DNA of 64,000 nucleotides. It comes from Jatrophihabitans sp. (GTDB lineage: Bacteria; Actinomycetota; Actinomycetes; Mycobacteriales; Jatrophihabitantaceae). Under the pieces are notes generated by a model. The model did not search any database and had not been told where the DNA came from. It saw nothing but the letters and a program-made list of their open reading frames with translations. Below, one piece after another: positions 1-64,000 of the stretch. A program made the translations under genes and the position numbers. Position 1 is the stretch's first letter. Each line of letters opens with the position of its first letter. Where the stretch lies: assembly GCA_025924515.1 (NCBI GenBank), contig JAICIE010000005.1, forward strand, positions 1 through 64,000. Direction: 5' to 3'.

Positions 1-296
1 AACCGGTTCTCGAAAACCGCTACCTCATAGCTGGCGGCCGGAATTTCGGTCGAGCGGCCGTCCCGCGAGGGGCACAGCGGGCAGAGGTCTGCCGGCGGCT
101 TGTAGGTGCGGGTCTGGCGGTGCCCGGCGATCACCGCGAATTCCTGGAACAGCGGGTCGCAGCGCAACTGCGAGGAAGTCACCGCCGGCGGCAGGTCGGT
201 CCTGGCGTCCTTCGCGCTCCGGTCAGCGCCGGGTTCCCGGTCGTAATAGAACAGGTCCCGACCGTCGGCGAGAACGCTGTCGTGCCGGACCGTCAT
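1..296 (-). CDS. galT: Galactose-1-phosphate uridylyltransferase, N-terminal part (runs off left edge)
   Basis: Reverse translation from ATG at 296: MTVRHDSVLADGRDLFYYDREPG...QTRTYKPPADLCPLCPSRDGRSTEIPAASYEVAVFENRF; GalT-like CPLCP and FENRF motifs; divergent from galK. Confidence 0.88.
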   Translation of the reverse strand, partial: MTVRHDSVLADGRDLFYYDREPGADRSAKDARTDLPPAVTSSQLRCDPLFQEFAVIAGHRQTRTYKPPADLCPLCPSRDGRSTEIPAASYEVAVFENR

Positions 297-370
297 CGGG
301 CGCTCACTTCCGTCCTCGACAATGGGTATTCGCGAATCGATCAAACACCACGTCGGAAGGACGGATCACG

Positions 371-1468
<1,098 letters not shown>

Positions 1469-1518
1469 GCATCTCGTCCGACCGTTCCGGGCCGGTGGTC
1501 GACGGGAAGGATTCGGTC

Positions 1519-2568
1519 ATGTCCGATTCGACGTCCGGTGAGCTTTGCTACGTCAACCCGTCCGGCGAATACCGCCGCGACCAGAACTACATCCCCACGC
1601 GCATCACCGCGGACGGGCGAGACGGTTACCCGGTCGAGCCCGACCGCTACCGGCTCGTCGTCAGCCGTGCCTGCCCGTGGGCGAACCGTGCGATCATCGT
1701 GCGCCGGCTACTCGGCCTCGAACCGGTTCTGTCGATGGGGGTGTGCGGTCCGACCCACGACGAGCGCAGTTGGACCTTCGACCTGGATCGGGACGGGCGC
1801 GATCCCGTTTTGGGGATCGAACGACTGCAGGAGGCGTATCTCGCCCGGTTCCCCGACTACGACCGCGGCATCACGGTGCCGGCGATTGTCGAGATCGCGA
1901 GCGGACACGTGGTGACGAACGACTACGCCCAGATGACACTCGACTTGTCGACCGAGTGGCGCCGCTACCACCGTCGAGGTGCGCCGGACCTCTATCCCGA
2001 GCACTTGCGAGACGAGATGGACGAGGTCATGGAGTTTGTGTTCCGCGACGTCAACAACGGGGTCTACAAGTGCGGCTTCGCGGGAACTCAGGCCAGCTAC
2101 GAGCGCGCTTACCGGGCATTGTTCGAGCGGCTCGACTGGCTCTCGGAGCGCCTGCGCACGCGGCGTTACCTGATGGGGAATTCGATCACGGAGGCCGACG
2201 TTCGGCTATTCACCACCCTCGCCCGGTTCGACCCCGTGTACCACGGTCACTTCAAGTGCAACCGCCAGAAGTTGTCGGAGTTCCCCGTCCTGTGGGCGTA
2301 TGCGCGCGACCTGTTCCAGACCCCCGGATTCGGCGACACGATCGATTTCGTGCACATCAAGCGCCACTACTACCTGGTGCACGGAGAGATCAATCCGACG
2401 GGGATCGTCCCCGCCGGACCGGACCTGTCCAACTCGGTGACGCCGCACGGCCGCGACGAACTCGGCGGGCTCCCGTTCGGCGACGGCACCCCGCCCGGTC
2501 CTCCGGCGCCCGAGGAAGCGGTCGAGGAAGGGCACACGCCGCTCATCGTGCCGAGAAGGGCGGCCTGA
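1519..2568 (+). CDS. Glutathionyl-hydroquinone reductase-like / GST-family oxidoreductase (YqjG/ECM4 type)
   Basis: SRACPWANRAIIVRRLLGLE...GITVPAIVE...VTNDYAQMT...ITEADVRLFTTLARFDPVYHGHFKCN; ATG at 1519 preferred to 1465. Confidence 0.85.
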   Translation: MSDSTSGELCYVNPSGEYRRDQNYIPTRITADGRDGYPVEPDRYRLVVSRACPWANRAIIVRRLLGLEPVLSMGVCGPTHDERSWTFDLDRDGRDPVLGIERLQEAYLARFPDYDRGITVPAIVEIASGHVVTNDYAQMTLDLSTEWRRYHRRGAPDLYPEHLRDEMDEVMEFVFRDVNNGVYKCGFAGTQASYERAYRALFERLDWLSERLRTRRYLMGNSITEADVRLFTTLARFDPVYHGHFKCNRQKLSEFPVLWAYARDLFQTPGFGDTIDFVHIKRHYYLVHGEINPTGIVPAGPDLSNSVTPHGRDELGGLPFGDGTPPGPPAPEEAVEEGHTPLIVPRRAA

Positions 2569-2570
2569 CG

Positions 2571-3065
2571 GTGTCCGTCCTGACCGCCATCGGGCGAGGG
2601 AACCAGGCTTATTCCGGCACGCATCCGGAGGGCATGGCGGCACAACCGCGGCAACGGTTGGCGGTCGTGACGTGCATGGACGCGCGGATCGACGTGCTAC
2701 CGGCGCTCGGCCTTGAGCTCGGTGACGCACACGTCCTGCGCAATGCCGGCGGCGTGGTAACCGACGACGTGCTGCGATCGCTGGCCATAAGCCAGCGGGC
2801 ACTCGGCACCACGGCGCTGGCGTTGATCCACCACACCCGCTGCGGAATGCTTGGTTTCGACGACACAGCGTTCCGAGCGACGCTGGCCACCTCGGGCGGT
2901 ACGCCGCCTCCCTGGGACGTCCCCGGATTCGACGATGTGCACGAAGCCGTGCGCCGGGCGGTCGCCGCGGTCCGGCAGTGTCAGTGGCTGGAATACCGCG
3001 AGGACGTGCGCGGGTTCGTGTTCGACGTCGACTCCGGCCTGTTGCAGCCGGTAGACGCCCCGTGA
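2571..3065 (+). CDS. Beta-class carbonic anhydrase
   Basis: VVTCMDARIDV...HVLRNAGGVVTDDVLRSL...HHTRCGM zinc/active-site motifs; GTG start. Confidence 0.9.
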   Translation: MSVLTAIGRGNQAYSGTHPEGMAAQPRQRLAVVTCMDARIDVLPALGLELGDAHVLRNAGGVVTDDVLRSLAISQRALGTTALALIHHTRCGMLGFDDTAFRATLATSGGTPPPWDVPGFDDVHEAVRRAVAAVRQCQWLEYREDVRGFVFDVDSGLLQPVDAP

Positions 3066-3074
3066 CATCAAAGA

Positions 3075-3100
3075 AAGGCGGCGGGATCCCCCGCCGCCTT
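3075..3100. terminator. Bidirectional stem-loop terminator between convergent genes
   Basis: AAGGCGGCGGG-atcc-CCCGCCGCCTT perfect 11-bp stem between convergent CDS ends. Confidence 0.88.
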
Positions 3101-3113
3101 CCCTGAATCCGAC

Positions 3114-3473
3114 TCAGCCCTGGTGTGCGGACTCGAACGCCTCGATGACGGACGAGGCGATGCGACCGCGCTCCGACACCGAGTACCCGTTCTCGGCCGC
3201 CCACGCCCGGATCGCGCCGAGATCGCGCTTGTTGCTCCCCGAATTGCCCCGCGCAGAGCGCCCACTCGGGCGCCGACGGGTGGCACCGCCGCCTCGGGTC
3301 CGGCGGGCGGCCTTGACATAAGGCCGCATCGCCTTCTCGAAGGCTTGGTAATTCTTGCGACTCAGCTCGATCTCGTATCCGGCGCCCTCCCACGAGAACG
3401 ACACGGTCTTGTCGCCCGGGGAACCGTCCAGATCGTCGACCAGCATCTCTTGGACCACAGTTTTCTTCGCCAT
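3114..3473 (-). CDS. lsr2: Lsr2 nucleoid-associated protein (H-NS-like)
   Basis: MAKKTVVQEMLVDDLDGSPGDKTVSFSWEGAGYEIELSRKNYQAFEKAMRPYV...IRAWAAENGYSVSERGRI. Confidence 0.95.
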   Translation of the reverse strand: MAKKTVVQEMLVDDLDGSPGDKTVSFSWEGAGYEIELSRKNYQAFEKAMRPYVKAARRTRGGGATRRRPSGRSARGNSGSNKRDLGAIRAWAAENGYSVSERGRIASSVIEAFESAHQG

Positions 3474-3664
3474 ACGCTCATTGAACCACGGCCTAACAAG
3501 GAATGCGTAGAGAGAGGTCGGTTTCCACTCCTGCGGACGTACTTTCGCCCCATTCGGACCGCCGCAGCCGCCCCTGCACCGGTAATACAACTGTCGCGAC
3601 GGCCCTTTGGACTGCATATCCCGCGGACGGCTCGGGAGGCTTCAGTACCGTGCCGTCAAAGACG

Positions 3665-4951
3665 ATGAGGAGGCTGAGGTTGCACTCGAACGCGGACGTC
3701 GTTGTGGTAGGCGCGGGGCTCGCCGGTTTGGCGGCAGCGCGGGATCTCTGTGCAGCCGGGTTAGACACCGTTGTTCTGGAAGGTTCCGATTCCCCGGGAG
3801 GGCGGGTGCGCACCGACCGCGTCGACGGCTTGCTGCTCGACCGCGGCTTCCAGATCTTCCTATCCGCCTATCCGCAGGCTGCACGAGTATGGGACCTGGC
3901 CGCACTGAGATTGCGCGCGTTCGACGCCGGCCTCATGGTCTGCCACGGTCGCGGCCGCCACCTGGTCGGTGATCCGCGCCGCCTGCCCGCCGCCACCCTC
4001 TCCACCGCGAGCCTGCCGATTGGCTCGCCGCGCGAGAAAGTCGCGCTGGCGCGCTTTCTCTTGGCGTCCGCCTACGCGCCGGCGCGCGCGATCAAGCATG
4101 GCGAGGACGTCAGCCTCGGCGATGCGCTGCGGCGCCGCGGACTGACCGGACCGCTCGGGGTCGGCGTTCTCGGCACGTTTCTCGCCGGCGTCCTCGGCGG
4201 GGAGGAGATGCGCACGTCGGCGCGCTACACCCGACTCGTGATGCGGTGTTTCGTCCGCGGCGACGCCGCCGTGCCGGCGCTGGGAATGCAAGCGCTCCCG
4301 GACCAGCTCGCGGCGGCGCTACCGCACGGCGTCCTCTCTTGCAATGCGCGCGTGCGCAAGGTCACTACGGCGGGAGGCGGAGCGCACGTACAGACGGAAA
4401 ACGGTAGCGTCCGCGCACGGTCGGTGATCGTGGCCGCCGATCCGGTTACGGCGGCGGAACTTATCGGCATCCCGTCGCCGCGAATGCGGGGGCTCACGAC
4501 CTATTACCACCTCGCCCCTGACTCACCGACAACTCGGGCGCTCCTGCACATAGACGCAGCTCGCCGCGGGCCGATCGTCAATACGATCGTCCTCACGAAC
4601 GCGGCTCCCCTGTATGCGCCGGGCCGCCATCTCGTGGCATCGACCGTGCTGGGGGCCGATGCTTCGCAAGAGTCGGAGGTGCGGCGACATGCCGGCCTTA
4701 TCTACGGCGTCGGCACCGGCTCCTGGGAACACGTGCACACGTACCGCATTCCGTCCGCGCTGCCGGACCTGCCCGGCGGCGCTCCGCTGATGAAGCCGGT
4801 CGACCTCGGCAACGGCATCTTCGTCGCCGGCGACCACCGTGACACCCCGTCCATTCAGGGCGCAGTGGTGTCCGGACGCCGAGCCGCCGCAGCGGTGCTG
4901 CGGCGGCTGGCGAACCCTGGTTCCGCCGACCGTCAGGCCGCGAGGGCCTGA
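3665..4951 (+). CDS. FAD-dependent oxidoreductase (amine oxidase/phytoene desaturase-like)
   Basis: VVVVGAGLAGLAAARDLCAAGLDTVVLEGSDSPGGRVRT Rossmann motif; C-terminal GIFVAGDHRDTPSIQGAVVSGRRAA. Confidence 0.88.
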   Translation: MRRLRLHSNADVVVVGAGLAGLAAARDLCAAGLDTVVLEGSDSPGGRVRTDRVDGLLLDRGFQIFLSAYPQAARVWDLAALRLRAFDAGLMVCHGRGRHLVGDPRRLPAATLSTASLPIGSPREKVALARFLLASAYAPARAIKHGEDVSLGDALRRRGLTGPLGVGVLGTFLAGVLGGEEMRTSARYTRLVMRCFVRGDAAVPALGMQALPDQLAAALPHGVLSCNARVRKVTTAGGGAHVQTENGSVRARSVIVAADPVTAAELIGIPSPRMRGLTTYYHLAPDSPTTRALLHIDAARRGPIVNTIVLTNAAPLYAPGRHLVASTVLGADASQESEVRRHAGLIYGVGTGSWEHVHTYRIPSALPDLPGGAPLMKPVDLGNGIFVAGDHRDTPSIQGAVVSGRRAAAAVLRRLANPGSADRQAARA

Positions 4952-6678
4952 CGCTGCTCGACCTGCTGGGACTGATCGCCATGCACGTATTTCCGTCCGC
5001 GCAGCAGCGAGGCCGTCGCACCGATCAGCGACATCGCGATCGCCATCAGGAAGACGATGACCAACCCGTTGTGGAACGGCTGCGAGATCAGGTGCGGGAA
5101 GAACTCGCGTCCGGTGAGCGTCGTCCGGTCGGCCGCCGGGAGCTGGGCGATCGCCCGCGGTCCGAGCAGCGTCTGGATCGGGTTGTAGCCGAGGAAGGCG
5201 GCGAACAAGCTGCCTACCGGCGGCTGGTTCGCAACGGCCTGGGCGAGCCCCGTCGGAACGTGGTGGGAGGTCAGGCCGGTACGCAACGTCTGCGGCAGCG
5301 TGGCCGCGAGCCCGGCAATCATGAGGGAGAAGAAGACTCCGATCGACAGCGACGACCCGGCGTTGAAGAAGGTGCCGCGCATGCCCGACGCGGCGCCGCG
5401 CTGATCGGCAGGAACGCTGTTCATGATCGCTGTCGTGTTCGGCGACGAGAAGAGTCCCGAGCCGATGCCGTTCAGGACCAACAGTCCGGCGAAGGCCCAA
5501 TAGCTGAAGTCGGTGGGCAGCAGCATGAGGCCGAGGAAGCTCAGCGCTACCAGGACGAGCCCGCCGGTGGCGAAGGCCCGCGCACCGAAGCGGTCGGAGA
5601 GGGCTCCGGAGATGGGGCCGGCCACCAGGAACGACACGGTCAGCGGCAGGAGATAGATCCCGGCCCACAGCGGAGTGTGCTCGAACGCGTAGCCGTGCAG
5701 GGGCAACCAGATGCCCTGCAGCCAAATGATCAGTATGAACTGCAGGCCGCCGCGCGCCACGGAAGCAAGAAGTCCCGCCAGGTTCCCCGCCCAGAACGGC
5801 CGGATGCGGAACAGGCGCATGGCGAACATCGGCTCCGGAACCTTCGTCTCCACGACGCAGAACGCGGCCAGCAGGACGGTGCCGCCGATCAGACCGGCTA
5901 GGACCAGCGGGCTCGTCCAGCCCATGGTGTGTCCCCCATAGGGCTGGATGCCGTAGGTGATTGCGACCAGCAATGCGGTGAGCCCGATCGCGAACAGCGA
6001 GTTCCCCCACCAGTCCACCTTCGCCGGACGGCGCTCGCTGAGCTCGTGCAGGCTGAGGTAGGACCAGAGGGTGCCCAGCACGCCGAAGGGCACGGAGACG
6101 AAGAAGATGAGCCGCCAGTCGACCTCGGACAGCAGACCGCCCACGATGAGACCGATGAAGGATCCGGCGATGGCAGCCACCTGGTTGATCCCCAGGGCCA
6201 TGCCGCGGCGCTCGACCGGAAAGGCGTCGGTGAGGATCGCGGTCGAGTTGGCGAACAGCATGGCCGCCCCCACGCCTTGCACCAGCCGCCAGATGATCAG
6301 CCACAGCGCCCCGTCGCCGCCGTGCAGGGGGTCCAGCGCGAGCGCGACCGAACCTGCGGTGAAGACGACGAACCCGGAGTTGTAGATCTTCACCCGTCCG
6401 TACATGTCGCCCAGTCGGCCCAGGCTGACCACCAGGACGGCGGTGACGACGAGAAAGCCCATGAGCGTCCACAGCAGGTAGCTGACGTTGCCCGGCGCCA
6501 GCGGGTTGAGCCGTATCCCGCGGAAGATTGCCGGCAGCGAGATCACCACGATCGAGGAGTTGATCGTCGCCATCAGCACGCCGAGCGTGGTGTTGGACAG
6601 TGCGACCCACTTGTAGCGCGGGTGATCCTTGTCGAAGCCGATCGTGCGGCGCTCGGGAGCTGCGGTCGGAGCCGTCAC
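4933..6678 (-). CDS. MFS drug exporter, DHA2/EmrB-QacA-like
   Basis: 581 aa, many TM segments, SLGRLGDMYGRVKIYNSG motif; overlaps the convergent oxidoreductase end by 19 bp. Confidence 0.9.
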   Translation of the reverse strand: MTAPTAAPERRTIGFDKDHPRYKWVALSNTTLGVLMATINSSIVVISLPAIFRGIRLNPLAPGNVSYLLWTLMGFLVVTAVLVVSLGRLGDMYGRVKIYNSGFVVFTAGSVALALDPLHGGDGALWLIIWRLVQGVGAAMLFANSTAILTDAFPVERRGMALGINQVAAIAGSFIGLIVGGLLSEVDWRLIFFVSVPFGVLGTLWSYLSLHELSERRPAKVDWWGNSLFAIGLTALLVAITYGIQPYGGHTMGWTSPLVLAGLIGGTVLLAAFCVVETKVPEPMFAMRLFRIRPFWAGNLAGLLASVARGGLQFILIIWLQGIWLPLHGYAFEHTPLWAGIYLLPLTVSFLVAGPISGALSDRFGARAFATGGLVLVALSFLGLMLLPTDFSYWAFAGLLVLNGIGSGLFSSPNTTAIMNSVPADQRGAASGMRGTFFNAGSSLSIGVFFSLMIAGLAATLPQTLRTGLTSHHVPTGLAQAVANQPPVGSLFAAFLGYNPIQTLLGPRAIAQLPAADRTTLTGREFFPHLISQPFHNGLVIVFLMAIAMSLIGATASLLRGRKYVHGDQSQQVEQRQALAA

Positions 6679-6693
6679 GCGGTGCCCTCCAAG

Positions 6694-6722
6694 GTATTAC
6701 TCGTTAGCCTAACTAACAATAC
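6694..6722. promoter_or_regulatory. Interrupted inverted repeat, candidate operator upstream of MFS exporter
   Basis: GTATT-N4-GTTAG-C-CTAAC-N4-AATAC, symmetric about 6708; lies 16 bp upstream of the MFS ATG. Confidence 0.6.
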
Positions 6723-7137
6723 CCAGAAGCGAGGACGTATTCCCCGCCGTCCCAGAACATCCCGGGCCGTCCGCGAGCAACGACGGGCTCGCCGGGCCCC
6801 AGCCGAGATTGGCGGGTTCCCCTCTCATCAGGAGCAGCGCCGCCAATCCTGCCGGGGCCGTCGACCAGCACGGCCCGGTCGACCCCCAGCGGCGTGACAG
6901 CGGGCTCCACCCGACCCCCAGCTCGCCGCCACTGGTGGCCGGCGGCGACTCAGGGCCCGCTGAGCCTCTCCTCGCTCCCGATCATCCAGCGGTCAGGGTA
7001 GATCCAGTTCGGGACGGGAGCACGGACGTCGTCGGCAACAGCGCAGACTTCCCGCGTCTTCCAGGACCACCCCAAGGAGACCTGATGACCATCAGCCCAG
7101 ATAGGACCACCGACGTCGTTGCGTCTGAGCCACGGCC

Positions 7138-7884
7138 TCACCGCGGCCAGCCGGGCTCACGGCGGGAATTGATCACGAGATTCTGCACGAACGTGTCCGG
7201 CGGAAGCGTGATCATGAATTCGATGGCCGACGCAACGGTGTCCGCGTCCATCATCACCTCATCGGAGAGGTGCCACTGCTCCATCATCGGAGTGTTCATC
7301 GCGCTCGGCATCAATCCGTGAATGCGGACCGGCCAGTGGTACTCGTAAGCCTCGCGCTGCATCACCTCGGTGAGCTTCGCCAGCGCCGCCTTCGACGAGT
7401 TGTAGGCGCCGGCGTCGGTGCCGACGGTGATAGCCGAGATCGAGATGACGTTGACGATGTCGGCCGGACGGGACCGCTCGCCGGCGGCGACAACCCGGCG
7501 CAGGAATGCGCGGCTGGTGAACAGCGGACCTGACTGGTTCACGCCGATCACTTGATGCCACTGCTCGTCGCTGAGGTCGAGCAGCGACGCGCCGCGGTCG
7601 GTACCGGCATTGTTGATCAAGCAGTCGAAGGTGTCGCCGAATTGGTCGAACAACTCGTCGAACGCCTGGTCGACATTCACCGAGTCGGTGACGTCGAGCT
7701 GTACGGCCAGTGCCGCACCACCCGCCTGCTCGATCAGCGAGACGGTGTCCTTGGCGGCGTCCGCGCGTACGTCGGCCACGACGACGCGGACTCCGCGACC
7801 GGCGAGTCGCAGTGAGGTGGCGCGTCCGAGACCGCTGCCACCTCCGGTGATCAGAGCGGTGCGCGCGGCGAGGGGTGGTCCCAT
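7138..7884 (-). CDS. SDR family oxidoreductase
   Basis: ALITGGGSGLGRATSLRLAGRG, NNAG, YNSSKAAL motifs. Confidence 0.92.
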   Translation of the reverse strand: MGPPLAARTALITGGGSGLGRATSLRLAGRGVRVVVADVRADAAKDTVSLIEQAGGAALAVQLDVTDSVNVDQAFDELFDQFGDTFDCLINNAGTDRGASLLDLSDEQWHQVIGVNQSGPLFTSRAFLRRVVAAGERSRPADIVNVISISAITVGTDAGAYNSSKAALAKLTEVMQREAYEYHWPVRIHGLMPSAMNTPMMEQWHLSDEVMMDADTVASAIEFMITLPPDTFVQNLVINSRREPGWPR

Positions 7885-8083
7885 GCGGTCACCCCACCAT
7901 GAGGACGGTCAGGGGGTCGAGCCGACCCGCCGTCTCTGAGCGAGCGTGCGGAGGCTCCTCCCGCCCTGACCACCGGCCCGGACCTGCGCCTCGCCGACAT
8001 ACCCGCTGAGCTGAGCGTCACAGCAGTCGGGACTATGCGCCGATGGCCTAACCTCTTGTCGTGACGTCGCGAGGGGATCGGCC

Positions 8084-9340
8084 GTGAGCTCGGCGACGCG
8101 CGTCTTCATCGCGCGCCTCGCCGGCATCGGTGTTTTCGACCCCAACGGCGACCAACTCGGTCGAGTGCGCGACGCGGTGACCTCGCTGCGGGTCGACCGC
8201 CAGCCGCCCCGCGTCCTCGGGCTCGTCGTCGAGATCCAGCCGCGGCACCGGGTGTTCGTTCCGATGGGACGGTTGACCCGCATCGAGCCGGACCAGGTGG
8301 TCCTGTCCTCGGGCACCATCAACATGAAGCGATTCGAGCGACGGGTCAACGAGATCCTCGTCCTCGCCGAACTCCTGGATCGAACGGTCACCGTCCGCGA
8401 GGGCGGAAAGCGGGCGACCGTCGTCGACGCCGGGATGGAGCAGAGCCGCACGCGCGACTGGGTGATAACCCGCCTGGCGGTGCGGACCCCGGGCGCCAGG
8501 CTGGCGCGCCGCCGCGGTCAGCTGTTCCAGGTGGAGTGGGGCGAGGTGGACGGCCTCGCCCTGCCCGAACAGAACCAGGGCACCAACGCCCTGCTCTCGA
8601 CATTGTCGGACATGCGGCCGGCGGACGTGGCCAGTGCGCTTCTGGACATGCCGCAGAAGCGGCGCCTCGAAGTGGTCAAGGCGCTCGACGACGAGCGGCT
8701 GGCCGACATCATGCAGGAGCTCCCCGAGGACGATCAGGTCAAGATCTTCGCTGCGCTGCCCGACGAGCGGGCCGCGGACGTCCTCGAGGCAATGGACGAC
8801 GACGACGCCGCCGACCTGCTCGGGGAGATGTCCGCCGCCGACCAGCAGCGGCTTCTGCAACTGATGGAGCCCGACGAGGCCGAACCCGTGCGCCGGCTGA
8901 TGAGCTACGCCGACTACACGGCAGGAGGCCTGATGACCTCCGAACCGGTGGTCATGCTGCCTGACGCGACGGTGGCCGAGGCGCTCGCCCGCGTGCGCAA
9001 CCCCGAACTGTCCCCCGCGATCGCCGCCCAGGTCTTCGTCGTGCGGCCGCCGCAGGCCACTCCCACGGGACGATTCCTCGGCACGGCGCACCTGCAGGCA
9101 TTGCTTCGCGAGCCGCCGCACGCTCTCGTGAGCGGCATGGTCGAGAAGGACACCGGGGCGCTGCGTCCGGACACGCCGATCGACCAGGTGACGCGGCACC
9201 TGGCGACCTACAACCTCGTCGCAGCCCCCGTCGTCGACGAGCATGATCGGCTGCTCGGCGCGGTGTCTGTCGACGACGTCCTCGATCACCTTCTGCCGGA
9301 GGGGTGGCGCGACGGCGACCGGGTCGGCAGCCGTGGCTGA
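8084..9340 (+). CDS. PRC-barrel / MgtE N-terminal / CBS-pair protein lacking an MgtE channel domain
   Basis: MgtE-N helical repeat (DMRPADVASALLDMPQKRRLEVVKALDDERLADIMQELPEDDQ), two CBS domains, no hydrophobic C-terminus; resembles Mtb Rv1232c. Confidence 0.85.
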   Translation: MSSATRVFIARLAGIGVFDPNGDQLGRVRDAVTSLRVDRQPPRVLGLVVEIQPRHRVFVPMGRLTRIEPDQVVLSSGTINMKRFERRVNEILVLAELLDRTVTVREGGKRATVVDAGMEQSRTRDWVITRLAVRTPGARLARRRGQLFQVEWGEVDGLALPEQNQGTNALLSTLSDMRPADVASALLDMPQKRRLEVVKALDDERLADIMQELPEDDQVKIFAALPDERAADVLEAMDDDDAADLLGEMSAADQQRLLQLMEPDEAEPVRRLMSYADYTAGGLMTSEPVVMLPDATVAEALARVRNPELSPAIAAQVFVVRPPQATPTGRFLGTAHLQALLREPPHALVSGMVEKDTGALRPDTPIDQVTRHLATYNLVAAPVVDEHDRLLGAVSVDDVLDHLLPEGWRDGDRVGSRG

Positions 9341-9824
9341 GCCGAGGATCCGGCTGGACCAGCCGAAGGTCGAGCGGCGACCGCGGCTGCGAATGGATCC
9401 CGACGCCTTCGGGCGGCTCACCGAGCGGATAGCGCGCTTCCTCGGGACCGGCCGCTACCTGTTGTTCCAGACGGTGGTCGTCGTCGTCTGGATCTTGTGG
9501 AACACGACCGCGCCGCACCATTGGCGTTTCGACCCGTGGGCCCCGACAAAATTCATCTTCCTGACGCTGATCTTGTCCTTGCAGGCCTCCTACTCCGCGC
9601 CGCTGATCCTCCTGGCGCAGAACCGGCAGGACGACCGCGACCGGGTCAACCTCGAGGCCGACCGCGACGAAGCCCGCCAGTCGAAGGCCGATCTCGAGTA
9701 CCTGGCGCGGGAGCTCGCCGCGATCCGGATGGCGCTCGGCGAGGTCGCGACCCGTGACTTCCTCCGCTCCGAACTGGCGCGGGTGGAGGCGGCGCGGGAG
9801 CGCGAGGAGGAGCGCGTCGACTGA
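9333..9824 (+). CDS. DUF1003 membrane protein
   Basis: FGRLTERIARFLGTGRYLLFQTVVVVVWILWNT...FILTLILSLQASYSAPLILLAQNRQDDRDR; GTG start overlapping upstream gene. Confidence 0.9.
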   Translation: MAEPRIRLDQPKVERRPRLRMDPDAFGRLTERIARFLGTGRYLLFQTVVVVVWILWNTTAPHHWRFDPWAPTKFIFLTLILSLQASYSAPLILLAQNRQDDRDRVNLEADRDEARQSKADLEYLARELAAIRMALGEVATRDFLRSELARVEAAREREEERVD

Positions 9825-9833
9825 CTCCCGGGC

Positions 9834-9940
9834 GCAGCGCGGCGGGTGCCTTGCCGAGGGCACGACCGGCACCGCGGCGGGGTGCCTTGCCGAGGGCACG
9901 ACCGGCAGCGCGGCCGGGGTGCGTGCCTAGGGCACGACCC
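9834..9940. repeat. Three 35/36-bp tandem repeats that include the azlD stop region
   Basis: Units 9834-9868, 9869-9904, 9905-9940: GCASCGCGGCSGGGTGCCTTGCCGAGGGCACGACCG; each has a GTGCC...GGCAC stem. Confidence 0.88.
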
Positions 9941-10244
9941 GCAGCGCGGCGGCGACCACGGCGGCGAGGACGATCACGACGAGGAAGGGCGCGCGCCGCC
10001 AGACCGCCACCGCTCCGGCGGCGAACCCGGCGATGCGGGCTGCGTCGATGTCATAGGAGCTGCCGGCGGCCAGCAATTCCACCACCACCAGCGCAGCGAG
10101 TAGGGCGACCGGCAGCAGCGAGACCGCGCGGCGCACGGCCGGACGGTCCAGCACCCGCGGAGGGAGCACATAGCCGATGATCTTGAGCAGATAACAGCCC
10201 GCGCACGTCCCGGCCACCAGCACCCACAGCGACCCGTCGCTCAC
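9927..10244 (-). CDS. azlD: AzlD family branched-chain amino-acid transport protein
   Basis: 105 aa small TM protein directly downstream of azlC. Confidence 0.85.
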   Translation of the reverse strand: MSDGSLWVLVAGTCAGCYLLKIIGYVLPPRVLDRPAVRRAVSLLPVALLAALVVVELLAAGSSYDIDAARIAGFAAGAVAVWRRAPFLVVIVLAAVVAAALRVVP

Positions 10245-10915
10245 GGCGGGCGCCGTTCGGTGCCGAGCAGGAGCGCGGCGGTCGACGCCAGCACCGGCAC
10301 GCCGGGCGGCGTCAGCGGGATCAGGATGACAGCGATCAGCGCGCCCGCCGCCCCGACCCGCCAGGCGACCCGTCCATCCCGCAGCCGAGGGGCGAGCAGG
10401 GCGAGGAACGCGGCCGGAACGACCGCGTCGAGGCCGAACCGGCGCGGGTCACCGAGCGCGCCGGCGCCCGCCGCGCCCACGAAGGTGAACAGGTTCCAGA
10501 AGACGAAGACCCCGGCGAAGGTCCACCAGAACGCCGTGCGACCCAGCGGTTCCTCGCGTTGGGCGACGGCCATCGCCGTCGACTCGTCAATGGTCCCCAG
10601 CGCGGCGAGCAGCCGTCGTCCTCTGCGCGGGCGGAGCAACGGGGCCAGCCGCATCGCGTACAGCGCGTTGCGGGACCCGAGCAGCCAGCCGCTACCGAGG
10701 GCGGCAGCGACCGATCCGCCGCCCGCGATCACGCCGACCACGGCGAACTGGCTACCGCCGGTGAAGGCCAGCAGCGACAACAGGCAGGTCTGCAGGACCG
10801 ACAGCCCCGCGGCGACCGACGCGGCACCGAACGCGAAGCCGTACGCGCCAACGGCGATCCCGACCGCGAGGCTGTCGCGTACGACCGTCCGGTGCTGGTC
10901 CGACGGACTGGTCAA
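10241..10915 (-). CDS. azlC: AzlC family ABC-independent branched-chain amino-acid exporter
   Basis: AFGAASVAAGLSVLQTCLLSLLAFTGGSQFAVVGV...GSRNALYAMRLAPLL. Confidence 0.88.
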   Translation of the reverse strand: MTSPSDQHRTVVRDSLAVGIAVGAYGFAFGAASVAAGLSVLQTCLLSLLAFTGGSQFAVVGVIAGGGSVAAALGSGWLLGSRNALYAMRLAPLLRPRRGRRLLAALGTIDESTAMAVAQREEPLGRTAFWWTFAGVFVFWNLFTFVGAAGAGALGDPRRFGLDAVVPAAFLALLAPRLRDGRVAWRVGAAGALIAVILIPLTPPGVPVLASTAALLLGTERRPP

Positions 10916-11379
10916 TCGGCCGGCCCGATGAGGCAGGCCAGCAGTGCGTCGAGCTCGCGCAGCCGGTCGTCGTCGAGGCGGTCGAGGAAGTGGGCGCGGA
11001 TCCCGGACAGGTGAAGCGGCACGGCCGCGCGGAGCCGGTGCACACCGGCGGCGGTGAGGACGGTGAAGGTGCCGCGCAGGTCGTCGGCGGAGCGCTCGCG
11101 GCGCACCAGCCCGGCCCGCTCCAACCGGTCGACGAGGCGGGTCAGCCCAGAGCGGGACAGCAGGACGGCCTCGGCGAGGTCCGCCATCCGCAGCCGCCGG
11201 TCCGGCGCCTCGGCCAGTTGCAGGAGGACGTCGTACCAGGCCAGCGGCAGGTCGGCCCCGGCTTCGAGCTCGCGCTCGAGCTCACGGTTGATCCGAGCAT
11301 GGGCGGTGAGGAACCTGCGCCAGACGCCGAGCCGCCAGTTCTCCAGGTCGGCCGGCCGGTCCGGCGGGGACGGATCCAC
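10912..11379 (-). CDS. MarR family transcriptional regulator
   Basis: DVLLQLAEAPDRRLRMADLAEAVLLSRSGLTRLVDRLERAGLVRRERSADDLRG wHTH; overlaps azlC start. Confidence 0.92.
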   Translation of the reverse strand: MDPSPPDRPADLENWRLGVWRRFLTAHARINRELERELEAGADLPLAWYDVLLQLAEAPDRRLRMADLAEAVLLSRSGLTRLVDRLERAGLVRRERSADDLRGTFTVLTAAGVHRLRAAVPLHLSGIRAHFLDRLDDDRLRELDALLACLIGPAD

Positions 11380-11447
11380 GGCGACCGATCGTAGAGGCCG
11401 GTCCTAGGCGGGATCCGGCTCGCGCGAGCGCACGTACCATCGCTGTC

Positions 11448-12584
11448 GTGTCCGCCGCCCCCGACCTGGCTGTCGTCCGCGCTGCCCTGGCGCGCGTCGA
11501 CGACCCCGAGATCCGCAAGCCGATCACCGATCTCGACATGGTCGACTCGGTCGAGGTCGGTCCGGACGGCACGGTCCGCGTGCGCGTCCTGCTCACCATC
11601 GCCGGTTGCCCGATGCGCGAGCAGCTCAGCCGCGACGTCACCTCGGCGTTGCGTTCGGTTCCGGGCGTGACCGACGTCGACCTGCAGCTCGGCGTCATGT
11701 CCGACACGCAACGCACGGCGCTACGGCAGAAGCTGCGCGGCGACGCACCGGCGAACGAGATCCCGTTCGCCCAGCCGGGTTCGCGCACCCGGGTGTACGC
11801 GGTGGCTTCGGGCAAGGGCGGCGTGGGCAAGTCCTCGGTCACGGTCAACCTGGCGGCGGCGCTCTCGGCGCGGGGCCTGTCGGTCGGCGTGGTCGACGCG
11901 GACATCTACGGGTTCTCGGTGCCCCGCATGCTGGGCGTCAGCGGCAAGCCCACCCAGGTCGACAGGATGATCATGCCGCCCGTCGCCCGCGGCGTGAAGG
12001 TCATCTCCATCGGCATGTTCACCCCCGGCAACACCGCGGTGGTGTGGCGCGGGCCGATGCTGCACCGGGCGTTGCAGCAGTTCCTGGCCGACGTCTTCTG
12101 GGGCGACCTCGACGTGCTGCTGATGGACCTGCCGCCGGGGACCGGCGACATCGCCATCTCCGTCGCGCAGCTCGTTCCCTCCGCCGAACTGCTCGTCGTC
12201 ACCACCCCGCAGCTCGCGGCCCGGGAGGTCGCCGAGCGTGCCGGGTCCATCGCGCTGCAGACCCACCAGCAGATCGTGGGCGTCGTCGAGAACATGAGTT
12301 GGCTCGACCTTCCGGACGGCAGCCGGATGGAGCTCTTCGGCTCCGGCGGAGGTTCGGCCCTCGCCGAGTCGCTGAGCCGCTCGACCGGCACCCGGGTGCC
12401 GCTGCTCGGTCAGGTCCCGATCGACCCGCGGGTCCGGGAAGGCGGCGACGCCGGCGAGCCGGTCGTCCTCGCCGCGCCGGACTCCCCGGCCGCCCGAGCG
12501 CTGCGGTCGGTCGCCGACGCGCTCGCGCAGCGCCAGTCGTCTCTCGTCGGGCGCTCGCTCGGCCTGGCGCCGACGCGCCGCTGA
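11448..12584 (+). CDS. mrp: Mrp/ApbC-type Fe-S carrier P-loop ATPase
   Basis: N-terminal MIP18 domain, VYAVASGKGGVGKSSVTVNLAAALSARGLSVGVVDADIYG, MSWLDLPDG. Confidence 0.93.
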   Translation: MSAAPDLAVVRAALARVDDPEIRKPITDLDMVDSVEVGPDGTVRVRVLLTIAGCPMREQLSRDVTSALRSVPGVTDVDLQLGVMSDTQRTALRQKLRGDAPANEIPFAQPGSRTRVYAVASGKGGVGKSSVTVNLAAALSARGLSVGVVDADIYGFSVPRMLGVSGKPTQVDRMIMPPVARGVKVISIGMFTPGNTAVVWRGPMLHRALQQFLADVFWGDLDVLLMDLPPGTGDIAISVAQLVPSAELLVVTTPQLAAREVAERAGSIALQTHQQIVGVVENMSWLDLPDGSRMELFGSGGGSALAESLSRSTGTRVPLLGQVPIDPRVREGGDAGEPVVLAAPDSPAARALRSVADALAQRQSSLVGRSLGLAPTRR

Positions 12585-12662
12585 CCCCGCCCCGCGCTCC
12601 GGGGTGACGTCGGGCTAGGGAAAGACACCCGTTCCACCCCGGACTGGCAGTTCTGGCCCCGA

Positions 12663-12720
12663 GCCCCAGGCCCGACCGGCAGTTCACCCGGGCCCCAGGC
12701 CCGACCGGCAGTTCACCCGG
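12663..12720. repeat. Two perfect 29-bp tandem repeats
   Basis: GCCCCAGGCCCGACCGGCAGTTCACCCGG at 12663-12691 and 12692-12720. Confidence 0.9.
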
Positions 12721-12800
12721 GCGAACGCCCCAGCGTCCGCGCCCCCACCACGCCGGTTCCCCGCGTGCCCGGGTACCCGCCCAGTCCCCCCGGTTCCCCG

Positions 12801-13040
12801 GTTTGCATTCGGCAAACGGGTTGGCAAACGCGGCAAACCGCGGCGCATCCGGTTTGGCGGATGCAAACCATCCGGCGCAGCCGGTTTGCCGGATGCAAAC
12901 CGCGGCGCAGCCGGTTTGCCGGATGCAAACCATCCGGCGCAGCCGGTTTGCCGGATGCAAACCGCGGCGCAGCCGATTTGCCGGATGCAAACCATCCGGC
13001 GCAGCCGCGGCGCAGCCGGTTGGCAAACGCGGCAAACCGA
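12801..13040. repeat. Palindromic minisatellite with alternating 30/32-bp units (62-bp higher-order period)
   Basis: Repeated GGTTTGC-CGGAT-GCAAACC hairpins separated by GCGGCGCAGCC or ATCCGGCGCAGCC; flanked by identical 22-bp GGTTGGCAAACGCGGCAAACCG at 12819-12840 and 13018-13039. Confidence 0.93.
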
Positions 13041-13138
13041 CCGCCGAGGGAAGGACCCGGCTTGGACCGGGCGCGAAAGGCTGTGCGGCACGGTTGCACC
13101 TTGCCGGGCGGACCCGCCGGGCCACGGCGGCGACCGCC

Positions 13139-13178
13139 GCGGCCGACACCTCTACGTCGCGGCCGACACCCCTACGTC
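13139..13178. repeat. 20-bp tandem duplication containing the tatB stop codon
   Basis: GCGGCCGACACCTCTACGTC / GCGGCCGACACCCCTACGTC; tatB stop is CTA at 13172-13174. Confidence 0.8.
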
Positions 13179-13600
13179 GCGTCCGGGTCGAACGGCACTG
13201 TCTCGTCGCGACCGAGCGGTAGCTGCTGCGCCGGCGGCTGCTTGCCCAGCGACACCGGCTCGTCCTCCTCGAACGCGGTCCGCACCGCGGCGCGTGGGTC
13301 GTCCTCGCTCTCGAACAGGCCGCGCACGGCCCGGCGCGGGTCCGCCTCGCGCCAGTCGTCCTCGTCGCCCAGGATCGCGCGTTGCAGCGCGGTCCGCGGA
13401 TTCAGGCTGCGCAGATCGAGATCGGCGAACTCGGGGCCGAGCTCGTCACGCAACTGCTCGCGGGCGCCGGTGGCCAGGTCGCGGAGGGTGCGCAGCATCC
13501 GGCCGGCGTCACGGGCGAGGTTCGGCAGCTTGTCCGGACCGATGACGAGCAGGCCGACGATGGCGAGCACCAGGAACTCCATCGGCCCGACGTTGAACAC
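13172..13600 (-). CDS. tatB: Sec-independent protein translocase TatB
   Basis: MFNVGPMEFLVLAIVGLLVIGPDKLPNLARDAGRMLRTLRDLA. Confidence 0.92.
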   Translation of the reverse strand: MFNVGPMEFLVLAIVGLLVIGPDKLPNLARDAGRMLRTLRDLATGAREQLRDELGPEFADLDLRSLNPRTALQRAILGDEDDWREADPRRAVRGLFESEDDPRAAVRTAFEEDEPVSLGKQPPAQQLPLGRDETVPFDPDAT

Positions 13601-13628
13601 GGGCCCGAGTCTAGAACCGAACGGCTGG

Positions 13629-15227
13629 CTAGGCGCTGTCCAGCGTGACCGTCGTCGTCCGCTTGGCCGACCCGCGGTAGAAGGTCACCGCGATGCGGTC
13701 ACCGGGCCGGTGTCGCTGCACGAGCACGACCAGCTGGTCGTAGCCGATGATCGCGTGCCCGTCGGCCGCGACGATCACATCGCCGTTGCGCAGTCCGGCG
13801 TTGGCGGCGGCTCCGCGCGGCAGCACCTGTTCGAGGTAGGCGCCCTGTTGCAGCCCGGCGGTCGCCGTGCGGCCCTGTGCGTCCAGGGAGCCGTGTCGCG
13901 CCCTCCCCGTCCGGATCAGCTGCTGGGCGATGTCACGGGCGTAGTTGATCGGGATCGCGAACCCGATCCCCGACGTCGACGTGGTGCTTCCGCTGCCCGA
14001 CTTGGTGCCGAGGGCAGCTGCCGAGTTGATCCCGACGACGGCGCCCTGCGCGTCGACGAGCGCCCCGCCGGAGTTGCCGGGATTGATGGCGGCGTCGGTC
14101 TGGATCGCGTCGAGGTACACCTGCGAGTTGCCCGTCTCGTCGGGCACGGCAACCGGACGCCCCAACGCCGAGACGATACCGGTCGTGACCGTCCCCTCCA
14201 GCCCGAGCGGTGAGCCGATGGCGACGACCGGATCCCCGACCGCGAGCTTGTCGGAGTTCCCCAGCGACGCGACCGTCAGGCGGTCGACCGGCACGTTGAG
14301 GACGGCGAGATCGCTAATCGGGTCGCGGCCGACGATCCGCGCCCGAGTGGTGTCCTCGTTCGAGAACGTCACGGTGATCGTGGCGTCGGCACGGCCCGCG
14401 GCGGCGGCCACCACGTGGTTGTTGGTGAGGACGTCGCCGTCCTTGTCGATCACGACGCCGGACCCGACGCCGTACTCCTCGGGCGTCTTCACGGCGATCG
14501 ACACGACCGCGGGACCGACCCGCTTTGCGATGTCGGCGACCGAGCCGGGAGGCCGGTTGGCTGCCGTATTGACCTGTGACAGCGACACGTTGCTGCGGTG
14601 CAGCACCTGCTGCGCGCGGTCGGCCGCGAAGTAGCCCACGAGTCCGCCGACGCCACCGGCGAGCAGCGCGACGACGAGCGCCAGGACGAGTGCGCTGAGC
14701 CCGAACCGCCCTGCCCGGGCGCGCGGTTCGGCCGCGGGTGCTTCCTCGTCGGGCGCCGCGGCCCCGTCCTGCTCCTGGTCGGCCTCGGCGGGAAGCTGCT
14801 CCGGACGCGTGCCGACGAAGACGGCGCCACGCCCCAGCCAGTACGGCGAGCGAGGGTCGCGCCAGGGGTCGTGCAGCGCGCCGGGCTTCCACCAGTGCGA
14901 CTCCTCGCGCCCCAGGCGCGGATCGAGCCGGGTGCCTGGCGCCGGCTCGAACCCGCCGCCCTTCGCGGCCGGCGAGGGCCCGAAGGCCTCGGCGATGACC
15001 GGCGGGACCGCCGGACGATCCGAGTGCCGTGGCACGAGCCGCGCACCGGCCGGTGGGGCGAACGGTCCGCTCCCAGCCGGCCGTCCGTACACCTGCTCGT
15101 CGTCGGGGGCGACGGTCGCCGGTGGCGGTGAGTACGCCGGTTGCGGCGGCCGCGGCGCGAACGAGCCCGCGACACCGTCGGGGCGCCGGTAGTCCGGCGG
15201 CTGCGACGAGCCGGGCCCGGTCGTCAC
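13629..15227 (-). CDS. htrA: HtrA/DegP-like membrane-anchored serine protease with PDZ domain
   Basis: TM anchor; H (TNNHVV), D (DLAVL), S (INPGNSGGALVD) triad; C-terminal PDZ; alternative start 15284. Confidence 0.93.
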   Translation of the reverse strand: MTTGPGSSQPPDYRRPDGVAGSFAPRPPQPAYSPPPATVAPDDEQVYGRPAGSGPFAPPAGARLVPRHSDRPAVPPVIAEAFGPSPAAKGGGFEPAPGTRLDPRLGREESHWWKPGALHDPWRDPRSPYWLGRGAVFVGTRPEQLPAEADQEQDGAAAPDEEAPAAEPRARAGRFGLSALVLALVVALLAGGVGGLVGYFAADRAQQVLHRSNVSLSQVNTAANRPPGSVADIAKRVGPAVVSIAVKTPEEYGVGSGVVIDKDGDVLTNNHVVAAAAGRADATITVTFSNEDTTRARIVGRDPISDLAVLNVPVDRLTVASLGNSDKLAVGDPVVAIGSPLGLEGTVTTGIVSALGRPVAVPDETGNSQVYLDAIQTDAAINPGNSGGALVDAQGAVVGINSAAALGTKSGSGSTTSTSGIGFAIPINYARDIAQQLIRTGRARHGSLDAQGRTATAGLQQGAYLEQVLPRGAAANAGLRNGDVIVAADGHAIIGYDQLVVLVQRHRPGDRIAVTFYRGSAKRTTTVTLDSA

Positions 15228-15300
15228 TCGCAGCTCCCCGGGGCGGGACTCGGCATGAACCAAGTGTCCTCCGAGAGGACGCACATGATCGCCGAGGCGG

Positions 15301-15723
15301 TCACCGCCCGCGAGACGGACCCGGGCGCCGCAGCCGCCGGCGCGCGGCAGCGGGTTCGTCGTCGGAGTCGGGCGACCCGGTCGACTGCCGCGTCTGGGTC
15401 ACCGACGGCTCGGACACGAACGCCGTCGCCATCATCGGGAAGAAGGTCGCGAACCCGGGCTGGCCGTCACGGTCGACCGCCGCCGGGACGGACTCGATCG
15501 GCGTGGTCATCGGAACGGCGCGCAGCCGGTCGACGAGACCGGACGGCAGCGGCGGCGGAGGCGCCGCCCGCAGCGCCCAGATCGCCTCGCGCTGCACGGC
15601 GACCGCGTAGGCGCACTCCGCGCACGCGGCGACGTGCCGAGCGGCACGGTCGCGGGCGAAGCCGCTCAGGACGCCGTCGGCGAAAGCGGCGACGGCTTCA
15701 TCGGAGAGGTGCTGAGAGCTCAT
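15301..15723 (-). CDS. rseA: Anti-sigma factor with zinc-binding (ZAS) motif, RseA-like
   Basis: [37 protein letters not shown] (HxxxCxxC); ATGA overlap with sigE. Confidence 0.88.
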
Positions 15724-16340
15724 AGGCGTTCTCGGCCTGCCGTACTGACCTCGGCGAGCGCGGCGGTCGGCGAGCCGGCCACTCCGGGTTCGGACGGACG
15801 AACCCCGGGAGCACGGTGGGCCAGCGCCTGCCGCAGCAGCGCCCGCCCCCGATGGATCCGGGAGCGCACGGTGCCGACCTTGATGCCGAGGGTGGCCGCT
15901 ATCTCCTCGTAGGAGAGCTCCTCCAGGTCGCACAGGACGACGGCGACGCGGAAGTCCGCCGGCAGTGCGTCGAGGGCCCGTTGGATCTCCGGATCGAGGT
16001 TGCGCTGGTCATAGGCCTGCTCCGGCCCGAACTCGCGCGACGGCAGCCGGTCACCGGCATCCTCCGGAAGGGCGTCGAACCGCACGCGTTGCCGGCGCCG
16101 CACCATGTCGAGGAAGAGATTCGTCGTGATCCGGTGCAGCCAGCCCTCGAACGTGCCGGGCTGGTAATCGGCGAGGGACTTGAACACCCGGACGAACGTC
16201 TCCTGGGTGAGGTCCTCGGCGTCGGCACGGTTCCCGGACAGGCGGAAGGCCAGCCGGTAGACGCGGTCGGCGTGCTGGCGCACGACTTCGTCCCACGTCG
16301 GAGGAACCCACAGCTGCGTCTCGACGGTCACGCTCTCCAC
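15720..16340 (-). CDS. sigE: ECF RNA polymerase sigma factor SigE
   Basis: Sigma-70 regions 2 and 4 ([55 protein letters not shown]); adjacent rseA/htrA/tatB. Confidence 0.93.
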
Positions 16341-16467
16341 CTCGCTGCCTGCCGGCGGCTGTTCCCGTCTCTCGGGACCAGCGGCTGACAGACAACCACT
16401 CCAACCTGTTTGTTTGCTAAACGCGGCGGCCGCGCCGCCCGTTCCCCTGCTGCCCTACCCTCGCCGG

Positions 16468-17826
16468 GTGCACACCTACACCGAGGAGGACGACCGTATC
16501 GCGCGCGCCGTCATCGAGTACTGCCTCGACCGGCTGAAGATGGACGTCCCGCTCGATACCCCGCGGTCGGCGGAGCAGCTCGCGGACCAGGCCGGGGAGA
16601 CGATCACTCCAAAGGGCATCGGCGGCGACCAGGCGCTGCAACTGTGGGCGAACGCGATCGGCCCCGCGTGCCTGTCCGTGGACCACCGCCGCTACCTGTC
16701 GTTCATCCCGAGCGCGCCCACCAAAGCCTCGTCCTACTTCGACATGCTCGTCGCCGCCTCGAACGTCTACGGCGGGTCGTGGTTGGAGGGATCCGGAGCG
16801 GTCTACGTCGAGAACCAGGCGCTGCGGTGGATCGCCGACCTGGCCGGGCTGCCCGCGGAGGCCGGCGGCGCGTTCGTGCAGGGCGGGACGGTCGGCAACC
16901 TCTCCGCTCTGGTGGCGGCGCGGGAGTACGCCCTGTACCGGCGGGGGAGCCGACCGGCCCGGTGGGCGGTGTGCGTGACCGAGGAGTCCCACTCGTCCGT
17001 GAAGCAGTCGGTCAAGGTGGTGATGGACGCCGATGTTTTGGAGGTTCCCGCCGACGAGCGGGGACGCATGACCGGCCCGGCCCTGCGCGCGGCGGTCGAG
17101 CAGCTGGCTCCGGAGACCCGCGACGGCATCTTCGCCGTGGTGGCGACGGCGGGCACGACGAACCTCGGGATCGTCGACGACCTCGAGGGAGTCGCCGACG
17201 TGGCCTCCGACTACGGCTGGTGGCTGCACGTCGACGGCGCGTACGGCGGCGCCGCGCTCGCGGCACCGTCGGCCCGACCGCTGTTCCGCGGCATCGAACG
17301 GGCCGACTCCTTCATCGTCGACCCGCACAAATGGCTGTTCGCGCCGTTCGACTGCTGCGCGCTCCTCTATCGCGATCCCGTCCTCGGCCGCGCGGCCCAC
17401 ACCCAACGCGCCGGATATCTCGACGCCGTCAATGTCAACAGCGAGTGGAACCCCTCGGACTTCGCCGTCCAGCTCACCCGCCGCGCGCGTGGCCTGCCGT
17501 TCTGGTTCTCGCTCGCCGTCTACGGCACCGACGCCTACCGGGACGCCGTCGAGCGCACGCTCACCGTGGCGCGCGAGGGCGCCGAGCTCATCCGCGCTTC
17601 CGAGCACGTGCGGCTGCTGGTCGAGCCGGACCTCAGCGTGCTCGTCTTCGAGCGGATCGGTTGGGACGCCGCCGACTACGCCCGGTGGAGCGCGCAGCTG
17701 CTGGCCGAACAGCTGGCGTTCGTGACGCCGACCCGGCACCAGAACAAGGTGTGCACCCGCTTCGCGATCGTCAACCCGCTGACCAGCGCCGACGACCTGC
17801 GCTTGATCATCGAATCGATGCGGTAA
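16468..17826 (+). CDS. PLP-dependent group II decarboxylase (aromatic amino acid / diaminobutyrate decarboxylase-like)
   Basis: FVQGGTVGNLSALVAAREYAL, HVDGAYGGAAL, ADSFIVDPHKWLFAPFDCCALL (PLP lysine); upstream alternative start 16414. Confidence 0.9.
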   Translation: MHTYTEEDDRIARAVIEYCLDRLKMDVPLDTPRSAEQLADQAGETITPKGIGGDQALQLWANAIGPACLSVDHRRYLSFIPSAPTKASSYFDMLVAASNVYGGSWLEGSGAVYVENQALRWIADLAGLPAEAGGAFVQGGTVGNLSALVAAREYALYRRGSRPARWAVCVTEESHSSVKQSVKVVMDADVLEVPADERGRMTGPALRAAVEQLAPETRDGIFAVVATAGTTNLGIVDDLEGVADVASDYGWWLHVDGAYGGAALAAPSARPLFRGIERADSFIVDPHKWLFAPFDCCALLYRDPVLGRAAHTQRAGYLDAVNVNSEWNPSDFAVQLTRRARGLPFWFSLAVYGTDAYRDAVERTLTVAREGAELIRASEHVRLLVEPDLSVLVFERIGWDAADYARWSAQLLAEQLAFVTPTRHQNKVCTRFAIVNPLTSADDLRLIIESMR

Positions 17827-17848
17827 AGCCGACGATAAGGTCTGGCCC

Positions 17849-18487
17849 ATGGCCGACCCGATGCTCAACCAGACCAGCCTGGCGTACGCGGAGTCCTATC
17901 CGATCGAGAACGAGATCGTCACCGCGGCCCGCGGACGGGCGGCCGAGCTCGGGTGCACGCCCATCGGTGCCGGCGGCGGCGCGGCGCTGCGCGTGCTGGC
18001 CGTGGCCGTGCGGGCCCGCTCGGTCATCGAGATCGGCACCGGCGCCGGGGTGTCCGGGCTGTACCTGCTCGACGGCATGACGCCCGACGGACAACTGGTC
18101 AGCATCGACGTCGAGGCCGAGAACCAGCGGGCGGCCAGAGAGGCGTTCACCGAGGCCGGGATCCCGCCGACCAGGTACCGCCTGATCAACGGCTCGGCCG
18201 CCGACGTCCTGCCGCGCATGCGGGAAAGCGGCTACGACCTGGTCTTCGTCGACGCGGACAAGAGCGCCTACGCCGTGTACTACGACGAGGCGATCCGCAT
18301 GCTGCGCCCGGGCGGCGTGGTCGCCATGGACAACGCCCTGTGGCACGACCGGGTCGCCGACCCGTCCCAGCGCGATCCCGAGACCGCCGTCCTCCGCGAG
18401 TTGGGCAGGACTGTCCGGGACGATCCGCGGGTCGTGTCGGCGCTGCTGCCCTGCGGGGACGGACTGTTGGTCGCCACCAAGCGCTGA
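17849..18487 (+). CDS. O-methyltransferase family 3 (SAM dependent)
   Basis: VIEIGTGAGVSGLYLLDGM...LVFVDADKSAYAVYYDEAIRMLRPGGVVAMDNALW. Confidence 0.92.
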   Translation: MADPMLNQTSLAYAESYPIENEIVTAARGRAAELGCTPIGAGGGAALRVLAVAVRARSVIEIGTGAGVSGLYLLDGMTPDGQLVSIDVEAENQRAAREAFTEAGIPPTRYRLINGSAADVLPRMRESGYDLVFVDADKSAYAVYYDEAIRMLRPGGVVAMDNALWHDRVADPSQRDPETAVLRELGRTVRDDPRVVSALLPCGDGLLVATKR

Positions 18488-18491
18488 CGCG

Positions 18492-19808
18492 TCACCGCGC
18501 TTGTGACGCGGCGCGTTCGAACACCAACTCCTCGCCCCGCTCCGGGTGGATCCGGCGGCCGACCTGGGCGAAGGCCAGCTTGCGCAGCAACCCGATCGAC
18601 GCGTCGTTGGCCGGATCGACCGTGGCCCTGAACGTTCGCACGCCCTCCTGCCGCTGCCCCCAGCCCAGCAGGGCGCGCACGGCCTCCTCCGCGTAGCCCC
18701 GGCGGCGATGCTCACGGACGGTCATGTAGCCGAACTCCGCGACACCATCCGGGTCCGGCCGGCCGTGAAAGCCCGCCTCACCGACGACGGTGCGCGAGCC
18801 GTCCTGGCCCATCTGCAGCAGCAGGTGCGGTCCCCACGGGAGGAGGGTCGGGTCGCGATCGACCTCGGATAGCCACCGCGGCAGCCAGAACCATTCGTCG
18901 GCACCCCATTCGTCGGGAAAGCCCGCACCCAGCAGCCGCGCCACGGTCGACCGGTCCTCGGCGACGACTGCGCGCATGAGCTCGAGCGGCATCGGGGCGA
19001 GGACGAGTCGGGCCGTGCGCAGGGTGCCCTCGGGATCGGCGGGGCGCCGGGCGATCAGGTGGAAGACCCGGCTCAGCTGCCGGTACGGATCCCGCACGCT
19101 CGCCTCGAACTCCACGCGAGCGGCGGCGGCGAGGTCCGTCGTCTCCGGCGGCAGGTCCAGCCAGTCCGCGAACAACCATCCGCCGTACCAGGCCTGCGGT
19201 TCGGCGCCGTGCCGCCCCAGCAGAACCGACAACCCCTCCACGGTGTCGCCGCGCGTGTCCGTCCCGAGCACACCGGTCTCCGAGGTCGCGTCGAAGGCCG
19301 CCAGCGCGTCGTCCCATCGGCGCTCCAGCGCAGGCCGGATCGCGAGCGTCCGCGCGTTCAACGCCAGCACCGACACGATCCCGCCGTGGTCAGCGCTTCG
19401 GCACAGCGCGGCGACCACCGGCTCGGGATCCGACAGATACATGAGCACGCCGTGGCAGAGGACGGCTGCGAAGCGCCGCCCTCCGGTCGCCTCGTCGGCC
19501 CGTTCGCCGGGCGCCTCGATCAGCCGCACGCGCGCCTGCACGTCCTCGGGTTCCGCGCTGATCCGCGCCCGGGCCTTGGCCAGCATGGCGGCGGACGGGT
19601 CCAGGATCGTCACGTCGTACCCTGCCCTCGCCAACGGCAGCGACTGGTGGCCCGCGCCTCCGCCGACGTCGAGGACGGCTGCCGGTGGGCGCGGCAGATG
19701 GCGCTGCAAGTGTCGGTGCAGCACCACGGTGCGGACGTAGCCCTTCACCGACCGGTAGGCGTCCTCGACGAACGGCCCGGCGAGCGCCGCCCACAGGTCC
19801 TCCGCCAT
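18492..19808 (-). CDS. Fusion: SmtA-like class I methyltransferase + C-terminal GNAT acetyltransferase
   Basis: AVLDVGGGAGHQSLPLARAGYDVTILDPS (MTase) followed in frame by TARLVLAPMPLELMRAVV...GYMTVREHRRRGYAEEAVRALLGW (GNAT). Confidence 0.88.
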   Translation of the reverse strand: MAEDLWAALAGPFVEDAYRSVKGYVRTVVLHRHLQRHLPRPPAAVLDVGGGAGHQSLPLARAGYDVTILDPSAAMLAKARARISAEPEDVQARVRLIEAPGERADEATGGRRFAAVLCHGVLMYLSDPEPVVAALCRSADHGGIVSVLALNARTLAIRPALERRWDDALAAFDATSETGVLGTDTRGDTVEGLSVLLGRHGAEPQAWYGGWLFADWLDLPPETTDLAAAARVEFEASVRDPYRQLSRVFHLIARRPADPEGTLRTARLVLAPMPLELMRAVVAEDRSTVARLLGAGFPDEWGADEWFWLPRWLSEVDRDPTLLPWGPHLLLQMGQDGSRTVVGEAGFHGRPDPDGVAEFGYMTVREHRRRGYAEEAVRALLGWGQRQEGVRTFRATVDPANDASIGLLRKLAFAQVGRRIHPERGEELVFERAASQAR

Positions 19809-19874
19809 GGGAAGGATGCTTGCAGCCGCGGGCGGGTAAGACCACCAGCAACGACGCGTGGAGAGGACTTCCTC

Positions 19875-20045
19875 ATGGCCGACCTCGACGACATCTCCCC
19901 CGACGAGATCCCCTCGGTCTCCGACGATCCGCACCCGACCGACCAACCGGTCGCCAACCCGCAAGCGGTCGCGCAGGAGGACGAGGACAACCCGCGTCCG
20001 AGCGGACTGGACGACGACGCGGACGCCCGCCCGGCCGCTACCTGA
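19875..20045 (+). CDS. Small acidic protein of unknown function (56 aa)
   Basis: MADLDDISPDEIPSVSDDPHPTDQPVANPQAVAQEDEDNPRPSGLDDDADARPAAT; GGAGAGGA upstream. Confidence 0.55.
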   Translation: MADLDDISPDEIPSVSDDPHPTDQPVANPQAVAQEDEDNPRPSGLDDDADARPAAT

Positions 20046-20066
20046 CCCGGCCGGCCGCCGCGGCGC

Positions 20067-21341
20067 CTATTGGTCGGTGGCCGCGCGGGCCCCGTTTACC
20101 GCGGCCAGCCGCCGTTCGAGGTGGCGATGCTCGGCAGCGTTCAGCGGCAGGGCCAATGCCGCCCGGAACGCCGCGGCGGCCTCATCCGAGCGGCCGAGCC
20201 GGGCGAGCAACTCACCGCGCGCTGCGGGCAGCAAGGCGTATCCGCGCAGGCTCCCGAGCTGGTCGAGAGCCGCGAGCCCGGCCTCGGGCCCGTCGCGCTC
20301 GGACAGCGCGGCGGCGCGGTTGAGCCGCACCACGGGCGTGTCCTGCACGGTGATCAGGACGTCGTACCAGCTCACGATCGCGGCCCAGTCCGTCTCGCTC
20401 GGCGTGCGCGCCAGGGCGTGACAGGACGCGATCGCCGCCTGCACGGCATACGGATCCGGGCGCGACGGCGTGCGCCGCAGCGCCGCGCCGACGAGGTGGA
20501 CCCCTTCGGCGATACGGGCTGGGTCCCACAGGCTGCGGTCCTGGTCCGCAAGGAGCACCGGGTCGCCGTGGGCGTCGACCCGGGCCGCGCGCCGCGAGTC
20601 GGTCAGCAGCAACAGCGCGAGCAGGCCCATCACGGAGGCGTCGTCCGCAAGCAGCTCACGCAACAGCCGAGCCAGCCGGATCGCCTCGTCGCACAGCTCG
20701 CCCCGCACCAGGTGCTCGCCGTCGGTGGCGGCATAACCCTCGTTGAAGAGTAGGTAGACAGTGGCGAGGACGGCAGCAAGGCGATCGGGCAGTTCGTGCG
20801 CGGCCGGCACCCGGTACGGAATCCGCGCGGCGACGATCTTCTGCTTCGCCCGGGTGAGCCGCTTCGCCAGCGTGGCCTCGGGCAACAGCAGCGCGCGGGC
20901 AACCTCCGCGGTGGTCAGCCCGCAGAGCAGGCGCAGGGCGAGCGCGACCCGGGTGTGCACCTCGAGCGCCGGATGGCAGCAGGTGAACAGAAGGCGGAGG
21001 AGGTCGTCGTGCACCGCCCCGTCGTCCGGCGGCGGCCCCCCGTCCTCGCAGATGAGCAGAGCCACCGCTTCGGCCTCCTTACCCGGCCGAGCCGACTCGC
21101 GGCGCAGCAGATCGATAGCGCGGCGGCGGGCGGTCAGGAGGAGCCAGGCCCGCGGTTCCGCGGGTATCCCGGCGCGCGGCCAGCTCTCCAGGGCCCGCAG
21201 CACCGCGTCCTGAACGGCGTCCTCGGCGACCGGAAGGGAGCCGGTGGTGCGGGTCAGGACGGCGAGGACCCGCGGCCCCTCGTCGCGCAGCAGCTCGACC
21301 AGGGCCGCGCGTCCTCGGTCGGCGAAGTCAGCTGCCGGCAC
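20067..21341 (-). CDS. ECF42-type RNA polymerase sigma factor (C-terminal DUF6596/TPR-like extension)
   Basis: DEGPRVLAVLTRTTGSLPVAEDAVQDAVLRALESWP...LCGLTTAEVARALLLPEATLAKRLTRAKQKI...YLLFNEGYAAT. Confidence 0.92.
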   Translation of the reverse strand: MPAADFADRGRAALVELLRDEGPRVLAVLTRTTGSLPVAEDAVQDAVLRALESWPRAGIPAEPRAWLLLTARRRAIDLLRRESARPGKEAEAVALLICEDGGPPPDDGAVHDDLLRLLFTCCHPALEVHTRVALALRLLCGLTTAEVARALLLPEATLAKRLTRAKQKIVAARIPYRVPAAHELPDRLAAVLATVYLLFNEGYAATDGEHLVRGELCDEAIRLARLLRELLADDASVMGLLALLLLTDSRRAARVDAHGDPVLLADQDRSLWDPARIAEGVHLVGAALRRTPSRPDPYAVQAAIASCHALARTPSETDWAAIVSWYDVLITVQDTPVVRLNRAAALSERDGPEAGLAALDQLGSLRGYALLPAARGELLARLGRSDEAAAAFRAALALPLNAAEHRHLERRLAAVNGARAATDQ

Positions 21342-21696
21342 CGAAGTCGATCACCGGACGCACCTCGACCGTGCCGGCCCGGGCGGCCGGGATCTTCGCC
21401 GCCCACCGCACCGCCTCGTCGAGGTCCGCGCACTCGAGAACGTAGAAGCCGGTCAGGACCTCCTTCGTCTCGGCGAACGGACCGTCCGAGGTCAGGACCT
21501 CGTTCCCGCTCCCGCCCTGCACCCGGACGCTGGTGGCGGTCGTCGTCGGGTACAGCGCCGCGCCACCGCGGATGATCGCTGCAGCGGCTTCCCCGAAGGA
21601 CCCGTACTCCTGCATCATGGCCTGCTTTCCCGGGGTGTCCAGCTGGGTCCAGTCCGGGTCACCCGGCTCGTAGATCAGTGCGGCGTACTGCGGCAT
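21328..21696 (-). CDS. DGPF/YCII-domain protein (ECF42 partner)
   Basis: TSDGPFAETKEVLTGFYVLECADLDEAVRWAAKIPAARAGTVEVRPV. Confidence 0.92.
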   Translation of the reverse strand: MPQYAALIYEPGDPDWTQLDTPGKQAMMQEYGSFGEAAAAIIRGGAALYPTTTATSVRVQGGSGNEVLTSDGPFAETKEVLTGFYVLECADLDEAVRWAAKIPAARAGTVEVRPVIDFGAGS

Positions 21697-22008
21697 GGCC
21701 GTGTCCTTTCGCTCGTGGCCGGCTAGGCGTCGGCCTTCACCCTCTACACGAACGAGGCCCGGCCACAAGGACAGCCGGCAAGAATATTTTGCGGCGCTGT
21801 CACGGCTCTGAACGCGGACGCTCAACGGCCGGGCTGCACGGCCGACACAGTGCACTCGGCGGCGCAACGCCCGCCGCAAGGCGAATGGACGTCAACCGTG
21901 GCAGGCGTTGCGACGTCACAGCCGCCCTATCCAGATCGCGACGATGGTGGTTCACTGCGCACCTGCTACGGACGCGTAGCAATCAGTTCCGTGTCGGGAA
22001 GGCGACCG

Positions 22009-23166
22009 ATGTCAAGACTTCGAAGGCGCTGTTACGTGGCAGCGATGCTCACCATGTCCGCTGCGGGCCTGGTAGCCGCGGGGCCGGCCGGCGCGCAAAC
22101 AGCTCATCCAGGGCGAGTCACCTCTCACCGCGCCATTGCCTACCATCCCAGGCCGACCCTGGCGAAAGTTACCGCGGCATTGGCCGGGGGATTGCCCACT
22201 TTCACCGCGAGCGTCGCCGATGGCGGGTCGCGTTTCACCTACACGATGGTGGGGAAAAACCCTGCCGTTGCGACCGCGACCCCCAGCACGACGGTCAAGA
22301 CCCAAATAGTGCCGCTGAAAATGGTGATCGGGCCGGACACTTTCGACCCGACCACGGGTAACCGCTGTGACAGCGTCTCGGCTCTGAATCGCACGACGGG
22401 CTCCCCGGTCTTCAAGGCGTTGGCCTGGAAGTTCGGTGGTACCTCGATCGGCACTGCGCAATACGTCGACGCCTTCCGCCGGGCGGAGTTCTGGAAGTCG
22501 ACGAATCCCGCCGGTGTGAACCCTGGGTATCACGTGAAACTAAGCCCCACCGTGTTGGCACCGGTGGCCATCAAGGTCCCCAGCAGGGAGGCCGCGCTCG
22601 GCGCAGGAACCTGCAGCGACCTGGGTGCCGTTGAGATCAACTGGCTGGACAATTACCTACAGACCAAGGTGATTCCGAGCCTTGGGTCGGCCGGAGTCAA
22701 GCCATCCACCTTCCCCTTGTTCGTGGTGAGCAACGTGGTCGAATTCGTCACCACCACGTCGAACTGCTGCGTCCTCGGATATCACAGCGCGATCAGCACC
22801 TCGCAAGGCGTCCAGACCTACGGGATCGCGGATTACGAGAACAGCGGCTTCTTCCCACCGTCGGACAACCTGCGAGACATCGAGATAGCGTCGCACGAGG
22901 TCGCCGAGTGGATGGACGACCCCACCGGCACGAATCCCACCAAATCCTGGGGACACATCGGTCAGGTCAGCAACTGCCAGAGCAATCTCGAAGTGGGCGA
23001 TCCGCTGACCGGAACCACGATCACCCGGACGGTCGGAACCATGCGATACCACCTGCAGGAGCTTGCGTTCTTCTCGTGGTTCTATCACTCGCGGCCGAGC
23101 CTGGGCGTGAACGGCTGGTACTCGAGTAACGGCACCTTCACCGCTGCGGCGGCGACCTGCACCTGA
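22009..23166 (+). CDS. Secreted zincin-like protein of unknown function
   Basis: Signal peptide MSRLRRRCYVAAMLTMSAAGLVAAGPAGAQ; ASHEVAEWMDDP HExxE-type motif. Confidence 0.75.
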   Translation: MSRLRRRCYVAAMLTMSAAGLVAAGPAGAQTAHPGRVTSHRAIAYHPRPTLAKVTAALAGGLPTFTASVADGGSRFTYTMVGKNPAVATATPSTTVKTQIVPLKMVIGPDTFDPTTGNRCDSVSALNRTTGSPVFKALAWKFGGTSIGTAQYVDAFRRAEFWKSTNPAGVNPGYHVKLSPTVLAPVAIKVPSREAALGAGTCSDLGAVEINWLDNYLQTKVIPSLGSAGVKPSTFPLFVVSNVVEFVTTTSNCCVLGYHSAISTSQGVQTYGIADYENSGFFPPSDNLRDIEIASHEVAEWMDDPTGTNPTKSWGHIGQVSNCQSNLEVGDPLTGTTITRTVGTMRYHLQELAFFSWFYHSRPSLGVNGWYSSNGTFTAAAATCT

Positions 23167-23234
23167 CCCGACCCGTCGCCGCGACCCCGGGCGCGCCTGC
23201 CGTCCCCGCACGCCCGGGGATAGCGTCGAGCCTG

Positions 23235-23510
23235 ATGGCCTGCTACGTCGACGCGGCGCGGGAGTATCCCGACGCCGGCCTGCGATTCACCCGCTTCTGC
23301 CACCTCCTGTCCGACTCCCGTCAGGAGCTGCACGAGATGGCCGACCAGCTGGGGATGCCGCGGCGGTTCTTCCAGGACCATCCCTGGCGCTGGCACTACG
23401 ACCTGCCCGAGCACCTTCGCGCGGAGGCCGTGCGCCGCGGCGCGGTGCAGCTGACCATGCACGAGGTGGGCGCATTGCTGCGTCGACGCCGCACGGCCGC
23501 CGGCGGCTGA
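23235..23510 (+). CDS. DUF4031 domain protein
   Basis: CHLLSDSRQELHEMADQLGMPRRFFQDHPWRWHYDLPEHLRAEAVRRGAV. Confidence 0.85.
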   Translation: MACYVDAAREYPDAGLRFTRFCHLLSDSRQELHEMADQLGMPRRFFQDHPWRWHYDLPEHLRAEAVRRGAVQLTMHEVGALLRRRRTAAGG

Positions 23511-23528
23511 CCGCGTAGGTTCGAGACC

Positions 23529-24482
23529 GTGCGCGTGACCGTCCTGGCCGGAGGGATCGGCGGAGCCCGGTTCCTCACCGGTGTCCGCGCCGCCTGCCCC
23601 TCCGACGAGCTCACCGCGGTGGTCAACACAGGTGACGACGTCACCCTGCACGGGCTGCGGATCTGCGCCGACCTCGACAGCGTCATGTACACCCTCGGCG
23701 GGGGCGCCGACGCGAAGCGGGGTTGGGGCAGGCGCGACGAGACCTGGCGGGTGCAGCAGGAGCTCGCCGCCTACGGCACCGAGCCGACGTGGTTCGGGCT
23801 CGGCGACCTCGATCTTGCGACGCATCTCGTGCGCACCCAGATGCTCGATGCCGGATATCCGCTCAGCGAGGTCACCGCCGCGTTGTGGTCCCGCTGGGAC
23901 CCGGGAGTCCGGCTGCTGCCCATGACCGACCAGCGCTGCGAGACCCATGTCGTCGTCGACCTCGACGGCGCGCGCCGGGCAATCCATTTCCAGGAGTGGT
24001 GGATCAAGCACCGGGCCGCTCTGCCAGCCGAGGCGTTCGTCCAGGTCGGTGTCGACGACGCGCGACCGGCGCCGGGCGTGACCGAGGCGATCGCCACGGC
24101 CGACGTCGTCCTCATCGCGCCCAGCAACCCGGTGGTGTCGATCGGCACCATCCTCGGCGTTCCCGGCATCCGCGCCGCGCTCGCAGGGACGGCCGCGCCG
24201 GTCATCGGGTTGTCCCCGATCATCGCGGGACGTCCCGTGCGCGGGATGGCCGACGCGTGCCTGCCTGCGCTCGGGGTCGAGGTGTCCGCGGAAGGGGTGG
24301 GCCGGCACTACGGCGCGCGCCGGGCCGGCGGCGTCCTGGACGGATGGTTGGTCCACGAGACCGACTCGGCAGTCATTCCGGGCGTCACCGTGCGTGCGGT
24401 CGCGCTGCTCATGACCGACGAGGCCGCGACGGCTGCGATGGTGAAGGCGGCCCTCGAATTGGCCGGGGAGATAGGGCCGTGA
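23529..24482 (+). CDS. fbiA: 2-phospho-L-lactate (phosphoenolpyruvyl) transferase CofD/FbiA
   Basis: [17 protein letters not shown]...[28 protein letters not shown]. Confidence 0.95.
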
Positions 24483-25819
24483 CCGACCACGCCGCCGACC
24501 GGCTGGAGATCTTCCCGGTGCGCGGTATCGGCGAGGTGCGCCCCGGCGACGACCTTGCCGCGCTCATCGCCGAGCACGCGCCGCCGGTGCAGGACGGCGA
24601 CGTTGTCGTCGTCACGTCCAAGGCGGTCTCGAAGGCCGAGGGACGGCTGCTGCTCCTCGACGTCGAGGACGAGGAGGCACGGGAGGCGGCCCGGCAGGCC
24701 GCCGTCGACGCCGAGGCGGTGCGCGAGGTCGCCCGGCGCGGAACGCTGCGGATCGTGGAGACCCGGCACGGCCTCGTCCTCGCCGCCGCCGGAGTCGACG
24801 TGTCGAACCTGCGCCGCACAGAGATCGCGCTCTTGCCGGTCGATCCCGACCTCTCCGCGCAACTGCTGCGCGAAGGCATCCGGGAGCGGCTCGGCGTCGA
24901 CGTCGGCGTCGTCATCAGCGACTCCATGGGGCGGCCCTGGCGCACGGGGATCACGGATACTGCGATCGGCGTGTCGGGGCTGTCCGCGGTGACCGACCCG
25001 CGCGGGCGCAGCGACGCGTACGGCAACGTCCTCGCCGTCACTCAGGTCGCGGTCGCCGACGAGATCGCCGCTGCGGCGGATCTCGTCAAGGGCAAGCTCA
25101 GCGGCATCCCCGTCGCGGTGGTGCGCGGGCTGGCGCGCGACGGCAAACTGGACGACGACGGAATGGGCAGCCGCTCGCTGCTGCGCGCGCCGCAGGACGA
25201 CATGTTCCGCCTGGGCACCGCCGAAGCGATCGCGGTCGGACGCGAGGACGTCGGGGGCGCGACCGAGCCGCCGCCGCCGCTGCACGCGGATGCGGTGGAG
25301 GTCATCACCGCTCTGCGTGCGGACGACGACGTGCAGGCGGCGTTGCGGCAGGCCTATCTGGGATTCCTTGCCGCCCGTCCCGACGCCACCTGGCGCTCCT
25401 GCGCGGCCGGGCACCTGACCGCCAGCGCGGTGGTGCTCGACCCGGAACGGCGGGCGGTGCTGCTCACCCTGCATCCCCGGGTGCGCCGGTGGGTGCAGCT
25501 CGGCGGACACTGCGAACCCGGCGACCGCACGCTGCTCGGCGCGGCCGCCCGCGAGGCCCGCGAGGAGAGCGGGATCGGGTCGCTCTCGCTCGACCCGACG
25601 CCGCTCGACCTGGACGTGCACCCGATCACGTGCTCGCTCGGCGTGCCGACCCGGCATTTCGACGTCCGGTTCCTCGCGGTCGCAGCGGCCGGCGCAGAGC
25701 CGACCCGCAGCGACGAGTCGCTGGATCTGCGGTGGTTCGACTGGGACGCGCTGCCGGTCGGGGTGTCGCCCGAGCTGCCGCGGCTGGTGCAGGCGGCCCG
25801 CAGCCGGCTCGGGCCGTGA
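24479..25819 (+). CDS. fbiB: Coenzyme F420-0:L-glutamate ligase (CofE/FbiB) fused to C-terminal NUDIX hydrolase
   Basis: Cof[42 protein letters not shown] box: [29 protein letters not shown] overlap with fbiA. Confidence 0.93.
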
Positions 25820-26649
25820 CCTCCGCGCTGAACAGGGCGCTGGCGGCGGTCCGGGAGTGGCCGGCGCCCACCGCGGCGGCAGCGGTCGTCGGACCGTCGG
25901 GGATCCTCGCCACCCAGGGTCCGGTGGAGCACGTCTTCGCCCTCGCATCGGTGACCAAACCGCTGGCTGCGCTGGCGATGCTCGTCGCCGTCGAGGAGGA
26001 CGCCGTCACCCTCGACGCTGCTGCGGACGAGGAGATGCTGCCGGGCGCGAGCCTGCGGCACCTGCTGTCGCACGCCTCCGGGCTGGCGTACGAGGAGTAC
26101 CGCCGCGCGTTCCCTCCGGCGGTCCGGCGGGTGTACTCGAACGTCGGCATCGAGCGGGCGGCCGCCCTGGTCGAACTAGCCACGGATCTGCCGTTCTCGG
26201 GCTACCTCGACGAGGCGCTCGCGCGCAGCCTCGATCTTTCCGGCACGTCCCTGCCGGGCTCGCCCGCCCGGGACGGATGCTCGACCGTCGCCGACCTGGC
26301 CCGCGTTCTGCACGAACTGCTGTCACCGAGCGGGCTGCTGCACCCCTCGACGCTCGCCGACGCCCGCTCGGTGCAGTTTCCGGGACTGCGCGGCGTGGTC
26401 CCCGGCTACGGGGGCCACGACCCGAATGACTGGGGGCTCGGGTTCGAGATCCGGGGGCACAAGACGCCGCACTGGACCGGATCGGCCAACTCCCCCGCCA
26501 CCTACGGCCACTTCGGGCAGAGCGGAACGATGGTGTGGGTCGACCCGGTCGCCCGGGTGGGGCTGGTGGCGCTGACCGACCGGGACTTCGAGCAGTGGGC
26601 CAAGGACGGGTGGCCGGCGCTGTCCGACGCCGTCCTCGCCGCCGTCTGA
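25816..26649 (+). CDS. Serine hydrolase, beta-lactamase/class C family
   Basis: [14 protein letters not shown] (SxxK), VYSNVGIE (YxN); overlaps fbiB stop. Confidence 0.9.
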
Positions 26650-26680
26650 TCCCGCCTGTTCGCCGTCCGGCCTGCCGGGA

Positions 26681-27613
26681 TCAGATCCGGCGAAGATCGA
26701 CCGGCGCGAAGCGAGGCCCGAAGCGCGGCTTGCGCACCGGCGACAGCTCGATCAGCCGGACCACCCGCTGGCGCGCTCCCGCCCACGGCGCGAGGGCGGC
26801 GAGCATGTCCTCGTCGGTGCCGCGCGGTCGCCCGGTGAGCGCGAAGACGACCAGCGACGGGATGTGGTAGTCGCCGACGCTCACCGCGTCGGCCGCGCCG
26901 AGCCCGCGCTGCACGGTCTCCGCCGCGGTCCAGATCCCGATTCCCGGCACGGAGCGCAGGCGGGCGAGCGCCGCGTCGACCGGGAGAGCCGCGCACTCCT
27001 CGAGCCGGTCGGCGACCGTCGCCGCCGCCCGCACCGCCCGCTGGCGCTGCAAGTCGACGCCCAGCCGGTGCCACTCCCAGCCCGGGATGTCCAGCAAGGT
27101 CTGCGCATCCGGCGGCACCCGCATCCCCGCGGCGCCGGCCGGCCCCGGCGCGGGAGCTCCGAAGCGGTGGAGCAGCGTGCGCCAGGACCGGCGGGCCTCC
27201 CCGCCGGTGACGCGCTGCTCCAGGATCGCCGGGACGAGCGAGTCGAGCACCAGCCCGGTGCGGGCCAGGCGCAGCCCGGGCCGCCGGCGCAGCACCTCGG
27301 CGAGCACGGGAACCGCGGCCAGGTCGAGCCGGCTCCAGTCGTCCTCCTGCCCGAGCAGTGTCGGCAGCCCGGTCAGCAGCTCGTCGGCGCCCGCGCCCCA
27401 GGCCTGTGCGCTGACCACCCCGTCGCGGGCAGTGAGCGCCAGCGTTCCGGGGCCGGCGGGCGTACGGCAGCACCACCAGAAGCGCCCGGATGCGTCGAAC
27501 CGGTGCGCCGGATCGCCGGCGCCGCGGCAAAGGGTCGCGACGGTGGCCGCGACGTCGACCGGTCGCCCGGCATCCCACGTCCGCGCGGCCGCCGCCAGCA
27601 GCGAACCGGTCAC
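26681..27613 (-). CDS. DNA-3-methyladenine glycosylase II family (AlkA-like HhH-GPD)
   Basis: VPGIGIWTAAETVQRGLGAADAVSVGDYHIPSLVVFALTGRPRGTDEDMLAALAPWAGARQRVVRLI. Confidence 0.88.
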   Translation of the reverse strand: MTGSLLAAAARTWDAGRPVDVAATVATLCRGAGDPAHRFDASGRFWWCCRTPAGPGTLALTARDGVVSAQAWGAGADELLTGLPTLLGQEDDWSRLDLAAVPVLAEVLRRRPGLRLARTGLVLDSLVPAILEQRVTGGEARRSWRTLLHRFGAPAPGPAGAAGMRVPPDAQTLLDIPGWEWHRLGVDLQRQRAVRAAATVADRLEECAALPVDAALARLRSVPGIGIWTAAETVQRGLGAADAVSVGDYHIPSLVVFALTGRPRGTDEDMLAALAPWAGARQRVVRLIELSPVRKPRFGPRFAPVDLRRI

Positions 27614-28674
27614 AGGTCGGACGAGAAGCGGATCGACGTCTCCGGGAGCACCACGTCCGGCCACACCCGAGCGCCCGCCCGCAGTTCGACGCGCGCACCG
27701 ACGATCGCCCGGTCACCGATCACCGCGTCCTCCACGACCGCGCCCGACGCGATCCGCGAGCCGAAACCGAGCACCGAGCGGGACACGCGCGCCCCGTCCT
27801 CGATCACCGCCCCGTCGAAGAGCACCGATGCCTCGACTGTCGCGCCCGCCGCCACCCGGCAGCCCGCCCCGATCGTGCTGCCGCCGCCGACCACGGCGCC
27901 GGGATCCACGACCGCGCCAGCGAGGACCAATGCCTCCCCCGGCGCGCCAGGCAACGCCGGCGACGGCGCGAGGCCCCGGACCAGGTCGGCGGATCCGGCC
28001 ACGAAGTCGGCCGGTTTTCCGAGGTCACGCCAGTAGCCGGTGTCGACGTGGGCCATCACGCGGGCGCCGGCAGCCAGCAGCGCAGGGAAGGTCTCCCGCT
28101 CGACCGAGACCGGACGACCGGTCGGGATGGAATCGATCACCGAGCGCCGGAAGACGTAGACGCCGGCGTTGATCTGGTCGGTGACCGGGTTCGGGTCCTT
28201 CTCGAGAAACGCGGTGACCCGCCCGTCCGCGTCGGTCGGGACACAGCCGAACGCCCGCGGGTCGTCGACCTTCGTCAGCTGGATGGTGACGTCGGCGTCG
28301 CAGCGGCGGTGCGCGTCGAGCAGCGCCGTCAGGTCCGCCCCGGACAGGATGTCGCCGTTGAACACCAGCACCAGGTCGTCACGCAGCCGGTCGGCGACGT
28401 TGCGGATGCCGCCCGCGGTGCCGAGCGGAGACCGCTCGACGACGTACTCGATGTCCAGCCCCAGCGGCGTCCCGTTCCCGAAGTACTCCTCGAAGACCTC
28501 CGCTCGAAAGGACGTTCCGAGCACGACGTGGCGGATCCCCGCGGCCTGGATGCGAGCCAGCAGATGGGTCAGGAAGGGGACGCCGGCGGTCGGCAGCATC
28601 GGCTTCGGCGCGGACAGGGTGAGTGGCCGGAGCCTTGTGCCGAGGCCGCCGACGAGAATAACGGCGTCAGTCAC
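27610..28674 (-). CDS. NDP-sugar pyrophosphorylase (mannose-1-phosphate guanylyltransferase-like)
   Basis: VTDAVILVGGLGTRLRPLTLSAPKPMLPTAGVPFL and left-handed beta-helix C-terminus. Confidence 0.92.
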   Translation of the reverse strand: MTDAVILVGGLGTRLRPLTLSAPKPMLPTAGVPFLTHLLARIQAAGIRHVVLGTSFRAEVFEEYFGNGTPLGLDIEYVVERSPLGTAGGIRNVADRLRDDLVLVFNGDILSGADLTALLDAHRRCDADVTIQLTKVDDPRAFGCVPTDADGRVTAFLEKDPNPVTDQINAGVYVFRRSVIDSIPTGRPVSVERETFPALLAAGARVMAHVDTGYWRDLGKPADFVAGSADLVRGLAPSPALPGAPGEALVLAGAVVDPGAVVGGGSTIGAGCRVAAGATVEASVLFDGAVIEDGARVSRSVLGFGSRIASGAVVEDAVIGDRAIVGARVELRAGARVWPDVVLPETSIRFSSDL

Positions 28675-28743
28675 GAACCGGCTCCTCTCGCGTGTCGGTT
28701 TGATCAGCCTGCCACAGGGCGCCGACACGGTCGGAAGAGTTTG

Positions 28744-29982
28744 TCAGCCGATACCGAAGTAGTTCGTCCACACGCCCAGGGCGGCGCCAAGCTCGTCGCC
28801 GGTGGTCGCCCGGTGCACGGTGGCGCCGGACCGGTCGACTCCGTCGACGTACGCGGTGACGACCCGTCCACCCCACGGTCCGATCCCGTCGCGCCTGGCG
28901 ATCTCGAGTGCGGTGGCCTGCTTCAGTCCGTAGTACGACGCCACCTGGCTCGCCGTCGCGCTGCGGGTCCAGTACAGGTACGGATCGCCCGATGCCGGGA
29001 TGTCGTACGGATCTAGCTTGGCGGGCAGGTACGGCAGCCCGCCCGGAGCGATGGCGCCACCGTTCGAGGCGCCGAATTGGGCCAGGATCGCGTGCCCGCC
29101 GTAGGTCAAGACGGTGTTCTCGTTGCCGACGACGGCGGCCTGGTCGTCGGTGTATTGCTCGGTGCCGTCAGCGGCGAACTGTGCCATTCCGCCGTAGACC
29201 TGGCAGGCGGTGTTGTCGCAAATGTCGTACGGCGACCCGACGGAGTGCTCGACGGCGTACCGACCGTAGGTGCGCGCGGCGATGGCCTGCGCGTGGACGG
29301 CGTTCTGGTACCAGGACGCCGGCATCTCGCGCGGCGCGACCGCGGCCGCGTAGTTGTCGAGCGAGACGTCGTCGACGGTGATCTCCCCGTCCCCGGACCG
29401 CACCGCCCGGACGTAGCCGTGGTAGCGAGTGCTGGACCCGTCGGACCGCAGAACGCGCACGAACCAGTAGTCGCTGGCGAAGCAGGTCCCCGACGACAGG
29501 TTGCCGGTGACGGTCTCCCACGACCGGCCGCCGTCGCGCCAGCGCTGCAACGCCAGGCCTGATCCGGACGGAGCCAGCCGGTAGTACTTGATCCCGGACA
29601 GCGGCAGCGGGGCCTGCTTGCACAGCCGCAATCCGGGGGTGCTGGCGAACACCGTGGTGTCGGCCGGAACGCCGGAGAGCCGAACCCGGATCCGGCTGCT
29701 GGGCAGGACGGTCCGGGTTGTGCCCGGGTAGTAGAAGGAGAGGATCGAGCTGGCGGACAGCCCCTGGCCGGCGGCCTCCCGCGCGCCGTACTGGCTCATT
29801 CCGTGGCCGTGGCCCGCTCCCCTGCCGTAAACCGTGAACGACCCTGACTGCGGCAGGGTGGTTCCGGGACTGGGCGCCGCGGTCGCCGATCCCGCCGGGA
29901 GCAGCGCGCCTGCGGCGAGAGCGGAACAGGCGAGGACGGCGGCGGTACGGGCGCGGCGGCCCGGGCGGCGGAACACGCTCAT
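28744..29982 (-). CDS. SpoIID/LytB domain secreted protein
   Basis: Signal peptide; GRGAGHGHGMSQYGAREAAGQGLSASSILSFYYPGT; AVAPREMPASW...AQAIAARTYGRYAV. Confidence 0.9.
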   Translation of the reverse strand: MSVFRRPGRRARTAAVLACSALAAGALLPAGSATAAPSPGTTLPQSGSFTVYGRGAGHGHGMSQYGAREAAGQGLSASSILSFYYPGTTRTVLPSSRIRVRLSGVPADTTVFASTPGLRLCKQAPLPLSGIKYYRLAPSGSGLALQRWRDGGRSWETVTGNLSSGTCFASDYWFVRVLRSDGSSTRYHGYVRAVRSGDGEITVDDVSLDNYAAAVAPREMPASWYQNAVHAQAIAARTYGRYAVEHSVGSPYDICDNTACQVYGGMAQFAADGTEQYTDDQAAVVGNENTVLTYGGHAILAQFGASNGGAIAPGGLPYLPAKLDPYDIPASGDPYLYWTRSATASQVASYYGLKQATALEIARRDGIGPWGGRVVTAYVDGVDRSGATVHRATTGDELGAALGVWTNYFGIG

Positions 29983-30201
29983 AGCACGACTCCTGAGGAC
30001 GGGACGGTCGGCGCGCCGCGCGCTGCCGAATCGTTACCTGTGGGACGGTAGAGGCTGGTGTGGACGCCGCCAACCCCGGGACCTTTCAAGGAGAATCGGT
30101 CGGCTCCAGCGGTGCTTGACGGCCGGCCGGCTACGGCATGCGCTGTGCGGCGTCTGCGACGTCCGGCGGTTTCACCAAAACGGTCGGTAACGTGCTGGGG
30201 C

Positions 30202-31737
30202 GTGACCTCAGGGCGTGGATCGGCGGGCGGGTTGCCGCCGCTGCCGCCGCATCTCGACCCGCGAGGCAAGCGGCGGCCGGGAGCAGCGGCCCGCACCCGG
30301 ACGGCCCGGCGTGTCGTCACCGCTTTGGCCGGCGCGCTGTCCGTCCTCATCGTCGTGGTGTCGGCGTACTTCTGGTCGACCTACCGCACGCTGAACGACA
30401 ACCTGCACCGGCTGCGGATCGACACCGGCGGCCAGGCGCAGGCGCAAGGCGCTCCCGGCGGCACAAGCGCTTCGGACATCGACGGCAAGGACCAGAACCT
30501 GCTCATCGTCGGCAACGACGACCGCAGCGACATGACGGCCGCCGAGGTTCGCGCATTGCACACCGGACGCGACGGCGGGAGCCTCAACACCGACACGATG
30601 ATGATCGTCCACGTTCCGGCGGACGGGTCGAAGGCGACGCTCATCTCGCTGCCGCGTGACTCGTACGTCAGCATCCCCGGGTACGGGATGAACAAGCTGA
30701 ACGCCGCCTACGCCTTCGCCTACCACGACGCCGAGGGCACTCCCGACGCCAAGCGGGCGGCCGGGGCGAACCTTCTGATCAAGACGGTGCACAACCTGAC
30801 CGGGCTGAGCATCGACCACTTCATCCAGGTGGACTTCATCGGCTTCTACCGCATCGCGCAGGCGATTGGCGGAGTGCCGGTCAACCTGTGCCACAACGTC
30901 GACGACACATATCAGTACAACCGGACGCACGGTGAGGACGGCGGCTCCGGTTTGAAGATCACCAAGGGTCACCACGTCCTCGACGCCATCCAGGCGCTGG
31001 AGTTCGTGCGCCAGCGGCACAACCTGCCCAACGGCGACCTCGACCGGACCAAGCGGCAGCGCTATTTCCTGACCGCCGCCTTCCGCCAGGTCGCATCGGC
31101 AGGAAGCCTGGTCAACCCGGCCAAGTTGCGCCGCCTCATCAGCGCGGTCGACCGCTCGCTCTACGTCGACAGCGGCTTCGACATCACGACGCTGGTGCAG
31201 CAGATGGCGAACCTCAGCGCCAACAACATCGACGGCAAGGCGATCCCGTTCGACCATTTCGCCGACACCTCGGTGGGCAGCGTCGAGGTCGTCAACCCGG
31301 CCCAGGTGCACCGGTTCGTCCAGCGGCTCATCAACGGTCCGACGCCCTCGCCGCTCGCCGGCGCCACCACGGTGGCCCCGTCGACGATCGAGGTGGCCGT
31401 GCTCAACGCCGGTGCGGCAAGCGGCGCGGCGACGCAGAACGCCGCCAGCCTGTCCAAGGCGGGGTTCTCGGCATCCGCGGGGAACTTCTCGGGGAGCGGA
31501 CCGTCCGCGACGACCATCGAATACGCGACCGGCATGGAGAACCAGGCCAAGACCCTCGCTCAGTACGTCCCGGGAGCCACCATCGCGCAGGCGCGGGTGT
31601 CGAAACTGACGCTGGTGCTCGCCGGCGACGGGGTCAACGCGCAGGCGACGGTCAAGGCGGCCCGTTCGGCTCCGCCGTCCTCCGCGTCGGCCTCGGCGAC
31701 GCCGCACAAGGCGCTGGATTCCGGGTGCATCAACTGA
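30202..31737 (+). CDS. LytR-CpsA-Psr (LCP) family protein with LytR_C domain
   Basis: TDTMMIVHVPADGSKATLISLPRDSYVSIPGYGMNKLNAAYA...LEFVRQRHNLPNGDLDRTKRQR. Confidence 0.92.
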   Translation: MTSGRGSAGGLPPLPPHLDPRGKRRPGAAARTRTARRVVTALAGALSVLIVVVSAYFWSTYRTLNDNLHRLRIDTGGQAQAQGAPGGTSASDIDGKDQNLLIVGNDDRSDMTAAEVRALHTGRDGGSLNTDTMMIVHVPADGSKATLISLPRDSYVSIPGYGMNKLNAAYAFAYHDAEGTPDAKRAAGANLLIKTVHNLTGLSIDHFIQVDFIGFYRIAQAIGGVPVNLCHNVDDTYQYNRTHGEDGGSGLKITKGHHVLDAIQALEFVRQRHNLPNGDLDRTKRQRYFLTAAFRQVASAGSLVNPAKLRRLISAVDRSLYVDSGFDITTLVQQMANLSANNIDGKAIPFDHFADTSVGSVEVVNPAQVHRFVQRLINGPTPSPLAGATTVAPSTIEVAVLNAGAASGAATQNAASLSKAGFSASAGNFSGSGPSATTIEYATGMENQAKTLAQYVPGATIAQARVSKLTLVLAGDGVNAQATVKAARSAPPSSASASATPHKALDSGCIN

Positions 31738-32447
31738 CCCCCGAGCGCTGCTTCGCCGAGCTGCTCGCGATGGCGCCGGCGGCTCCCTTCGTGACCTACT
31801 ACGACGAGGCGACCGGCGAGCGCGCGGAGCTGTCGGCCAAATCGTTGGCGAACTGGGTGGCGAAGACGCATTTTCTGCTCACCGACGAGCTCGGACTGGG
31901 CGTGGGCGACACAGCCTTGGTAGCGCTACCGGCGCACTGGATCTCCGTCCCGCCGATCCTGGGCAGCCTCACCGCCGGGCTCGCGCTCGCCGACGACCCC
32001 GGCGGCGCCGAGGTGGCGTTCGTCGCGCCGGACACGTCGACCCGGGCGGCCGGCATCCCCGACGTCTACGCGGTGTCACCGTCGTCCGCCGCGGTCGGGT
32101 TCGGCGGCGATGTCCCGGATGGGCTCGCCGATTACGTCCTCGCGGTCCGCCCGCAGCCGGACAAGTGGGCCACCGTCCAGCTCCCCGCCGGTGCCGACGA
32201 CCCGTGCCTGCCCGGCCTCACCCGTCGCGAGGTGGTCGTCCGCGCCCACGAGCGCGCGGCCGCACTGGGCGTCGAGAGCGGCGCGCGGATTCTCACCGAC
32301 CGCGACTGGGCGACGCCGGACGACCTGATCGATCTCCTGTTCGTGCCGCTCGTCGTGGGCGGGTCGCTGGTTCTCGTGCGCAACGCCGCCGACGATGTCC
32401 TGGCCCGGCGGATGGACCAGGAGCGGGCGAGCGTCCTGCTCAGATGA
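31725..32447 (+). CDS. TIGR03089 family protein
   Basis: Acyl-adenylate-like fragment (FVTYYDEATGERAELSAKSLANWVAKTHFLLTDELGLGVGD); overlaps LCP gene 3' end. Confidence 0.82.
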   Translation: MHQLTPERCFAELLAMAPAAPFVTYYDEATGERAELSAKSLANWVAKTHFLLTDELGLGVGDTALVALPAHWISVPPILGSLTAGLALADDPGGAEVAFVAPDTSTRAAGIPDVYAVSPSSAAVGFGGDVPDGLADYVLAVRPQPDKWATVQLPAGADDPCLPGLTRREVVVRAHERAAALGVESGARILTDRDWATPDDLIDLLFVPLVVGGSLVLVRNAADDVLARRMDQERASVLLR

Positions 32448-32559
32448 GCCCTCGGGCGTCGCTGATCGGCCACCACATAGGTGTCCAGGTGGAGGCTACC
32501 GGGTGCACGGCGGTGGGTAGGACGGCGCCGATGAGCATTCCAAGAAGAGAGGATTCCTG

Positions 32560-33273
32560 ATGACTGGGAGCAACGAAGCCACAGTCAATCCGCGCCAGAA
32601 CGTCACCTTCGCCAGCAACGGCGGCCAGGCGCACGGGTACCTCAAGAAGCCGGAGTCCGGCTCGGGTCCCGGGCTGATCCTCATTCAGGAGTGGTGGGGC
32701 CTTGACGACCACATGGTCGACGTCGCCGGCCGATTCGCGACCGAGGGGTTCGCCGTCCTCTGCCCGGACCTCTTCGGCGGCCGCGTCGCCCACGATGCTC
32801 AGGAAGCCGGACGGTTACTGCAGGAGCTGCCGGTAGACCGGGCCGCTCGCGACCTGGGCGGCGCGGTCGACTTCCTGTTGGCCGACCCGGACGTCACGTC
32901 CGCGAAGGTCGGCGTCGTCGGGTTCTGCATGGGCGGCGGGTTCGTGCTGCAGTTGGCGGCGCAGCAGGGCGACAAGATCGCGGCGGCCGTGCCCTTCTAC
33001 GGGGTCGGGCCCGCGGTGCCGGACCAGTACCGCACCGTCACTGCCGACATCCAGGGTCACTACGGCGAGCAGGATCAGATGTATCCGGTCGACCAGGCGC
33101 GGCGGCAGGAGCAGCAGATCCGCGACGAGTCGCAAGGATCCGTCGAATTCTTCTATTACCCGGCCGGGCATGCGTTCGTGAACGACGAGAACAAGCTGGG
33201 GACCTACGACGCCGAGTCCTCGCGGCTGGCGTGGCAGCGCGCGGTGGAGTTCCTCAAGGCGCGCGTGCACTGA
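32560..33273 (+). CDS. Dienelactone hydrolase family protein
   Basis: ILIQEWWGLDDHMVDVAGRFATEGF...GVVGFCMGGGFVLQLA...YPAGHAFVND. Confidence 0.93.
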   Translation: MTGSNEATVNPRQNVTFASNGGQAHGYLKKPESGSGPGLILIQEWWGLDDHMVDVAGRFATEGFAVLCPDLFGGRVAHDAQEAGRLLQELPVDRAARDLGGAVDFLLADPDVTSAKVGVVGFCMGGGFVLQLAAQQGDKIAAAVPFYGVGPAVPDQYRTVTADIQGHYGEQDQMYPVDQARRQEQQIRDESQGSVEFFYYPAGHAFVNDENKLGTYDAESSRLAWQRAVEFLKARVH

Positions 33274-33296
33274 GCCGCGCGGACGGGCCGCGCGGC
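33274..33296. terminator. Stem-loop terminator between convergent genes
   Basis: GCCGCGCGG-acggg-CCGCGCGGC directly after the DLH stop. Confidence 0.7.
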
Positions 33297-33299
33297 GCC

Positions 33300-34364
33300 T
33301 CACCGCAGCCGGGCGCGTTCGTACTGCTCGGGCCAGTACACCTCGTCACCGAGGACGCGGGCCGCTTCCTGCGGCCAATGCGGGTTGCGCAGCAGCGCGC
33401 GGGCGAGCAGGACAGCGTCGGCGCTCTTGTCGGCGAGGATCTGCTCGGCCTGCTCGGCCTCGCTGATGAGCCCGACGGCCGCTGTCGGCAACCCGCTGTC
33501 GCGGCGGATCTGCGCGGCGAATGCCACCTGGTAGCCGGGACCGCTGACGATCTGCTGCGCAGGGGAGTTGCCGCCGCTCGAGACGTCGACCAGGTCGATC
33601 CCCCGGCCGGCAAGGTCCTTGGCGACCTCGCTGACCTCCTCGACGGTCAGGCCGCCGGCGACCCAGTCGGTCGCGCTCACCCGCACGAACAACGGCCGGT
33701 CGTCCGGCCACTCGGCGCGGACCGCGTCGACGACCTCCCGCAGCAGCCGGCTGCGTCCGGACAGGTCGCCGCCGTACTCGTCCTGCCGGTGGTTCGACAG
33801 CGGCGAGAGGAACTGGTGGAGCAGGTAGCCGTGGGCCGCATGGATCTCGGCGACCTCGAACCCGACGGCGAGAGCGCGGCGCGCGGCGTCGGCCCAGGCG
33901 CGGATCTCGCCGGCCAGCTCGTCCCGGGTCAGCTCCCGGGGCGGGGGCCAGTCGCCGTAGCCGATCGGCGAGGCGCCCACCGTCTGCCAGCCGCCGTGCG
34001 CCGGCTCGACGTAGCCGCGACCTTCCCACGGCACCCGGGTCGACGCCTTGCGTCCGGCGTGGGCCAGCTGGATTCCCGGCACGGCGCCCTGGCCGCGCAC
34101 GAACCTCACGATCCGCTCGTAGTCCGCGGCCTGGTCGTCGGTCCAGATGCCGGCGTCGAACGGCGAGATCCGGCCCTCCGCGGTCACTGCCGTGGCTTCG
34201 GTCATCACCAGTCCGGCCCCGCCGCGCGCGAACGACCCGAGATGCACCAGGTGCCAGTCGGTCGGGTGTCCCTCGACCGAGGAGTACTGGCACATCGGCG
34301 ACACCCAGGCCCGGTTCCGGAACTGGGTGCCGCGCAGGGTCAGGGGCGACAACAGGATGCTCAC
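33300..34364 (-). CDS. NADH:flavin oxidoreductase (Old Yellow Enzyme family, YqjM-like)
   Basis: LSPLTLRGTQFRNRAWVSPMCQYSS...GIQLAHAGRKAS...EIHAAHGYLLHQFLSP. Confidence 0.93.
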   Translation of the reverse strand: MSILLSPLTLRGTQFRNRAWVSPMCQYSSVEGHPTDWHLVHLGSFARGGAGLVMTEATAVTAEGRISPFDAGIWTDDQAADYERIVRFVRGQGAVPGIQLAHAGRKASTRVPWEGRGYVEPAHGGWQTVGASPIGYGDWPPPRELTRDELAGEIRAWADAARRALAVGFEVAEIHAAHGYLLHQFLSPLSNHRQDEYGGDLSGRSRLLREVVDAVRAEWPDDRPLFVRVSATDWVAGGLTVEEVSEVAKDLAGRGIDLVDVSSGGNSPAQQIVSGPGYQVAFAAQIRRDSGLPTAAVGLISEAEQAEQILADKSADAVLLARALLRNPHWPQEAARVLGDEVYWPEQYERARLR

Positions 34365-34443
34365 GTAGTGAGCAAACCCGCTTTCTGCGCCGAAGCGTCC
34401 GCAGGGCAGGCTGGTGTGCGGGACGCAACAGAAAGGATGTGCG

Positions 34444-35499
34444 ATGGAATACCGGCAGCTGGGCGCTTCGGGCTTGCGGGTGTCGACGTTGACGCTCGGA
34501 ACGATGACCTTCGGCGGCACGGGATGGGCGAAGCCCGTCGGGACCACCGACGTCGACGGCGCCAGGCGCCAGATCGCGATGGCGCTCGACGCCGGGGTCA
34601 ATCTGATCGACACCGCCGACGTGTACTCCGAGGGTCGCTCGGAGGAGATCATCGGTGCGGCGCTGGGTGGTCGGCGCGACGACGTCCTGTTGGCCACGAA
34701 GGTACGGATGCCGATGGGCGAGGGTCCCAACGACGCGGGATTGTCGCGGCACCACATCGTGCGGTCCGCCGAGGCGAGCCTGCGCCGGCTCGGCACCGAC
34801 TGGATCGACCTCTATCAGGCCCATGAGTGGGACGGGCAGACCCCGCTGGAGGAGACGCTGGCCGCGTTCGACTCGCTGGTGCGGTCGGGCAAGGTCCGCT
34901 ACCTCGGCTGCTCCAACTACACCGGCTGGCAGATCATGAAGGCCCTCGGCGTCGCCGAGCGGCAGGGCGGACCCCGCTACGTCAGCCAGCAGATCTACTA
35001 CTCCCTGCAGGCCCGCGACGCCGAGGCCGAGCTGGTGCCGGTCAGCGTCGACCAGGGTCTCGGCATCCTGGTGTGGAGCCCGCTGGCCGGCGGGCTGCTC
35101 TCCGGCAAGTACCGCCGCAACCAGCCGACGCCGGAGGGCACCCGTCGCTTCGAGGGCTGGGACGAGCCGCCGGTCTACGACGAGGATCGGCTCTACGATA
35201 CCGTCGACGTCCTCGTCGAGATCGGCACCGCTCGGGGTGCCTCACCGGCGGCCGTCGCGCTCGCCTGGCTCGCCGCCCGACCCGCGGTCACGTCCGTGAT
35301 CATCGGGGCGAGGACGGACGAGCAGCTCGCCGACAACCTCACCGCCGCGGACCTCGTCCTCACCGCGGACGAGCAGCAACGCCTCGAAGAGGTGAGTCGC
35401 CAGCCGTTGCGCTACCCGCACTGGCACCAGCTCAACACCAGCACCGACCGGCTGAGCCCGGCCGATCTCGCGCACCTCGGGCCGTACCTCGCGCAATAG
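34444..35499 (+). CDS. Aldo/keto reductase
   Basis: MEYRQLGASGLRVSTLTLGTMTFGG...NLIDTADVYSEGRSEEIIG. Confidence 0.95.
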   Translation: MEYRQLGASGLRVSTLTLGTMTFGGTGWAKPVGTTDVDGARRQIAMALDAGVNLIDTADVYSEGRSEEIIGAALGGRRDDVLLATKVRMPMGEGPNDAGLSRHHIVRSAEASLRRLGTDWIDLYQAHEWDGQTPLEETLAAFDSLVRSGKVRYLGCSNYTGWQIMKALGVAERQGGPRYVSQQIYYSLQARDAEAELVPVSVDQGLGILVWSPLAGGLLSGKYRRNQPTPEGTRRFEGWDEPPVYDEDRLYDTVDVLVEIGTARGASPAAVALAWLAARPAVTSVIIGARTDEQLADNLTAADLVLTADEQQRLEEVSRQPLRYPHWHQLNTSTDRLSPADLAHLGPYLAQ

Positions 35500-35595
35500 C
35501 GGAGTATCCGTGCCTGCCTCGACACCGGTAGTCGCGCTGCCTGGGCGCAGTGTGCGGCGCGGACGTATCGGCCGGCGCGCCGCGACCGGCGACGC

Positions 35596-35623
35596 GGTTA
35601 CTCATCGCCGTGGCCGCGGGTAC
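35596..35623 (+). promoter_or_regulatory. Possible stress-sigma (SigB/SigF-like) promoter
   Basis: GGTTAC-N16-GGGTAC about 55 bp upstream of the small ORF at 35678. Confidence 0.45.
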
Positions 35624-35677
35624 CTGCTTCATGGACGCCAACGACGGCGTCCGAGCGGTGAGAGGAGAGGACACAGC

Positions 35678-35851
35678 ATGGTCGATTTCGATGACGCCAA
35701 GAAGTTCGCCGACGAGCACGACAAGCAGGTCGACGAGGGCCTGCAGAAGGCCGGCGACGAAGCCTCGCAGCGTTTCGGCCACGAGCAGCAGGTCGACAAG
35801 TTGGTCAACGAAGGGCAGGAGCGCACCGGATCCGGGGACGAGGTTCCCTGA
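35678..35851 (+). CDS. Small antitoxin-like protein (MT0933/Rv0909-like)
   Basis: MVDFDDAKKFADEHDKQVDEGLQKAGDEASQRFGHEQQVDKLVNEGQERTGSGDEVP; AGAGGAGAGG RBS. Confidence 0.72.
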   Translation: MVDFDDAKKFADEHDKQVDEGLQKAGDEASQRFGHEQQVDKLVNEGQERTGSGDEVP

Positions 35852-35864
35852 CCCGCACTGCCGA

Positions 35865-35906
35865 GATGAGCGGCTCAGCCTCTGATGAGAGGCTCGGCCG
35901 CTCATC
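35865..35906. terminator. Bidirectional terminator
   Basis: GATGAGCGGC...GCCGCTCATC perfect outer stem with inner AGCCTCT/AGAGGCT, between convergent genes. Confidence 0.9.
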
Positions 35907-35936
35907 TTGTAAGAGCGGCCGGCCGGGCACGGCGGC

Positions 35937-37100
35937 CTACTTCAGGAGCTGCCGGGCCATCACCATGCGGTTGATCTGGTTCGTCCCCTCGTAGATCTGG
36001 GTGATCTTCGCATCGCGCATCATGCGCTCGACCGGGAAGTCCTTGGTGAACCCGTAACCGCCGAACAGCTGCACCGCGTCGGTCGTGACCGCCATCGCGG
36101 TGTCGGACGCGAACACCTTGGCCGCGGCGGACGTGAACGCCAGGTCTTGCTCGTTGCGCTCGGCCCTGGCCGCAGCGGCGTAGACGAGATGCCGGGCGGC
36201 TTCCACCCGCATCGCCATGTCGGCCAGCATGAATTGGATCCCCTGGAAGTCGGCGATCGCCTTGCCGAATTGGCGCCGCTGCTTGGTGTACGCGAGGGCG
36301 GCGTCGAGAGCACCCTGGGCGATGCCGAGCGCCTGCGCGCCGATGGTCAGCCGCGTGTGATCAAGGGTGCGGAGTGCAATCTTGAAACCGGTCCCCGGCT
36401 CGCCGATGATGCGATCGGAAGGGATTCTGCAGTTGTCGAAATAGATCTCGCAGGTCGGGCTGCCCTTGATCCCCAGCTTGCGCTCCTTGCCCCCCACCGA
36501 GAAGCCGGCGTCGTCCTTGTGTACGACGAACGCCGAAATCCCGTTGGCGCCCCTCTCCGGATCGGTCACCGCCATCACCGTGTAGAAGGTCGAAACACCC
36601 GCGTTGGTGATCCAGCACTTCGTCCCGTTCAACACCCACTGGCCGCCGTCTAGGACGGCGCGGGTGCGCATCGCTGCGGCGTCCGACCCGGCCTCGCGCT
36701 CCGACAACGCGTAGCTGATCATCGCGTCCCCTGCCGCGAGCGACGGGAGGACGAGCTTCTTCACGGATTCGGACCCGGCCAGGAGGATCGGCATCGACCC
36801 GAGCTTGTTCACCGCCGGGATCAGTGACGAGGACGCGCACGCCCGCGCCACCTCTTCGACGACGATGCAGCCGGAGACCGCGTCGGCGCCCATCCCGCCG
36901 TACTCCTCGGGAACGTGCACCGCATGGAAGCCGGACCGCACCAGGGCGTCATAGACGTCCCAGGGGAACTCCGCGGTCTCGTCCACCTCGGCGGCCCTGG
37001 GTGCGATCTTGTCGTCGGCGAGCTGCCGCACCGCCTGGCGCAGCATGACCTGCTCGTCGGTGAGCCGGTAGCCGTCGAAATCCGGATTGCCCAGCGTCAT
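35937..37100 (-). CDS. Acyl-CoA dehydrogenase (FadE25-like)
   Basis: ISYALSEREAGSDAAAMRT...KCWITNAG...QLFGGYGFTKDFPVERMMRDAKITQIYEGTNQI. Confidence 0.95.
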   Translation of the reverse strand: MTLGNPDFDGYRLTDEQVMLRQAVRQLADDKIAPRAAEVDETAEFPWDVYDALVRSGFHAVHVPEEYGGMGADAVSGCIVVEEVARACASSSLIPAVNKLGSMPILLAGSESVKKLVLPSLAAGDAMISYALSEREAGSDAAAMRTRAVLDGGQWVLNGTKCWITNAGVSTFYTVMAVTDPERGANGISAFVVHKDDAGFSVGGKERKLGIKGSPTCEIYFDNCRIPSDRIIGEPGTGFKIALRTLDHTRLTIGAQALGIAQGALDAALAYTKQRRQFGKAIADFQGIQFMLADMAMRVEAARHLVYAAAARAERNEQDLAFTSAAAKVFASDTAMAVTTDAVQLFGGYGFTKDFPVERMMRDAKITQIYEGTNQINRMVMARQLLK

Positions 37101-37166
37101 GCCGACGATGGTAGGACGACCTACTACCGGACGGTGCCGCAATGGACCGGGCGGCTGCCGCTATGC

Positions 37167-37250
37167 TCGCGGGCGCAAGCCGTGACTGGCGTACAAGGTT
37201 GCCTCCTCCCGGGGATCGGCTCGCGTACCGCCTGCCGCGCGCGTGGGCCC
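37167..37250 (+). promoter_or_regulatory. Probable ZTP (pfl-motif) riboswitch upstream of glyA
   Basis: CGCAAGCCG-TGACTGGCG...CCCGGGGAT-CGGCTCGCG-TACCGCCTG: P1 pairs 37174-37182 with 37217-37225 (8/9), conserved UGACUGGCG, CCGGGGA, and CCGCCUG able to pair with GGCG as pseudoknot. Confidence 0.82.
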
Positions 37251-37276
37251 GTCCGTCTCGAAGGAAGGCGCGTGCC

Positions 37277-38734
37277 GTGACCTCACTGTCCGAGCCGTTC
37301 GACGCGGCTGCGGCGTCGGCCGCCTACCGCAGCGCACTCGACGTCATCTCCGCGGTCGAGCCCGGCGTCGCCGGCGCCATCCGGGCGGAGCTCGCCGATC
37401 AGCGCGGATCGCTGAAGCTGATCGCCAGCGAGAACTACGCCTCTCCGGCGGTCTTGTTGACGATGGGCACCTGGCTCTCCGACAAGTACGCCGAGGGCAC
37501 CATCGGGCACCGGTTCTACGCGGGCTGCCAGAACATCGACACCGTCGAGCGCCTCGCCGCCGAGCACGCCACCGCGCTGTTCGGCGCGCCGCACGCCTAC
37601 GTGCAACCGCACTCCGGCATCGACGCCAACCTGGTCGCGTTCTGGGCCATCCTCGCCTCGCGGATCGAGGCGCCGGCGCTCGAACGTGCCGGCGCGCGTC
37701 ATGTAAACGATTTGAGCGAGGACGACTGGCAGCGGCTGCGCCGCGACTTGGGCGATCAGCGGGCGCTGGGCATGTCCCTGGATGCCGGCGGCCATCTCAC
37801 CCACGGCTTCCGCCCGAACATCAGCGGCAAGATGTTCCACCAGGCGTCCTACGGAACCGATCCGCGCACTGGCCTGCTCGACTACGACGCGCTGCGCGCG
37901 CAGGCCCGTGAGTTCAGTCCGCTCGTCCTCATCGCCGGTTACTCCGCATATCCGAGGAAGATCAACTTCGCGATTATGCGGGAGATCGCGGACGAGGTCG
38001 GCGCCGTTCTTCTCGTGGACATGGCGCACTTCGCGGGACTCGTGGCCGGCAAGGTCTTCACCGGTGACTTCGACCCGGTGCCGCACGCGCACGTCGTCAC
38101 GACGACCACCCACAAGTCGCTGCGCGGTCCGCGCGGCGGCATGGTGTTGTGCCAACCGGAGTTCGCCGACGCGGTCGACCGCGGCTGCCCGATGGTGCTC
38201 GGCGGCCCGCTGGGGCACGTGATGGCCGCCAAGGCGGTGGCGCTGGCCGAGGCGCGACAGGACTCGTTCCGTCGCTACGCGCGCGCGGTTGCGGACAACG
38301 CCGTGGTGCTTGCCGAGGGCCTGATGCGTCGGGGCGCCCGACTGGTGACGGACGGCACCGACAACCACCTGGTCCTTCTCGACGTGTCGGGCTTCGGGCT
38401 GACCGGACGCCAGGCCGAGTCGGCGCTGCTCGACGCAGGGATCGTCACCAACCGCAACGCGATCCCGCAGGATCCCAACGGAGCCTGGTACACCTCCGGC
38501 ATCCGGCTCGGCACCCCCGCGCTGACCTCACGCGGGTTCGGCAGCGACGACTTCGACCGGGTCGCCGAACTGATCGTCGACGTGCTGTCGGCGACCACGC
38601 CGTCGGCGGCGAGCTCAGGGGCCGCGTCGAAGGCGAAGTACGCACTCGCCGACGGGGTCTGCGAGAAGACACGCAGCGCCGCGGCCGAACTGCTCGACGC
38701 CCATCAGCTGTACCCGGGCCTGTCGCTCGAGTAG
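37277..38734 (+). CDS. glyA: Serine hydroxymethyltransferase (long form)
   Basis: [31 protein letters not shown]...[30 protein letters not shown] before GTG. Confidence 0.93.
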
Positions 38735-38743
38735 CGCGACCCC

Positions 38744-38762
38744 CGGGGCGGCCCCCGCCCCG
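38744..38762. terminator. Stem-loop terminator
   Basis: CGGGGCGG-ccc-CCGCCCCG after glyA stop. Confidence 0.6.
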
Positions 38763-38816
38763 AACTCTCGGTCGATGCCGGGAAACAGCCGCATCGACGC
38801 CTATGAGGAGGCAGCC

Positions 38817-40250
38817 ATGCCCACGGCTCAGATCGGGGTGACGGGACTCGCGGTCATGGGCCGCAACCTCGCCCGCAACCTGGCCCGGCACGGCCACGTG
38901 GTGGCCGTGCACAACCGCAGCGCCGAACGCACCCGCGACCTGGTCGAGCGGCACGGCAGCGAAGGCACCTTCGTGCCGAGCGAGTCCATGTCCGACTTTG
39001 TGGCCTCGCTCGAGAGGCCCCGCGCGGTGATCGTCATGGTGAAGGCCGGCGCGCCCACCGACGCCGTGATCGACGAACTCGTGCCGCTGCTGGATGAGGG
39101 CGACATCATCGTCGACTGCGGCAACGCCCACTACGCCGATACCCGGCGCCGGGAGGCGGGGCTGCGCGAGCAGGGTCTGCACTTCGTCGGGTGCGGCGTC
39201 TCCGGCGGCGAGGAGGGCGCGCTCCTCGGACCGTCGATCATGCCCGGCGGCTCGCAACGCTCCTACGCCAAGCTCGGCCCGATCTTCGAGTCGATCGCCG
39301 CGGAGGTCGACGGCACCCCGTGCTGCGTGCACGTCGGTCCGGACGGAGCCGGCCACTTCGTCAAGATGGTGCACAACGGCATCGAGTACGCCGACATGCA
39401 GTTGATCGCGGAGGCGTACGACCTGCTGCGCGCCGGGCTGGGCGAGTCGCCCGGTGAGCTGGCCAAGATCTTCGCCGGGTGGAACGAAGGCGACCTCGAC
39501 TCGTTCCTCATCGAGATCACCGCGCAGGTGCTCGCGCACACCGACGCGGCCACCGGCAAGGCGTTCGTCGACATCGTCCTCGACGAAGCCGAGCAGAAGG
39601 GCACCGGACGCTGGACGGTGCAGAGCGCGCTCGACCTCGGCATCCCCATCACCGGGATCGCCGAGGCGACGTTCGCGCGGTCGCTGTCGGGCCATGCCGA
39701 CCAGCGCGCGGCGGCCCGTTCGACGTTCGGCTCCGAGCTGACGCCGCTGCGAATCGACGACCGCGACGGCTTCGTCGAGGACGTGCGCCGGGCGCTCTAC
39801 GCGTCGAAGGTCGTCGCCTACGCGCAGGGTTTCGACCAGATCGCGGCGGGCAGCGCCGAGTACGGCTGGGATGTGGACCGCGCGGCCATGGCCACCATCT
39901 GGCGCGGCGGCTGCATCATCCGCGCCCGATTCCTCGACCGGATCCGCGAAGCGTATGCCGACGATCCGGCCCTGCCGTCGCTGCTGGTGACGCCCTACTT
40001 CGCCGACGCGGTGCGCAGCGCCGTCGACTCCTGGCGCCGGGTCGTGGCCGCGGCCGTGGCGTCCGGAATCCCGACCCCGGCGTTCTCGTCCTCGCTCGCC
40101 TACTACGACGGGCTGCGGCGCGACCGGCTGCCGGCGGCGCTGATCCAGGGGCTGCGCGACAACTTCGGCGCGCACACCTACCGCCGCGTCGACCGCGCGG
40201 GCAACTTCCACACCGAGTGGGCCGGCGAGCGGTCGGAGCAGCCGGCCTGA
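38817..40250 (+). CDS. gndA: 6-phosphogluconate dehydrogenase, decarboxylating (long, NADP-type)
   Basis: IGVTGLAVMGRNLARNLARHGHVVAVHNRS...[23 protein letters not shown]. Confidence 0.94.
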   Translation: MPTAQIGVTGLAVMGRNLARNLARHGHVVAVHNRSAERTRDLVERHGSEGTFVPSESMSDFVASLERPRAVIVMVKAGAPTDAVIDELVPLLDEGDIIVDCGNAHYADTRRREAGLREQGLHFVGCGVSGGEEGALLGPSIMPGGSQRSYAKLGPIFESIAAEVDGTPCCVHVGPDGAGHFVKMVHNGIEYADMQLIAEAYDLLRAGLGESPGELAKIFAGWNEGDLDSFLIEITAQVLAHTDAATGKAFVDIVLDEAEQKGTGRWTVQSALDLGIPITGIAEATFARSLSGHADQRAAARSTFGSELTPLRIDDRDGFVEDVRRALYASKVVAYAQGFDQIAAGSAEYGWDVDRAAMATIWRGGCIIRARFLDRIREAYADDPALPSLLVTPYFADAVRSAVDSWRRVVAAAVASGIPTPAFSSSLAYYDGLRRDRLPAALIQGLRDNFGAHTYRRVDRAGNFHTEWAGERSEQPA

Positions 40251-40259
40251 CCGACCGGC

Positions 40260-40277
40260 GGCCGGAGCGCTCCGGCC
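40260..40277. terminator. Palindromic stem, possible terminator between convergent gnd genes
   Basis: GGCCGGAGCGCTCCGGCC perfect 18-bp palindrome just after gndA stop. Confidence 0.5.
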
Positions 40278-40360
40278 CCGTCCTCCGCGGATCGCTGATA
40301 CGTGAGAGGCCTATCGACCGTCCGCAGCATCACCGATACCGGGCCGGGCCGATGCGGGCC

Positions 40361-41395
40361 TCAGTGGTGCGAGACCTCCTCGCCGGTCGGCAGCTCGGCG
40401 TGCCCGCCGAACGCCTGTCGCATCGCGGACAGCAGCTTGTCGGCGTACGCAGCCTCGCCGCGGCTCGAGAATCGCGCGAACAGCGACGCGGACAGCACGG
40501 GCACCGGCACGCCTTCGTCGATCGCGGCCTTGACGGTCCAGCGGCCCTCACCGGAGTCGGACACACGACCGGCCAGCCCGGACAGTTCCGGGTTCCTGGC
40601 CAGCGCTCCGGCGGTCAGGTCGAGCAGCCACGACGCCACCACCGAACCGCGTCGCCATACTTCGGACACCTTGGCGATGTCGAACGAGTACTGGTAGTAC
40701 TGCGGCTGCTCGATCGGCGCGACCTCGGCGGAGTGCTCCTGCGAGGCCTTGCCGACGTCGGCGTGCGCGAGCACGTTCAAGCCTTCGGCGTAGGCCGCCA
40801 TCATGCCGTACTCGATGCCGTTGTGGACCATCTTGACGAAGTGACCGGCGCCGCTGGGTCCGCAATGCAGGTAGCCCTGCTCCTCCGCGGCGGCCTCGCC
40901 CTCGCGGCCCTCCGTGCGCGGCGCGGCCTCGAGGCCCGGGGCGATCGAGGCGAACAGCGGCTCACAGTGCGCGAAGGCGTCATCGTCGCCGCCGATCATC
41001 AGGCAATAGCCGCGCTCGAGTCCCCAGACGCCGCCGGACGTGCCGACGTCCATGTACTTGATGCCCCGCGGGCGCAGCGCTTCGGCGCGGTCGATGTCCT
41101 CGCGGTAGTTCGAGTTGCCGCCGTCGATGATGATGTCGCCTTCGTCGAGCAATTCGGCGAGCTGGTCGACGACCTTCCCGGTGATCCCCGCCGGGATCAT
41201 CACCCACGCAACGCGCGGCTTGTCCAGCTTCGAGACGAACTCCTCGAGCGTCGTGGCACCGATCGCCCCGTCGTTCTCGAGCTGCTTGACCGTGTCCGGG
41301 TTGGCGTCGAACGCGACCGCGGTGTGCCCGTCGCGCATGATGCGCCGCACGATGTTCGCGCCCATCCGGCCGAGGCCGATCATTCCGAGCTGCAT
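40361..41395 (-). CDS. gnd: 6-phosphogluconate dehydrogenase (short form, YqeC/GntZ-like)
   Basis: [32 protein letters not shown]...[17 protein letters not shown]...[22 protein letters not shown]. Confidence 0.93.
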
Positions 41396-41408
41396 TGCAC
41401 AGACTCCT

Positions 41409-43049
41409 TTACCGACGGGCCGCGCGATAGCGGCGGATGAGTGCATTGGTCGAGCTGTCGTGGCGTAGCTCCGGTTCGACCTCGGAGGACAACTCCCCCG
41501 CGACCGTCTTCGCGAGCACCTTTCCGAGTTCGACTCCCCACTGGTCGAAGGAATTCACGCTCCAGATCGTGCCCTGGGTGAACACGCTGTGCTCGTACAG
41601 CGCCACCAGCGTGCCGAGCGCGAACGGCGTCAGCCGGTCGATCAGCAGGGTGTTCGACGGACGGTTGCCCTCGAAGACCCGGTGCGCGACGAGTTCATCG
41701 GCGGTGCCCTCCGCACGCACTTCCTCCGCCGTCTTACCGAACGCCAATGCCTCGGACTGCGCGAAGACGTTCGCGGTGAGCAGATCGTGGTGCGGACCGA
41801 TCGGATTGAGGGAGTGCAGGAAGCCGATGAAATCCGCGGGGATGAGGACGGTCCCCTGGTGGATCAACTGGTAGAAGCTGTGCTGGCCGTTCGTCCCCGG
41901 TTCGCCCCAGTACACCGGACCGGTCGCATAGTCGACCTGCTCGCCGGTGATGGTGACGTGTTTGCCGTTCGACTCCATCGTGAGCTGCTGCAGATAGGCC
42001 GGGAACCGCTTCAAGTACTGGTCGTACGGAAGCACGGCTTGGGTCTGCGCCCCGAAGAAGTCGGTGTACCAGACCGTCAACAACCCGAGCAGGACGGGCA
42101 GGTTCTGCTCGAACGGTGCGGTGCGGAAATGTTCGTCGACGGCGTGGAAGCCGTCGAGCATCTCGCGGAAGTGCTCCGGACCGATCGCGATCATCGTCGA
42201 GAGACCGATGGCCGAATCCATCGAATAGCGGCCGCCGACCCAATCCCAGAACCCGAACATGTTCATGACGTCGATGCCGAATTCCTCGACCGCCTCGGCG
42301 TTGGTCGAGACGGCGACGAAGTGCTTGGCGATCGCGGACTTGTCGCCGCCGAACGATTCGAGGACCCAGTCCCGGGCCGTGGAAGCATTGGTCATCGTCT
42401 CGAGCGTCGTGAAGGTTTTCGACGAGACGATGAAGAGCGTCTCGGCGGGGTCGAGATCGCGGGTGGCCTCGGCGAAGTCGGTGCCGTCGATGTTGGAGAC
42501 GAACCGGAACACCAGGTTGCGATCGGTGTAGGCGCGAAGCGCCTCGTAGGCCATCACCGGCCCGAGGTCCGAACCGCCGATCCCGATGTTGACCACGTTG
42601 CGGATCGACTGCCCGGTGTGCCCCTTCCACTTCCCGGACCGGATCCTGTCGGCGAACTCGGCCATCCGCCCCAGCACCTCGTGCACCGCGGGAACGACGT
42701 CGATTCCGTCGGCGCTGATCCGTTCGCCCCTCGGCGCCCGGAGCGCGACGTGCAGCACCGCGCGTCCTTCCGTGGAGTTGATTTTCTCGCCGGCGAACAT
42801 GGCGTCGATCCGCTCGCGCAGCCCGGACTCGCCGGCCAACTCGATGAGCAGTTGCACGGTCTCGTCGGTGACCCGGTTCTTGGAGTAGTCGAGGAAGATT
42901 CCCGCGGCTTGCGCGGTGAACCGGGCACTTCGGTCGGGGTCGTCGGCGAACAGCTCCCGCAGGTGCCGTCCTCGGATGTGCTGGTAGTGCTCCGCGAGGC
43001 GCGACCATGCGCCCCGCTGGCGCAGCGGCCTGGGCATCGGAGTGCTCAA
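41409..43049 (-). CDS. pgi: Glucose-6-phosphate isomerase
   Basis: [20 protein letters not shown]...[13 protein letters not shown]...[13 protein letters not shown]. Confidence 0.97.
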
Positions 43050-43136
43050 GTTCGCTCCTTCCTCGGCGGACGTCCTACGTCCTGCCTAGCAGACCCGTCC
43101 GGGTCCAGGCAGAGGTATGCCCGCCCTGGGCGGATC

Positions 43137-44057
43137 TCATCCCTCCCGCCGGTCGGCGAACCGGAGCGTGACGCGGAGCCCCTTGGCGTAGTCGTCGACG
43201 TGGTCCGCGTAGGGATTGTCGCGGATCAGCCCGGCCCAGTCCGATCGCCGCTCGAAGTCGAACCCGTAGGCGTCCATCATCGTGCGGACGGCCCGGACGT
43301 TCGGCTGGCCGACCAGCACGCGCTCGCCGAAGGAGTACTTGTCGGCAACGGCGTTGCCCTCGCGTTGAAAGCGCTCGGCGTGGACGTTGACGCACGGGAA
43401 CGGCGCGCCCGTGCCGCGCCGGCAGACGGTGTCGATGAGGACGTGCCGGGGGGCGGCCCGGCGGATCCCGCCGAGCAGCTCGTTGTACCGCAGCGTGTGG
43501 TACAGGAACCCGAGGCAGAGGACGACGTCGACGTCGAACGGCTGCTTGTCGAGCACCTCGAAGACGTCGCCGGCGATGAACCGGTAGCTGCTGGGCTCGT
43601 AGCCGTAGTGGGCGAGGTTTGCCTCGGAGTTCTCCACGAGGTCCGGCCGGGCCTCGATGCCGATGACTTCCCGGGCACCCGTGGCCAGTGCGGCGAGCGA
43701 CCAGCGACCGTCGTGGCTGGCGATGTCGAGCACTCGGGCTCCCGCGAACACGTCGCGGTGCTCGGCGAAGATCGCTTCGTAGCGCAGGTTGAGCCGAGCC
43801 CGGTAGGGGCTGGTGCCGCTGGTCTCGTAGAAGCGCGGGTACTGGTCGAAGAAGTCCGAGGATTGCCGCGACCCCGGCGCCACATCGCTGACCGGCAGGT
43901 TACCGGCGGCAGCCGGCTGCGCCGTGCGGGCCGCAGGCGTCCGTGCCGGCGGCGCCATGACGATCGGCGGCGTCATTGCGTCGATGCGGTCGGCGGCGAC
44001 CCGCAGCCGACGTGACCCCGACCGGAGGGCTCGGGAGGACAGAGTTCTCAGCGACAT
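43137..44057 (-). CDS. Class I SAM-dependent methyltransferase
   Basis: ARVLDIASHDGRWSLAALATGAREVIGIEARPDLVENSEANL. Confidence 0.82.
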   Translation of the reverse strand: MSLRTLSSRALRSGSRRLRVAADRIDAMTPPIVMAPPARTPAARTAQPAAAGNLPVSDVAPGSRQSSDFFDQYPRFYETSGTSPYRARLNLRYEAIFAEHRDVFAGARVLDIASHDGRWSLAALATGAREVIGIEARPDLVENSEANLAHYGYEPSSYRFIAGDVFEVLDKQPFDVDVVLCLGFLYHTLRYNELLGGIRRAAPRHVLIDTVCRRGTGAPFPCVNVHAERFQREGNAVADKYSFGERVLVGQPNVRAVRTMMDAYGFDFERRSDWAGLIRDNPYADHVDDYAKGLRVTLRFADRREG

Positions 44058-44074
44058 TTCCGGGAGTCTAGGCG

Positions 44075-44962
44075 TCAGCTAGTGACGTCCTTGTGCGCGA
44101 ACCCGAGCCACGCGGCCGCGAAGAAGACGGCGGCGTAGACGACGGAGATCCCGGTGCCACGCATCATGTCGTCCCAGCTGATCGACGGTTGCAGGGCGGC
44201 AAGCCAGGCGTAGTTGTAGTGCGTCGGCAGGAAGTGCCGATAGGGATCCAGGGCCGAGATCTGGTCGAGGATGTTCGACACCACCACGAGCAGCACCGCG
44301 CCGCCCACCGCGCCGAGCGGATTGTCGACCGACACGCTGAGCAGGAACGCCAGCGCCGCGACGACGAGCAGCTGCCCGAAGACGTAGGCGACGACGACCG
44401 CCAGCCGCAGCAACGAGGTCGCGGTGTCGAACGTGCTGCCCGTCGGCGACTGCGCGGGCGTCCAGCCGAAGAAGACCCCTCCGACGAGCACCGACCACAG
44501 GGGCAGCAGCACGGTCGCAGCCAGGCTCAGCGCCAGCGCGACCACGAGCTTCTGCCGAAGCAGCCGGCTGCGCGGCACCGGCAATGCCAACAGGTAGCGC
44601 AGCGACGACCAGCTCGCCTCGCTGGCGACCGTGTCGCCGCAGAAGAGCGAGACCAGGACGACGAGCAGGAACCCGACGGAGGCGAATTCGACGAACAACG
44701 CGAAGTTCGACGCGCCGACCGTGGCGAGGGTGACGAGGGCAGGTGCGTCGGCACCGGCCGCGCCGCCGACCTGGAAGGCGAGCGCGACGATGATCGGCAG
44801 CACGAGGACGAGGCCGAAGGCCACTTGGGTGCGCCGGCGCCGCAGCTGTCGGACGAACTCCACCCGGAGTGGGAGGGTCCGCTGGGGCAGGAAGCGGGGC
44901 GGTTGCGAGGCCGGTAGCGACGCCAGCCGCTGGTGAACGCCACGCCGGGTCGGGGCTGTCAT
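44075..44962 (-). CDS. ABC transporter permease (ABC-2 type)
   Basis: Six hydrophobic segments; ATG overlaps stop of upstream ATPase. Confidence 0.88.
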   Translation of the reverse strand: MTAPTRRGVHQRLASLPASQPPRFLPQRTLPLRVEFVRQLRRRRTQVAFGLVLVLPIIVALAFQVGGAAGADAPALVTLATVGASNFALFVEFASVGFLLVVLVSLFCGDTVASEASWSSLRYLLALPVPRSRLLRQKLVVALALSLAATVLLPLWSVLVGGVFFGWTPAQSPTGSTFDTATSLLRLAVVVAYVFGQLLVVAALAFLLSVSVDNPLGAVGGAVLLVVVSNILDQISALDPYRHFLPTHYNYAWLAALQPSISWDDMMRGTGISVVYAAVFFAAAWLGFAHKDVTS

Positions 44963-47652
44963 CAGTCGCTCCCGATCAGATCGAGGAAAACGTCCTCGAG
45001 CGCCCGCCGGGCCGGGACGGACCGTACGGCGATACCTGCAGCGCTGAGCACTTCGCTGGCGCGGCCGGGATCGTCGACGGCGAGTTGGGTGCCGCCCGCG
45101 CCGGCGATCTCGAGGACGGAGCCGGCCGCGACCAGGCGGCCTCGGTGCATGACGACCACGTGAGTGCAGGTCTGCTCGACCTCGGCCAGCAGGTGGCTGG
45201 AGACGACGACCGTGCGTCCGGTGTCGGCGTAGCGCTGCATGACCTCGCGCATCTCGGCGATCTGCGGCGGATCGAGGCCGTTGGTGGGCTCGTCGAGCAC
45301 GAGCAGCTCCGGCATCCCCAACATGGCCTGCGCGATGCCCAGGCGCTGCTTCATCCCGTGGCTGTACGTCGAGACCCGGCGGTCGAGCGACGCGCCCAGG
45401 CCGGCGATGTCCAGCGCGGTCGCCAGCTGGGCCTCCTCGGCCGGACGCCCGGTCGCCGCCCAGTAGAGCCGCAGGTTGTCGCGGCCGGAGAGGTGCGGCA
45501 GGAATCCGGGGCCTTCGATGAACGCGCCCAGCCGCGCGAGCACCGGCGCCCCGGGCAGCACCGGCTGCCCGAAGACGTGCATCGTGCCGGAGGTCGGCGA
45601 GATCAGTCCGACCAGCATCCGCAGCGTCGTCGTCTTGCCGGCGCCGTTCGGGCCGAGCAACCCGACGACCTGGCCCTTCTGCACGGTGAAGCTGACGTCG
45701 TCGACCGCGCGGTAACCGCCCCGGTAGCTCTTGGAGACGCTCGTGATGGCGACCGGGACGTCGGCCAGTTCCGGTGCCGGCCGGACGATCTTGCGACGCC
45801 GCCGCAGCACGGTGGTGACCAGGAGCAGCGCCAGCAGGCAGACGGCAGCCGCCACGATCAGGAAGAGCAAGGGGTGGCCGGCCCGCACGACGGACGCCTC
45901 TACGCCGGGTACCCGCAGGGTGCCGGTCAGCCCGCCCGCGAGCTCGATGCGGTACGACCGCGGGTCGGTGGGCATCGAGTAGGCCAGGTCGGTGGTCGAG
46001 ACGGTGAGCGCGAGCCGGTGCCCGGCGGGCACGTTGGTGACGACCCAGGGCAGGTGCACGGCGACCGTCCTGGGAACTCCAGGACGCAGCCCGGTGATCC
46101 GCAGCGGCGCCACCAGTCCGGCCGGCAGGGTGCCGCTCAGCGCGGACAGGTCAGGAGCGCCGGACTCGCCCGCCGCGGTCCGGCTGCCCGATCCCGCCGC
46201 GCCGGTGGCCGATCCCGCCGCCGCGGCGCTCAATGCCGCGGTGCCGGCTGCCGTGGCCGCCGTGCCGCCGACGTCCCGCAGCGCGGCGAAGAGGACGGCG
46301 TCGGTAGTGGTTCGCGAGGTGACGCGCAGCCGCACGGTGGACGAGCCCCCGACGAGGACGGACGACCCGAGCGGCGCGGACACGAACCCGGCGACCTGTC
46401 CTGGGACCAGCGAGAGTCCGCTGGTCGCGGCGGCGCCGAGCGCCCCGGCCTGTGCCAGCAATCCGCCGAGCAGCGGGACGGAGCTGATCGCCGCCGGGTT
46501 GCCACCGGCGGGCGCGGAGATCGTCTGGGGCGGTCCGGTGAGGTGCTCGGTCGCCGACGAGCGCACGCGCGCGTCGATGCCCGGATAGCCGTCGGCGCGC
46601 ATCAGGACCCGGCTGAGCCGTCCTGTCTCGGCGGAGACGGTCGCGCCGCCGCGGGCGAGGGTGAATTCCTGGACGCCGTGCACGCCGGAGCCGAACACGC
46701 TCCCGAGCCAGCCGAGCAGCGCGCTGGACGCCTGGTCGCCGCCGACGCTGGAGTCGTCGTGGCCGCCGGAGCGCCAGACCACTTGCACCGGGGTGCCGGT
46801 GGCGGCGATGCCGCGGGCGTTCGCGTCGGCCTGGTCGAGCCCGAACAGCGAGTCCTGCTCGCCCTGGGTGAGCAGCGTCGGCGCGGTGAAGTGCGCGAGC
46901 ACGTGGGCCGGGCTGGAGTCGCGCAGCAGCCGCAGCAGCCTGGGCGACGGCCGGCCGGTTCGCGCGGCGTGCTGATACGCGGCGCACACGTCGGCCGCGA
47001 ACCGGCCGCAGGTGGCCGTCCCGCCGGCGGTGAAGCCGGCCTGGAACAGATAGCCCGCCCACAGCTTCTTGAAGACGCCCGGCCGGCCGCCGCCGGCGTT
47101 GGGGAACAGGGCGCTGGCCAGGTCGTTCCAGGTGATGTCGGCGGCCACCGCGCGGATGCGCCTGTCGGTACCGCCGAGCAGCAGCGCGAGGGCCCCGCCG
47201 TAGGACGAGCCGGCCACCGCGACCTGCCCACGGAGCACGTCGCCGGTCTTCAGCAGCCAGCTCAACAAGAGGCTGGCGTCGTGCACCTCGTACCCCGGTG
47301 CGTCGAGGTGGATCTTTCCGCCGGAGTTGCCGAATCCGCGCGCCGACCAGGTCAGCACCACGTACCCGTGCTGCGCCAGCGTCTTGGCTTCGCCGGCCAC
47401 CGAGTCCTTCGATTCACCGAACCCGTGCGCGAGCAGCACGGCCGGCGCCGGGGTGTGCTCGGGGAGATAGGTCGTCGTGTCCAGCCGCACCGGCGCCCCG
47501 CCCTCGGGTGTGCCCAGCACCGAGGCCGCTGTCGTGCGAACCGCCGGGGACCGCGACACCACTGCCAGGACGGTGGCAACGACGGCCGCGGCGAGGACGA
47601 GAGCTGCGATTGCTCGGGTGCGGCGCGACCGCAGCCGTCGTAGCCGACCCAC
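44962..47652 (-). CDS. Fusion: extracytoplasmic S15/CocE-like alpha/beta hydrolase - TM - ABC transporter ATPase
   Basis: N-terminal TM; VLLAHGFGESKDS, VAGSSYGGALALLLGG, LTQGEQDSLF (hydrolase); TM near PLLFLIVAAAVCLLALLLVTTVL; GLLGPNGAGKTTTLRML, YSHGMKQRLGIAQAMLGMPELLVLDEPTNGLD (ATPase). Confidence 0.92.
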   Translation of the reverse strand: MGRLRRLRSRRTRAIAALVLAAAVVATVLAVVSRSPAVRTTAASVLGTPEGGAPVRLDTTTYLPEHTPAPAVLLAHGFGESKDSVAGEAKTLAQHGYVVLTWSARGFGNSGGKIHLDAPGYEVHDASLLLSWLLKTGDVLRGQVAVAGSSYGGALALLLGGTDRRIRAVAADITWNDLASALFPNAGGGRPGVFKKLWAGYLFQAGFTAGGTATCGRFAADVCAAYQHAARTGRPSPRLLRLLRDSSPAHVLAHFTAPTLLTQGEQDSLFGLDQADANARGIAATGTPVQVVWRSGGHDDSSVGGDQASSALLGWLGSVFGSGVHGVQEFTLARGGATVSAETGRLSRVLMRADGYPGIDARVRSSATEHLTGPPQTISAPAGGNPAAISSVPLLGGLLAQAGALGAAATSGLSLVPGQVAGFVSAPLGSSVLVGGSSTVRLRVTSRTTTDAVLFAALRDVGGTAATAAGTAALSAAAAGSATGAAGSGSRTAAGESGAPDLSALSGTLPAGLVAPLRITGLRPGVPRTVAVHLPWVVTNVPAGHRLALTVSTTDLAYSMPTDPRSYRIELAGGLTGTLRVPGVEASVVRAGHPLLFLIVAAAVCLLALLLVTTVLRRRRKIVRPAPELADVPVAITSVSKSYRGGYRAVDDVSFTVQKGQVVGLLGPNGAGKTTTLRMLVGLISPTSGTMHVFGQPVLPGAPVLARLGAFIEGPGFLPHLSGRDNLRLYWAATGRPAEEAQLATALDIAGLGASLDRRVSTYSHGMKQRLGIAQAMLGMPELLVLDEPTNGLDPPQIAEMREVMQRYADTGRTVVVSSHLLAEVEQTCTHVVVMHRGRLVAAGSVLEIAGAGGTQLAVDDPGRASEVLSAAGIAVRSVPARRALEDVFLDLIGSD

Positions 47653-47711
47653 CTCTTGGAGGGTACGGACGCGGCCCGACGTTGTCGGACGCCCGGGTTA
47701 ACGTCCGGGGC

Positions 47712-48281
47712 ATGACCACTCTTGCCGACCGACCTGGCACCGCCCTGCTGGTCGTCGACGTGCAGAGCGGTGTGGTCCGCGACGCCGTCCGCCGCGGCAC
47801 GGTAGTGGGCAACATCGCCGACCTCGTCGAGCGGGCGCGTGCGGGCGGCGTCCCCGTGGTGTGGGTGCGCCACTCGGACGAGGATCTGGCCGCCGGGAGC
47901 GCCGACTGGCAGATCGTTCCGCAACTCGTTCCGCGCGACGGCGAGGCGATCGTCGACAAGCACTACGGCGACTCCTTCGAGGACACCTCGCTGGAGTCCG
48001 TGCTCTGCGACCACGGCGTCGGTCGCCTGATCGTCACGGGCGCGCAGACCGACGCCTGCATCCGCGCGACGCTGCACGGTGCACTGGTCCGCGGCTACGA
48101 CGCTCTGCTGGTCAGCGACGCGCACACCACCGAGGACCAGACGGCCTGGGGCGCGCCGCCCCCCGACCAGGTCATTGCCCACACGAACCTCTACTGGTCC
48201 TACACAAGAGCACCCGGACGCAGCGCCGGCACGGTCGAAACGAAGGACGTCGACTTCGCGGGCGGCCACGTGAGGCGGTAG
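47712..48281 (+). CDS. Isochorismatase-family cysteine hydrolase
   Basis: TALLVVDVQSGVV...IVTGAQTDACIRATLHGALVRGYDALLVSDAHTT. Confidence 0.92.
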   Translation: MTTLADRPGTALLVVDVQSGVVRDAVRRGTVVGNIADLVERARAGGVPVVWVRHSDEDLAAGSADWQIVPQLVPRDGEAIVDKHYGDSFEDTSLESVLCDHGVGRLIVTGAQTDACIRATLHGALVRGYDALLVSDAHTTEDQTAWGAPPPDQVIAHTNLYWSYTRAPGRSAGTVETKDVDFAGGHVRR

Positions 48282-48489
48282 CCGCCCGAGGTGCCGTCCC
48301 GGGCGGCACGTCGCGCAGCTGCATGGCCGGTAGTTCCTCCGCCGGGCTTCACCGGGCCGACTGGGGATCGCGCCGATCAGGTCGGCGGGATCCCCTCTTC
48401 GCCGAGCACTGCGGCCCGGCGCGGCACGGGCCGGACCTACTCGTGCGGGCTCGTTCCGGTTACTGAGGACGGCCTGGGATGCTCGCACG

Positions 48490-48804
48490 GTGGAGATCAC
48501 CCGCGATTCGGCCGACGACGGCGCTGCGGTGTTGCGCGTCACCGGCGACATGGAAGCTGACACCGCCTATCAGGTGCCGGACGAGGTAGCGGCCCTGTTC
48601 GACGTCGCAAGCCCGCGCGAGGTCGTCCTCGACCTGTCCGGCGTCACGTTCCTCGATTCGGTCGGCCTCGGGATGCTGGTGCGGGCCCAGGACGAGGCCC
48701 TCGCCCACGACGCCGGTTTCCGGCTGCGTGCCCCCAGCGAGCCGGTGAGCCGGATCCTGTCGATCACCGCCATGGACACGCACTTCGCCGTCGTTGCGAG
48801 CTGA
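48490..48804 (+). CDS. STAS-domain anti-sigma factor antagonist
   Basis: EVVLDLSGVTFLDSVGLGMLVRAQDEA. Confidence 0.9.
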   Translation: MEITRDSADDGAAVLRVTGDMEADTAYQVPDEVAALFDVASPREVVLDLSGVTFLDSVGLGMLVRAQDEALAHDAGFRLRAPSEPVSRILSITAMDTHFAVVAS

Positions 48805-48896
48805 GGCCGTCGTTGCGAGCTGAGGCCGTCGTTGCGAGCTGAGGCCGTCGTTGCGAGCTGAGCGTCGTTCCGAGCTCAGCGTCGTTCCGAGCTGAT
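48787..48896. repeat. Stop-codon-containing tandem repeat: 4 perfect 19-bp + 2 diverged 17-bp units
   Basis: GCCGTCGTTGCGAGCTGAG at 48787, 48806, 48825, 48844, then CGTCGTTCCGAGCTSAK at 48863 and 48880. Confidence 0.95.
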
Positions 48897-48948
48897 CCGG
48901 CGCAAAACCGGTTGGTCGGCAGTCCGAGACCTGGCAGCCTCAGCGGGC

Positions 48949-49680
48949 GTGCCAACGGACCATTTCGGCGAACAGGTCGCGCAGCGTTACGACGAGGACT
49001 CGGCGGCGATGTACCGCTCCGAGGTGGTCGATCCCGCCGTTGACGTCCTCGCCGCGCTGGCCGGCGACGGAGCCGCGCTGGAGCTCGGTATCGGAACGGG
49101 ACGGATCGCGCTGCCCCTGAGCGCCCGCGGAGTGCCGGTGCACGGCATCGACCTGTCCGCCGCCATGCTAGCGCGGTTGGCGGCCAAGCCCGGCGCCGAG
49201 CGGATCGGCGTCACGCAGGGCGACTTCGCCACCGCGCGGGTCGACCGGTCCTTCCGGCTCGTCTACCTGCTGTTCAACACGATCATGAACCTGATCACCC
49301 AGCAGGAACAGGTGGCGTGCTTCCGGAGCGCCGCCGCCCATCTCGAACCCGGCGGGTACTTCGTGATCGAGGTCGGCCTGCCGGACCTGCGGCGCCTCCC
49401 GCCCGGCGAGACGGTCCGCCCCTTCACCGTCACGGACGACCGGCTCGGTTTCGACGAGTACGACGTCGCGGGTCAAGGCCTGGTGTCGCACCACTTCGTC
49501 TTCGAGGGCGATCGGGTCCGCCGGGTCTCGATGCCGTTCCGCTACGTCTGGCCGGCCGAGCTCGACCTGATGGCCCAACTCGCCGGGATGACCCGGCATG
49601 AGCGCTGGTCGGGTTGGGAGCGTGAGCCCTTCACCGCGGAGAGCACCAGGCACGTGTCGGTCTGGCAGAAGGCGTCCTGA
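48949..49680 (+). CDS. Class I SAM-dependent methyltransferase
   Basis: AALELGIGTGRIALPLSARGVPVHGIDLSAAMLARL; GTG start. Confidence 0.9.
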   Translation: MPTDHFGEQVAQRYDEDSAAMYRSEVVDPAVDVLAALAGDGAALELGIGTGRIALPLSARGVPVHGIDLSAAMLARLAAKPGAERIGVTQGDFATARVDRSFRLVYLLFNTIMNLITQQEQVACFRSAAAHLEPGGYFVIEVGLPDLRRLPPGETVRPFTVTDDRLGFDEYDVAGQGLVSHHFVFEGDRVRRVSMPFRYVWPAELDLMAQLAGMTRHERWSGWEREPFTAESTRHVSVWQKAS

Positions 49681-49690
49681 GCGATCGCTA

Positions 49691-50206
49691 CTAGGCGTCC
49701 TCGTCGCCGCGGACCCGGTCCTGCAGGGCCCGGTCCTTCGCCCGCGCCGACTCGGCCAGCTGTTCCTGGAAGCGGGCCATCCGCTGACGCAGCTCAGGGT
49801 CGCCGGAGGCGAGGATGCGCACCGCGAGCAGCCCGGCGTTGCGCGCGCCGCCGACCGACACCGTCGCCACCGGCACCCCCGCCGGCATCTGCACGATCGA
49901 CAGCAGCGAGTCCAGCCCGTCCAGATGGCGCAGCGGAACCGGCACCCCGATCACGGGTAGCGGGGTCAGGGCCGCCACCATGCCGGGCAGGTGCGCCGCT
50001 CCGCCGGCGCCCGCGACGATCACTCGAAGGCCCCGGGACGCCGCAGCCTGCGCGTAGTCGACCATGCCGACGGGGGTCCGGTGCGCCGAGACGACCCGCA
50101 CCTCGAACGGCACCTGGAACTCGCCGAGTGCGTCGGCGGCGGCGCTCATCACCGACCAGTCCGAGTCGCTGCCCATGATCACACCGACCGAGCAGTCGCC
50201 GCTCAC
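49691..50206 (-). CDS. purE: N5-carboxyaminoimidazole ribonucleotide mutase
   Basis: [14 protein letters not shown]...VSAHRTP...[29 protein letters not shown]. Confidence 0.96.
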
Positions 50207-51363
50207 TCCGGGTCTCCGTACCTGAGGTAGGACGCGGCAGCGCCGGCCCGCGACCGCGCGTCCTCCAGAGACGTCCCCAGCGCGGTGACGTGGCCGACCT
50301 TCCGCCCGGGCCGGAACCCCTTGCCGTAGAGGTGGATCTTCACGTCCGGCCAGCGGGCCAGGCAGTGGTGCACCCGCTCGTCGATGTCCGCGGGGCGGAC
50401 GTCCTCCGGTCCGGCGAGCAGGTTCGCCATCACCACGACGGGCGCGGTCAGCGAGGTGGCCCCCAGGGGATAGTCCAAGACCGCCCGCACGTGCTGCTCG
50501 AACTGCGACGTCCGGGATCCCTCGATCGTCCAGTGCGCGGAGTTGTGCGGCCGCATCGCCAGCTCGTTGACCAGCAACCGTCCGTCCGGTGTCTCGAACA
50601 GCTCGACCGCCAACACGCCGGTGACGTCCAGGGCCGCGGCGATGCGCAGGGCCAGCTGCTCGGCCTCCTCGGCGCGGTCGTCGGGCAGATCCGGCGCCGG
50701 CGCGAGAACCTCGACGCAGATGCCGTCGCGCTGCACCGTCTCGACCACCGGCCAGCACGCGCCCTGACCCTCCGGGGCCCGCGCCACCACCGCGGCGAGC
50801 TCGCGGGCGAGCGGAACGAGCTCCTCGGCCAGCAGCGGGGTGCCGGACGCCAGCAGCGCCTCGGCGTCGTCCTCGCTCCCGACCACCCAGACGCCCTTGC
50901 CGTCGTAGCCGCCGCGCGACGCCTTGAGGACGAGCGGCCAGCCCACCTGAGCGCCGAAGTCGCGCAGCGCGGCACGGTCCGGCACCGGGGACCACCGGGG
51001 GCACGCGATGCCGAGCTCGGTGAGCCGGGCCCGCATCAGCGCCTTGTCCTGGGCGTACTGCAGCGCGCGCGCCGACGGGTGCACCGCCACCCCGTCCGCC
51101 GCCAGCGCCGAGATGTGCTCGTTGGGCACGTGCTCGTGATCCCAGGTCACCACGTCGCAGGCGGCTGCGAACCGGCGCAGGTCTTCGAGGGACCGGTAGT
51201 CGCCGACCACGACGTCGCTGGCGACCAGCGCGGCGCCGTCGTCGGGGGAATCGGCGAGGATGCGCAGCGACTGTCCCAACGAGATCGCCGCCTGATGGGT
51301 CATTCGGGCAAGTTGTCCCGCTCCGACCATGCCGACCACCGGCAGCCCGGTCCGCCCGTCCAC
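50203..51363 (-). CDS. purK: 5-(carboxyamino)imidazole ribonucleotide synthase
   Basis: [29 protein letters not shown]...[13 protein letters not shown]...[17 protein letters not shown]. Confidence 0.96.
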
Positions 51364-51417
51364 GTCCGCAGCGTAATTTGCCGGGTCCACAGCCTGAGAC
51401 GGGTACGCTCCGCCTCG

Positions 51418-51915
51418 ATGAGCAAGCCGGCCACGCCACTGCGCACGCTGCGCGCTCACCTGCGCAGTTCGTGGCGGATCCTGCTGAAAGAGGTCACCGC
51501 CTTCGGCATGGTCGGCGCGCTCGCGCTCTCGATCGACCTCGGCATCTTCGCCTGGCTGGCGCCGGGTGGTGCGCTGAAGGCCAAGATCGTATCGACGTTC
51601 GTCTCGACCCTCTTCGCGTACTTCGGTAACCGGCACCTGTCGTTCTCGCACCGCGCCCGCACCGGGCTCGCCCGCGAGACGTCGTTCTTCTTCGCGATCA
51701 ACGGCGTCGTGCTGGTCGCGTCACTGCTGATCCTCGCGTTGTTCGTCTACCCGTTGGGCTTCGCGCACGGCAGCCCCGTCGTGTTCGTCGTCAATGTCTG
51801 CACGATCGGCCTGGGAACCATCTTCCGGTTCTGGGCCTACAAGCGGTTCGTCTTTCTGCATCCCGACCGGGTGCGCGATTCCTGCGCGGACCTCGACGAG
51901 GAGCTGGCCGCCTGA
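51418..51915 (+). CDS. GtrA family membrane protein
   Basis: [19 protein letters not shown]...[19 protein letters not shown]; divergent from purK as in mycobacteria. Confidence 0.9.
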
Positions 51916-53211
51916 GGACTGCGCTCCCGGCAGCCACCTGGTGGCCAGGAGCCCGGCCGCGAGGACGGGAACGCAGATCACAACGGTGGTCGCGGCCACA
52001 CCCAGCGACCGGCTGCCGAAACCGTAGACGGCGAACACGGCGAGGACGCCTGCCTCAGCCGCCAGGTTGACCAGCGAGGTGACCGTGGCTCGGCACTCGT
52101 CGGGAACTGTGTGCTGTAGCCGCCCCTGTGCGACCACCATCGCCGTATTGAGAAGGCCGTAGCCGGCTGCCAGCGCGACGAACCAGCCCAGCGGCCGTGC
52201 CGCCGCTCCGACGGCGACCAGGACCGCTGCGGCACAGACGACCGCACCGAACCGGCGCGGGCTGAGCCGGTCGGCGCGGCCGGCCAGAGCCGTGCCGGCC
52301 ACCTGCCCCGCCGTAGCAATGGCGAGCAGCACGGGCACGAGCGGGGTCGCGGCCCCGTGCTCGCGTGCCAGCAGCGGCAGGTACTCGTCGAAGGAGCAGG
52401 CACCCACGAGCACCGCGATGCCCACCGTCAGCCGCCGGGGCGTGGCGAACGGGACAGCAGCGAGGAGGCCCGAGCGCAACGCCGGGGCGAGGCGGTCGGT
52501 TAGTCCGCTCGGCGGTTGCGGGATGGGCGGTTGCGGGCTCGGCAGTTGCGCGCTCGGCAGTTGCGCGCTCGGCAGTTGCGCGCTCGCCGGTCGCGGGCTC
52601 GCCGGTCGCGGGCTCGCCGGTCGCGGGCTCGCCGGCTGCGGGCTCGGCGGTTGCGGGATGGGCGAAGGCGCGCTGCTCCGCGGCGGCGCGCTCGGCAACG
52701 GCGCCCGGGGCAGGAGGGCTACCACCAAGCCCTGCAGCACGACCATCGCGATGCTGCACCCACCGACCAAGCCGTAGCCGCCCACCGCCATCAACGGCGA
52801 CGCCACGAGGATGCCGGCGAGCGCGGCGGCGGCGCACAGGCTCTCCGTCGTACCGAGGACTCGCGTGTAGTGCTCGCGGGCTCCCGTCCTCGCCAACTCG
52901 TCGTAGAGCAGCGCCTCCCACGCGCCGGAGGACAGGGCTCCGCTCAGTCCCCACAGCACGAACCCGGCCGCGAAGCCAGCGAACGTCTGCGCGAACGTCC
53001 ACAGGACGAAGCAGCCGGCGAAGCATGCGGACGCCGCCGCGAGCGCGAGCCGCCGGGAGACCAGGTCGGCGAGAACCCCGGAAGGGACCTCCGCCGCGAA
53101 ACTGGTCACCGACCACACGGCGAAGAGCAGCGAGATCCCCGCCGGCGACACCCCGCGGTCGGTGAATAGGAGGGGGTAGACGGCGTAGAGGGGGACGAAG
53201 TCCCCGGTCAC
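51721..53211 (-). CDS. MFS transporter with proline-rich central loop; C-terminus reads antisense into gtrA
   Basis: 12-TM-like MFS; no stop in frame until 51721. Confidence 0.82.
   Translation of the reverse strand: MTGDFVPLYAVYPLLFTDRGVSPAGISLLFAVWSVTSFAAEVPSGVLADLVSRRLALAAASACFAGCFVLWTFAQTFAGFAAGFVLWGLSGALSSGAWEALLYDELARTGAREHYTRVLGTTESLCAAAALAGILVASPLMAVGGYGLVGGCSIAMVVLQGLVVALLPRAPLPSAPPRSSAPSPIPQPPSPQPASPRPASPRPASPRPASAQLPSAQLPSAQLPSPQPPIPQPPSGLTDRLAPALRSGLLAAVPFATPRRLTVGIAVLVGACSFDEYLPLLAREHGAATPLVPVLLAIATAGQVAGTALAGRADRLSPRRFGAVVCAAAVLVAVGAAARPLGWFVALAAGYGLLNTAMVVAQGRLQHTVPDECRATVTSLVNLAAEAGVLAVFAVYGFGSRSLGVAATTVVICVPVLAAGLLATRWLPGAQSSGGQLLVEVRAGIAHPVGMQKDEPLVGPEPEDGSQADRADIDDEHDGAAVREAQRVDEQREDQQ
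52510..52659. repeat. In-frame 15-bp minisatellite (10 units) in MFS central loop
   Basis: Units such as CGGCAGTTGCGCGCT x3 and CGCCGGTCGCGGGCT x3; encodes (PQPPS/AQLPS/PRPAS)n. Confidence 0.93.
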
Positions 53212-53302
53212 TCGGTAGGCGACCAGCCAGGTGGCCGCCCGAGGTCACGGTCGGCCGCGGATCGATGTCATACAGGCAGCGTCGCGCCCCGGCACGGGCT
53301 CG

Positions 53303-54952
53303 TCAACGACGGTCGATCCAGCTGTGGACAGCGTCAGCGAGCACCGGCAGCGGCAGGAACCCGCTGTCGAGGACGGCCGCGTTGAACGCGGGCAGGTCGA
53401 AACGGCCGCCCAGCCCGGCACGGGCCTCGTCGCGCAGCCGCAACAGCTCCCGTTGACCGGTGAGGTACGCCAACGCCTGACCGGGCCAGGCGAGATACCG
53501 GTCGATCTCGTTGACAAGAAAGCTCTCCGGCAGCGGGACGTGCTCGCTCATGTACCGGATCGCCCGATCGCGTGACCACCCCAGCGCGTGCATCCCGGTG
53601 TCGACGACGAGACGGGCCGCGCGGAACAACTCCGTGCCGATCGAGCCGATCTCGGCACGCGGGTCGCTGTAGAGACCGAACTCGCCGGCCAGCCGCTCGG
53701 CGTAGAGGCCCCAGCCCTCGGCGTGCACGGTCAGGCTCATCTGCTGCACGAGCGGAAGGTCGGGCAGCCGCTGCAGGCGGGCCAGCTGCGAGTGGTGGCC
53801 GGGAACCGTCTCGTGGAAGGCCACTGACTCGAGGTCCCATCCTGTGCCGGCCGTCGGACGGCGGGTGTTGAACCAATACGTGCCCGGACGGCTGCCGTCG
53901 AGGCGCGGACGGGTGTAGTGCGGCGCCATCCCCGAGTCGGCGACGGTGGGCGGCATCGGCTCGACGGCGCACGGGCCGGGCAGCGGCTGCGGCATCATCT
54001 CGGCGGCCCGCTGCTCCGCGCGGCGCACCGCCGCCCGGGCGTCCTCCAGGGCCTGCAGCGGATCCGCGTCCGCGGCCGAGGTGCGAGCCGCGGCGAGGAC
54101 GGCGGGAACGTCGGCGTACCCGAGGGTGGCGCCGAGGTCGAGGGCGCGCTCCTCCAGCCGATCGATCGTCTCCAGGCCGATGCGGTGGATCTCGTCCGCG
54201 GTTTGGCGCAGCGTGGTGTGGTAGGAGATGGCGCGCTCGTAGTCGGCCGCGCCGTCGGGCAGATTGGACATCCCGGCGCGGTCGTCCGGACGGGCCGACG
54301 GACGCAGCTCGGCGACGAGTTCGCGCCACCGGCCGAGCGCAGGCACGATCTGGTCGGCGACGACCTCTTCGAGCTGTCGGCGCCAGGCCTCCGCGCCGTC
54401 CCAGCCGGCCGGTGGAGCGGGTGCCGTGAAGGCGCCCGGGACCCGTTGGGTCATCGTGCGGTCGGCCCAGGCGAGTGCCTGGTCGACGAGGGTGCCGACC
54501 GGGGCGCGTCCCTTCGTCTGTCCCTCGCGCAGCCGCTGCGTCGTGCCGTCGATCCAGGCGGGGGCGGCGCGCAGCCGGGTCAGGTAGTCGGCGGCCGCCT
54601 GCGGGTCGTTGAGCGTGGTGCGGGCGGCGATGGCGAACAGCGCCGGCGGCCCGGCGAGCGGCATGGCGGTGACGTCCCACTCGGCCGGACGGTTCTCGAG
54701 GGCGAGCCGCTGATACTCGCAGGTCGCCCGGACGGCGGCGAGGGTGGTGCCGTCGGCCGGAGTCTCCGGCGCGATCGCGTCGGCGTCGCGCCGGATGTCC
54801 TCCAGCGCCGCGGCGAGCCTGTCCTCGGCGGCCGCGGACGGATCCGGCAGGTACGCGTCGTACTCGCGCATCCCCAGCGCGGTGCCGATCAGCGGGTCGG
54901 CCTCGAGAAGGCGGTCGGCGAGGCGGTCGGCGAGGCGGCGGGCGGCGGTCAC
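53303..54952 (-). CDS. DUF885 family protein (putative metallopeptidase-like)
   Basis: RPTAGTGWDLESVAFHETVPGHHSQLARLQRL...VHAEGWGLYAERLAGEFGLYSDP...HALGWSRDRAIRYM. Confidence 0.93.
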   Translation of the reverse strand: MTAARRLADRLADRLLEADPLIGTALGMREYDAYLPDPSAAAEDRLAAALEDIRRDADAIAPETPADGTTLAAVRATCEYQRLALENRPAEWDVTAMPLAGPPALFAIAARTTLNDPQAAADYLTRLRAAPAWIDGTTQRLREGQTKGRAPVGTLVDQALAWADRTMTQRVPGAFTAPAPPAGWDGAEAWRRQLEEVVADQIVPALGRWRELVAELRPSARPDDRAGMSNLPDGAADYERAISYHTTLRQTADEIHRIGLETIDRLEERALDLGATLGYADVPAVLAAARTSAADADPLQALEDARAAVRRAEQRAAEMMPQPLPGPCAVEPMPPTVADSGMAPHYTRPRLDGSRPGTYWFNTRRPTAGTGWDLESVAFHETVPGHHSQLARLQRLPDLPLVQQMSLTVHAEGWGLYAERLAGEFGLYSDPRAEIGSIGTELFRAARLVVDTGMHALGWSRDRAIRYMSEHVPLPESFLVNEIDRYLAWPGQALAYLTGQRELLRLRDEARAGLGGRFDLPAFNAAVLDSGFLPLPVLADAVHSWIDRR

Positions 54953-55220
54953 CTGCTCATCCTTCGTTGGGCGGCCGGCCGGACGGCAGCCGGGTCGGTC
55001 CGCGGCCGGCGCTGCGGGTTGGGTGGTGCGCTGGCAGGTGGTCCGCGGCGTGTTTCCCTGCAGATGCTCCGCCGAGCGAGCCGCGGCGCGTTCTGGACGA
55101 GCGCCGGGGTCGACACTGCTGCAGCTGCGGCGCCGGCCACGGCGTGTCGCACCGCTAACGCTTCAAGGTCGACACGATCGCGCAGACCCGCCCGGCGCCC
55201 TCCCGCCACCCGGCATCAGG

Positions 55221-55249
55221 TTGACAGATTCGAACATGAATTCGAGACT
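55221..55249 (+). promoter_or_regulatory. Promoter with LexA/SOS-like box upstream of imuA'-like gene
   Basis: TTGACA -35 then ATT-CGAACATGAATTCG; differs from actinobacterial CGAAC-N4-GTTCG at one position; start codon 6 bp after a weak -10 suggests a leaderless transcript. Confidence 0.62.
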
Positions 55250-55255
55250 AGGAGC

Positions 55256-55912
55256 GTGCTCGACGTCGCGCTCCGCCGCCCCGATGGCAGCACCGTGGTC
55301 GATCTCGGCGCCCGCGGCACCCCGCCGCTGCCGGTCTCATCCGCATTGCGCGCAGTGCTCCCGGACGGACTGCGCCGCGGCAGCACAGTCGCGGTCTCCG
55401 GTTCGGTGTCGCTCGTCCTGGCGCTGCTCGGCGCGGCGTCCGAGGAGGGTGCCTGGTGCGCGCTGGTCGGGTTTCCGCGCATCAGCGCCGAGGCCGCCGC
55501 GGAGTACGGCATCGACCTGACCCGGCTCGCACTGATCCCCTCCCCGGGTACGGGGTGGACCACCGCGGTCGGCGCTCTGGTCGACGCACTCGACCTGGTC
55601 GCGGTCCGGCCGCCGGCGCGGCTCGTGCCCGGCGACGTCCGCCGGCTCTCTGCCCGGCTGCGCAGCCGCGAAGCGGTCCTGGTGCCGTTCGGTGACTGGC
55701 CGGGCGCGGACGTCAGGCTCACCGCCGCGGACGGGCAGTGGCAGGGCATCGACCAGGGTTTCGGACGGCTACGGTTGCGGCGCATATCAGTGCGGGCCGA
55801 AGGACGCGGGACATATGCGCGTCCGCGCAGCACCATCCTCGAGCTGCCGGCCGACGGCGGCGGCGTGCGCCCGGCGCCCCGCGCCGTGGAACCGGTCCCG
55901 CTGGCCGGCTAG
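55256..55912 (+). CDS. ImuA'-like RecA-related protein
   Basis: LPVSSALRAVLPDGLRRGSTVAVSGSVSLVLALLGAASEEGAWCALVGFPRISAEAAAEYGIDLTRLALIPSPG; actinobacterial ImuA'-like architecture; GTG start. Confidence 0.78.
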   Translation: MLDVALRRPDGSTVVDLGARGTPPLPVSSALRAVLPDGLRRGSTVAVSGSVSLVLALLGAASEEGAWCALVGFPRISAEAAAEYGIDLTRLALIPSPGTGWTTAVGALVDALDLVAVRPPARLVPGDVRRLSARLRSREAVLVPFGDWPGADVRLTAADGQWQGIDQGFGRLRLRRISVRAEGRGTYARPRSTILELPADGGGVRPAPRAVEPVPLAG

Positions 55913-56310
55913 CGCCGGTGCTCGACCCGCCACACGACCTTCAACGCCGACCAGTCGGGATCCAGCGCGGCCACCTTGACGTCCACCAGCCCTCGCGGCA
56001 GGACGGCGGCGCGGATGCCGTCCTCGGTCACGTCGCTGCGGTGTCCCGCCGCGCGCCGGGGCCATGCCAACCACAGCGACCCGGCCGGAAAGATCCGCCG
56101 GCCCCCGTCCTCGGCGGTCTCGGGAAGTTCCTCGGCGGACCGCACGAACGCGAGCACCACATCCGCCGACGCCGCGCTGCCGACGATATCGAGATCCGCC
56201 GGCGGGTCGGTCAGTGCCCAGCCGGCCGGTGCGCCGACGATCGCCACCCGCATCCCCGGACGCAGCCCGAGCTTGCGCGCCTGCGGTGTCCCGGAGTAGC
56301 CCGACGTCAT
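55909..56310 (-). CDS. DUF3052 family protein
   Basis: GYSGTPQARKLGLRPGMRVAIVGAPAGW...DVVLAFVRSAEELP. Confidence 0.88.
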   Translation of the reverse strand: MTSGYSGTPQARKLGLRPGMRVAIVGAPAGWALTDPPADLDIVGSAASADVVLAFVRSAEELPETAEDGGRRIFPAGSLWLAWPRRAAGHRSDVTEDGIRAAVLPRGLVDVKVAALDPDWSALKVVWRVEHRR

Positions 56311-57590
56311 CGCGCACCTCCCGCGCACTCGCGTGCCCGGCCGAGCAGCACGTCACGCTCCCGCTCGTTGGCGGTGGCCGCCGCCGCCAGCTCGAACGCT
56401 TCCGCCGCCTCCTCGCAGCGCCCCTGGCGAGCCAGCAGGTCGCCGCGGACGGCCGGAAGGAGGTGATAGTTCCGCAGCCGGCCGTCCTGGCTCAGGACGT
56501 CCACGATCGCCAACCCGGCGGCCGGACCTTCGGCTCGCGACACGGCTACCGCCCGGTTGAGCTCGACCACCGGCGAGCCGGTCCGCGCCGCGAGTTCCCC
56601 GTAGAGCGCCGCGATGCGGGCCCAGTCGGTGTCGGCTGCGCGAACCGCGCGCGCATGGCAGGCGGCGATGGCGGCCTGAAGCGTGTACGGGCCGCGATCG
56701 GGCGCCAACTCCTCGGCCCGGGCCAGCGTCGAGAGCCCACGGGTGATCGACAGGCGGTCCCAGCGCGAGCGGTCCTGGTCGTCGAGCAGCACGGCAGCCC
56801 CGGACGGATCGGTGCGAGCCGCCAGGCGGGACGCCTGCAGTTCGAGAAGCGCGAGCAGCCCCTGCACTTCCGCGTCCTCAGGAGCCAGGGCGACCAGCAT
56901 GCGCGCCAGTCGAAGCGCCTCCGCACACAGGTCCGGCCGGGTCCACTGCGCGCCGGCCGTCGCGACATAGCCCTCGTTGAACAGCAGGTATACGACCGTG
57001 AGGACGGAGTCGAGCCGCTGGCGCAGCTCCGGTCCGGACGGCAGCTCGGCGGCGAAACGGACGCCGGCCAGTGCACGCTTGGCCCGGACGATGCGCTGGC
57101 CGATCGTGGCCGGCGCCACCAGGAACGCGCGGGCGATCTCCTCGGTCGTCAGCCCGGCTACGGCGCGGAGGGTCAGCGCCAACCGTCCCCCGGTCGGCAC
57201 CGCGGGGGCGCAGGCCAGGAAGAGCAACTGCAGAACGTCGTCGTCCAACGCCGGCTCGAGGCGCGGCTCCGGTGCCGGGCCGTCCTCCGGCACCAGCCAG
57301 TGGCCGTGCTCGCGCAAGGTGCGGTCAAGCACGGCCTGGCGGCGCAGGGTGTCCACCGCGCGCCGCCGGGCCACCGTCATCAACCAGGCGCCGGGCGAAT
57401 CCGGCAGGCCAGTTCGCGGCCACTGCTCGAGCGCGGCGACGAGTGCGTCCTGGGCGGCATCCTCAGCCATCCCGACATCGCCGAACGCGCGCACCAGCGC
57501 GGCGACGACCCGCGCGGCTTCGATCCGCCAGACGGCCTCGACCGCCGCGGCCGGACGCTCAGCTGCCGCCGACCTGCTCACGCAGCGCAC
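56307..57590 (-). CDS. ECF42-type RNA polymerase sigma factor (second copy)
   Basis: AVWRIEAARVVAALVRAFGDVGMAEDAAQDALVAALEQWP...AGLTTEEIARAFLVAPATIGQRIVRAKRAL...YLLFNEGYVAT. Confidence 0.92.
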   Translation of the reverse strand: MRCVSRSAAAERPAAAVEAVWRIEAARVVAALVRAFGDVGMAEDAAQDALVAALEQWPRTGLPDSPGAWLMTVARRRAVDTLRRQAVLDRTLREHGHWLVPEDGPAPEPRLEPALDDDVLQLLFLACAPAVPTGGRLALTLRAVAGLTTEEIARAFLVAPATIGQRIVRAKRALAGVRFAAELPSGPELRQRLDSVLTVVYLLFNEGYVATAGAQWTRPDLCAEALRLARMLVALAPEDAEVQGLLALLELQASRLAARTDPSGAAVLLDDQDRSRWDRLSITRGLSTLARAEELAPDRGPYTLQAAIAACHARAVRAADTDWARIAALYGELAARTGSPVVELNRAVAVSRAEGPAAGLAIVDVLSQDGRLRNYHLLPAVRGDLLARQGRCEEAAEAFELAAAATANERERDVLLGRARECAGGAR

Positions 57591-57969
57591 GCTCCGACTC
57601 GATGAGGTCCGGGCTCAGGCCCTCGAAGTCCTCCGGCTCCTGCACAGGGCGGATCTCCACCTCGCCGGCACGGAACGGGGCGCGGCGCAGCCACTCCACC
57701 GCTTCCTCCATCGACGAGACCTGCCAGACCCAATAACCGGCCACCAATTCCTTGGTCTCGGCGAACGGACCGTCGATCACCGTGCTTGAGTCCTGCTCGA
57801 ACCGAACCCGCTTGCCCCGGGAACTCGGGTGCAGCCCGTCGGCCGCCAGCAGGACGCCGGCCTTCGCCAGTTGCTCGTTGTACGACGACATCTCGCGGAA
57901 CAGGGCCTCGTCCGGCAGCTGCCCGGCCTCGCTCTCGGGATTCGCCTTCACCAGCACCATCACTCGCAT
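57559..57969 (-). CDS. DGPF/YCII-domain protein (second ECF42 partner)
   Basis: MRVMVLVKANPESEAG...VIDGPFAETKELVAGYWVWQVSSMEEAVEWLRRAPF. Confidence 0.92.
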   Translation of the reverse strand: MRVMVLVKANPESEAGQLPDEALFREMSSYNEQLAKAGVLLAADGLHPSSRGKRVRFEQDSSTVIDGPFAETKELVAGYWVWQVSSMEEAVEWLRRAPFRAGEVEIRPVQEPEDFEGLSPDLIESERALREQVGGS

Positions 57970-58155
57970 AGCAGTCTCCGTCCTTTCCAGCACCGCCCCG
58001 GCGGCGGCGTCACAGGTACGTCGAACGGCAACGCCGCGATTCGACACCCGGCGCCCGACAACGTCCAGCTCCCCGCCCTGCGATCTGCCGCGGACGTCGA
58101 AGTCCGGAAATAGCCGTGGTCGATAGTCGGCAGCGCGAAGAACCCGGTCGTGCGC

Positions 58156-58842
58156 TCAGGACACCGCAGCGGGTCGCCGTCGGTCGCCCCGCGCTCGCCG
58201 GGCGGCCGCGTAGGCGCCTTCGCGCAGCCTGCGAACCTCCTCGTACGGCTCCAGCCCGGGTAGGTAGTGCAACACCGGGTCGAACGTGACCGGCCGGTCC
58301 TGACTGTCGGCCGGTGACAACGGCGCCGTGAAGCACCCGAATCGCCGCCACACGCCGCGGGGGGCCGCCACGAACAGCTCCACGCTGACCCCGTCCGCGT
58401 ACGGCCGGCTGGACGCCCCCAGCAGCACCGGACCGGACGGGCTGCGGTACGGCATCAGGGTTCCGTAGAAGGCGGGTGCGTACTGCCGGCGCGGCACCAG
58501 GACAAAGCGCGACCGCCGTCCTCGGCCGGTCGTGGAGAACAGCAGGTCGGCGAACCGGCCGCCGGGACCGACCCGGATCGCCATCCCCAGAACGTCCGGG
58601 AGACGCGGCGGCAGTCCGACACCGCGGGAGAAACGCACCAGCACGTCGTCGGCACCGGCCTCGTCCAACCACGGGACGCCGACCGGCTGCGCCAGCCCGC
58701 TTCGGACGATTCGCGCGTCGACCACCGAGCCGCGCGAATGAAGCGGCTTGGCCGCCGGCCGCAGCCGGGAGAAGGCGGCGAAAAGCGCCGCCAACACCGC
58801 GCCGCCCATCCCGGCGAACCGCTGCGTGGATGATGTCGTCAC
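58156..58842 (-). CDS. Conserved hypothetical, weakly catalase-fold-like
   Basis: KPLHSRGSVVDARIVRSG...DDVLVRFSRGVGLPPRLPDVLGMAIRVGPGGRFADLLF resembles catalase N-terminal motifs, but only 228 aa. Confidence 0.6.
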   Translation of the reverse strand: MTTSSTQRFAGMGGAVLAALFAAFSRLRPAAKPLHSRGSVVDARIVRSGLAQPVGVPWLDEAGADDVLVRFSRGVGLPPRLPDVLGMAIRVGPGGRFADLLFSTTGRGRRSRFVLVPRRQYAPAFYGTLMPYRSPSGPVLLGASSRPYADGVSVELFVAAPRGVWRRFGCFTAPLSPADSQDRPVTFDPVLHYLPGLEPYEEVRRLREGAYAAARRARGDRRRPAAVS

Positions 58843-58853
58843 GGGGCGATGGC

Positions 58854-59651
58854 CTACCTTTCGTCCTCTTTCCGGCGTTCTCCGGCGACGCGGTGCGGTA
58901 CCCGCAACAATCGCAGTGCGGTGACCAGGACCAGTCCACCGATCAGGTTGCCCAGGACGGCCCAGCCCAACCCGGCAAGCCAATCGACGTAACCGTAGGC
59001 GGCGCCGGACCAGAGGCCGGCGAACATCATCAGCGAATCCAGGACGGAGTGGAAGAGCCCTCCTCCGGCCAACAGGAACCCGAACAGGATCGACGGGACG
59101 ATCTGCACCGCGAGGTGGTCGGTCGCGTGCTGCATTCGGGTCATCAGCGTGATCGCCGCCCCGGCGAGAATGGCCAGGGACAGCGAGCGCACGTCCTGGC
59201 CCAGGTGGGCGTAATGAGCGCCCAGGGTCCGCGCGGCAGGTTTCAGCGTCGGCAAACCTGTCATGATCAGGCCGGTCATGATCCACCCGCCGGCCAGGTT
59301 CATGACGAGGGTCAGCAGCCAAAGTCGCGCCAGGGCGACCAGGCCGCTTCTTCCGGACACGACCGTGATGACGGGGACGAGGAAATTCTCGGTGAAGAGC
59401 TCACTGCGGGCCAGCAACAACGCCACGAAACCGATCGAGAAGGCCAACCCGGCGAGCAGCTCGTCCTGCGTCTGGGTGTAGACGAGCAGGTAGGCCAGCA
59501 CTCCCATCCCGACGTCGATGCCGCCGAGCAGGCCGGTGGAGACCAGCGGAAGGAGCGGCCGGGCGAGCCGGTCCTCGCCCTCCTCGACGAGCCGGTCGAA
59601 CGCCTCTTCGAGCTCAGGTTCCGGCCGCTCGGGCTCTTGACGGAGGGTCAG
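58854..59651 (-). CDS. Formate/nitrite transporter (FNT) family channel; start uncertain (possible CTG at 59651; first ATG 59507)
   Basis: EEAFDRLVEEGEDRLARPLLPLVSTGLLGGIDVGMGVLAYLLV...FSIGFVALLLARSELFTENFLVPV. Confidence 0.8.
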   Translation of the reverse strand: MTLRQEPERPEPELEEAFDRLVEEGEDRLARPLLPLVSTGLLGGIDVGMGVLAYLLVYTQTQDELLAGLAFSIGFVALLLARSELFTENFLVPVITVVSGRSGLVALARLWLLTLVMNLAGGWIMTGLIMTGLPTLKPAARTLGAHYAHLGQDVRSLSLAILAGAAITLMTRMQHATDHLAVQIVPSILFGFLLAGGGLFHSVLDSLMMFAGLWSGAAYGYVDWLAGLGWAVLGNLIGGLVLVTALRLLRVPHRVAGERRKEDER

Positions 59652-59657
59652 CGTCGA

Positions 59658-60440
59658 TCAGTGCTCGTTGGACGAGCTGGCTCCGGAGGAACGCTCGTCG
59701 AGGTGCGACGGCTGGTACGCGCCCTGCTCGGCCTGCGCGGAACGCTCCTGTTCGGTCGACGCGCCGCCCCTCCGGAATCCGAAGTGTCGGTGCGCGTGGG
59801 CGTCGTTCTGCACGTCCTCGCGCTGACGAGCGTCGGGCGAGCCGGCGGAGCGCTGACGTTCGCGTTCGACCCGTCGAGCGGCGGCGCGGTCCTCAGCGGC
59901 GCGAGCCTCGGCGGCAGCGGCCTCACGACGGCGAGCGAACCGGACGTCGCGGACGCTGAGCACCGAAAGCCGACCGAGCGCGACGGCGGCGAAGAAGATG
60001 ATCAGCGCGCCGAGCGCATAGAAGAAGGCCAGGCTTTCCAGGGCACGAAGGCCGGTGTTGGTCGCCGCCGGGGTTCCGGGTGACCCGATATGCAGCAGAC
60101 CTGCGAGTTGCGGTCCGACGACGAACCAGGCGCCGCCGGCGACGCCGAGCCAGGCCCCGAAGCTGGCGGTCAGCCGGTTGGCGCTGGCCAGGAGGATCAG
60201 CCCGCCCAACAGGGTCACCGCCCCGGGCAGGACCTCCAACCAGCCGCGAGCGGCCGTCCAGGTCCACGCCTTGTCCGGCGTGAAGGCGAAGGAGAACGCG
60301 GGGCCGATGAACGGAATCGCCGCTCCCCAGATGCCCAGCAACACCAGCAAAATGCCGCTCAATGCGCCGCGGCTGCGGGGTACCCGCAGGGTGCTCCCGC
60401 GAGTGTCGATCCGCGCGGGATCGGTGCGATTGTCTGCCAT
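59658..60440 (-). CDS. Membrane protein of unknown function with charged C-terminal tail
   Basis: Four TM segments (LVLLGIWGAAIPFIGPAFSF, VTLLGGLILLASANRL, etc.); ATG at 60440. Confidence 0.75.
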   Translation of the reverse strand: MADNRTDPARIDTRGSTLRVPRSRGALSGILLVLLGIWGAAIPFIGPAFSFAFTPDKAWTWTAARGWLEVLPGAVTLLGGLILLASANRLTASFGAWLGVAGGAWFVVGPQLAGLLHIGSPGTPAATNTGLRALESLAFFYALGALIIFFAAVALGRLSVLSVRDVRFARRREAAAAEARAAEDRAAARRVERERQRSAGSPDARQREDVQNDAHAHRHFGFRRGGASTEQERSAQAEQGAYQPSHLDERSSGASSSNEH

Positions 60441-60546
60441 GGTCCGTCCTCCACCTAAACATGGTCCGCTCAACGGCAATATGCCCGTTCGCTGAGAGGA
60501 TCAACCGCGCCTCGAGGGTGATGCCCGGCTGCGGGGTGGGAACAGC

Positions 60547-61359
60547 GTGCGAGTGAGCTCAGTGTCGTTTGCGCCCACCACCGCCATCGTCACGGCGTCG
60601 GACTCCGGCATCGGCAAGGCCACCGCCGTGGCGCTCGCCGGCACCGGTATGGACGTCGGCATCACGTGGCACAAGGACGAGGCCGGGGCCGCGGCGACGG
60701 CCGAGGAGGTTCGCCGCCTCGGCCGGCGGGCCGAGATCGCTCACCTGGACACCTCCCTGCTGTCCGAGTGCGGCGGCGTCATCGACGATCTCGCGGACCG
60801 GCTGGGCGGTGTCGACGTCTTCGTCAACAACGCCGGGACAGGCGCGAGCACGCTCGCGCTCGACATGGGTCTCGATGAGTGGCGTTCCATCGTGGCCACC
60901 GATCTCGACGGCGCTTTCGTCTGCATCCAGCGCGCCGCCCGGCGGATGGTGTCAGCCGGGCGCGGAGGCCGGATCATCGCGGTGAGCAGTGTCCACGAGC
61001 ATCAGCCGCGGGTCGGTTCCTCGGCGTACGACGCGGCCAAACACGGGCTGGGCGGGTTGATCAAGACTCTGGCCCTCGAACTCGGCCAGTACGGGATCAC
61101 GGCCAACACGGTCGCGCCGGGCGAGATCGCGACGCCGATGACGGGCCAGGAGGACGAGGACCCCACGCGCACGGCACGTCCTGGCGTTCCCCTCGGCCGA
61201 CCGGGCGACGCTCGCGAGATCGCGTCGGTGATCGCGTTCCTGGCCTCATCCTTGGCGTCCTACGTGACCGGAGCCTCGTGGGTGGTGGACGGCGGAATGC
61301 TGCAGATGGGCCCGCAGGCGGGTTCGCATCTTCCGGACGACAGTTGGCGCTCGGTCTGA
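60547..61359 (+). CDS. SDR family oxidoreductase
   Basis: AIVTASDSGIGKATAVALAGTG, NNAG, YDAAKHG; C-terminal SYVTGASWVVDGGM. Confidence 0.92.
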   Translation: MRVSSVSFAPTTAIVTASDSGIGKATAVALAGTGMDVGITWHKDEAGAAATAEEVRRLGRRAEIAHLDTSLLSECGGVIDDLADRLGGVDVFVNNAGTGASTLALDMGLDEWRSIVATDLDGAFVCIQRAARRMVSAGRGGRIIAVSSVHEHQPRVGSSAYDAAKHGLGGLIKTLALELGQYGITANTVAPGEIATPMTGQEDEDPTRTARPGVPLGRPGDAREIASVIAFLASSLASYVTGASWVVDGGMLQMGPQAGSHLPDDSWRSV

Positions 61360-61361
61360 GC

Positions 61362-61378
61362 GGACGGTCCTACCGTCC
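61362..61378. terminator. Stem-loop between convergent genes
   Basis: GGACGGT-cct-ACCGTCC. Confidence 0.55.
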
Positions 61379-61382
61379 TCCG

Positions 61383-62936
61383 CTACAGCCGACCGGCCGT
61401 CCTGCCCTGCCCGACTGGGGCGGTGACCCGCAACACGATCGCGTCACCGCGAGCGACGGCGGGGTCGGTAGCGAAGGTCGCGAGGGTCCGGTGCGCGAAG
61501 CCCTCGCGCCCGACGTCCGCCAACACGAAGGCCTGGCCGGAGCGCAGATAGCGCAGCAGGTCACGCTGCCAGCGCCGGTTGCGGCGGCGCGGCAGGTTCG
61601 TCCGTGACCTGTCCGCGTCGTACGTTCGCCCGCTGACATCGACCCACTGCTGGCACCCGTGCTCCAAATCGGAGCTCAGGACGTTCAGCGCGATGAGCGG
61701 CGCAGGCGAAGAAGACTGCACGCACCGGTAGGACGAGGCGGCCTGCTGGAGATAGCGGTCCGGCGAGGGTTCGTTCTGGCCGGGTGGGTAGACGAGTTCG
61801 ATCCGCATCGCGGCCAGGGCCGAGACAACCACCAGCGCCCACGCGAGCCCGCTCGCCGAGCGGCGCAGGGCTTGTCGGCGGGCTCCCGCGAGTTGGTGCG
61901 CAGCAGCCGCTGCAGACAGGCAGGCGGCCGGCATCACATAGTCCGCATAGGACGAGAAGTAGACCGGCGCGATGAACAGAACCGCCAGCTGCGCCACGAG
62001 CAGGGCAGCGGGCAGACGTCCGGTTCTCGTGCGCCAGGCCGAGACGAGGCCGACCGCGACGACCACCGCGGCGATGACGGCGCACACGACCTCGGTGCGC
62101 GCCGAGGCCTGCGGCCGGAGCCGAGCGAGCAGGTCGAGGTCCGACGCGCGGCGCAGCAGTGGCGCGTTGTTCGCCCTGCCGAACTGGTCCAGGACGACCA
62201 TCCGGACCATCGGCTTTCCGCAGAGGGCGAGGAACGGTCCGTCGATGAGCGCCGCAGCCAGTGCCGCCCCGCCCATGGTCCGGTACAACGAACGTCGGGG
62301 CCGGCGGTCGACGAAGTGCCACAGCAGGACGACGACCAGCGGCAAAACGAACCAGATCTTGACGCTGGCCGAGGCGGCGAGCGCCGCACCGGCCAGCAGG
62401 GACATCTTCCGGCTCGGCGTGCGGACCGAACTCACATAGCAGAAGACCCCGAGCAACAGCAGGAAATTGCCGAAGACCTCGAGCCGCGCCGCGTACTCCG
62501 ACCGGGCGCTGAGCAAGGTCACTGCATAGAGCAGACCGCCGACCACGGCCGCGGAGCGGCGCACGCCCATCCGTCCTGCTATGCGCGTGACGAGGACGGC
62601 GTTCAGGGATCCGATGAACAGGGATAGTCCCGTTGCGATCTCGAAACCCACTCGGTCGGTCGTCAGCCTTCCGATGAGCGCCACCGGAGACAGCACGAGC
62701 ATCTCGCCAGGGGGATGCAGGAGGGTGAAGTCCCGATAGGGCAGGCGCCCGTGCACGAATGCGTCCGCGGCCGCGTAGTACACGCTGGGGTCGTAACCCG
62801 CGCCGTCGAAGAAGCTGCCGCCGCGGGCGTAGGTGACCCCCAGGCGTGCGGCCAGAGCGAGCACGAAGATGACGGCATCGGCGCGCACGACGGTTGTCGC
62901 GCGCGGCCTGAGCGCGACCGGTCGCGCGACGTCCAT
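61383..62936 (-). CDS. Polytopic membrane glycosyltransferase-like protein (GT87/ArnT-like)
   Basis: Multiple TM; FFDGAGYDPSVYYAAADAFVHGRLPYRDFTLLHPPGEMLVLSPVALIGRLTTDR. Confidence 0.85.
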   Translation of the reverse strand: MDVARPVALRPRATTVVRADAVIFVLALAARLGVTYARGGSFFDGAGYDPSVYYAAADAFVHGRLPYRDFTLLHPPGEMLVLSPVALIGRLTTDRVGFEIATGLSLFIGSLNAVLVTRIAGRMGVRRSAAVVGGLLYAVTLLSARSEYAARLEVFGNFLLLLGVFCYVSSVRTPSRKMSLLAGAALAASASVKIWFVLPLVVVLLWHFVDRRPRRSLYRTMGGAALAAALIDGPFLALCGKPMVRMVVLDQFGRANNAPLLRRASDLDLLARLRPQASARTEVVCAVIAAVVVAVGLVSAWRTRTGRLPAALLVAQLAVLFIAPVYFSSYADYVMPAACLSAAAAAHQLAGARRQALRRSASGLAWALVVVSALAAMRIELVYPPGQNEPSPDRYLQQAASSYRCVQSSSPAPLIALNVLSSDLEHGCQQWVDVSGRTYDADRSRTNLPRRRNRRWQRDLLRYLRSGQAFVLADVGREGFAHRTLATFATDPAVARGDAIVLRVTAPVGQGRTAGRL

Positions 62937-63034
62937 CGTCACTCCACGACATTCCGTGATCAATCCCTACGAAGCGATGAGAGTCACGGCGGTTGCTCAG
63001 TCGCGGCGGACGTCAGAACCGGGTCAGGCCGAGC

Positions 63035-64000
63035 TCAAGGGGCGACCGCATCGAGAAGGCGGAAGATCCGCTTTTCGCTGACCGGGCGAGGCGTGCCGAG
63101 CTGTTGCGCCCAGAGACTGACCCGGAACTCCTCGATGTGCCAGCCGATGTTCGTGACGTCGGCGGCCTCGGCCCGGACGGCAGGCAGCGCGCGACAGAGC
63201 TCGTCGTAGGCCTGCTGGACGGCGTGCACGCGCGCCATCCGGGCGCGATCGCTCGCGGGGTCACGCGGCAGCGCCTCGAGTCTGCGGCTGATCGCGGTGA
63301 GGTAGCGGACCAGGTCGGGCAGGCGGCGTTGACCGGTCACGGTGACGAACCCGGCCGGCAGCAGGCTTGCCAGCTGCTGGCCGATGTCGTCGAGCGCGCC
63401 GGCAAGGGCAGGTGGCGGCCGTTCGGGCAGCTCGCGCCGCACCTGACGGGCGGCGGCGAGGACCCGCTGGGCGTCCGCCACGATCTGCGCGGTGACCTTG
63501 GGCAGCGCACCCCGGATCCGGTGTTCGAGCTCGCTGAACTCTGCCTTGGTCCATGGCAGGTCGGTGATCAACGCGTCGACCGCGGCGTCGGCACAGTCGT
63601 CGATCAGCCCCGCGACGGACCCGTCCGGGTTTCCGGCCAGGACCAGCCGCGCACGCGGGTTCAAGGAGCGCTCGACCACCTTTCCGGGCGACGGAAGTGA
63701 CAGGCGGGCCAACCGGCGCACCCCCACCGGCATCGCCGCCGCTTGCTCGGCGGCGGTTGCGAACACCTTGACGTCGACCGCTTCGCCGACGTCGACGAAG
63801 GACGGATAGCCGCGCACCAGATGGCCGCCCGCCGAGCGCTCGACCATCCGCGGGAGCCGGTCGAGGTCGTCCGGCCAGTCGGAGAGTGCCGTGCGTTCCA
63901 GATGTCCTGCGACCGCGGCCGCGACCGCCGCCCGGGCGGGCGCGGCGAGTTGTTCCTGCAGCACGGTGAGGTCCTTGCCGCGCGCCACGACCCGTCCGGC
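63035..64000 (-). CDS. hrpA: ATP-dependent helicase HrpA, C-terminal part (runs off right edge)
   Basis: DUF3418-like C-terminus: RLPRMVERSAGGHLVRGYPSFVDVGEAVDVKVFATAAEQAAAM...NPRARLVLAGNPDGSVAGLIDDCADAAVD. Confidence 0.85.
   Translation of the reverse strand, partial: AGRVVARGKDLTVLQEQLAAPARAAVAAAVAGHLERTALSDWPDDLDRLPRMVERSAGGHLVRGYPSFVDVGEAVDVKVFATAAEQAAAMPVGVRRLARLSLPSPGKVVERSLNPRARLVLAGNPDGSVAGLIDDCADAAVDALITDLPWTKAEFSELEHRIRGALPKVTAQIVADAQRVLAAARQVRRELPERPPPALAGALDDIGQQLASLLPAGFVTVTGQRRLPDLVRYLTAISRRLEALPRDPASDRARMARVHAVQQAYDELCRALPAVRAEAADVTNIGWHIEEFRVSLWAQQLGTPRPVSEKRIFRLLDAVAP

Follow-up and report, generated by a model that had tools for sequence, protein, structure and literature searches.

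Intergenic minisatellites built from a dispersed unit are known in actinobacteria from the MIRU/VNTR loci of Mycobacterium, whose units, however, are direct and not palindromic like the element described here. REPINs are doublets of REP sequences that form hairpins and occur in tandem clusters including flanking DNA (PLoS Genet 2011, PMC3116915), and REP/REPIN copy numbers usually exceed 100 per genome (PMC2817692). For the repeat between mrp and tatB in the window (the whole stretch of 64,000 nucleotides that was analyzed), a literature search for actinobacterial precedents returned nothing close. The locus probably belongs to a species-private family of 71-bp, non-coding, palindromic dispersed repeats of REPIN/MITE-like build, whose right arm would have been amplified at this site. 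Its features are as follows.

11448-12584, + strand: mrp (NUBPL/ParA-type Fe-S carrier), convergent neighbor (Pfam PF10609)
12799-12869, + strand: complete 71-bp palindromic element, the window copy of the dispersed family (alignment with 11 other full copies; 90.6 bits with the family model)
12800-12820, + strand: left inverted arm GGTTTGCATTCGGCAAACGGG (alignment of copies; inverted repeats)
12819-12840, + strand: core box copy 1 (GGTTGGCAAACGCGGCAAACCG), the internal core of the element
12849-12869, + strand: right inverted arm CCGGTTTGGCGGATGCAAACC (alignment of copies)
12841-12869, + strand: array unit A1, the right arm of the original element (sequence reading)
12870-12901, + strand: array unit B1, 32 bp (sequence reading and Tandem Repeats Finder)
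12902-12931, + strand: array unit A2, 30 bp (sequence reading and Tandem Repeats Finder)
12932-12963, + strand: array unit B2, 32 bp (sequence reading and Tandem Repeats Finder)
12964-12993, + strand: array unit A3, 30 bp, GATTTGC variant (sequence reading and Tandem Repeats Finder)
12994-13017, + strand: truncated B unit (B3) with an 11-bp duplication, CGGCGCAGCCG twice (sequence reading and Tandem Repeats Finder)
13018-13039, + strand: core box copy 2, same sequence as copy 1
13172-13600, − strand: tatB-like gene (TatA_B_E; TatA/B family protein), convergent neighbor (Pfam PF02416)

The sequence-only reading had described alternating 30- and 32-bp units with a 62-bp period between two convergent genes. 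Tandem Repeats Finder confirmed the period at 12833-13007 (2.8 copies, 97% matches, score 329) and also called a 32-bp sub-period within the array, while the Pfam matches on opposite strands confirmed the convergent neighbors. The proposed amplification of a dimer is supported by the same alternation, and a CRISPR, with its identical repeats and unique spacers, had rightly been dismissed, as the units lie head to tail without spacers. Rfam gave sub-threshold matches only and no family above the gathering score. With regard to the borders, the earlier description had to be revised. The two 22-bp boxes (12819-12840 and 13018-13039) said to bracket the array are indeed identical, but the left one, which comprises the core and neighboring bases, is an internal part of the 71-bp element and not an array border. 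Likewise, the array is real, but it had been framed too narrowly, since the left inverted arm GGTTTGCATTCGGCAAAC (12800-12817) also belongs to the repeat, and the start was therefore set at approximately 12799. As the left box is the core of the element, whose right arm is repeated in the hairpin units, the locus consists of a complete element (12799-12869), followed by the amplified right arm and a second copy of the core.

Element and array together span 241 bp, which would be longer than a typical short read, and the draft is fragmented into 253 contigs with a completeness of 82.6%. Both points count in favor of an assembly artefact, by which the copy number, the alternation, and the second core box would in part have been created. 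However, the units can be told apart by their own variants (GGTTTGG in A1, GATTTGC in A3), so the assembler did not simply multiply a single unit, and we regard an artefact as very unlikely. Further tandem repeats were observed elsewhere in the window. A second intergenic array at 9834-9952 (36-bp unit, 3.3 copies, no special fold) lies between a small upstream ORF on the + strand (9243-9824) and a convergent gene, and it had weak matches only elsewhere in the genome; a 19-bp repeat with 5.9 copies was found at 48787-48895, and a 15-bp repeat with 10 copies lies inside a predicted gene at 52507-52657.

The genome-wide search suggested in the sequence-only reading found copies elsewhere, in agreement with its description of a dispersed, REP-like palindromic repeat and contrary to the case of a locus standing alone. 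In the 3.70 Mb searched, from which approximately 17% of the genome is missing, the pattern matched 26 times, compared with 0 matches for a reversed-pattern control. With a model derived from an alignment of the copies, 12 full copies (68-91 bits) were recovered at 10 loci, all of them intergenic. The matches of the model on the opposite strand are the same 12 copies, because a palindrome must give both readings, apart from these, the model matched sections of the array in the window, and a single match of 21 bits was attributed to chance. Two partial copies are located at contig ends, at the start of C75 and at the end of C31. The latter (L094, 5243-5276) is a half-element with an inner CAGCC like that of the window array units, and it is possibly another amplified arm or part of an unassembled longer element.

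The consensus CGGTTTGCATTCGGCAAACGGGTCGGCAAACGCGGCAAACCGnGGCGCnnCCCGTTTGCCGGATGCAAACC was built from the 12-copy alignment by choosing the commoner arm variants; in it, a core with GGCAAAC twice is flanked by inverted arms of 21 bp each. The conserved core pattern is GGCAAAC-GC-GGCAAACC, set between the arm GGTTTGCATTCGGCAAACGGG and its near-complement, and the copies end in C(G/C)GTTTGC and GCAAAC(C/G). Conservation reaches 0.92-0.96 in the outer left arm, the core, and the right arm, compared with 0.58-0.69 in the left inner arm and the loop. As single-stranded DNA hairpins, the eight copies tested had z-scores of −2.3 to −7.8, and in the structure favored by RNAalifold, the core and the right arm form a stem in addition to the outer one, while the left inner arm is a bulge. 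Across the aligned arms, 81% of the cells are paired and 8 of the 21 pairs are invariant, but compensatory changes are absent (0/21 pairs changed on both sides), so sequence blocks are conserved rather than pairing as such. These blocks (TTTGCAT, GGCAAAC, GTTTGCC, and ATGCAAAC) are near-invariant despite a mean identity of 79% among the copies, as would be expected if the repeat were a multi-copy binding site, conserved because a nucleoid-associated protein, gyrase, or a regulator recognizes GTTTGC-N5-GCAAAC. Since approximately 12 copies are few for a nucleoid-wide site, and the repeat was not found in members of the family, this explanation is highly improbable. The block conservation itself could equally well result from selection for a host function.

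Gene calls for the placement of the copies were made with a codon-usage script. The neighbors are mostly housekeeping genes, namely mrp and tatB, an SCP/MDMPI-domain gene after a purL-like gene, and a uracil-DNA-glycosylase-family gene together with uvrA; others include an FMN-dependent dehydrogenase gene, the Bax-inhibitor-1/thiolase pair, a YebC-type gene, WYL/PafC regulators, an ftsY-like gene, and an ETF-alpha gene. Three of the six resolvable gaps are convergent, three are co-directional, and none is divergent, whereas 10 of the 28 gaps that reach 70 bp in the window are divergent; as the sites are so few, this avoidance is only suggestive. The orientation would nevertheless suit hairpins that serve the host at the 3′ ends of genes, as bidirectional transcription terminators or mRNA stabilizers kept by selection. 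So would the strong single-stranded (RNA) fold of the array, which was better than 200 of 200 dinucleotide shuffles on both strands (z-scores of −6.1 and −4.9).

The comparison with relatives speaks against such a function. They keep the convergent order of mrp and tatB, yet the gap of 587 bp found here compares with only 2-128 bp in 14 of the 15 gaps measured in relatives, a count confined to loci that contain mrp and are stored in one orientation; the remaining gap, of 758 bp, owes its length to an additional reading frame between the genes. Similarly, the gap between the Bax-inhibitor and thiolase genes is 503 bp here versus 12-223 bp in relatives. With gaps longer than those of relatives at both loci, DNA was therefore most likely gained in this lineage, and at mrp-tatB the gained DNA comprises other small tandem repeats in addition to element and array (241 bp). 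Two of these small repeats, at 12658-12722 (29 bp, 2.2 copies) and 13138-13185 (20 bp, 2.4 copies), add to the unusual gap length. Orthologous convergent pairs thus manage without the repeat, even at gaps down to 2 bp; moreover, no terminator-like site (GC stem, then T tract) is present in 12799-13039, and the lack of compensatory changes points in the same direction. We consequently consider a host-serving 3′-end element unlikely, and the terminator that had been proposed specifically for the mrp-tatB pair found no support. Judged by the gap lengths, the array is apparently a lineage-specific insertion and expansion and not a conserved terminator.

The restriction to this lineage was also seen in the searches for homologues. 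Within 23 other genomes of the same family, covering 11 other genera, the family model found nothing convincing and gave one weak match of 30 bits, and a pattern scan of the GTDB representatives yielded 20 scattered single matches compared with approximately 15 expected by chance. No plasmid or phage homologues of the element were found, and viral contigs contributed 3 single matches only. Matches in relatives with E-values of 3e-4 to 1e-2 mostly covered the GC-rich CGGCGCAGCCG stretch and were rejected as compositional.

Within the genome, local duplication is not confined to the window. At three loci (C26, C152, and C75), the element was duplicated in tandem together with flanking DNA, giving two copies each. 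After duplication, the element appeared better conserved than its flanks at C26 (p of 0.03-0.05) but not at C152 (p of 0.2), and this comparison was not used as evidence. A 23-bp tandem repeat in which CCGGTTTGCCGG occurs lies directly upstream of an element copy on C152 (L087, approximately 3820-3905) and is perhaps derived from the arm of the element.

The dependence on a RAYT considered in the sequence-only reading found no support. The Y1_Tnp profile (PF01797) had 0 matches in the own genome (82.6% complete) and in the 23 family members, while it was positive in 5 of 14 control genomes; because Y1 is absent family-wide, a RAYT is unlikely despite the missing 17% or so of the genome. Nor did the assembly, with this fraction missing and with Y1, PF00872, and PF01609 as the transposases searched, contain a parent element with the same ends. 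An intact-looking IS256-family element with 34-bp inverted ends is present on C100 (L172, 1061-2437), but it was rejected as the parent, as its ends (GGGTCTGTCCGGCTAACGG) are unrelated to the repeat; the weak 21-bit model match lies on the same contig, inside a predicted ORF, and was discarded as well. DDE_Tnp_1 gave one weak match. A consistent target-site duplication was not found among the loci: with the best of 324 settings, the shared boundary gave matching 2-bp sequences at 4 of 9 loci versus 1 expected, and the flanks are GC-rich.

These results bear on a narrower version of the preferred explanation, in which the repeat is a classical MITE, derived by internal deletion from a DDE insertion sequence whose terminal inverted repeats it would share. 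Its length of 71 bp with 21-bp terminal inverted repeats would agree with such an origin, and so would the position of the copies. A copy lies within 1 kb of the end in 7 of the 11 copy-bearing contigs, whereas 13.7% would be expected (binomial p of 0.0002, computed after the pattern had been seen), and the half-copy on C31 ends its contig. At these points, the assembly could have been interrupted by a parent element present in several copies, or by other repeats. On the other hand, no full-length element with these ends is found in the assembly, no consistent target-site duplication was seen, and the intact IS256 copy has different ends. A classical MITE therefore seems possible but doubtful.

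For the broader reading, a species-private REPIN/MITE-like family, we propose that copies spread to intergenic sites beside core genes, presumably by transposition in trans with an enzyme that has been lost, is unassembled, or went unrecognized. The family would be mobile and would probably lack a dedicated host function. At mrp-tatB, the hairpin of the right arm would then have been amplified as a dimer of 30 and 32 bp by replication slippage, template switching, or unequal exchange at the hairpins, turning the site into a minisatellite and carrying a second copy of the core along. Hairpin-promoted slippage or template switching would be the simplest account of an array built from a single arm. 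A bolder version, in which an enzyme class new to REP-like repeats spread the family in a lineage without Y1, and in which single-arm hairpin amplification is a built-in tendency, is quite unlikely. The locus is of interest because it shows how a dispersed, hairpin-based repeat can develop into a minisatellite: the intact 71-bp element stands beside its amplified arm, in a lineage in which no REP transposase of the usual type was found. If a mobilizing enzyme were identified, REP-like mobility would be extended beyond RAYTs. For the species, the array might also provide a variable-number marker.

Finally, the element was compared with the known systems. Like REPINs, it is an extragenic inverted doublet that forms a long hairpin, in which two inverted, conserved arms flank a part of lower conservation, and its tandem copies with flanking DNA at C26, C152, and C75 recall REPIN clusters (PMC3116915). 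It differs in the lack of a RAYT in the genome or family, in the approximately 12 copies versus hundreds (12 full copies in 3.7 Mb of an incomplete assembly), in the absence of compensatory changes, and in its conserved internal core. With BIME-2 and the tagged REP families (GTAG, CGTC; PMC3733652, PMC2817692), it shares extragenic palindromes, clustered copies, and tandem reiteration. However, neither a GTAG nor a CGTC tag is present at the ends of the 12 aligned copies, no Y1 transposase was found, the unit measures 71 bp versus 20-40 bp, and the units of the window array all have the same orientation, whereas those of BIME-2 alternate. As a short, non-coding, dispersed element with 21-bp arms as terminal inverted repeats, it also resembles MITEs, except that neither a parent insertion sequence nor a consistent target-site duplication was found. 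Its architecture is REPIN/MITE-like, but membership among the REPINs fails at the transposase, the tag, and the copy number. The repeat is therefore best read as a new, species-private family of a general kind that is already known.
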